35,913 bases of DNA, taken from assembly GCA_016875535.1 (NCBI GenBank), contig VGPF01000026.1:1-35913 (forward strand), given 5' to 3'. This document shows positions 1 through 35,913 of the stretch, one piece after another (the stretch's first letter is position 1; each line of letters opens with the position of its first letter). The notes under the pieces are model-generated. The model saw only the letters and a program-made list of their open reading frames with translations. It was not told the origin of the DNA and ran no database searches. The stretch comes from Chloroflexota bacterium. Lineage in GTDB: Bacteria > Chloroflexota > Dehalococcoidia > SHYB01. The position numbers and the translations under genes were made by a program.

Positions 1-271
1 ATCACTCCTCTTGCGGCGGCCGCACACCGGGCGTTCCGAACGCCTGAAAAAGGAGTACTCGCCCGAGCCATCAAGACTATCCGGGCCTGACGCGCCTCGT
101 CGCCGAAGGCCCGTTACATGATGTGGAGGGTGCCTGCTCTCCTGCCTAGCGGAGACCCCTCTGCCGTCCACGCGACCGTTTTTCCCGCCCTCTCTGCCCT
201 TCCCATTGCCACGTCCAACGATCACCCGTTCGGCGTACCTGGCGCGTCACCCTGCGGCCTGGGGCCGTTCT
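1..271. other. left-edge region without a convincing gene
   Basis: No recognisable gene lies here. A perfect small hairpin (GGCGTT-CCG-AACGCC, 29-43) and a possible longer one (CGGGCCT with AGGCCCG, about 81-113) are present, but neither is followed by a T-run. Plus-strand frame 1 is open from the window edge to a TGA at 88-90 (29 codons) and frame 2 is open to 121. Either could be the tail of a gene cut by the edge, but the translations are not recognisable. I see no tRNA, SRP RNA or RNase P signature. Confidence 0.4.
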
Positions 272-757
272 CTAGCCCGCCACGCCGACCTGGAAGGCGT
301 CATTGAGGGCGGACTTGGCGCGGGACTGGTCGGCCTCGCGGACGAGGCAGGTGATGCGCACTTCGCTGGTGCCGATGGCGAGGATGTTGACCTTGGCTTC
401 TCCCAGGGCTTTGAACATCTGGCCGACGTAGGCGGGGTCGTTGAGGATGCCGGTGCCGACGACCTGCACCTTGTAGAGCCGTTCCAGGGAATCGGCCTTG
501 CGCGCGCCGACGGCGGCCTTGAGGGATTCGAGGATGCGGCGCGTGGCGGCGGCATCGGCCTGGCGGACGGTGAAGGAGATGTCCGTGACCTTGTTGACGC
601 CGGCGTTCTGGAGGATGAGCTCCACGGAGATGCCGGCCTTGGCGACGGCGCCGAAGACCTGAGCGGCGATGCCTGGCTTGTCCGGCACGCCCTCCAGCTT
701 CATCAAGGCCCAGCCTGATTCCACGGTTATCTCTCGAACGCGCTGTCGTATCTCCAC
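272..757 (-). CDS. stand-alone double-ACT protein, aspartokinase regulatory type
   Basis: This 161-aa protein consists of two ACT domains (about residues 17-85 and 93-157) and nothing else. The first has VPDKPGIAAQVF and TDISFTV, the second NILAIGTSEVRITCLV. Both are hallmarks of the C-terminal amino-acid-binding part of aspartokinase (LysC), and the length matches the small beta subunit of alpha2beta2 aspartokinases. It presumably binds lysine or threonine and transmits feedback inhibition, but no kinase domain is attached. The GTG start at 757 is preceded by GAGGAG, and an in-frame TAG lies 14 codons upstream without another start codon, so it is a true separate gene here. It is last in the hom, LysRS-like, lysS cluster, 59 bp after lysS. 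Family assignment is firm; its partner enzyme is not visible in this window. Confidence 0.85.
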   Translation of the reverse strand: MEIRQRVREITVESGWALMKLEGVPDKPGIAAQVFGAVAKAGISVELILQNAGVNKVTDISFTVRQADAAATRRILESLKAAVGARKADSLERLYKVQVVGTGILNDPAYVGQMFKALGEAKVNILAIGTSEVRITCLVREADQSRAKSALNDAFQVGVAG

Positions 758-778
758 GCTGGTCTCCTCATAGGTCTC

Positions 779-799
779 GGGACGGGCTGAGCCCGTCCC
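779..799. repeat. perfect 10-bp inverted repeat between lysS and ACT gene
   Basis: GGGACGGGCT and AGCCCGTCCC are separated by one base in the 59-bp gap between lysS and the ACT-domain gene. No T-run follows on either strand, so it is not a typical intrinsic terminator. Its GGCTGAGCC core followed by CCCCTAC resembles the end of the direct repeats near 32.7 and 32.85 kb, suggesting a REP-like family of palindromes. It could also protect the lysS 3' end or cause partial termination before the ACT gene. Confidence 0.6.
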
Positions 800-816
800 C
801 TACTTGTTCTGTGCGA

Positions 817-2304
817 TCATTGGTCGGCCTGCTGGCGCTGCTGGGGGAAGAGGATGATATCGCGGACGCTGGTTGCCCCGGTGAGCAGCATGACGAGGCG
901 ATCGAGGCCGAAGCCGAGGCCGCCGGTGGGCGGCAGGCCGTACTCCAGGGCCAGGAGGTAGTCGTCGTCCATGGGCTGGGCCTCTTCATCGCCTGCGGCG
1001 GCGCGGCGCTTCTGGGCCTCGAACTGCTCGCGCTGGTAGGCCGGGTCGGAGAGCTCCGAATAGGCGTTGGCGACCTCCATGCCGCCGATGAAGGGCTCGA
1101 AGCGCTCGGCGAGGCGCGGGTCGGTGCGATGGCGCTTGGTGAGGGGGCAGAGGCCCGCGGGGAAATCAGTGATGAACGTCGGCTCGATGAGGTGCTCTTC
1201 CACCTTCTGGTCGAAGATTTCTCCCAGGACGTGCTCCCAGTCCATCTTCTCCATGCCGTCCGTCTTGACGCCTGCGCGTGAGGCGGCGGTGATGGCATCG
1301 GCCAGGGTGGAGACGCCGGAGACGTCCACGCCGGTGTATTCCTTGATGGCGTCAAAATAGGTGAGCCGCCGCCAAGGCTTCGAGAGGTCAATGGCGACCT
1401 CCTTGCCGTGGACGGGACGCGCGGGCAGAACCATCGAGCCGTTGAGCTCCCGGGCGAGGTGCTTATAGAGCTCTTCCAGGAGCGTCATCATGTCGTGGTA
1501 ATCGGCGAAGGCCTGGTAGAGCTCCACCATGGTGAACTCCGGGTTGTGGGTGGAGTCTATGCCTTCGTTGCGGAAGCAGTTGCCGATCTCAAAGACCTTA
1601 TCGAAGCCGCCGACGATGAGGCGCTTGAGGTAGAGCTCCGGGGCGATGCGGAGGTAGAGGTCGCGCTTCAGCTCGTTGTGGTGGGTGACGAAGGGCCGCG
1701 CCGCCGCGCCGCCATAGATGGGCTGGAGGATGGGCGTCTGCACTTCCACAAAGCCCTGGTTGTGCAGGAAGGAGCGGATGAGGGCGGCGACCTTGGAGCG
1801 CTTGAGGAAGAGCGTTCGCGCATCGGGCTCTGCCAGGAGGTGGAGGTAGCGCTGGCGGCGCATGCGCTCCAGGTCCTGGAGGCCGTGATACTTCTCCGGG
1901 AGAGGCTCGATGGCCTTGCAGAGGAGGGAGACCTTGGCGGCCTCCACGGTGAGTTCGCCGGTCCTGGTGGTAAAGAGGTGGCCTTCGATGCCGACGATGT
2001 CGCCCCGATCAATGAAGTCGCGGAAGATAGCAAAGTCCTTGGTCTTGTCCACGCTCACGTAGAGCTGGATCTTGGCGTCCTGGTCTTCGATGTGGGCGAA
2101 GTTGGCCTTGCCCATGCGGCGCACGCCCGTGATGCGCCCTGCCAGGGTGACGGCGATGCGCTCCTGGCTTGCCGGGTCGCGCCGCTCCCAGAGGGCGCGG
2201 GCCTCCGTGATGGTGTGGCTGCGGCGGAAGGTGTGGGGGTACGGATCTATGCCGCGCCGGCGCAGCTCGGCGGCCTTTTCGATGCGTGCGGAACGTTCGT
2301 CCAC
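817..2304 (-). CDS. lysS: lysyl-tRNA synthetase (class II)
   Basis: This 495-aa enzyme charges tRNA-Lys with lysine in the cytoplasm. The N-terminal OB-fold anticodon-binding domain covers about residues 50-130, followed by the class II catalytic core. Motif 1 ends in VEVQTPIL (about 187-193), motif 2 is FRNEG (244-248) with NPEFTMVE, and motif 3 is GLGFGLDRLVML (about 462-473). The lysine-pocket residues equivalent to E. coli N424 and E428 are present in VANAYSELSDP (N413, E417). Length is normal for bacterial LysS. The GTG start at 2304 has AGGAAA upstream. It lies 117 bp after the LysRS-like paralogue and 59 bp before the ACT protein, probably in one transcription unit with homoserine dehydrogenase. 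Confidence 0.97.
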   Translation of the reverse strand: MDERSARIEKAAELRRRGIDPYPHTFRRSHTITEARALWERRDPASQERIAVTLAGRITGVRRMGKANFAHIEDQDAKIQLYVSVDKTKDFAIFRDFIDRGDIVGIEGHLFTTRTGELTVEAAKVSLLCKAIEPLPEKYHGLQDLERMRRQRYLHLLAEPDARTLFLKRSKVAALIRSFLHNQGFVEVQTPILQPIYGGAAARPFVTHHNELKRDLYLRIAPELYLKRLIVGGFDKVFEIGNCFRNEGIDSTHNPEFTMVELYQAFADYHDMMTLLEELYKHLARELNGSMVLPARPVHGKEVAIDLSKPWRRLTYFDAIKEYTGVDVSGVSTLADAITAASRAGVKTDGMEKMDWEHVLGEIFDQKVEEHLIEPTFITDFPAGLCPLTKRHRTDPRLAERFEPFIGGMEVANAYSELSDPAYQREQFEAQKRRAAAGDEEAQPMDDDYLLALEYGLPPTGGLGFGLDRLVMLLTGATSVRDIILFPQQRQQADQ

Positions 2305-2421
2305 GAGATTTCCTGACTATCTTTTCCCGGCCGCGGCGCTCACAGAGAGGCGGCAAGCGCGGCAGACAGATTGCGATCGCGTCGTTCTAGGGTACTACGA
2401 ACGTTCCGACGGGGGAACTGG

Positions 2422-3573
2422 CTACCGCGATTTGAAGAGGTTGGGGAGCATGCGCTCCTGGCCGCCGCCATCGCTGCCGACGATGCCGAAGAGGCTGCCC
2501 GCCAGGCGATCCATATAGAGGCCCATGCCGATGACGGGCTTGGCCTGAGGCCACTTCTGCAGCTCGTCCAGGAAGTCTTCGTCCGGCTCCGGCAGGAGGC
2601 CGTAGCCCAGGCGGCGCAGGGCGTCCAGGTGCTTGAAGCGCACCATCTGCGCCTTGGGGTCCATCAGCTCGCGCTGGCCCAGGGCGATGCGCGCGCCGTT
2701 GTGGTAGAGCTCCCACTTCTGGGCGTGGACGCCGTCTTCTGATTCCGCGAGGGGGCTGGACTCCAGGGGCGTATCGTAGACGAGGACGGGCCCGGCAAGC
2801 TTGGGCGCGATCTTGGCGCGGAAGGCGTGGTCAATATAGTCGTACCAGTAGCCCTGGGGGCCGGTGCGGAGCCTGGCCTCCATGCCGCCGGCCTTATAGG
2901 CCAGGGCGGCGGAGGCATCGCGGAGCGCGGCGTCGCCGGCGCGGCTCTCCAGCGCGGCGGCGTGGAGGGCGACGCGGTCGCCCTTGGCGGGCTTGGCCTT
3001 GGGCTGGAGGAGGGCTTCCAGGTCGAACTTCGGGTCTATGCTCTTGAGCAGGTCGGCGTAGCGGGCGCGCTGCCAGGGGCTTTTGAGGCTCTTGATGCCG
3101 GCCTTCGCCTCGGGCGATTTCGCCATGCGGCCCTTTTCGAGGGCGGCGGCGGAGCGCTCGATGACCTTGCCCAGGAGCTTCTCCAGCGACCAGGGGTCCT
3201 TGTCCGTTGCATAGAGCTCCAGCAAGGTGAACTCGGGACGGTCGAAGCTTTCGCGGGGGTTCGTCTCATCGAACTCATCGCGGAGGCAGAGGGCCAGCTC
3301 GAAGATCTTGCCTGCGCCCTTGGCCTGGAGGCTGACGAGGAGGCGCTTGAGGTAGAGCTCGGGGGCGGCGCGGAGCCAGAGACGTTCGCCCAGGGAACCG
3401 GAGAAGGTGCTGAAGCCGGAGCCCTTTTCGAAGCCGGAGAGCTTGCGGTGCAGCATGGGCGTCTGCACTTCGGCATAGCCCGCCCCGCTGAGGGCCTGGC
3501 GCGCGGCGCTGATGAGCGCCATCCGCCCCAGGACGAGGCTTGCATCGAGACCGGCAGTCTTACCAGCCGCCAT
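2422..3573 (-). CDS. LysRS-like class II synthetase paralogue lacking the anticodon domain
   Basis: This 383-aa protein is a class II aminoacyl-tRNA synthetase core without the N-terminal OB-fold, as in EpmA/GenX or other synthetase paralogues. Motif 1 is around residues 16-41 (YAEVQTPML), APELYLKRLLV at 70-80, motif 2 has R98 in LCLRDE and E114 in PEFTLLE, and motif 3 has R356 in GMGLYMDRL. The segment KWELYHNGARIALGQRELMDP (287-306) aligns with the LysRS lysine pocket. The glutamate is kept (E302), but the conserved asparagine is L298 and neighbouring residues are changed, and motif 3 has Tyr in place of a glycine. ATP activation looks possible, while the substrate may not be lysine. The start has AAGGAG directly after the homoserine dehydrogenase stop (11 bp gap), so the two are cotranscribed. 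Alternatives are an EF-P-type modifier, an amino-acid ligase or a regulatory paralogue. Confidence 0.8.
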   Translation of the reverse strand: MAAGKTAGLDASLVLGRMALISAARQALSGAGYAEVQTPMLHRKLSGFEKGSGFSTFSGSLGERLWLRAAPELYLKRLLVSLQAKGAGKIFELALCLRDEFDETNPRESFDRPEFTLLELYATDKDPWSLEKLLGKVIERSAAALEKGRMAKSPEAKAGIKSLKSPWQRARYADLLKSIDPKFDLEALLQPKAKPAKGDRVALHAAALESRAGDAALRDASAALAYKAGGMEARLRTGPQGYWYDYIDHAFRAKIAPKLAGPVLVYDTPLESSPLAESEDGVHAQKWELYHNGARIALGQRELMDPKAQMVRFKHLDALRRLGYGLLPEPDEDFLDELQKWPQAKPVIGMGLYMDRLAGSLFGIVGSDGGGQERMLPNLFKSR

Positions 3574-3584
3574 AATCGGCTCCT

Positions 3585-5153
3585 TTAGGCCTTGCCCTTG
3601 GGCGTCTCTTCGAAGCAGGCGCCGCTCATGATGGGCAGGTAGAGGATATCGGGCGAGAGGGCGCCCGGAGGCGTTTCACGGATGACGGCCTGCAGGGCGC
3701 GCTCCACCGCATTGAGCGAAGCGGGCTCCGTGGTGAAGTAGAGGTAGGCGGGAGCGCGCTCGAAGCCCTGGCCGGCCCTGATGGTGATGCCGCTCCCCCC
3801 AAGGTGCGCCGCGATGGTGGTGGCGATGGCGGAGCCGGATGTGCGGTTCACAAAGCGCAGGAGGTAGGGGGTCTTGAGGCTCTCCGCCCTGGTGAGGGAG
3901 GGCCCGTGGCCGTAGGGCTGAGTGCGGCTGAAGGCGCTGGTGGTGTAGGAGTAGAGCGGCGCCTGCTCCTGCGCGGAATCGCGCTTGCCGGCCACGGCGA
4001 TCTGCCGGGCGCAGAAGAGTATATCGGCGATGACGGAGGAGGCGGTCTCGGGGCCGCCCGCGCCGGGGCCGTTGAGAAAGATATCGTAGGCCTTGGCGCC
4101 CATGCCGTTGGCGGAGACGGGCGATTCCGTCCTGAGGAGGGCGGCGTTGCCGGAGCCTTCCACGCGCGCCAGCGGGTGGGACTTGGGGACGGCGGCGGGC
4201 TGGACCCAGGCCACCACGTGGCCGCCGGTCATCTGCGCGCCGGCCAGGAGCTTGGGGGCGTAGCCCAGCTGCTCCAGGAAGTGGAGGTCGGGCGCGTCAA
4301 AGATAGCGCGGCTGCCCAGGGTGCTGCCGGGGGCGCTGCCCTGGCGGGCGATGCCCCGGACGTAGACGTCCTTGGGCTTCACGCGCACGCCGAAGGCAAG
4401 CCCGGCCAGGATGATGATCTTGCTCTGCGCATCTTCGCCGTAGACGTCCGCGGCGGGGTCGGCCTCGGCAAGGCCGGCCTTCTGGGCCTCCACGACGGCG
4501 TTGGGGTAGGCTTGGTCTGCGCCTCCGCCGTTTAAGGCGGCATCGCGCATCTTGGAGAGGATGAAGTTGGTGGTGCCGTTGATGATGGCCAGCATGCCGG
4601 TGATGCGCCCGCCGATGGCCGCTCCCATCACCTGCACCACAGGCATGCCGCCGCCGACGGCCGCCTCGCAGGCCAGGACGGCGCCGCGGGACTGGGCCAG
4701 CTTGACCAGCTCATAGCCGCTGCGACTGAGGACCTTTTTGTTGGCGGTGACGACGCTCTTGCCGAGCCAGAGGGACTCTTCGATCATCGCCTCCGCCACG
4801 GGAGAGCCGGTGACCTCGACGACGATGTCCACCTTTGGGTCGCGGACGATGGCGCGCCAGCCGGGGCCGTGGCCATCGTCATCGGCGTAAAAGCGAGGCT
4901 TGTTGCGCTCGTCCCTGCTGACGACCTTTGCGATGGCCTCTTCCGAAGCGGCGTTGGGGTTCTTCCGCGTCCGCCGCGATGCGCTCCAGAGGCGCACCTT
5001 GGCGACCGACGGCTCGCCGAAGCGCGCGCCGGGGATAGGCACCTCCAGCGGGCCCTTGGCGAAGAAGTCCAGGACGGCAGAGCCGACGACGCCGACGCCG
5101 ATGAGGCCGACGTTGATTTCCAGCGGCTTCGCCGATGTGCCTTTCGTCGTCAC
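3585..5153 (-). CDS. hom: homoserine dehydrogenase
   Basis: This 522-aa enzyme reduces aspartate semialdehyde to homoserine with NAD(P)H, the branch point to threonine and methionine. The N-terminal Rossmann fold has GVGVVG (about 19-24) and a nucleotide-binding VEVTG and TANKKVLS. The catalytic domain has GGGMPV, INGTTNFIL and AGLAEADPAADVYGEDAQSK, which includes the substrate-binding acidic residues and the catalytic lysine. The C-terminal ~90 residues (from YLLRFVNRTSG) look like an ACT domain, expected for feedback inhibition. It is somewhat longer than the usual ~430 aa, with an insertion in the N-terminal third. The GTG start at 5153 follows a TGGAG-like site, and a promoter is visible at 5210-5238. 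It heads the minus-strand cluster with the LysRS-like gene, lysS and the ACT protein. Confidence 0.95.
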   Translation of the reverse strand: MTTKGTSAKPLEINVGLIGVGVVGSAVLDFFAKGPLEVPIPGARFGEPSVAKVRLWSASRRTRKNPNAASEEAIAKVVSRDERNKPRFYADDDGHGPGWRAIVRDPKVDIVVEVTGSPVAEAMIEESLWLGKSVVTANKKVLSRSGYELVKLAQSRGAVLACEAAVGGGMPVVQVMGAAIGGRITGMLAIINGTTNFILSKMRDAALNGGGADQAYPNAVVEAQKAGLAEADPAADVYGEDAQSKIIILAGLAFGVRVKPKDVYVRGIARQGSAPGSTLGSRAIFDAPDLHFLEQLGYAPKLLAGAQMTGGHVVAWVQPAAVPKSHPLARVEGSGNAALLRTESPVSANGMGAKAYDIFLNGPGAGGPETASSVIADILFCARQIAVAGKRDSAQEQAPLYSYTTSAFSRTQPYGHGPSLTRAESLKTPYLLRFVNRTSGSAIATTIAAHLGGSGITIRAGQGFERAPAYLYFTTEPASLNAVERALQAVIRETPPGALSPDILYLPIMSGACFEETPKGKA

Positions 5154-5209
5154 AGCAGTGCGGCTCCAGAGGGAAATGCGGTCGCGAGACAGTGGTGCAT
5201 AGGTTCTGT

Positions 5210-5238
5210 ATTCTACGCGGCATAGGAGGGGCCTTCAA
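5210..5238 (-). promoter_or_regulatory. sigma70-type promoter of the hom cluster
   Basis: Read on the minus strand this is TTGAAG (5238-5233), a 17-bp spacer, then TAGAAT (5215-5210). The expected transcription start is near 5203, leaving a leader of about 50 nt before the hom GTG codon at 5153. Box sequences and spacing are close to the housekeeping consensus. Confidence 0.6.
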
Positions 5239-5403
5239 GGAAATTCTGTGTGAATGCAGGTAGCCTTGGAACAGGACATAAGGCCCACCCGAATCTGTTG
5301 GACGGACATAATCTTAGACTTGGACTAAAGGGGCTTTCGCTCATTCGTGCTACCCTAGTTGTGGCTGGCCTACAGAAGCGCGGCGGCCGCTAGCGAGGCA
5401 GAA

Positions 5404-6204
5404 GTGTCGAAGGCGAAGGCGCGAGAGATAGAACGTCGGCTGGATGTTGCCATAACCATTGGGCTGGAAGCGGCCCGCGGCACCCTGCGGCCCTTCTATA
5501 AGGGCAAGCCGAAGATCGTCACGAAGGCGGACGGCACGCCCGTCACGGAGGCAGATCGCCGGGCGGAGCAATACCTTCGCCGGGCCATCCGCAAGGCCTT
5601 CCCAAAGGATGGGGTCTTGGGCGAAGAGTATGGCGAGACGAAGGGAAGCTCCGGCTTTCGCTGGATCGTTGACCCGATAGACGGCACGCAGTCGTTCGTG
5701 CGGGGGGTGCCGCTCTATGGGACGCTGGTGGGCGTTGAGCTGGATGGGGATGCCTGCATCGGCGTCATCGTGGCGCCGGCGCTGGATGAGTACGTCTATG
5801 CCGCCAAGGGCCGGGGCGCATGGTGGGTGGCCCGTGGAGGCCGCCCCAAGCGGGCCCGTGTCTCCACCACGGCGCGGCTTGCGGATGCGCTGCTGTGCAT
5901 CACCTCCGTCGGCGGCTTTGCGGATGCCGGTCGTGAAGGGGCGCTGGCGGGCGTTCAGCGGGCGGTCAAGCGCATCCGAGGCTTCGGCGATTGCTACGGC
6001 TATCTGCTCGTGGCGACGGGCCGGAGCGATGCGATGGCGGACCCCGAGATGTCGCTCTGGGATAACGCGGCGCTCAAGCAGGTGATCGAAGAGGCGGGCG
6101 GGCGCTTCACCGACTGGACGGGCAAGGCGACGATCTACGGCAAGGACGCTGCAGCCACCAACGGCAGGCTGCACGCGGCGCTGCTCAAGGCGCTGAACGG
6201 CTAG
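5404..6204 (+). CDS. inositol-monophosphatase-family phosphatase, probably histidinol-phosphatase type
   Basis: This metal-dependent phosphatase of the IMPase superfamily has GEEYG, WIVDPIDGTQSF and SLWDNAA, which carry the Mg2+ ligands and substrate-binding residues. The stretch after the DPIDGT motif (SFVRGVPLYGTLVGVEL) resembles IMPase-type histidinol-phosphatases (HisN), which give histidinol in histidine synthesis. The same fold also dephosphorylates inositol-1-phosphate, and an inositol-1-phosphate synthase is encoded at 32.9 kb, so that role is possible. The frame opens with a TTG at 5359. I prefer the GTG at 5404, which has GAGG five bases before it and gives 266 aa, the normal family length. 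It is transcribed away from the hom cluster and precedes rlmD by 32 bp. Confidence 0.85.
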   Translation: MSKAKAREIERRLDVAITIGLEAARGTLRPFYKGKPKIVTKADGTPVTEADRRAEQYLRRAIRKAFPKDGVLGEEYGETKGSSGFRWIVDPIDGTQSFVRGVPLYGTLVGVELDGDACIGVIVAPALDEYVYAAKGRGAWWVARGGRPKRARVSTTARLADALLCITSVGGFADAGREGALAGVQRAVKRIRGFGDCYGYLLVATGRSDAMADPEMSLWDNAALKQVIEEAGGRFTDWTGKATIYGKDAAATNGRLHAALLKALNG

Positions 6205-6218
6205 CCGCCGCGCTCCTC

Positions 6219-6227
6219 TGCTATAGT
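6219..6227 (+). promoter_or_regulatory. extended -10 box directly before rlmD
   Basis: TGCTATAGT is an extended -10 element ending 9 bp before the ATG at 6237. Initiation would fall within a few bases of the start codon. The only Shine-Dalgarno candidates are absent (the leader reads TTTTCCTCCT), so a near-leaderless mRNA is expected. Confidence 0.45.
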
Positions 6228-6236
6228 TTTCCTCCT

Positions 6237-7442
6237 ATGGCCAAGAATAGGCGCAAGCCGCTCGACCCTGTTGACGTGCAGCTCACCATCGAAGAGATGG
6301 CCTTTATGGGCGAAGGCCTGGCGCGCCACGGCGACGACCTGGTCTACGTGGCGAACACGATCCAGGGCGAAGAGGTCATCGCGACGCTGCGGTGGAAGAG
6401 CCGTCGCTACCTGGAGGCGGAGGTGAAGGAGATCCTGAAGCCTTCGCCGCACCGGGTGACGCCGCCCTGCCGCTATTACGGCGAATGCACCGGGTGCCAG
6501 TGGCAGCACATCGCCTACCCCCACCAGCTTGAGCTGAAGGCGAAGCTCGTGGCCGATCAGCTGCGTCGGGTGGGAGGCTTCACGGAGGCGATCGTGCGGC
6601 CGACGATCGGCTGTGAGGAGCCGTGGGCCTACCGCAACCACGCGCGCTTCACCGTGCGCCGGGAGAGCGGCCAGCTGGGCTTTGTCCACCGGAGCCGCCA
6701 CCGCTTTGTGCGGATAGACCACTGCCTGATCATGGAGGCCGGGGTGAACCGGCTCCTGGGCCAGCTCCAGGAGCGCTGCGGCGAGACGACCCAGCTCTCC
6801 ATCCGCTACGGGGTGAAGACGGACTCCTTCCTCATCCAGCCGACGCTGAAATCGGACAAGGTCACGGTGCCGACGGGCCAAAAGCACTATGAAGAGGAGA
6901 TGCTGGGCAGGCGCTTCCGGGTCGCTTCGCCATCGTTTTTCCAGGTGAATGTGCGCCAGGCGGAGCGGCTCATCGGCGTGGTGCGGGAGGCGCTGTCGCT
7001 CACCGGACGGGAGACGCTGGTGGATGCCTATGCGGGAGTGGGCACCTTCGCGGCGCTGCTCGCGCCTTCGGCGCGGCAGGTCATCGCCATCGAAGAGTCG
7101 TCATCGGCGGTGGCGGATGCGCGGCTCAACATCGAAGGGCTGGCGAATGTGACGCTGGCGGAGGGGAAGACGGAGGAGGTGATGGCGCAGATGGCGGAGC
7201 GGCCCGATGCGGTGATCCTGGACCCGCCGCGCACGGGCTGTCATAAGACGACGCTCGATTCCCTGGTGCGCCTGCAGCCGCCGCGTGTGGCCTACGTCTC
7301 CTGCGACCCGGAAAGCCTGGCGCGCGACCTGAAGGTGCTGTGCGCGAGCGGCTATGAGCTCATCGAAGTGCAGCCGGTGGACATGTTCCCGCACACGTAC
7401 CACATCGAAGCGGTGGCGAACCTGCGGTGGCGGGGCGGCTAG
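6237..7442 (+). CDS. rlmD: 23S rRNA (uracil-C5)-methyltransferase, RlmD/TrmA family
   Basis: This 401-aa SAM-dependent RNA methyltransferase makes 5-methyluridine in rRNA or tRNA. An N-terminal TRAM-like RNA-binding domain (about 12-68) is followed by iron-sulfur cysteines C78, C84, C87 and C163, the [4Fe-4S] pattern of RlmD-type enzymes. The SAM motif is VDAYAGVGTFAALL (about 262-275), then DPPRTGC and the catalytic cysteine C356 in YVSCDPESLARDL. RlmD targets 23S rRNA in E. coli, but TrmA/RlmCD-type specificity cannot be told from sequence alone. Its TAG overlaps the stop of the convergent minus-strand gene by 4 bp. No ribosome-binding site is visible, and a -10 box ends 9 bp before ATG. 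Confidence 0.9.
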   Translation: MAKNRRKPLDPVDVQLTIEEMAFMGEGLARHGDDLVYVANTIQGEEVIATLRWKSRRYLEAEVKEILKPSPHRVTPPCRYYGECTGCQWQHIAYPHQLELKAKLVADQLRRVGGFTEAIVRPTIGCEEPWAYRNHARFTVRRESGQLGFVHRSRHRFVRIDHCLIMEAGVNRLLGQLQERCGETTQLSIRYGVKTDSFLIQPTLKSDKVTVPTGQKHYEEEMLGRRFRVASPSFFQVNVRQAERLIGVVREALSLTGRETLVDAYAGVGTFAALLAPSARQVIAIEESSSAVADARLNIEGLANVTLAEGKTEEVMAQMAERPDAVILDPPRTGCHKTTLDSLVRLQPPRVAYVSCDPESLARDLKVLCASGYELIEVQPVDMFPHTYHIEAVANLRWRGG

Positions 7443-8017
7443 CTTTCTCCGCCGGACTTCCGCTCCCACATGGTGAAGAACTGGTTGGAATCGCCGGTGA
7501 CGATGTTGCGCAGCTCCTGCCGCTCTTTCTCGGCGACGGCGCTGCGCTCCTTGGCCGCCAGCTGCGCGAAGGTCTTGCCGCACGCCGCCACGAAGTCGTC
7601 GGCGTACTTGCCGTCGAAGAAAGCCTCGTTCGCCAGGAGCAAGTCCTCTTCGCTCATGGAGAGGAGGGCGCTTTCGGCAATGATGACGGAGATGCGCACA
7701 TCGCCGTGCTTGCCCGGACCGGGGAAGAGGCGCTGGATGGCGGCCATGCCCTTGTCCTGCAGGACCACCTGGAGCGCCATGGGCAGGGCCATCGCCTTGA
7801 GGAAGCCGTTCCCCTGGGCGTGGAGGATCTTGGAGAAGGCCTCCTCCACCTCCCGGTAGTATTCGGGAGTCATGATCTCGTCCGCCCTCACCACGCGCAT
7901 GGTGGGGTTCGCCTCATTGCGCACATCCACAACGAGGAGGCAGTCAATGTTGGGAAAGGCGCAGACGTGGACGTCCGCGCTTTCGATGATGCTGCCGCTC
8001 TGCTCAGCTTCGCTCAC
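7439..8017 (-). CDS. conserved-looking hypothetical protein
   Basis: I do not recognise this 192-aa soluble protein. It starts MSEAEQSGSI, has a mixed alpha/beta N-terminal half (HVCAFPNIDCLLVVDVRNE) and an acidic, helical C-terminal half with many charged residues. No signal peptide, membrane segment or catalytic motif is evident. The GTG start at 8017 is preceded by AAGGAA, and a TATAAT box lies 26 bp upstream (8049-8044), between it and the cupin gene, so it probably has its own promoter. It converges on rlmD with a 4-bp overlap of the two genes. Confidence 0.7.
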   Translation of the reverse strand: MSEAEQSGSIIESADVHVCAFPNIDCLLVVDVRNEANPTMRVVRADEIMTPEYYREVEEAFSKILHAQGNGFLKAMALPMALQVVLQDKGMAAIQRLFPGPGKHGDVRISVIIAESALLSMSEEDLLLANEAFFDGKYADDFVAACGKTFAQLAAKERSAVAEKERQELRNIVTGDSNQFFTMWERKSGGES

Positions 8018-8043
8018 TGGGGGTTCCTTGGCCGCGTCCTCCC

Positions 8044-8049
8044 ATTATA
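8044..8049 (-). promoter_or_regulatory. TATAAT -10 box of the 192-aa hypothetical gene
   Basis: A perfect TATAAT on the minus strand sits in the 40-bp gap between the cupin stop and the GTG at 8017. The predicted leader is about 20 nt. No good -35 hexamer is seen at the expected distance. Confidence 0.45.
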
Positions 8050-8057
8050 GGCCGGGG

Positions 8058-8396
8058 CTACGAAGCCTTGTTGTTCTTCTTCTGCGTCTCCACGGGTATC
8101 TGGTCGTCCGCCAGGAGCGGCGGAACCGAGGTGCTCAACACCAAGGTGTTCTCGATGCCCTTGAGGGCGTGGACGGTCATGGGCGGGATGCGCACGGTAT
8201 CGAACTGCTTGGCCCAGAGATGCCCATCGCCCAGCTGGATATCCACGGAGCCGGTGATGACCACGTAGACCTGGGTGCAGTGCCGGTGGTAGTGGGGCAG
8301 GACGCGGGTGCCCGCCTTGAGGCGCAAGACCCGCAGGGCCGCCTCCTTGGTGCGCGTGTCCGAGACGACTTCGTAATCGCCGAGTGGCTCGATCAT
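8058..8396 (-). CDS. small cupin-domain protein
   Basis: This 112-aa single-domain cupin beta-barrel has the first cupin motif visible as AGTRVLPHYHRHCTQVYVV, with two metal-ligand histidines and Gln where Glu is usual. The second motif includes IPPMTVHAL with a further histidine. The protein is probably a metal-binding isomerase, dioxygenase or sugar-binding protein; the reaction cannot be named. The frame is open further upstream, but ATG at 8396 is preceded by AAGGAG at ideal spacing. That start overlaps the end of the alpha/beta hydrolase gene by 4 bp (ATGA), so the two are translationally coupled. Confidence 0.85.
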   Translation of the reverse strand: MIEPLGDYEVVSDTRTKEAALRVLRLKAGTRVLPHYHRHCTQVYVVITGSVDIQLGDGHLWAKQFDTVRIPPMTVHALKGIENTLVLSTSVPPLLADDQIPVETQKKNNKAS

Positions 8397-9169
8397 GGCC
8401 GCTCCTTTCCAGCCGGTGTGGCCGCGGGCAGGGTGGACTCGATGAAGGACTTGATGGCGGCGAAGTAGGCATCGCCGCCGGCGGCGTAGCAATCACCGTG
8501 GTCGGCGCCGCGCACCAGGTAGAGGCGCTTGGGCTCGGGCGCGCGGCCAAAGAGGCGATGGGCGTGCTTCGCATTCACGACGCCGTCGCCTTCGCCGTGG
8601 ATGACGAGCAGGGGCGACCGGAGGCCGCCGATCTTCTTCAGCGAATCGAAGGTCTCGCCGAACATGGGGGCGAAGAGCTTGCCGGTGACGGCCTCCGCCG
8701 AGCGCTCCCGGACGGAGGTGAAGGCCGATTCGATGATGACGCCATGGGGGCGATGGCGCCGCTCCAGCTCGATGGCGACTGCAGAGCCGAGGGACTGGCC
8801 GAAGTAGTAGAGGGGTTCGCCCGCATCGCCCTTGCTCCTAAGCCAGGCCGCCGCGGCCTCGGCATCGGCATAGATGCCCTGCTCGGTGGGCTTGCCTTCG
8901 CTCATGCCGTAACCTCGGTAGTCGAACAGGAAGAGGTTTGCGCCGACCCGATCGAGGAGGAGCCGGGCCAGGTCCAGCCGGTGGCTCATGTTGCCGCTAT
9001 TGCCGTGGAGCCAGAGGATCTTGACCCTGGCCATGCCGGGGAAGTACCAGCCGTGAAGGATGGGGCCGCCTGGAACGGGGAGGCACACCTCTTCATGCCG
9101 CAGGCCGAGGGCGTCCGGGCGCTGTTCCAGGCGGCGGGTGGGGCGGAAGATCATCTTTTCGATGAGCAT
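8393..9169 (-). CDS. alpha/beta hydrolase (BEM46/ABHD13-like)
   Basis: This 258-aa serine hydrolase has the oxyanion motif LHGNSGN, the nucleophile elbow GQSLGS, an acidic residue in HGEGDGVV and the catalytic histidine in GADHGDCY. The order and spacing fit the BEM46/ABHD13/ABHD17 group, whose bacterial members are mostly uncharacterised esterases or thioesterases. There is no obvious signal peptide, though the N-terminus (MLIEKMIFRPTRRLEQRPD) resembles the short membrane-proximal lead of that group. GGAGG lies 9 bp before the ATG at 9169, and a TATAAT box lies at 9204-9199. It is cotranscribed with the overlapping cupin gene; the pair may act on one substrate. Confidence 0.9.
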   Translation of the reverse strand: MLIEKMIFRPTRRLEQRPDALGLRHEEVCLPVPGGPILHGWYFPGMARVKILWLHGNSGNMSHRLDLARLLLDRVGANLFLFDYRGYGMSEGKPTEQGIYADAEAAAAWLRSKGDAGEPLYYFGQSLGSAVAIELERRHRPHGVIIESAFTSVRERSAEAVTGKLFAPMFGETFDSLKKIGGLRSPLLVIHGEGDGVVNAKHAHRLFGRAPEPKRLYLVRGADHGDCYAAGGDAYFAAIKSFIESTLPAATPAGKERP

Positions 9170-9198
9170 GGTGGTGCGCCTCCAGGGAGGCTAGCCCC

Positions 9199-9204
9199 AT
9201 TATA
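9199..9204 (-). promoter_or_regulatory. TATAAT -10 box of the hydrolase-cupin unit
   Basis: A perfect TATAAT on the minus strand, 29 bp before the hydrolase ATG, predicts a leader of about 23 nt. No convincing -35 hexamer accompanies it. A TTGACA on the plus strand at 9228-9233 lacks a partner -10 at usual spacing. Confidence 0.45.
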
Positions 9205-9298
9205 TGCCCGGCCCGCTACGGCGAACCTTGACAGGCGGCTATCGCATGTCCGAGAGTGACTGCTTGCGCGCAATCGAAACCGGAAAGAGCCCTACCCC

Positions 9299-10000
9299 AT
9301 GAGCTATAGCCCCCAGCGAGTCGTGGTCTTCACGCCGCATCCGGACGATGCGGAGATCGGCACCGGCGGCACCATCGCCAAGTGGATCAAGGCGGGCGCG
9401 GAGGTCACGATCGTCTGCTGCACCAACGGCGACAAGGGCTCCGCCGACCCGAAGATGACCTCCGCCAGGCTGGCGGCCATCCGGAAGAAGGAGCAGACGG
9501 CGGCGGCGAAGGTCCTGGGCGTGCAGCGCGTGGTCTTCCTTCTTTTCCGCGATGGGGAGATCGAGAATAGCAAGGCGACGCGAGGGGCCTTTGTCCGGGA
9601 GATACGCCGCGCCCGCCCGGACGTGGTGATGACCACGGACCCGACGCGCCGCACGGGCTACATGCACCACGATCATCGCGTCACCGGCCAGGTGGCGATG
9701 GATGCCTGCTTCCCCTACGCCCGGGACCATCTCTTCTACCCGGAGCACAAGCGCCTGGGGCTCAAGCCGCACAAGACGCGCTTCCTCTACCTGTGGGCGA
9801 GCGAGGAGCCGGACACATGGGTGGACGTGGCGGATACCCTTGAGCTGAAGATCGAAGCGCTGAAGCGGCACGCCAGCCAGATCTCGGCGCAGCGTGAGGC
9901 GGAGTTCTCCCAGCGCATGCGGGAGATGGCCAAGCGCTCCGGCGAGAAGGCGGGCTACGAGGCGGCGGAGGGCTTCCGCGTCATCGAGATGCGGCTGTAA
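9299..10000 (+). CDS. PIG-L/LmbE-family deacetylase
   Basis: This 233-aa zinc-dependent N-deacetylase has the signature PHPDDAEIGTGG at about residues 13-24 and the second zinc-ligand motif HHDHR around 123-127. The family removes acetyl groups from N-acetylglucosamine conjugates, including GlcNAc-inositol (mycothiol MshB), bacillithiol intermediates (BshB) and lincosamide or glycopeptide intermediates. Because an inositol-1-phosphate synthase is encoded in the same window, a GlcNAc-inositol or phosphoinositide substrate is a possibility, but this is inference. The ATG at 9299 has only a weak site (GGAAAG) upstream. The gene stands alone between two minus-strand units. Confidence 0.9.
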   Translation: MSYSPQRVVVFTPHPDDAEIGTGGTIAKWIKAGAEVTIVCCTNGDKGSADPKMTSARLAAIRKKEQTAAAKVLGVQRVVFLLFRDGEIENSKATRGAFVREIRRARPDVVMTTDPTRRTGYMHHDHRVTGQVAMDACFPYARDHLFYPEHKRLGLKPHKTRFLYLWASEEPDTWVDVADTLELKIEALKRHASQISAQREAEFSQRMREMAKRSGEKAGYEAAEGFRVIEMRL

Positions 10001-10014
10001 GCGGCTCGGCGCCC

Positions 10015-10599
10015 CTACGCCATCGGCACGCGGCGGAGCAGCGCCAGGGCCCGCAGGATGAACGGCTCGAAGAGCGAGAGAACCTTCGCGAAGAGCCACG
10101 TCACCAGGATGCCGATGAGCGCCCCGCCGATGACGTCCAGCGGGAAGTGCATCCCGGCATAGACGCGGGCGAAGGCGAAGGCGAAGGCGAAGGCTCCCAC
10201 GACGAGGCCCCATTTCTTGTTGTAGAGGAAGACGCCCGTGGCCATAGCGAAGCCGTAGGCGGCGGCGTTGCTGGGGAACGAGGGGTCGTGGGGGCGGTAG
10301 AAGAGGACGTGGACGTCCTCCAGGGCGATGAAGGGGCGCGCGCGATAGAAGTTCGAGTTGAAGATGCTCACGGCCAGGTTGGCGAAGCCCGCTCCGCCGT
10401 TGGCGATGATGAAGGTCCACTGCCAGCGCGTGCGCTCTTCCTGCGACCTCCCCGCGAACCAGAGCATCACCACCGCAAGGGCGATGACCACCGGCAGGAA
10501 AAAGTCGCTCACCACCAGGCGCATCACGCTGTCCAGCGCAGGCCAGCGCCCGGCGAGGCCGTTCAGCCATTCGAAGACGGCGCGGTCGGCGCTAACCAT
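10015..10599 (-). CDS. PAP2-superfamily membrane protein with degenerate catalytic motifs
   Basis: This 194-aa protein has about five membrane helices and the PAP2 (type 2 phosphatidate/undecaprenyl-diphosphate phosphatase) layout. Motif 1 (usually K-x6-RP) reads NSNFYRARP, with Asn instead of Lys. Motif 2 (usually PSGH or PSDH) reads FPSNAA, so the histidine is Ala. Motif 3 (SR-x5-H-x3-D) reads ARVYAGMHFPLD and keeps Arg, the nucleophilic His and Asp. The fold is clear, but activity may be reduced or altered. The start overlaps the preceding 135-aa membrane protein by 8 bp, so they form one unit. Confidence 0.85.
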   Translation of the reverse strand: MVSADRAVFEWLNGLAGRWPALDSVMRLVVSDFFLPVVIALAVVMLWFAGRSQEERTRWQWTFIIANGGAGFANLAVSIFNSNFYRARPFIALEDVHVLFYRPHDPSFPSNAAAYGFAMATGVFLYNKKWGLVVGAFAFAFAFARVYAGMHFPLDVIGGALIGILVTWLFAKVLSLFEPFILRALALLRRVPMA

Positions 10600-10999
10600 T
10601 GCCGCCCCGCTTCATGGAGCGGGCGCGCAGGAGGCCCGCCAGCGTGGTGTGACGCAGCGCTTCGATGCCCTCCACGCCTGCAGGCGGCGCGCCCGCCTTC
10701 CGCTGGGTCAGCGAGGCGATGCCCGCCGTCAGCAGAGCCGCCACGGCGACTCCGCCGAGGAAGAGGCCGAACTGCTCTGAGCCCTCCACGCCGCCCAGAT
10801 CGCCGGGGATATTCGTATCGCCCGTCAGCACGAACCAGGCGAAGGCGCCCACGAGAAGCAGAGCGCCGATGAGATAGACGGCGCGGCGCTGGGGGATGAT
10901 CCAGAGCCCGCGCAGGCCGCTGGAGGCCGCCGTGATCTGGAGCGCGCCGAGCGCCGCGATGACGACGAGCAGGAAGTAGTCAACGCCGAGGTTGATCAT
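10592..10999 (-). CDS. hypothetical membrane protein
   Basis: I do not recognise this 135-aa protein. It has three hydrophobic segments (about 4-24, 37-60 and 76-96) separated by a short acidic loop (GDTNIPGDLGGVEGSEQ), and a basic C-terminal tail. The ATG at 10999 lacks a strong ribosome-binding site, and a TATTAC-like -10 lies about 25 bp upstream. It overlaps the PAP2-type gene downstream by 8 bp, so it may be a partner of that membrane protein. Confidence 0.7.
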   Translation of the reverse strand: MINLGVDYFLLVVIAALGALQITAASSGLRGLWIIPQRRAVYLIGALLLVGAFAWFVLTGDTNIPGDLGGVEGSEQFGLFLGGVAVAALLTAGIASLTQRKAGAPPAGVEGIEALRHTTLAGLLRARSMKRGGNG

Positions 11000-11030
11000 T
11001 GCGCGGGCGCCAAACAGGGAAGGGTAATAG

Positions 11031-11072
11031 TCCCCCTCTCTTTTGTTCTCTCCCGCCGAGGGGGAGAAGAGG
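11031..11072 (+). repeat. dispersed palindromic repeat, intergenic copy
   Basis: A pyrimidine-rich arm (TCCCCCTCTCTTTT) is followed by an imperfect hairpin (TTCTCTCCC, then GGGGGAGAAG). About 36 of 40 positions match the reverse complement of 19649-19695, which lies inside a DUF998 gene. This copy is in the 172-bp gap between the 135-aa membrane protein and ilvE. It looks like a short non-autonomous repeat family. Confidence 0.6.
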
Positions 11073-11171
11073 AGTTGACGTCACTACGCCTCATGATGCA
11101 CAGCCGGCGACCGCCCCCGCTACTCTTTTCCCGCGATGAAAGAGGAAGAAAAGGAGAGGGCGGCCCGTTCT

Positions 11172-12152
11172 TTAGCGGCGGTCGCCTGCACGGGCGGCTG
11201 CGGCCGCGCCGTTGGTCCTGGCGACGCCCTTGGCCGGCTTATCGTAGACCGGGTGGCACCAGTGCATGTACTTCTTGTTCTTGCCGCGCATGGCGTCGAA
11301 GTAGAGCGTCTGGAGGCGCTGGGTCACCGGGCCGATCTTGCCGTCGCCGATGGCGCGGTGATCTATCTTCGCCACAGGAGTCAGGTGCGCCGCCGTGCCG
11401 GTGAGGAAGACCTCGTCGGCCTGGTAGAGCTCGCTGCGGTCCACTTGCCGCTCGATGGTGTCCAGCCCAAGCTCCTGCTTGGCCAGCGTCATGATGCTTT
11501 CGCGGGTGATGCCGATGAGGATGTTATCGCCGGGAGCGGGCGTGATAATCTTGCCGTTCTTCACCAGGAAGATATTCTCGCCGCTGCCTTCGGAGACGTG
11601 GCCGTCCTGGTTCAGCATGATGGCCTCTTCGAAGCCGCTCTCCACGGCCTCCGTCTTGGCCAGCACGCTGTTCACGTAGGAACCGGTAATCTTAGCGCGG
11701 GCCGGGATGCTCAGGTCGTCTATGCGGCGCCAACTGGAGGTGCCGCAGTGGATGCCCTTGTTGGGGTCCAGGTAGTTGCCCAGGGGGAAGGCGAAGACCA
11801 TGACGTCGTCTTCCAGCAGGTGCGCCTTCATATTGGCCACCACCTCGGCGCTCTTATAGGCCAGGGGGCGGATGTAGACGTCTTCCTTGTGGTTGCCGCG
11901 GCGGACCACCTCGGCGGCGATGTTCACCATCTCCTCCGCGGTGAAGCGCACCTTGATGCGGAGGATCTTGGCGCTGTTGATGAGGCGCTCCATGTGGTCG
12001 AGGGCGCGGAAGATGTAGACCTGGCCGTCATCCTCGTTCCAGTTGCCGCGGACGCCTTCGAAGCAGCCGGTGCCGTAGTGGAAGGCGTGGGTCAAGATGG
12101 ACATCTTGGCCTCGGCTATGGGCAGGTACTTGTTCTTATAGAAAGCGTACAT
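11172..12152 (-). CDS. ilvE: branched-chain amino acid aminotransferase
   Basis: This 326-aa PLP fold-type IV transaminase interconverts leucine, isoleucine and valine with their 2-oxo acids. The catalytic lysine is K154 in ARAKITGSYVNS, the class signature is around 178-196 (AIMLNQDGHVSEGSGENIF), and the phosphate-binding TGTAAHLTPV is present. The first 300 residues match typical IlvE. The last ~25 are an Ala/Arg-rich tail (KGVARTNGAAAAARAGDRR) not seen in the usual enzyme. The ATG at 12152 follows GGTGCAGCC without a good Shine-Dalgarno site. A perfect TATAAT and an 8-bp inverted repeat lie just upstream, suggesting regulated transcription. D-amino acid transaminase is the main alternative, but less likely. 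Confidence 0.92.
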   Translation of the reverse strand: MYAFYKNKYLPIAEAKMSILTHAFHYGTGCFEGVRGNWNEDDGQVYIFRALDHMERLINSAKILRIKVRFTAEEMVNIAAEVVRRGNHKEDVYIRPLAYKSAEVVANMKAHLLEDDVMVFAFPLGNYLDPNKGIHCGTSSWRRIDDLSIPARAKITGSYVNSVLAKTEAVESGFEEAIMLNQDGHVSEGSGENIFLVKNGKIITPAPGDNILIGITRESIMTLAKQELGLDTIERQVDRSELYQADEVFLTGTAAHLTPVAKIDHRAIGDGKIGPVTQRLQTLYFDAMRGKNKKYMHWCHPVYDKPAKGVARTNGAAAAARAGDRR

Positions 12153-12180
12153 GGCTGCACCTGAAGCGTAGGATTGGGCA

Positions 12181-12215
12181 ATTATACCCTAGCGGCATGG
12201 GCGGCTGCCATGCCG
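12181..12215 (-). promoter_or_regulatory. ilvE promoter with overlapping dyad
   Basis: TATAAT on the minus strand (12186-12181) lies 29 bp before the ilvE ATG. Upstream, 12193-12215 is a dyad with perfect 8-bp arms (CGGCATGG and CCATGCCG) and a 7-bp centre. The -35 position would fall at about 12204-12209, inside the dyad, where no consensus hexamer exists. That arrangement fits an operator or activator site. Confidence 0.45.
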
Positions 12216-12297
12216 TTTCAGAGGGCAGCGTAGGCTGCATAGGAGGTGACCCAAACACCCAATCTATAGGGGTGATTAGGAATGTTGAGGTATGACC

Positions 12298-12522
12298 CTA
12301 CGGCAAGAGGTCGCGTGTAGAGATACCGCTTCCTTCGATGATGCTCCGCAATGTTCCCAAAGGAAGCTGTTTGCCTTTGTGATAGGGAACAATGACGTGC
12401 TTCCCGGATTCCGGATTACGCCATTTCTGGTGGCTACCCCTCTGGGAGACGAGGTGGAATCCATGCCGACGGAGCGCGCGATTTACCTCATCAGCAGTCA
12501 GCCGCGGGAGCCGTGGCGCCAT
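12298..12522 (-). CDS. hicA: HicA-family mRNA interferase toxin
   Basis: This 74-aa protein has the HicA/YcfA dsRBD-like fold: LTADEVNRALRRHGFHLVSQRGSHQKWRN followed by HVIVPYHKGKQLPLGTLRSIIEGSGIS. The catalytic histidine is in GSHQKW. HicA degrades mRNA until bound by HicB. The ATG overlaps the hicB stop codon by one base (TGATG), the usual coupling. The order is antitoxin first, toxin second. A short GC-rich hairpin (about 12256-12274) downstream is a weak terminator candidate. Confidence 0.92.
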   Translation of the reverse strand: MAPRLPRLTADEVNRALRRHGFHLVSQRGSHQKWRNPESGKHVIVPYHKGKQLPLGTLRSIIEGSGISTRDLLP

Positions 12523-12749
12523 CAGGCTGCTACTTCAACCTCATGCACTTTCCCCTTCGATTTCAAAGGGATTGGCTCGAGATAAAGCGCGATGGCCTCT
12601 TTGATATTCGCCAGGGCCTCTTGTTCAGTATCCCCTGCGCTCGCGCAGCCTGGCAATTCCGGGCAATAAACGCCGTAGCTCTTTGTTTCCGGGTCGAATT
12701 CGACCACAGCTCGGAACTTCATCCCTCGGGTTTGTCTCTTTATTCCCAT
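12522..12749 (-). CDS. hicB: HicB-family antitoxin, short form
   Basis: This 75-aa partial-RNase-H-fold antitoxin has MKFRAVVEFDPETKSYGVYCPELPGC followed by TEQEALANIKEAIALYLE. It lacks the C-terminal helix-turn-helix or ribbon-helix-helix domain of longer HicB proteins, so any autoregulation may need HicA or a separate factor. The ATG at 12749 has GGAG at 7-bp spacing and is preferred to the internal ATG at residue 10, which has none. It is cotranscribed and translationally coupled with hicA. A small dyad (GTCC-GTGT-GGAC) lies upstream near the expected -35. Confidence 0.9.
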   Translation of the reverse strand: MGIKRQTRGMKFRAVVEFDPETKSYGVYCPELPGCASAGDTEQEALANIKEAIALYLEPIPLKSKGKVHEVEVAA

Positions 12750-12837
12750 GAAGATACTCCTGGGTGGGACTAGCAGAGCAACGCACCATCACTTACGATC
12801 TTACTCTGCGTACGTCCACACGGACACGTGTTCACAA

Positions 12838-12852
12838 GGGAAGGCGCTTCCC
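12838..12852 (-). terminator. weak hairpin after the crotonase gene
   Basis: GGGAAG and CTTCCC with a 3-nt loop lie immediately after the crotonase stop on the minus strand. The downstream bases (TTGTG) are only weakly T-rich, so termination may be inefficient or Rho-dependent. Confidence 0.3.
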
Positions 12853-13664
12853 TACCGCCCCTTGAACTCCGGCTTGCGCTTCTCTCGGAAGGCCGTCACC
12901 GCCTCGCGGCTGTCCTCCGTGTGGACGGAGAGGGCCTCCACCGCCAGGCTGAACTCCAGCACGTTGTTGATGCTCTGCCAGATGGTGCGGTTGATCGCCA
13001 TCTTGGTCCAGCGCACCGCCGGCCCGGGGCCGTTGGCCATCTTGCGCGCGTAGCCCAGCGCCGCTTCCATGAGCTTCTCCGGCGGCACCACGTGGTTCAC
13101 CAGGCCGATGCGCTCCGCCTCCTTGGCCTCCACGTACTCGCCCGCCATCAGGTACTCCTTGGCGCGCGCCGGGCCCACGAGCAGCGGCCAGATGACGCAG
13201 CCGCCATCGCCCGCCACCAGGCCCATGTTCACATGGGTATCGCCGATGCGCGCCGTCTCCGACATGTAGATGACATCGCACATAAGGGCGATGGATGCCC
13301 CCAGCCCCGCCGCCGGGCCGTTGATGGCGCCGATGATGGGCACCTCGCAGTTGGCGAAGCGCTGGATGAGCCACTTGGGCCCGCGCAGGATATAGGAGGG
13401 GCCCTTTTCGCCCGGGTCCTGGCTCATATCCTTCATATCGCCGCCGGCGCAGAAGGCCTGCCCCGCGCCGGTGAGGACGATGGCGCGCACATCCGGGTCC
13501 TTGTTCACGATGTGGAGGAAGTCTTCCAGCGCCGTGTGCAGGGTGGCGTTGACGGCGTTGCGCTTGTCCGGGCGGTTCAGCGTCGCCACCAGGATGCGCG
13601 GCTCTTTCATCTGGATGTCCAGCCCCATGGGGCCGAATTTGCTGTAGTCGATCGGTGCGGCCAT
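12852..13664 (-). CDS. enoyl-CoA hydratase/isomerase family protein (crotonase fold)
   Basis: This 270-aa crotonase has NRPDKRNAVNATL, the oxyanion-hole segment GAGQAFCAGGDMKDM and the second oxyanion loop GPAAGLGASIALMCD. In classical hydratases two glutamates do catalysis. Here the segment equivalent to PEILLGT reads HVNMGLV, lacking the first glutamate, whereas the second is probably E in AKEYLMAGEYV. The AGDGG turn is that of a subgroup seen in many high-GC bacteria. The reaction may be isomerisation or another CoA-ester reaction rather than hydration. GGAGG lies 7 bp before the ATG, and TATAAT at 13711-13706 gives a ~34-nt leader. It stands as its own unit. Confidence 0.88.
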   Translation of the reverse strand: MAAPIDYSKFGPMGLDIQMKEPRILVATLNRPDKRNAVNATLHTALEDFLHIVNKDPDVRAIVLTGAGQAFCAGGDMKDMSQDPGEKGPSYILRGPKWLIQRFANCEVPIIGAINGPAAGLGASIALMCDVIYMSETARIGDTHVNMGLVAGDGGCVIWPLLVGPARAKEYLMAGEYVEAKEAERIGLVNHVVPPEKLMEAALGYARKMANGPGPAVRWTKMAINRTIWQSINNVLEFSLAVEALSVHTEDSREAVTAFREKRKPEFKGR

Positions 13665-13705
13665 CGGATGCCTCCAAGGTGAAGTTCGGGGTCGGGTGCG
13701 GGCCG

Positions 13706-13711
13706 ATTATA
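13706..13711 (-). promoter_or_regulatory. TATAAT -10 box of the crotonase gene
   Basis: A perfect TATAAT on the minus strand, 41 bp before the crotonase ATG at 13664. No consensus -35 is found at 16-18 bp. Confidence 0.45.
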
Positions 13712-13762
13712 CAGGCGGACAAGAGAGCCGCGCCAGGGTGAGACGTGCGCCCGGCGCGGGCG

Positions 13763-14023
13763 TTAGATCTGCAGCCGCCGCCGGATGTAGCGCCAGGCGA
13801 ACCAGCCGACGATGCTCAGGTAGATGACGAAGGAGAGGATGAGGGAGGTGCCGCCCATGAAGGGGCTGTTGATCTGCAGGACCTCTTTGAAGAAGAGGCG
13901 GATGACGAAGGCGCCGGCGATGACGACGGCGATGGTGACGGCCGAGATGCACAGGGAGAGGCCCACCCAGCCGAGGGATGCGATGTTCACTGCCATGACA
14001 CGGAGCAGTTTTTGGAAAAACAC
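13763..14023 (-). CDS. small two-helix membrane protein
   Basis: This unrecognised 86-aa protein has two long hydrophobic segments (about 12-44 and 57-77) and a basic end (RYIRRRLQI). The frame starts at a GTG (14023); an ATG at 13996 (residue 10) would still keep both helices. Neither has a clear ribosome-binding site. A TATAAT box at 14071-14066, between this gene and mocA, suggests its own promoter with a ~35-nt leader. Confidence 0.6.
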   Translation of the reverse strand: MFFQKLLRVMAVNIASLGWVGLSLCISAVTIAVVIAGAFVIRLFFKEVLQINSPFMGGTSLILSFVIYLSIVGWFAWRYIRRRLQI

Positions 14024-14065
14024 GGAGGCCTCTGAGGCGGAAGAGGGTGCGGGCGCGCCAGCCGA

Positions 14066-14071
14066 TTATAC
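14066..14071 (-). promoter_or_regulatory. TATAAT -10 box of the 86-aa membrane protein gene
   Basis: A perfect TATAAT on the minus strand in the 54-bp gap after the nucleotidyltransferase stop codon. No good -35. Confidence 0.4.
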
Positions 14072-14077
14072 CAGCCG

Positions 14078-14707
14078 CTACGCCTTCTGCCCGAACTGCT
14101 TGAGGGCCTGCTGGTAGTCTTCCGGCGTGTTCAGGTTCGTCAGAACGGCGGGCGTATCGAACTCCACGGCGCGCAGGCCGTCCCTGTGCCGCTCGATGAC
14201 CTCGCGCACGCCCTGCTTCTCCTCCGTCATTTGGCCCAGCTCCTGCGCCAGCGAGGCGTCGAAGACCGGCGGGTGGCCGTGCTTGCCTTGGTAGGCAGGC
14301 ACAGTGATGAGGTTCTTGCCCTGGACGTGGGCATCGAAGAGCCGTTGATAGACGGCGGCTGGGCGCGGCTGGTCCACCGCCAGGATGACGATGTCCGTGG
14401 CCTCTTCCGAGACATTCTCCACGCCGATCTTGATGGAAGTGGTCTTGCCATAGCGGTAGTTGGGGTTCAGCGCCAGCTTCGCGCGTCCGCCCGGGTTTAC
14501 CTGCTTGAGGATGGCGGCGAACTCGCCTGCCTTGAAGCCCAGGACAACCACGATCTCCTGGGCCGTCGTCGCCAGCAGCTGCTCCACCTGGTAGCGCAGC
14601 AGCGGCACGCCCTGCCACAGGAGCGACTGCTTTGGCTGGGCCATCCGCGACGACTCCCCCGCGGCGAGGAGGACAACGGAGATGCGGGCGGCCGGTGCGG
14701 TGGTCAC
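14078..14707 (-). CDS. mocA: molybdenum cofactor cytidylyltransferase/MobA-like nucleotidyltransferase
   Basis: This 209-aa nucleotidyltransferase has the N-terminal nucleotide-binding loop LLAAGESSRMAQPKQSLLW (about 13-31), the VDQP metal-binding motif and GHPPVF. It matches MocA/PucB-type enzymes that attach CMP to molybdopterin for xanthine-dehydrogenase-family enzymes, rather than the GMP-transferring MobA. The ATG overlaps the end of the XdhC gene by 4 bp. The combination XdhC plus MocA fits sulfuration and nucleotide addition of the cofactor before insertion into a molybdenum hydroxylase. No hydroxylase subunit genes are in the window. Confidence 0.88.
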   Translation of the reverse strand: MTTAPAARISVVLLAAGESSRMAQPKQSLLWQGVPLLRYQVEQLLATTAQEIVVVLGFKAGEFAAILKQVNPGGRAKLALNPNYRYGKTTSIKIGVENVSEEATDIVILAVDQPRPAAVYQRLFDAHVQGKNLITVPAYQGKHGHPPVFDASLAQELGQMTEEKQGVREVIERHRDGLRAVEFDTPAVLTNLNTPEDYQQALKQFGQKA

Positions 14708-15849
14708 GAGCGCGCCACGACCTTCGCCTTCGCGACCTTCGCAGCAAGCTGCTTCGCCTGGTCAACCACCTTGCCGTCCATCGTCATCGCCCGCGCGTCC
14801 CGCTGGTGCTTCACGGAGAGGATCTCCGCCATGATGCTCACGGCGATCTCTTCGGGCGAGCGCCCGCCCAGGTCCAGCCCCACGGGGGCGCGGATCTCGC
14901 GGATGCGCTCTTCCGGGATGCCTTCGCGCACCAGGTCGCGGAAGATAAGGATGGCCTTGCGCTTGCTGCCCAGCAGGCCCACATAGCCCGCGCGGGACTT
15001 TGCCGCTTCGATGAGCGCCAGGTCGTCCAGCTTGTGGCCGCGCGTGGCGACGATGACATAGCAGTTGGGGGTCATCTTCAGCTCGCGGAGGCCCGTATCG
15101 AAGTCGTCCACCACGATCCTGTCGGCCTCCGGGAAGCGTTCCGTGTTGGCGAACTGCGGGCGGTCGTCCACGATGATGACGCGGAAGCCCAGGAAGCGCG
15201 CCACGGTGTAGACGGCCTTGCCGACGTGCCCGCCGCCCGCGATGACGACCGTGGGCGGCGTGGTGAAGGCCTCCACGTAGGCCCGTGCGCCGTCCTCCGT
15301 CTCGACCCACTGCTCGCGCCCCTTGGGCATGAGGGTCAGCGCCGTCTCCATGGCGCGCCGGTCCAGCGCGGCGCTGCCCAGGGTGCCGATGGTTGAGCCG
15401 TCGGCCCGGATGAAGAGCTTGGCCCCGATGGGGCCGGTGGACTTGCTCGCCTCAGCGAGCGTCGCCATGGCGCGGTCGCCCTTGCCATCATAGGCGTCCA
15501 GGATCTCCTGCATCAGCGGCCGCAGGGCAGGCTGATCGAAGACCGGGTCCACCATGATATCCATGTTGCCGCCGCAGACCAGGCCGTCGCGGGAGGCGAT
15601 GTCTTCGTTCAGCAGGAAGCGCTTGACCTGCGCCCCCTTGCGCTCGGCCAGGACGTTCTTGGCCTCCGCCCAGACCTCCGCCTCCACACAGCCGCCGCCC
15701 AGGGTGCCGACGGCCGTCCCGTCCTTGCGGACAAGGAGCTTGGCCCCGGGCTTTTGCGGCGTCGAGCCCTTGGTGCGCACGACGGTTGCCAGGATGAAGT
15801 GCTCCCCTTTGGCGAGGAGCTTATGGGCTTCTGCAAAGATGGACTGCAT
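14704..15849 (-). CDS. xdhC: XdhC/CoxI-family molybdenum hydroxylase maturation protein
   Basis: This 381-aa protein has the XdhC_CoxI domain (about 10-75: ATVVRTKGSTPQKPGAKLLV and GTLGGGCVEAEV), a second, partly repeated copy of the same fold (about 125-180: GPIGAKLFIRADGSTIGTLG), and a C-terminal Rossmann domain from VVIAGGGHVGKAV to about residue 340. XdhC proteins bind molybdenum cofactor and support its sulfuration and delivery to xanthine or CO dehydrogenase family enzymes. The ATG at 15849 lacks a visible ribosome-binding site; TATACT (15887-15882) and TATTAT (15861-15856) are candidate -10 boxes. It is coupled to mocA by a 4-bp overlap. Confidence 0.92.
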   Translation of the reverse strand: MQSIFAEAHKLLAKGEHFILATVVRTKGSTPQKPGAKLLVRKDGTAVGTLGGGCVEAEVWAEAKNVLAERKGAQVKRFLLNEDIASRDGLVCGGNMDIMVDPVFDQPALRPLMQEILDAYDGKGDRAMATLAEASKSTGPIGAKLFIRADGSTIGTLGSAALDRRAMETALTLMPKGREQWVETEDGARAYVEAFTTPPTVVIAGGGHVGKAVYTVARFLGFRVIIVDDRPQFANTERFPEADRIVVDDFDTGLRELKMTPNCYVIVATRGHKLDDLALIEAAKSRAGYVGLLGSKRKAILIFRDLVREGIPEERIREIRAPVGLDLGGRSPEEIAVSIMAEILSVKHQRDARAMTMDGKVVDQAKQLAAKVAKAKVVARS

Positions 15850-15881
15850 GGGACGATAATAGCAAATCTGGGGTCAAATCC

Positions 15882-15887
15882 AGTATA
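15882..15887 (-). promoter_or_regulatory. candidate -10 box (TATACT) of xdhC-mocA
   Basis: TATACT on the minus strand is 32 bp before the xdhC ATG. A second box, TATTAT at 15861-15856, would give an almost leaderless transcript. Neither has a consensus -35. Confidence 0.35.
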
Positions 15888-15903
15888 CCGCAGTCCGATT
15901 GCC

Positions 15904-15945
15904 AAAAAGTACAGGAGGAGGCGCGATTATCGCGCCTCCTCCTGT
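15904..15945 (-). terminator. strong intrinsic terminator of the 169-aa ORF
   Basis: 15911-15926 and 15930-15945 form a perfect 16-bp stem with a 3-nt loop, followed on the minus strand by CTTTTTGG (15909-15903). This is a classic Rho-independent terminator for the minus-strand gene that ends at 15972. It also shields xdhC from read-through. Confidence 0.9.
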
Positions 15946-15971
15946 TGGTCTTCATCAATGTGCCAGATGGA

Positions 15972-16481
15972 TTAGTCGAGTGAGTACCCGCCATCTTTCA
16001 GGAAATCCTTGATGTTGTCTGCAAGCATGCTAAAGCCCTTCATGGAGCCGAAGACTGCTGCGCCGTCGGTATTATCTGACTCCCAATATTTTGCTGAGGC
16101 CATATCAGGAAGATTGGCTTTCTTTGCCGCTTTGGACGAATTATCGAGCATTTCCTTGATCTTCTTGGTCGTTGGTTCGACGCGATTCTTCTCGCAAACT
16201 TTCCAGATGAACAAGGCGACAGCGTGGAGGCTGAACACGCCAGGTGTCCTAAGAAGAACGTAGTTGCCAGATTTATCTTCTTCAAACGCCTCAGGTATTG
16301 CTTGTCGCCAAGCATCCCAGTAATCCCGAATCTGATCTGCGATCTTTTTGGAGCTCCAGTCTTCATATGGAAAGGCAGTCAGTATTGGTTTAAGTGATGT
16401 TGAAAAGGACAGTTCCCTGATCGTGTGGTTGGCTTCTTTCTTCTCGTTAGGAGCCTGAATGCGTTTACGGAAAGGTGTCAC
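15972..16481 (-). CDS. 169-aa ORF of foreign composition, possible C-terminal fragment of a DGQHR/DndB-like protein
   Basis: Base composition here is clearly more AT-rich than all neighbours, and codon use differs. The protein starts at a GTG without a ribosome-binding site (the frame is open 23 codons further to a TAG), is rich in Lys/Asp/Asn, and contains RDYWDAWRQAIPEAF and a YVLLRTPGVFSLHAVALFI segment. That pattern recalls the C-terminal part of DGQHR/DndB-type proteins (phosphorothioation-linked or phage-defence families), which are about twice as long. I could not confirm this. It is likely a truncated import, as a strong terminator follows it but no promoter is evident. Function unknown. 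Confidence 0.5.
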   Translation of the reverse strand: MTPFRKRIQAPNEKKEANHTIRELSFSTSLKPILTAFPYEDWSSKKIADQIRDYWDAWRQAIPEAFEEDKSGNYVLLRTPGVFSLHAVALFIWKVCEKNRVEPTTKKIKEMLDNSSKAAKKANLPDMASAKYWESDNTDGAAVFGSMKGFSMLADNIKDFLKDGGYSLD

Positions 16482-16544
16482 GATCCCAATAGCAGCATAT
16501 TCGGAACTCGCAGAGGTTATCGTAGCGCTGGGCGAAGCCGCATC

Positions 16545-17231
16545 CTAAAACCATCCCTCCGCCTCTACCAGCGCCTTCACCGTCAGGTGCGGCTTCACCC
16601 TGCCCTTGTTCGCCTCGTTCTTCCGCCGCACCCACACCGTCGCCAGGCCCACTTCCAGCCCGGGCGCGATATCGTTCCGCAGGCTATCGCCCACGATGGA
16701 CACGTTCGCCGGCGCCACGCCCAGCTTCCCCAGCGCCCTATCGAAGTAGGCGCGCCTGCCCTTGCCTACGCCCAGCGTCTCCTCATCGAACGTCATTGCG
16801 AAGAGCCGCCTCCCCGCCTGCCGCTCGATGGCCTTGGCCTTCGTCTTCGCGTAGTCTCCGGTGGCGATGTGCAGCGTATAGCCCAGGCCGTGGAGCCGCC
16901 CAAGGAACGGCAGCGACTCTTCAAAAAGCGCCGTCGCGTGCCAGCACTCCTCCTGCGCCGCCTTGATGCGCCGCTGGAGCTCCCGCTTCGCGCCGCCCTT
17001 GCCCTTCGCCTTCACCCGCTCCAGCAGCAGCTCGAAGTGGAGGGAGAGGTTCTCATGGTCCTTCGGCGGGCGCTCCTTCACCACCAGCCGGTGGACGGCG
17101 CCCCACTGCTTCAGCACGTCGCTCCCGGAAAGGCCAAAAAAGCCCTCCAGGTTGCGCTCGTAGACCAGGTCCGAGTCGTTGAGCGTCCGGTCGAAGTCCA
17201 GGAAGATGTGCTGGAAGCCTTGGCGTTTCAT
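16545..17231 (-). CDS. HAD-superfamily hydrolase
   Basis: This 228-aa phosphatase-type HAD protein has nucleophile and acid/base D12 and D14 in FLDFDRTL, motif II Thr in HIATGDYAK, and motif IV VGDSLRNDIAPG. A helical cap (about 20-105) fits subfamily I, like phosphoglycolate phosphatase or YjjG-type nucleotidases. The substrate cannot be named. The ATG at 17231 has no ribosome-binding site. A TATAAT box (17254-17249) is separated from the ATG only by the palindrome at 17234-17248. The promoter lies inside the 3' end of the upstream DUF998 gene. Confidence 0.9.
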   Translation of the reverse strand: MKRQGFQHIFLDFDRTLNDSDLVYERNLEGFFGLSGSDVLKQWGAVHRLVVKERPPKDHENLSLHFELLLERVKAKGKGGAKRELQRRIKAAQEECWHATALFEESLPFLGRLHGLGYTLHIATGDYAKTKAKAIERQAGRRLFAMTFDEETLGVGKGRRAYFDRALGKLGVAPANVSIVGDSLRNDIAPGLEVGLATVWVRRKNEANKGRVKPHLTVKALVEAEGWF

Positions 17232-17233
17232 TT

Positions 17234-17254
17234 GGGGCCTCAGGCCCCATTATA
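17234..17254 (-). promoter_or_regulatory. TATAAT box and palindrome at the HAD gene start
   Basis: TATAAT (17254-17249, minus strand) is followed directly by the perfect palindrome GGGGCCT-G-AGGCCCC, which ends 2 bp before the HAD start codon. The transcription start would fall inside the palindrome. It could be an operator or a 5' hairpin. The core GGCCTCAGGCC also occurs in both repeats near 32.6-32.8 kb. Confidence 0.45.
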
Positions 17255-17893
17255 CGGAGGCTGTCGGGCGCGGCGCTCGGCAAGGATCCAGAGAAAGATG
17301 GAGAGGACCTCTACCCACAGAAGGAGGACGGCGACAAAGAGCCGCTCCCAGAGACCGTTCCACTCGTGCTTGATGTTCAGCAGATAGAACAGGCCGAAGG
17401 TCGTGGCCGCCGCGAAAGCGCATCGGGAGAACCAGCCGAACTTGAAGTGCCCGCCCATGGTGTAGCGCGCCATCAGCATCGCCATCCCCGCTGCCGCCAG
17501 GGCCGCCCGCGCAGAGCTATCGTGCACCATGTCGCGCAGGTTCGGCGGCGCGTAGCTGAGGCCGGGGTTGGCCTCCAGCACGCCGACGAGCATCGTCGCC
17601 ATGCCGTAGATGGCGAGGGGCCCCGCCAGCAAGAGCATCTTGCGCCCATCGCCTATGGCGGCGCCCAGGCCCCAGGCCAGCGCGATGAGCAGCAGGCCGT
17701 AAGTGATCGCCCCGGTGTTGAAGACCCAGCCGTAGCGCGCGTCCTGCCCGCCGAGCTGGCTCACGGCTTGGGCCGTGAAATCGAACTCCGGGTGCAGGAG
17801 ATCGGCGGCGATGATGAGGAGCGCAAAGACGACGGGCCCCGCGATGCCGCCAAGGATGAAGTACCGCCGCCGCTTGCCAAGCACCTTTCCCAC
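17240..17893 (-). CDS. DUF998 membrane protein
   Basis: This 217-aa protein has six predicted membrane helices. DUF998 hallmarks are the first-helix GGIAGPVVFALLIIAADLLHP, AVSQLGGQDARYGWVFNTG and the central histidine/aspartate loop VHDSSARAA. The family is uncharacterised; its fold resembles other six-helix integral membrane enzymes. A second DUF998 gene lies at 19229-19939 with the MFS transporter between them. The two share the S-x-LG and YGWVFNTG or HAWVFNTG motif, so they are paralogues. The start at 17893 follows about 37 bp after the MFS stop codon, so cotranscription is likely. Confidence 0.85.
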   Translation of the reverse strand: MGKVLGKRRRYFILGGIAGPVVFALLIIAADLLHPEFDFTAQAVSQLGGQDARYGWVFNTGAITYGLLLIALAWGLGAAIGDGRKMLLLAGPLAIYGMATMLVGVLEANPGLSYAPPNLRDMVHDSSARAALAAAGMAMLMARYTMGGHFKFGWFSRCAFAAATTFGLFYLLNIKHEWNGLWERLFVAVLLLWVEVLSIFLWILAERRARQPPYNGA

Positions 17894-17930
17894 GGAGACC
17901 GTCCCCGCCTCTCTCTGCCGGGTGGCTTGC

Positions 17931-19160
17931 TCAGCCGGTGCGCAATCGCGGGTAGCGCCCGCCGATCACCACCGCCGCCAAGGTCACCAAGGCTCCCAAG
18001 ATGATAAAGGTCGTCTGCAGGGAGACCGCCTTGGTGAGGGAGCCGGCGACGAGCGTCCCTAGAGGCGCAAGGCTGAAGTTCATGAAGTAGATGGAGAAGA
18101 CGCGCCCGCGATACTGCTCGGAGACGTAGAGCTGGATAAGCACGTTGTTGTTCGTCAGCATCAGGGAGGCCAGGCCGCCCAAGGCCAACAGCATCGCCAT
18201 AGCTCCGAAGAAGTTGCTGATGAGCCCAAGGAGGGCCAGGCAGACGCCATAGACCGCGACGAGGATGAGGAGCATGCGTCCCCGCTTCTGGATGCCGCTG
18301 GTGACGGTTGCGAAAAAGGCGCCCAGAACCGCGCCGATCCCCTCCGCCATCAAGAGCGAGCCGAGCTTCCTCGGGTTGTCCGAATCGAGCACCTCGCCCA
18401 CGTAGGCGGGCATGAGCTGGAGGAAGCCCAAGCCCAGCAGGCCTGTGATGAAGGCGATGACCATGAGCGGCCAGAGGAAAGGGTCGCGCCGGATATAGGT
18501 GAGGCCGTCCGCGATGCTGCCCGTCAGGCTCTTGAGGACGCCGGTCTTGGAGGGCTCCGGGGCCTTTTGCCGGCGGCCGATCTGCGCCACCTGCGTCATA
18601 GCCAGGATGCAGCAGCCTGCCTGCAGCCAGAAGGTGCTCTCGGTCCCCAAAAAGCCGATGAGCACGCCGCCCATCGCCGGGCCAAGGACCCGCATGGCGT
18701 TCATGCTCAAAGAGTTCACCGTCACCGCGCTCGTTAGGTTCTCCGGCTCCACAAGGTCGTGCACCATGGCGTTGCGCGTCGGCCCGTTGACGGAGACGCT
18801 GACGCCCGTGGCGATGGCGGTCACATAGAGGTGCCAGAAGCGCACCGCGTTGGTCTCGACGAGGATGGCGAGGGTGATCGCCGTGATCGCCAAGCTCAGC
18901 TGCGTCGCCAGGACGACCTTCCGCCTGTCCAGGCGGTCCGAAAGGACGCCGCCGATGGGCGCGGCAAGGAACATCGCCGCGCCGGAGAAGAAGGAGACGA
19001 GCCCCAGTTGGAAGGCCGAGTGGGAGAGCTCGTAGATGAGCCAGCCGCGCCCCACCTGCTGGGTCCACTGGCCGAGCTGTGTGAGGATGTTGCTCGTCAC
19101 CAGCAGGCGAAAGTCGCGCTGGCCGAATAAGGTGCGGATACGGCTGTGAGGGCGCTGCAT
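17931..19160 (-). CDS. MFS transporter, EntS/MFS_3-like
   Basis: This 409-aa polytopic protein has about 12 membrane helices. The N-terminal RDFRLLVTSNILTQLGQW and the loop GGVLSDRLDRRKVV (MFS motif A variant) are typical of the MFS_3 group, which contains the enterobactin exporter EntS and macrolide-efflux-like proteins. It probably exports a small hydrophobic or amphipathic compound by proton antiport. The substrate cannot be inferred. It sits between two DUF998 genes on the same strand. Confidence 0.9.
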   Translation of the reverse strand: MQRPHSRIRTLFGQRDFRLLVTSNILTQLGQWTQQVGRGWLIYELSHSAFQLGLVSFFSGAAMFLAAPIGGVLSDRLDRRKVVLATQLSLAITAITLAILVETNAVRFWHLYVTAIATGVSVSVNGPTRNAMVHDLVEPENLTSAVTVNSLSMNAMRVLGPAMGGVLIGFLGTESTFWLQAGCCILAMTQVAQIGRRQKAPEPSKTGVLKSLTGSIADGLTYIRRDPFLWPLMVIAFITGLLGLGFLQLMPAYVGEVLDSDNPRKLGSLLMAEGIGAVLGAFFATVTSGIQKRGRMLLILVAVYGVCLALLGLISNFFGAMAMLLALGGLASLMLTNNNVLIQLYVSEQYRGRVFSIYFMNFSLAPLGTLVAGSLTKAVSLQTTFIILGALVTLAAVVIGGRYPRLRTG

Positions 19161-19228
19161 CCCGGCGGGGCTGGCCGCAGGGCGAGGCCCGGAATGGCTT
19201 GACGTAGAACGGCTCCTTGCTCAGGAGT

Positions 19229-19939
19229 CTACGCCTGCCTGCGAAGACCGGTCAAACGTTCCCTCTGTTCCGCACGATGCATCGCCACAGCCAGCGCCTC
19301 CACCCACAGCACCGCCGTGCCGATGAATCCCCTCTGCCACAGGCCGATCTTCGATTTGACGGATTCCATCGAGAAGAGTATTCCGAAGACGACCATACTC
19401 ACCACGGCGATGAGCGAAAAGAGGCGCAGCCGCCTCTTTCCCGCGAGGGCGTAGGCCGCGCCCGCCATCGCGATGATGGCAAGCACATAGGCCGCCCGCG
19501 CCGCCGCGATGTGGATGGCGTGCTCCGCGCCGTGGTCGCCGCCCGCCTCCAACACATCCACCTTGAACGCGCCGATGGCGATGTTTGCCGCGCCGTAGAG
19601 CGCCAGCGGCGCGGCAATGGCCAGACCTCTGCCGCGTGCAAGATAGCTGTTTCTCTTCTCTCCCTCGGTGGGAGAGAAGAAAAGAGAGGGGGAAACTTTT
19701 CCTGTCTCTCTGTAAGCGCCGTAGACGCCTGCCGCAAAGGCCGCTACCAGCGCGCCGTAGACCGCGATGCCGGTGTTAAAGACCCAGGCATGCCGCGCTT
19801 CGATGTCGCCAAGGTGGCTCAGCGTCACGCCGATGGAGCTATAGTCGCCCCTGGCGAGCGTAGCGGCGAAGACGAAGGCGACATAGAGAGGCGGCGCGAT
19901 GAGCCCGCAGCGCAGGAGGCGTTTGCTGGAGAGGCGCAT
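19229..19939 (-). CDS. DUF998 membrane protein with an in-frame repeat insert
   Basis: This 236-aa DUF998 protein has about six membrane helices, a SHLGDIEARHAWVFNTG motif like the paralogue at 17240, and a hydrophilic insert SPSLFFSPTEGEKRNS (about residues 83-97) encoded by a dispersed palindromic repeat (19649-19695). The insert lies between helices, so the protein may still fold. The frame is open to a GTG at 19987. I prefer the ATG at 19939 because MRLSSKRLLRCGLI begins as this family does and a TATACT box ends 6 bp before it, which would make the mRNA leaderless. Confidence 0.8.
   Translation of the reverse strand: MRLSSKRLLRCGLIAPPLYVAFVFAATLARGDYSSIGVTLSHLGDIEARHAWVFNTGIAVYGALVAAFAAGVYGAYRETGKVSPSLFFSPTEGEKRNSYLARGRGLAIAAPLALYGAANIAIGAFKVDVLEAGGDHGAEHAIHIAAARAAYVLAIIAMAGAAYALAGKRRLRLFSLIAVVSMVVFGILFSMESVKSKIGLWQRGFIGTAVLWVEALAVAMHRAEQRERLTGLRRQA
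19649..19695 (-). repeat. dispersed palindromic repeat inside a DUF998 gene
   Basis: The element has GTTTC/GAAAC ends, an inner hairpin (CTTCTCTCCC paired with GGGAGAGAAG) and a polypurine arm. Its reverse complement matches 11031-11072 at about 36 of 40 positions. The insertion keeps the DUF998 reading frame and adds a short polar stretch, like palindromic elements in other bacteria that insert in frame in genes. Confidence 0.65.
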
Positions 19940-19945
19940 CGGCTG

Positions 19946-19977
19946 AGTATACAGGCCGGCGCCCCTTGCGCTAGACT
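19946..19977. promoter_or_regulatory. divergent -10 boxes between DUF998 and ggt genes
   Basis: TATACT on the minus strand (19951-19946) serves the DUF998 gene at 19939. TAGACT on the plus strand (19972-19977) serves the ggt-like gene, with its GTG at 19999. Only 20 bp separate the two boxes, so the two polymerases would compete. Confidence 0.4.
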
Positions 19978-19998
19978 GCCCTGCCACGGAGGCGCACA

Positions 19999-21750
19999 GT
20001 GACCACGGATAAGCGCATCGGCCTCTTTTACGGCGAACAGCAGGAGACGCGACGCCCCCAGGTCATGGGGCGCAAGGGCATCGTCGCCTCCGGCCACTAC
20101 CTTGCCACGCAGGCCGGCATGCGCATCCTGCAATCGGGCGGCAACGCCACCGATGCAGGCGTCGCCGCCGGGCTCTGCCTCAACGTTCTTGTCCCCTATC
20201 TCACCAACCTCGGGGGTGTCGCGCCCATCATCCTCTATTCCGCCACGGATCGTCGCGTCACCACCGTCAGCGGACTGGGGCGCTGGCCCCGCGCCGCTTC
20301 CATCGAGGCGATGAAGGAGCGCGGCAGGGGCGAGATCCCCCTGGGGATATTGCGCTCCGTCACGCCCGCCGCCTTGGATGCTTGGGTCATGGCGCTCAGT
20401 CGCTATGGCACCATGAGCTTTGCCCAAGTCGCGGCCCCTGCGCTGGAGCTGGCGGAGAGCGGCTTTGGAGTGGACCGCTCCCTGGCGATGGCTTTGGCCA
20501 TGCAGCACAAGTCGCGGGCCGCATGGACCACCACCTGGGCCGTCTTCGCGCCTAACGGCAGGACGCCGCTCCCCGGCGAGGTGCTGAAACAGCCCGACCT
20601 CGCCCGCTTGCTCAAGAGGCTCCTGCGCGCCGAGGCGGCAAGCAAGGCGAAGAACCGCGAGGGGCGTCTCCAGGCCGTCCGGGACGCCTTTTATAAGGGC
20701 GATATCGCCAAGACGATGGCCGATTTCGCTAAGCGCCAAGGCGGCTTCCTCACGCGCGACGACCTAGCCGATTTCGCCGTCCGCGAAGAGCCGCCATGCT
20801 CCGTTGACTACAAGGGCTATCGCGTCTTTGCCTGCGGCCCCTGGTGCCAGGGCCCTGCCGTCCCGCAGACGCTGAAGCTCCTGGAAGGCATTCCTCTAGC
20901 CAAGATGGGCCACAACAGCGCCGCCTACCTCCATCACCTTGCCGAGGCGATAAAGCTCACCTACGCCGACCGGGAGCGCTACTACGGCGACCCGGACTTC
21001 GTGAAGGTGCCGATGGCTGTCCTGCTCAGCGATGCCTATGCCAAGGAGCGCCGCAAGGCCATCAACGCCGTGCGCGCCTGGCCGGAGATGCCGCCTCCCG
21101 GCGAGGTGAGCGGCTACGGCGCGCGGGCGCGGCCCAAGCCCGCCGCGGCTCCCAAGGAGCCGAAGGGCGATACCAGCTACGTCTGCGCCATAGACAAGGA
21201 CGGCAACGGCTTCTCCGCCACGCCCAGCGATTTCATCGGCGATGTGCCTATCGTCCCCGGACTCGGCATCGTCATCTCCGGCCGGGGCAACCAGAGCTGG
21301 CTCGACCCGGCGCACGCCGGATCGCTCCAGCCGTGGAAGCGCCCAAGGCTCACGCCCAACCCCGGCCTGGTCCTGCGCGATGGCGCGCTCTTCATGACCT
21401 TCGGCACCCCCGGCGGCGATCAACAGCCCCAGGGCATGGTGCAGGCCTTCCTGAACATCGTCGAGTTCGGCATGACGCCCCAGGCCGCTGTGGAGGCGCC
21501 CCGCGCGGGCAGCTGGAGCTTCCCCAACTCCTTCTGGCCCCACGAATACCTGCCGGGACGCCTGAGCCTGGAAGGGCGCATCCCGCAGGAGACCCGGCGC
21601 GCCCTTGCGGCGATGGGGCATGACGTCGAGACCCTTCGCGATTTCGCCCCCGGCTTTGGCCACGTCTGCGCCATCGTGCGCGATGCCGAGCGCGGCCTCC
21701 TCCACGGCGCGGCCGATTCACGCTTCCTTTTCACCGCGGCGGCGTGGTAA
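19999..21750 (+). CDS. gamma-glutamyltransferase-family protein
   Basis: This 583-aa Ntn-hydrolase fold protein has an N-terminal large-subunit part (GMRILQSGGNATDAGVAAGLCLNV, GGVAPIILY) and a small-subunit part beginning at the processing and nucleophile threonine in GDTSYVCAIDKDGN (about 394). Typical members cleave gamma-glutamyl bonds of glutathione or acylases. Here no Sec/lipoprotein signal is evident at the N-terminus (MTTDKRIGLFYGEQQ), so it is probably cytoplasmic, as in Ggt-like acylase or oxamate amidohydrolase-type (YwrD/HpxW) enzymes. The GTG at 19999 has GGAGG at 6-bp spacing. It is monocistronic or followed by the small DUF2892 gene. Confidence 0.9.
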   Translation: MTTDKRIGLFYGEQQETRRPQVMGRKGIVASGHYLATQAGMRILQSGGNATDAGVAAGLCLNVLVPYLTNLGGVAPIILYSATDRRVTTVSGLGRWPRAASIEAMKERGRGEIPLGILRSVTPAALDAWVMALSRYGTMSFAQVAAPALELAESGFGVDRSLAMALAMQHKSRAAWTTTWAVFAPNGRTPLPGEVLKQPDLARLLKRLLRAEAASKAKNREGRLQAVRDAFYKGDIAKTMADFAKRQGGFLTRDDLADFAVREEPPCSVDYKGYRVFACGPWCQGPAVPQTLKLLEGIPLAKMGHNSAAYLHHLAEAIKLTYADRERYYGDPDFVKVPMAVLLSDAYAKERRKAINAVRAWPEMPPPGEVSGYGARARPKPAAAPKEPKGDTSYVCAIDKDGNGFSATPSDFIGDVPIVPGLGIVISGRGNQSWLDPAHAGSLQPWKRPRLTPNPGLVLRDGALFMTFGTPGGDQQPQGMVQAFLNIVEFGMTPQAAVEAPRAGSWSFPNSFWPHEYLPGRLSLEGRIPQETRRALAAMGHDVETLRDFAPGFGHVCAIVRDAERGLLHGAADSRFLFTAAAW

Positions 21751-21809
21751 AAAGAGCGTCGTCTGCGGTACCATAGCTCGCGGCAACGCTCACCGCATCG
21801 TCAACTCAT

Positions 21810-22031
21810 ATGATTGAAAACACTTGCAGGATAGATAGGCTCTTGCGGATCCTCCTCGGGGCGCTCCTGCTGCTCCTCAGCTATGTCGTCCTCGATGGGG
21901 TTGATGCGCTCATCGTCGGCCTCGTAGCCATCTACCCCATCGTCACCGGCATCCTGGGCTTCTGCTGGATCTACGCCCGCTTCGGCGTCCGCCGCTGCCC
22001 TATCCACCGGGTGGAGCACCCGCGTAAATAG
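21810..22031 (+). CDS. DUF2892 (YgaP-like) small membrane protein
   Basis: This 73-aa protein has two hydrophobic helices, the DUF2892 opening CRIDRLLRILLGALLL and a glycine-rich second helix (YPIVTGILGFCWIYARFGV) ending in a Cys-containing tail (RRCPIHRV). Related proteins include the membrane part of the rhodanese YgaP. The function is unknown. A -10-like TACCAT lies at about 21769. It is 59 bp after the ggt-like gene, so cotranscription is possible. Confidence 0.8.
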   Translation: MIENTCRIDRLLRILLGALLLLLSYVVLDGVDALIVGLVAIYPIVTGILGFCWIYARFGVRRCPIHRVEHPRK

Positions 22032-22118
22032 CTTGGCCTCTCCACCGCAATCGCTCGTCTTGCCGTTCAGTGATTGCAGGGTGTTCAGTGCATTTGCCAT
22101 ATCCGGTACGCTCTCCCC

Positions 22119-22805
22119 ATGCTCCTTCCACCGCTGATTCCCGGCCTCTTCCTTGAACGTCCCAACCGCTTCATCGCCATCGTTGATGCGCAGGGCGAGC
22201 GATTGCGCGTCCACGTGGCCGATACTGGGCGCATGCGCGAGCTGCTGGTGCCGGGGCGCACCGTCTATATCGCCGGCAAGGCGGGAGGGATGCGCAAGAC
22301 GGCCTACGACCTCCAGCTTGTCCGCATGCCCCAAAGCCTCGTCTCCTGCGATTCGCGGCTCCCCCGCGCCCTCTTCGCTGAGGCCCTTGCCGCAGGGCGG
22401 TTGCCTCCCTTCGCCGCCTACCGCACCCTCCGGCCGGAGGTCGCCTACGGCCACAGCCGCCTGGACGCCATGCTCACCGGGCCGAGCGGGCGCTGCTACG
22501 TGGAGCTGAAATCGGCCACCCTTGTGGTGAGGGGCAAAGCCATCTTTCCGGACGCCCCCACAGAGCGCGGGCGGCGTCATGTGGAGACGCTTATCCAGGC
22601 CAAGCGCGAGGGGCACCAGGCCGCCGCCGTCTTCATCGTCCAGCGCTCGGACGCGACAAGCTTCGGCCCCAACGATGCCACCGACCCGGACTTTGGGCGC
22701 CTCCTTCGCAAAGCCCACAGAGCCGGGGTTCAGGTCCACGCCTTCGCCTGCGCCGTGACCATCAAGGAGATGAGGCTGGCAAAGAGTCTCCCGGTCCGCC
22801 TCTGA
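22119..22805 (+). CDS. sfsA: SfsA family protein
   Basis: This 228-aa protein matches sugar fermentation stimulation protein A: LIPGLFLERPNRFIAIVD at the start (OB-like fold), HVADTGRMRELLVPG, YVELKSATLV (nuclease-like core with E and K) and FPDAPTERGRRHVETL. It is thought to bind or cleave nucleic acids; the role in sugar use in E. coli is by overexpression. The frame is open to an earlier ATG (22074), but the family starts at the ATG at 22119. A TACGCT box ends about 6 bp before that ATG. It is the last gene before the rpoB leader, and is not cotranscribed by any visible design with rpoB. Confidence 0.93.
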   Translation: MLLPPLIPGLFLERPNRFIAIVDAQGERLRVHVADTGRMRELLVPGRTVYIAGKAGGMRKTAYDLQLVRMPQSLVSCDSRLPRALFAEALAAGRLPPFAAYRTLRPEVAYGHSRLDAMLTGPSGRCYVELKSATLVVRGKAIFPDAPTERGRRHVETLIQAKREGHQAAAVFIVQRSDATSFGPNDATDPDFGRLLRKAHRAGVQVHAFACAVTIKEMRLAKSLPVRL

Positions 22806-22915
22806 CCCTGCAAGACGACTTTACAGAACACGTTTCCCTTCTGTTGGCGCCTCTCTTTCCGGCAACCCTGCTCCTTGCTCCCTGGACCTCTTGTTCCTTC
22901 TTCCTGTTGGCCTGG

Positions 22916-22944
22916 TTGACTTTCCTGGCCGCTGCCCATAGAAT
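22916..22944 (+). promoter_or_regulatory. rpoBC promoter
   Basis: TTGACT (22916-22921), a 17-bp spacer and TAGAAT (22939-22944) form a near-consensus sigma70-type promoter, the best on the plus strand in this window. The start would be near 22951, giving a ~135-nt leader before the rpoB ATG at 23086. The leader contains the terminator hairpin at 23024-23044. Confidence 0.75.
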
Positions 22945-23023
22945 AGACGTTGCCCTTTTCCGCCCTACCGAAAGCACATGCCTTTCGTTATCTCTGAAAC
23001 AGTTCGCCTCCGTGCCGCCTTTT

Positions 23024-23044
23024 CGCCCGCGACGGGCGTTTTTT
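23024..23044 (+). terminator. intrinsic terminator in the rpoBC leader (attenuator candidate)
   Basis: CGCCCG, loop CGA and CGGGCG, followed by TTTTTT, form a short but typical Rho-independent terminator. It is downstream of the rpoBC promoter and 42 bp before the rpoB start, so it may attenuate RNA polymerase synthesis. Another small hairpin (CGAAAG with CTTTCG, about 22969-22987) precedes it. It cannot be a terminator of sfsA alone, as the promoter lies between. Confidence 0.65.
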
Positions 23045-23085
23045 GCTTTCTCAAGCAGTCGTAGTTTCCTAAGGAGCGTATTGCC

Positions 23086-26907
<3,822 letters not shown>

Positions 26908-26925
26908 CGAAAGGGGACATGAGCC

Positions 26926-29900
26926 ATGCCGGAAACGAACGACTTCAATGCGATTCGCATCTCCCTGGCCTCCCCGGAGCAGATCCGGAACTGGTCCTAC
27001 GGCGAGGTCACCAAGCCTGAGACCATCAACTACCGCACGCTGAAGCCCGAGAAAGACGGGCTCTTCTGCGAGCGCATCTTCGGTCCCACCAAGGACTTCG
27101 AATGCTACTGCGGCAAGTACAAGCGCGTTCGCTATAAGGGCATCATCTGCGACCGTTGCGGCGTGGAAGTGGCCCGTTCCAAGGTCCGGCGCGAGCGCAT
27201 GGGCCACATCGAGCTGGCCGCCCCCGTGAGCCATATCTGGTTCGCCAAAGGCACGCCTACCCGGATCGGCCTCCTCCTGGACCTTTCGCCCAGGAGCCTT
27301 GAGCGCGTCCTCTACTTCGCCCAATATGTGGTCACGGCTGTGGACGAAGAGAAGCGCAAGAAGATCCTGGAGGGTCTGGAAGAAGAGCTGAAGGGCAAGA
27401 ACCAGGACACCGGCAAGGACGTCCAGGACAAGATCGCAGAGACGGCTAAGGCCAACCAGAAGACCCTGGCCGAGCTGGAAGAGAAGCGCAAGGCCATCGA
27501 GAAGGAAGTGGACGCCGAGTTGAAGGCCGCCGAGAAGGAGATGGAGAAGACGGCCGGCGAAGTGAAGAAAGAGCTCCAAGCCACCATGGGCGAAAAGCCC
27601 GAGGCGGCCATCGAGTTCTACGGCAAGATGATCGCCGGCAAGTCCTCCAAAGTGGACGCCGATAACCTGGAAGTCCTGGCCAACCGCAAAGAGGCCAAGC
27701 TCGCCGAGCTCCGCAAGGAGTACGCGGGCATCAAGGAAGAGCGGACGGAGGATGTGGAGGCGCTCATCGAGGCCCACAAGGACAGCGCCACCCGCGAGTC
27801 CAACAAGATGCGCCGCGAGCTGGATGAGAAGCGCCGCCTGGCGGAAGACGAGCGTCAAGCCGCCCTGGGCGAGGTGGAAGAGATCCGCCCCCGCATGCTC
27901 CTCCCGGAGAACCGCTTCCGCGAGCTTCGCGATAAGTACGGCGACTTCTTCAAGGCCGCCATGGGCGCAGAGGCCGTCTTGGATCTCCTCACCGGGCTCG
28001 ACCTGGAGAAGCTCAAGGAGTCCCTGGGCGGAGAGATCCACTCCACCTCAGGCCAGCGCCGCAAGAAGGCCACCAAGATGCTCCGCGTGGTGGAGTCCTT
28101 CCGCAAGAGCGGCAACGACCCCGCCTGGATGGTCCTCCGCGTCCTCCCCGTCCTCCCGCCCGATCTGCGCCCCATGGTGCAGCTGGACGGCGGACGCTTC
28201 GCCACCAGCGACCTGAACGACCTCTACCGCCGCACCATCAACCGCAACAACCGCCTCCGCCGCCTGCTGGAGCTCGGCGCGCCGGAGATCATCATCCGCA
28301 ATGAGAAGCGCATGCTCCAAGAGGCCGTGGACGCCCTCATAGACAACGGCCGCCGCGGCCGCGCCATCGAAGGCAGCCACAACCACCGCCTCAAGTCCCT
28401 CTCCGATATGCTCCGCGGCAAGCAGGGCCGCTTCCGCCAGAACCTCCTGGGCAAGCGCGTGGATTACAGCGGCCGCTCCGTCATCGTCGTCGGCCCCGAT
28501 CTCGCCCTCAACCAGTGCGGCCTTCCCAAGAAGATGGCCCTGGAGCTCTTCAAGCCCCTGGTGATGCACCGCCTGGTGGCCCTCGGCCTGGCCCACAATA
28601 TCAAGAGCGCCAAGCGCATGGTGGAGCGCGTCCGGCCGGAGGTCTGGGACGTCCTGGAAGACGTCATCAAGAACCGCCCGGTGCTCCTGAACCGCGCTCC
28701 CACCCTGCACCGCCTGGGCATCCAGGCCTTCCAGCCCGTCCTGGTGGAAGGCAGCGCCATCCAGATCCATCCCCTGGTCTGCGCCGCCTTCAACGCCGAC
28801 TTCGATGGCGACCAGATGGCCGTTCACGTCCCGCTCTCCCGCGCCGCCGTCATGGAGGCTAAGAAGCTGATGATGAGCACCAACAACATGCTCTCCCCCA
28901 GCTCCGGCGAGCCCGTGGTGGCCCCCACGCTGGACATGGTCCTGGGCTGCTTCTACCTCACCACCGTCCGCAAGGGCGCCAAGGGCGAAGGGCGCAAGTT
29001 CGCCGCCCCGGCCGATGCCCGCCTCATGTACGACCTGGGGGATATTGACCTCCAGGCGGAGATTCAGGTCCGGGGCCTCCAGGGCATCGAAGGCTACCTC
29101 AAGACCAGCGTCGGCCGCGTCATCTTCAACCAGACCATCCCGGCGGAAGCTAACCTGCCCTACCTCAACAAGGTCATGGACAAGCGCGAGCTCAAGGAGA
29201 CCGTGGGCCTCTGCTACCAGGCCCTGGGCAATGCCAGCACCGCTGCCATGCTGGATGCCGTCAAGAAGCTCGGCTTCCGCTTCGCCACCCAGTCCGGCGC
29301 CACCATCGCCATCAACGACATCATCGTTCCCGATGTGAAAAAGAAGATCCTGGACGATGCGGATAAGGAAATCCTGGCCCTGGACAAGCAGTTCCAGCGC
29401 GGCCTGATCACCCAGGAAGAGCGCTACCGCGAAGCCGTGAAGATCTGGACCCGCGCCTCCGAGGACATGGAGAAGATCATCAAGGAGCGCATGCCCACCT
29501 ACGGCTCCATCTACATGATGGCCACCTCCGGCGCCAAGGGCAACATCGCCCAGGTGAAGCAGATGGCCGGCATGCGCGGCCTCATGACCGACCCCCGAGG
29601 CCGCATCATCGAGCTGCCCATCAAGGCCAGCTTCCGCGAGGGCCTCTCCGTCCTCGAATACTTCATCTCCACCCACGGCGCGCGCAAGGGGTTGGCCGAT
29701 ACGGCTCTCCGCACCGCCGATTCCGGCTACCTCACCCGCCGCTTGATTGACGTCGCCCAAGACGTCATCGTCCTCGCCGGCGATTGCAGCACCATGGAGG
29801 GCGTCTGGATCACGGACCGCCCGGATAAGCCCCTCATGGGCAAGTTCGAAGATCGCATCGTCGGCCGCATGGCCGCCTCTGCCATCGCCAATCCCGTGAC

Positions 29901-31434
29901 GGGCGAAGTGATGGTGGAGCGCAACCAAGAGATCACGGAGGCCGTTGCCAAGACCCTCGGCGCGGCCCTCAAGGAGTATCGCGCCAAGCAGCTCAAGGCC
30001 GCCAGGGTTCCGGAAGCGGAACTGGGCATCGCCGCCAGCTGGGTCGACTCCGTCAAGTACCTGGTGGACAAGAAGAACATGTCTGAAGAGGAAGCCAATA
30101 ACGTCGTCGGCGTGGAGCATGCCCGCGTCTACGTCCGCTCGCCCCTCACCTGCGGCGCCAAGCGCGGCGTCTGCCAGCACTGCTACGGCCGCAGCCTTGC
30201 CCGAGGCCGCCTGGTGCAAGAGGGCGAGGCCGTCGGCATCATCGCCGCCCAGAGCATCGGCGAGCCCGGCACCCAGCTCACCATGCGCACCTTCCACACC
30301 GGCGGCGTGGCCGGCGTGGACATCACCAGCGGTCTCCCCCGCGTGGAAGAGCTCTTCGAGGCCCGCTCCCCCAAGGGTCAGGCCATCGTGGCCGAGATTG
30401 ACGGGCGCGTGGAGGTCCAGGAGTCCGATGAGGGCCGCCGCATCTCCATCGTCCACACGGAGACCTACACGGACGAGTACGATATCCCCGCAGGCTTCAA
30501 GGCCGCCGTCACGGACGGCACCATGGTGGAGGTCGGCACCGTCCTTGCCGATAAGGGCAAGAAATCGGACGACCAGATCACCGCGCGCATCGCAGGCAAG
30601 GCCTCGGTCAAGGGCAAGAAGGTCTCCATCTCCTATGAGGAGAACGACGAGCGCCACTACGCCCTGCCCGCCGCCGCCCGTCTCATCGTGAAACCCGGCC
30701 AGAATGTCCGCGCCGGCGACCGCATCACGGAAGGCCCCGTCAACCCGCAAGACATCCTCCGCATCCTGGGCCGCGACCAGGTCCAGGAGTACATGGTGGA
30801 AGAGGTGCAGAAGGTCTACCGCGCCCAGGGCGTGACGATCAACGACAAGCACATCGAGATCATCGTCCGCCAGATGCTGCGCAAGGTCCGCGTGGACACC
30901 CCCGGCGATACGGAGCTTCTGCCCGGCCAGCTCCTGGACCGCTTCGCCTTCGAGGAGGTCAACGCCAAGATCGTCTCCGAAGGCGGCGAGCCTGCCACGG
31001 CCCAGCCCGTCCTTCTGGGCGTCACCAAGGCCTCCCTCAACACGGAGAGCTTCCTGGCCGCCGCCTCCTTCCAAGAGACCACCCGCATCCTAACCGAGGC
31101 CGCCGTCAGCGGCGCGGTTGACCACCTCCTTGGCCCCAAGGAGAACGTTATCATCGGCCGCCTCATCCCGGCACGTTCCCAGGAAGTCCAGGCCGAGCTG
31201 GCCAAGCCCAGCCCCGCCCTCTCCATGCTGGAAGGCAACCTCCAGCCCATCGGCGAAGGCCTGGATATGAGCCTGGGCAAGCTGGCTGAAGAGGCCGCCG
31301 GCGCAGGCGACGACGACCTGGACGACATTGATGACGACGAGGATGATGACGACGACCTGACGGACGAGGCGGATGGGCGGGTCTTTGACCCTGCCGAGGA
31401 GAAGAAGGACCGCATCTTCGATCCCGGCGAATAA
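26926..31434 (+). CDS. rpoC: DNA-directed RNA polymerase subunit beta prime
   Basis: This 1502-aa catalytic subunit has zinc ligands C60, C62, C75 and C78 in the N-terminal zipper, the Mg2+-binding NADFDGDQ (D625, D627, D629), the bridge helix around [20 protein letters not shown], the second zinc site (GDCSTMEG plus [11 protein letters not shown]) and the trigger loop [16 protein letters not shown]. Residues ~140-335 are a ~195-residue charged coiled-coil insertion between VLYFAQYVV and [11 protein letters not shown], where E. coli has about 30 residues. The last ~45 residues are an acidic tail with two RxFDPxE repeats. It is the second gene of the rpoBC operon, closed by a strong terminator at 31448. 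Confidence 0.99.
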
Positions 31435-31447
31435 TCGCAGAAGGCAC

Positions 31448-31483
31448 GGGCGGCCCCGGACCTCCGGGGCCGCCCTTTCTTTC
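31448..31483 (+). terminator. rpoBC terminator
   Basis: GGGCGGCCCCGG, loop ACCT and CCGGGGCCGCCC form a perfect 12-bp stem, followed by TTTCTTTC, 14 bp after the rpoC stop. The prfB ATG is only 5 bp after this T-rich stretch (31488), so prfB translation initiation overlaps its 3' edge; read-through or a promoter within rpoC must supply prfB mRNA. Confidence 0.85.
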
Positions 31484-31487
31484 CCCT

Positions 31488-32583
31488 ATGAACGAACTGA
31501 AAGAGCAGATACGCCAGCTTCGCGAACGCATCCACGGCCACGTGGTGCGGCTTTGACCTGGCCGCCAAAGAGAAAGAGCTCCAGGAGCTAGAAAGTCGCT
31601 CCGCGGCCCCCGATTTCTGGTCCTCCCCTGAGCAGGCGCGCCTCCAGATGCGCCGCCTCGCCGACCTCCGGGAGACGGTCTCCACCTGGCGCAAGGTGGA
31701 GAAGGACTCCGCCTCCTTCGATGAGATGCTGGAGCTTGCCGAGGGCGATAAGTCCTTCCAGGTTAACCTGGAGCAGGAGGTCGCCCGCTTCGCTGATGCC
31801 CTCAACAAGCTGGAGGTCGAAGTCGCCTTCCAGGGGCCCTTCGATAACCGCAGCGCCATCGTCTCCTTCCACGCGGGCGCAGGCGGCACCGAGTCCCAGG
31901 ACTGGGCTGAGATGCTGATGCGCATGATCCTCCGCTGGGCAGAGCGCCGCGGCTTCCAGACCACCATCCTGGACCTCAACGCCGGTGAAGAGGCCGGCAT
32001 CAAGAGCGCCCAGATCGAAGTCAAGGGCAAGTACGCCTACGGCTACCTGAAATCGGAAAAGGGGACCCACCGCCTGGTGCGTCTCTCCCCTTTCGATGCC
32101 GACCACGCGCGGCATACCTCCTTCGCCCTGGTGGAGGTGATGCCGGAGGCGGAGGGCGATGTGGACGTGAAGGTGAACCCCAACGACCTCCGCATAGATA
32201 TCTTCCACTCAGGCGGCAAGGGCGGGCAGAACGTCCAGAAGGTCGCCACGGCGGTGCGCATCGTCCATATCCCGACGGGCACCACCGTCAGCGTTCAGAA
32301 CGAGCGCTCCCAGCGCCAGAACAAGGAGGCGGCCATGACCATCCTCATGTCCCGCCTCATGCAGCTGGAGCTCGCCAAGCGCGCCGAGGAGCAGGCCCAG
32401 ATCAAGGGAGAGTACGTTCCCGCTGAGTTCGGCAACCGCATCCGCAGCTACGTCCTCCACCCCTATAAGCAGGTGAAGGACCACCGGACCGACTACGAGA
32501 CCTCCAACGCCGAAGCCGTCCTGGACGGCGACCTGGACGGCTTCATGACGGCCTACCTCCGCTCCCGCATCGGCGCGTCATAG
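31488..32583 (+). CDS. prfB: peptide chain release factor 2, programmed +1 frameshift
   Basis: The gene is read as 31488-31553 joined to 31555-32583, giving 364 aa, the usual length of RF2. Frame 1 runs MNELKEQIRQLRER to codon 22 (CTT) and then an in-frame TGA (31554-31556). Slipping +1 at CTT-TGA-C continues as DLAAKEKELQELE. This is the classical RF2 autoregulatory site, and GTGGTG three bases before CTT acts as the internal Shine-Dalgarno-like element (a weaker match than AGGGGG). The downstream part has the SPF tripeptide (RLSPFDADH) that reads UGA/UAA and GGQ in SGGKGGQN for peptide release. An ATG at 31648 opens the second frame but is not the natural start. The gene begins directly after the rpoC terminator. 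Confidence 0.95.
31541..31557 (+). promoter_or_regulatory. RF2 recoding site (CTTTGAC)
   Basis: The heptad CTTTGAC with the slippery CTT (31551-31553) and stop TGA (31554-31556) is preceded by GTGGTG (31542-31547) at the three-base spacing typical of the prfB shift stimulator. Low RF2 slows termination at UGA and favours the +1 shift. Confidence 0.9.
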
Positions 32584-32602
32584 GCCCTTTGTGCGTGCCT
32601 TT

Positions 32603-32715
32603 TCTCCTGGTGTGCTGGCCTCAGGCCGCACCGGGGTGGGTGGCCTGGATTGCTCTTTGCGGGTGGCATTCGCCCTTGAGCCTTCGGGCTTGGCTGAGCC
32701 GCGCCCCTACCTGGA
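32603..32715. repeat. direct repeat copy 1 (~113 nt)
   Basis: It starts TCTCCTGGT and ends CCTACCTGGA. It contains GGCCTCAGGCC, CACCGGGGTGGGTGG, a central TGGATTGCTCTTTG and a hairpin-rich end GAGCCTTCGGGCTTGGCTGAGCC. It is about 90% identical to copy 2 and 140 bp away from it, start to start. Nested palindromes suggest a REP/MITE-like family rather than coding DNA. Confidence 0.8.
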
Positions 32716-32742
32716 ATGACGTTACCCTAGGCAACAGCCGAT

Positions 32743-32859
32743 TCTCCTGGTAGGGGGTCGGCCTCAGGCCGCACCGGGGTGGGTGGCACTGGATTGCTCT
32801 TTGTGGGTGGCATTCGCCCTTGAGCCTTCGGGCTTGGCTGAGCCGCGCCCTACCTGGAT
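32743..32859. repeat. direct repeat copy 2 (~117 nt)
   Basis: This copy has the same order of sub-elements as 32603-32715, with a few substitutions and small insertions (for instance AGGGGGTC before GGCCTCAGGCC, and one C fewer in GCGCCCTACC). The GGCTGAGCC-CCCTAC end also resembles the palindrome at 779-802. Confidence 0.8.
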
Positions 32860-32863
32860 ATGT

Positions 32864-32904
32864 GTCTGAAAAAATTCAGGGCCACCGCATGCGGTGGCCC
32901 TGAA
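32864..32904 (-). terminator. intrinsic terminator of the inositol synthase gene
   Basis: 32875-32904 is a perfect 30-nt palindrome (arms TTCAGGGCCACCGCA and its complement). On the minus strand it is followed by TTTTTT (32874-32869, after the palindrome's own AA), a strong Rho-independent terminator 30 bp after the stop of the gene ending at 32934. On the plus strand no T-run follows. Confidence 0.9.
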
Positions 32905-32933
32905 GAAACCGTCTCTGTCGGATGCCTTCGCCG

Positions 32934-34223
<1,290 letters not shown>

Positions 34224-34251
34224 GGGGGTGCTCTCGCCGGACAACCTACAC

Positions 34252-34281
34252 ATCATACCTAGCCGAGCATGCATCTGTCAA
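34252..34281 (-). promoter_or_regulatory. inositol synthase promoter
   Basis: On the minus strand, TTGACA (34281-34276), an 18-bp spacer and TATGAT (34257-34252) give a start near 34245 and a ~22-nt leader to the ATG at 34223. This is the only perfect TTGACA plus good -10 pair I found for a protein gene here. The ATGCTTGC box at 34281-34288 abuts the -35. Confidence 0.75.
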
Positions 34282-34322
34282 TGCTTGCCAAGATGAGCAA
34301 GCATATCGGCGAGGATGCTTGC
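34281..34322. promoter_or_regulatory. three ATGCTTGC boxes upstream of the inositol synthase promoter
   Basis: ATGCTTGC at 34281-34288 and its inverted copy GCAAGCAT at 34297-34304 form a dyad with an 8-bp centre. A third direct copy is at 34315-34322. They overlap or directly precede the -35 hexamer. This is typical of operator arrays; the regulator is unknown. Further copies at 34876-34883 and 35645-35652 are single. Confidence 0.6.
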
Positions 34323-34374
34323 TGAAAGGCGGGTTCAGGGAGCAGGGAGCGGGGTTCTGGGAGGGAGATTCCCT

Positions 34375-34806
34375 GTGGGGCTGCCAGGTGCGCGGACGGT
34401 CCGTTCGGGTGTCTGCGGCACGCTTCTCTAAGCGCGCCGCGCGCCAGCCCGGAGGCTGGACGGCCCACGGATGCGCCGGCGACAGGTGTCAGCCGCGACA
34501 GCCCGCGTGTGGGCCTACGACGGGTGGCCGATTACACGGCCCGCACATCTTTTCCTTTCGAGGGGAGAAGAGGCGTCGTCCACGGGCCGTTGCCCTGGAG
34601 ATGTGCAGATGGAGCGGTTCGTAGAGACTTATGCAGATCTCACCGGACCTCCGCCATGCGCACCGGCTATTCACTTTTCCGCGGCCCGCATCGAGACCGG
34701 CAGTAACGGCCCGCCAGGTTTTATCCCTGACGCGTTCAGGGTGTTTGTCCCGGCGGCCCGTGGACCGTCCGCGCCTTTTCGCAGGCCGAGGGGAGAGCGA
34801 ACTCAC
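34375..34806 (-). ncRNA. candidate large structured RNA, unclassified
   Basis: No protein gene fits this GC-rich stretch, yet it has many complementary segments. 34390-34402 pairs perfectly with 34762-34774 (13 bp) across 370 nt. 34578-34589 pairs with 34754-34765 (12 bp). Local hairpins include 34415-34440 (11 bp; G-U wobble only on the minus strand), 34444-34459 with a C(UCCG)G tetraloop on the minus strand, 34725-34741, and a UUCG-capped hairpin at about 34795-34804. A promoter (TTGACA-N17-TGTAGA) would start minus-strand RNA near 34806. I found no RNase P, tmRNA, SRP or 6S signature. The 3' end is not clear. Confidence 0.5.
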
Positions 34807-34809
34807 CCC

Positions 34810-34838
34810 TCTACAATCAAGTATGCGAGTAATGTCAA
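34810..34838 (-). promoter_or_regulatory. promoter of the candidate structured RNA
   Basis: On the minus strand, TTGACA (34838-34833), a 17-bp spacer and TGTAGA (34815-34810). The -35 is perfect; the -10 matches 3 of 6 consensus positions. Predicted start near 34804-34806, at the GGUGAG of the first hairpin. Confidence 0.5.
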
Positions 34839-34902
34839 GTAGTGTCTAGGATGGGTGAAGGAGCAAGGAGGGGGAATGCTTGCGCGGCTAGGCAGAGGCG
34901 GA

Positions 34903-35646
34903 TTACTTTTTCCGGGCACGCGCCTTAATGGAGGCGAGGTCCTCTTGGAGGCTCGTGCGGTCGTACCGGCTTGGTATCTTCCGTCGCCTGAGGTGCTCCA
35001 TCATCGCTCTGACGGAAAGACCGGCTAGCTCCGCAGCCCTTTCAAGGCTCACTTCAGAGGTTCGGTAGAGTTCTTCGGCATGCTTTGTGCGGACACGACG
35101 GTACTCATGCTCCAGAATGCTCATGAGAAGGTCGCTCTCCCATCTGCCTGAGACAAGGGCCGACTCCCGTTCAACGCCTTCGCGGACGAAGCCGCATTTC
35201 TCGAAGGACTTGATGGCGCGGAGGTTGTACGAGAGGGTTCTAAGGTCAACGCGGTGGAGGTTCAAGCCTTTGAAGGCGTGTTGGAGCACCAATCGGACGG
35301 CCTCCGTTCCGAAGCCACGACCCCAGTAGTTGGGGTTGAAGATGCCGATGGCCAACCGGGCCCGTCGGTTCGGAGCATCCAGGCTGTGCAGCCTGACGTG
35401 GCCGATGCACCGGCTGTCCGCCTCGATCATCCATGAGAGGGAGTCTCTTCTGGTGGCAGCATACCATCGGTTAACCTCCTGCTTGAACGGCGGGAGGTCG
35501 TCTGGGTTGTTGCCGTACAGACGAACAAGCTCGGGGTTCCGGCCGCAGGCAAGCCAGTCTGTCTTATCGCTTGGGCGAGGCGGCCTGAGGAGAACATTGA
35601 GAACCCTAAGGGTGGGACGCTTTCTGATTCGGGGGAGCGCTGACAT
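34903..35646 (-). CDS. GNAT acetyltransferase (RimJ/RimL type) with a UPF0175-like C-terminal domain
   Basis: This 247-aa protein has a GNAT domain in residues ~15-180: ESA and beta strands (LLRPPRPSDKTDW, IGHVRLHSLD), the acetyl-CoA pyrophosphate loop YWGRGFGTEAV (107-117) and NLRAIKSFEKCGFVREGVER near the end. Residues ~186-242 are extra and read like a UPF0175 domain: ELYRTSEVSLERAAELAGL, then a helix and IPSRYDRTSLQEDLASI. UPF0175 proteins are small putative antitoxins/regulators usually stand-alone next to PIN-type genes. The fusion is unusual. The ATG at 35646 has no ribosome-binding site and overlaps an ATGCTTGC box. It follows the methyltransferase gene by 18 bp, so it is likely cotranscribed. 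Confidence 0.85.
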   Translation of the reverse strand: MSALPRIRKRPTLRVLNVLLRPPRPSDKTDWLACGRNPELVRLYGNNPDDLPPFKQEVNRWYAATRRDSLSWMIEADSRCIGHVRLHSLDAPNRRARLAIGIFNPNYWGRGFGTEAVRLVLQHAFKGLNLHRVDLRTLSYNLRAIKSFEKCGFVREGVERESALVSGRWESDLLMSILEHEYRRVRTKHAEELYRTSEVSLERAAELAGLSVRAMMEHLRRRKIPSRYDRTSLQEDLASIKARARKK

Positions 35647-35664
35647 GCTTGCAGTTCGGATAGG

Positions 35665-35913
35665 CTACAGGGGCTTTCTTGCGACGATGATGAGGCGCGG
35701 AGCGCGGAGGGTGAGGGGGATGCCATCGAAGCTGCCGTAGACGGCTTCCACCTGGAGACCGCAATCGGCGAGCATGCGCAGGCGCTTTCTGGCGGTGTAG
35801 AGCCTGAGGGAGTAGCGGTGGGTCCTTTGGGAGCCGTCCGGGTCTATGAGGGTGAGGCGCAGGTTATCGCGGCTGGTGATGAGGTCAATGGCGTGCTCTT
35901 CCAGGGAGACGAC
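35665..35913 (-). CDS. C-terminal part of a class I SAM-dependent methyltransferase (cut by window edge)
   Basis: 82 residues are visible before TAG at 35665. They read as the end of a class I methyltransferase: IDPDGSQRTHRYSLRLYTAR, a LADCGLQVEAVYGSFDG stretch and the last strand APRLIIVARK. The last beta strands and substrate-side loop (GSFDG-PLTL-SPR type) are typical of small-molecule methyltransferases in many high-GC bacteria. The SAM-binding part is beyond the window. The gene precedes the GNAT fusion by 18 bp on the same strand. Confidence 0.8.
   Translation of the reverse strand, partial: VVSLEEHAIDLITSRDNLRLTLIDPDGSQRTHRYSLRLYTARKRLRMLADCGLQVEAVYGSFDGIPLTLRAPRLIIVARKPL

Follow-up and report, generated by a model that had tools for sequence, protein, structure and literature searches.

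HisZ – a catalytically inactive paralogue of histidyl-tRNA synthetase (HisRS) – mediates the inhibition by histidine of the short form of HisG, which is itself histidine-insensitive (PMC10795190; PMC9437257). SLIMP, which pairs with the mitochondrial seryl-tRNA synthetase (SerRS), provides a precedent for a synthetase pseudo-subunit (PMC9437257). Among relatives of class II lysyl-tRNA synthetase (LysRS; LysS or LysU), EpmA (PoxA, GenX) is a single-domain LysRS core, and one study takes single-domain tRNA-synt_2 proteins to be EpmA (PMC11611912). AsnA is a freestanding core of the subclass IIb type in amino-acid metabolism. Some homoserine dehydrogenases carry an ACT domain as an additional regulatory domain (PMC9728202).

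Here, we describe a LysRS paralogue encoded on a 35,913-nucleotide contig of a Chloroflexota bacterium (VGPF01000026.1, assembly GCA_016875535.1), the whole of which is referred to below as the window. Like EpmA, it is a single-domain LysRS core of similar size without the OB fold, and like AsnA it is a freestanding subclass IIb-type core in a setting of amino-acid metabolism, although it differs from AsnA in keeping LysRS-type lysine residues. With HisZ it shares its organization: a synthetase core without an anticodon domain, tied to a pathway enzyme whose regulatory domain is missing or decayed. It is LysRS-derived and not HisRS-derived, however, and its partner would be homoserine dehydrogenase (Hom).

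Gene order and family identity of the paralogue

The cluster lies on the minus strand and reads, in the direction of transcription, hom, paralogue, lysS, ACT gene. The hom gene (positions 5153-3585) encodes a 522-aa homoserine dehydrogenase with its catalytic regions kept (Pfam Homoserine_dh and NAD_binding_3), and is followed after 11 bp by the paralogue (3573-2422), a 383-aa class II catalytic core with an ATG start; the plus strand of 2422-3573 contains a stop. A further 117 bp separate it from lysS (2304-817), coding for a canonical class II LysRS of 495 aa with tRNA-synt_2 and tRNA_anti-codon OB-fold matches, and then comes a gene (757-272) for a freestanding 161-aa tandem-ACT protein that resembles the C-terminal regulatory half of aspartate kinase. 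The ORF and Pfam assignments agree with a preliminary description of this DNA, which had placed a second LysRS-like core without the anticodon-binding domain between hom and lysS, with an 11-bp gap to hom. Proximity in the genome is not proof of interaction, and the paralogue neighbours lysS as well as hom. Upstream of hom is a weak sigma-70-like promoter match (5210-5238, minus strand; 9 of 12 positions, a consensus match only). No tRNA was found in the window, and a search of positions 1-8000 for Rfam elements, such as a lysine riboswitch or T-box, found none at E values up to 1. Elsewhere in the window (34903-35646), one frame joins a GNAT acetyltransferase domain to a downstream UPF0175-like segment, an unusual fusion.

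The sole Pfam match of the paralogue is to tRNA-synt_2 (PF00152; 88.9 bits against a gathering cut-off of 25). There is no match to the tRNA_anti-codon OB fold (PF01336), and residue 17 of the ORF is where the match to the catalytic core starts. It falls below both NCBIfam LysRS cut-offs (NF001756 and TIGR00499; 129.1 vs 468 and 99.5 vs 427.6 bits), and with the EpmA model TIGR00462 it scores 98.1 bits, about a third of the cut-off of 286.9. LysRS and EpmA are the only family models matched; HisRS models are not among them, and AsnA models give no match at E 0.001, although some AsnA-type models do match the neighbouring lysS. The paralogue is closest to class II LysRS, which gives the best family score, shares the catalytic fold, and is represented by the neighbouring LysS core at about 29% identity, but it differs in that the OB fold is missing, the loop of motif 2 is longer, and an insertion is larger.

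An AlphaFold2 model built with a 50-row alignment has a pLDDT of 87 and a pTM of 0.89, and is weak at residues 103-107; a model with the four family rows alone (pLDDT 42) was not used. The model matches LysRS structures at Z scores of 31-35 (VIA Z about 35, over 332 residues at 2.6 Å), and only LysRS appears among the top 50 listed. The match is partly built in, because the 50-row alignment includes LysRS rows, and it shows compatibility with the LysRS fold rather more than it gives independent proof of it.

Distribution and evolution within the family

Rather than being confined to one genome, the paralogue and the order hom, paralogue, lysS, ACT gene are present in all four genomes examined of its GTDB family, across three genera, which is well beyond chance; the other three proteins are 83, 60 and 60% identical to that of the window. 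In one genome (G001) the contig breaks off within lysS, whose remainder is found together with the ACT gene on another contig. The gap between paralogue and hom is 10-11 bp in one genus and about 200 bp in G002. Between the paralogue and lysS of G002 is a 276-aa frame (L041:3776-4606) with no Pfam match, which may not be a gene.

Outside the family, the paralogue was not found in the one genome examined (75% complete) of a sister family, nor, at a threshold of 1e-30, in the non-family members (about 390) of a class sample of 393 genomes, and a phylum sample beyond the family gave only matches of ordinary LysRS length. Phyla other than that of the window were covered by one pattern scan for close relatives and by phage, plasmid and viral collections. 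The contig scan, using patterns from the window protein that would miss distant relatives, returned only the same-genus relative, and no close relative was present among viral contigs, PHROGs, and phage and plasmid records, and the best phage and plasmid matches stay below 31% identity across most of its length, the annotated ones being lysS, lysU or lysX. Where lysS loci of non-family genomes were sampled, the flanking 1.5 kb or so contain no match to hom or the ACT gene, so that the whole cluster looks like a family trait.

The dN/dS values of the paralogue (0.17 in the closely related pair and 0.18-0.36 in the remaining comparisons) are near those of hom and lysS, and by this measure it is under purifying selection as they are. 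In the tree, its stem has 5.3 substitutions per site and its tips are short, a shape that we read as a burst of change followed by constraint. A decaying lysS duplicate with no specific function could be expected from the many changes at otherwise invariant sites, but the low dN/dS, the intact frames in four genomes, and the identical switches across three genera largely refute this explanation, and we regard it as extremely improbable. Tree tests reject neither a clade with EpmA (p-AU 0.19) nor a grouping with the family's own LysS, given the stem of 5.3.

Active-site residues and the catalytic alternatives

We compared the four family paralogues with 46 LysRS cores of the same phylum, E. coli LysU and E. 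coli EpmA. Contact roles were taken from human LysRS, including the Mg2+ ligand E494, the lysine-stacking Y499, the epsilon-amino contact E501 and the beta-phosphate His (PMC11878792), and that of the ATP-contacting Asn from yeast and Plasmodium LysRS (PMC3391680). The LysU numbers used here are one above those of the preliminary description (N425 and E429 are its N424 and E428).

The motif 1-3 signatures and most of the lysine and AMP contacts of class II LysRS are kept. In all four proteins the lysine contacts include E72 and E119 to the alpha-amino group (LysU E241 and E279), the stacking Y121 (Y281), and E302 (codon 2668-2670, minus strand) to the epsilon-amino group (LysU E429); the adenine-stacking F115 (F275) and the arginine tweezers R98 and R356 (R263 and R481) are likewise unchanged. 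The motif-1 residues G32, E35, V36, T38 and P39 are also kept, and one reading of these is that the paralogue forms a heterodimer with the adjacent LysS through motif 1 and tunes LysS activity, much as a pseudo-subunit would. It adjoins lysS in 4/4 genomes, as such a partner might; LysRS normally homodimerises, however, the paralogue has no tRNA-binding domain, and a role confined to LysS would account neither for the association with hom nor for the ACT gene and a Hom lacking ACT. We consider a pseudo-subunit role improbable.

Two lysine-pocket switches are identical in the four family proteins: N425 to L298 (codon 2680-2682) and F427 – the aromatic residue stacking against the side chain of lysine – to Q300 (2674-2676); a further change in the paralogue is Ser to R301. 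On the ATP side, the four share E422 to R295 (2689-2691), which is at the Mg2+-ligand Glu in alignment numbering, H271 to D111 and N272 to R112 (3238-3243), at the beta-phosphate His and adjacent Asn, and G478 to Y353 (2515-2517) in motif 3; all of these codons are on the minus strand. N264 is also switched to D99 in all four. These four ATP-side positions are among those at which the paralogue departs from class II LysRS. One of the Mg2+ ligands, E288 (E/D), is kept, and the other is R295 in 4/4, in a column that is not perfectly invariant since Glu is present in 41 of the 46 sampled LysRS (5/46 have another residue). The G478 column is Gly in 46/46. The lysine and AMP half of the pocket is largely retained and the pyrophosphate half is rewired, and the switched acids and arginines of the latter could, we infer, pair with each other.

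The residues R98, R356, L298 and E302, the LGQRE string, and the motif-3 Tyr are all as first described. The altered lysine pocket that had been proposed is real in its change of N425 to Leu, which is fixed in four genomes, but because the contacts to the alpha- and epsilon-amino groups (E241, E279, Y281 and E429) are all kept, the lysine end is less altered than was claimed. The larger changes are in the ATP triphosphate and Mg2+ site, of which only the Tyr had been caught. Of the two roles first suggested – activation of another aspartate-family amino acid or sensing of lysine – these ATP-site changes would favour the second, with lysine or an amino acid related to it as the ligand sensed, and speak less for activation of a new one.

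Activation of a different amino acid or carrier (of the aspartate family, a diamino acid, or a small molecule) with Arg295 replacing Mg2+ would be another reading. An Arg near the alpha-phosphate could take the place of Mg2+, as Arg259 does in HisRS, and the paralogue may then be catalytic. The kept signature residues of motifs 1, 2 and 3 with the tweezers would serve adenylation, the changes of N425 to Leu, F427 to Gln and Ser to R301 would reshape the pocket, and strong conservation after such a long stem would fit a new, fixed function. All four triphosphate-side residues (His271, Asn272, Glu422 and Gly478) are switched, however, and the conserved cluster encodes no carrier or ligase partner; we think this activity rather unlikely.

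The other catalytic possibility is an active EpmA-like ligase that attaches lysine, or a relative of it, to a protein; the Lys-tipped EF-P loop of these genomes would be the simplest target. The naming of single-domain tRNA-synt_2 proteins as EpmA, the kept lysine-recognition residues, and the EpmA clade left standing by the tree tests would all fit, as would the EF-P of the family, whose Lys-type loop (KAGKGNSEAR) exceeds that of E. coli EF-P by two residues and is carried by the sole EF-P found in G000, G002 and G003 (L089, L090 and L091); in most of the class the loop is of an Arg type (KxGRGSA). A +2 loop has been described as a mark of EfpL (PMC11611912). Against a ligase, Lys-type loops are also present in G014 and G033 (L092 and L094), where the paralogue was not detected (G033 being 71% complete). 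The EpmB/KamA family (TIGR00238) is absent from 5/5 genomes searched, including that of the window, with positive controls matching, and efp is not near the paralogue. In all four proteins EpmA A298 and N247 are replaced by G351 and L298, and the ATP-side residues are switched. A standard EpmA with an efp partner had been named as the case that would overturn the first interpretation, and by its score, 98 against 287 bits, the paralogue is not a standard EpmA. The EF-P evidence is mixed, and an EF-P ligase therefore stays the main catalytic rival, although we judge it unlikely.

Hom, its ACT domain, and a possible sensing role

The C-terminal region of Hom at the position of the ACT domain (3585-3866, minus strand) shows no recognisable ACT domain and lacks a motif of the DxPGVL type. 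None of the family Homs (4/4 genomes) has an ACT match at E values up to 0.1, whereas ACT matches are present in 6/6 other class Homs scanned and a DxxGVL-type motif in all 14 non-family Homs aligned. The family Homs are 522-571 aa, compared with roughly 430-460 for most in the class, and keep the catalytic blocks; a single Hom match is present per genome in G000 and G001. Large family-specific insertions are located in the NAD domain and mid-protein (window 3585-5153; L041:587-2260; L042:9601-11313).

In the freestanding ACT protein, unlike Hom, the first ACT unit keeps a motif of the PDKPG type. The protein is similar to an aspartokinase beta subunit, and the genome also encodes, on another contig (G000:C5), a full-length aspartate kinase that has an ACT half of its own. 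The loss of the ACT domain from the adjacent Hom, beside a freestanding aspartokinase-type ACT gene, is a new observation of this analysis.

The reading that we tentatively prefer, at somewhat less than even confidence, is that the paralogue is a HisZ-like, amino-acid-sensing regulatory subunit for Hom, and probably non-adenylating. We count for it the proximity to hom and the gene order, the division of the active site into kept and switched positions, the ACT-less Hom, and the separate ACT protein. Against it are the equally adjacent lysS, the gap to hom of about 200 bp in G002, an Arg295 that could stand in for Mg2+, the lack of Glu at that column in 5/46 LysRS, and the full-length aspartate kinase, which has not lost its ACT half. 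The part of the synthetase pocket that holds lysine and AMP would serve the paralogue as a ligand site; the protein would have given up Mg-ATP chemistry, and would contact and regulate the adjacent Hom, at the branch where aspartate semialdehyde is directed towards threonine and methionine instead of lysine. The freestanding ACT protein would perhaps act on Hom together with it. The paralogue is not itself a HisZ, and its action would be like that of HisZ with short-form HisG; the parallel with HisZ and HisG is close, in that a regulatory domain has decayed with a synthetase paralogue next door. A further proposal, which we hold more doubtfully, is that the HisZ principle arose independently a second time: a LysRS derivative would have lost ATP chemistry, taken the place of the ACT domain of Hom as its amino-acid-sensing subunit, and come to govern how flow divides between lysine and threonine/methionine synthesis. 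We found no LysRS-like regulator of Hom described in the literature.

The paralogue is a warning against naming every single-domain tRNA-synt_2 protein EpmA. If lysine sensing on behalf of Hom is true, then feedback subunits would have evolved from a synthetase core twice, in both cases next to an enzyme that lacks a regulatory domain of its own. The evolution of synthetase pockets into sensors would become directly testable, and the aspartate pathway would gain a control point.
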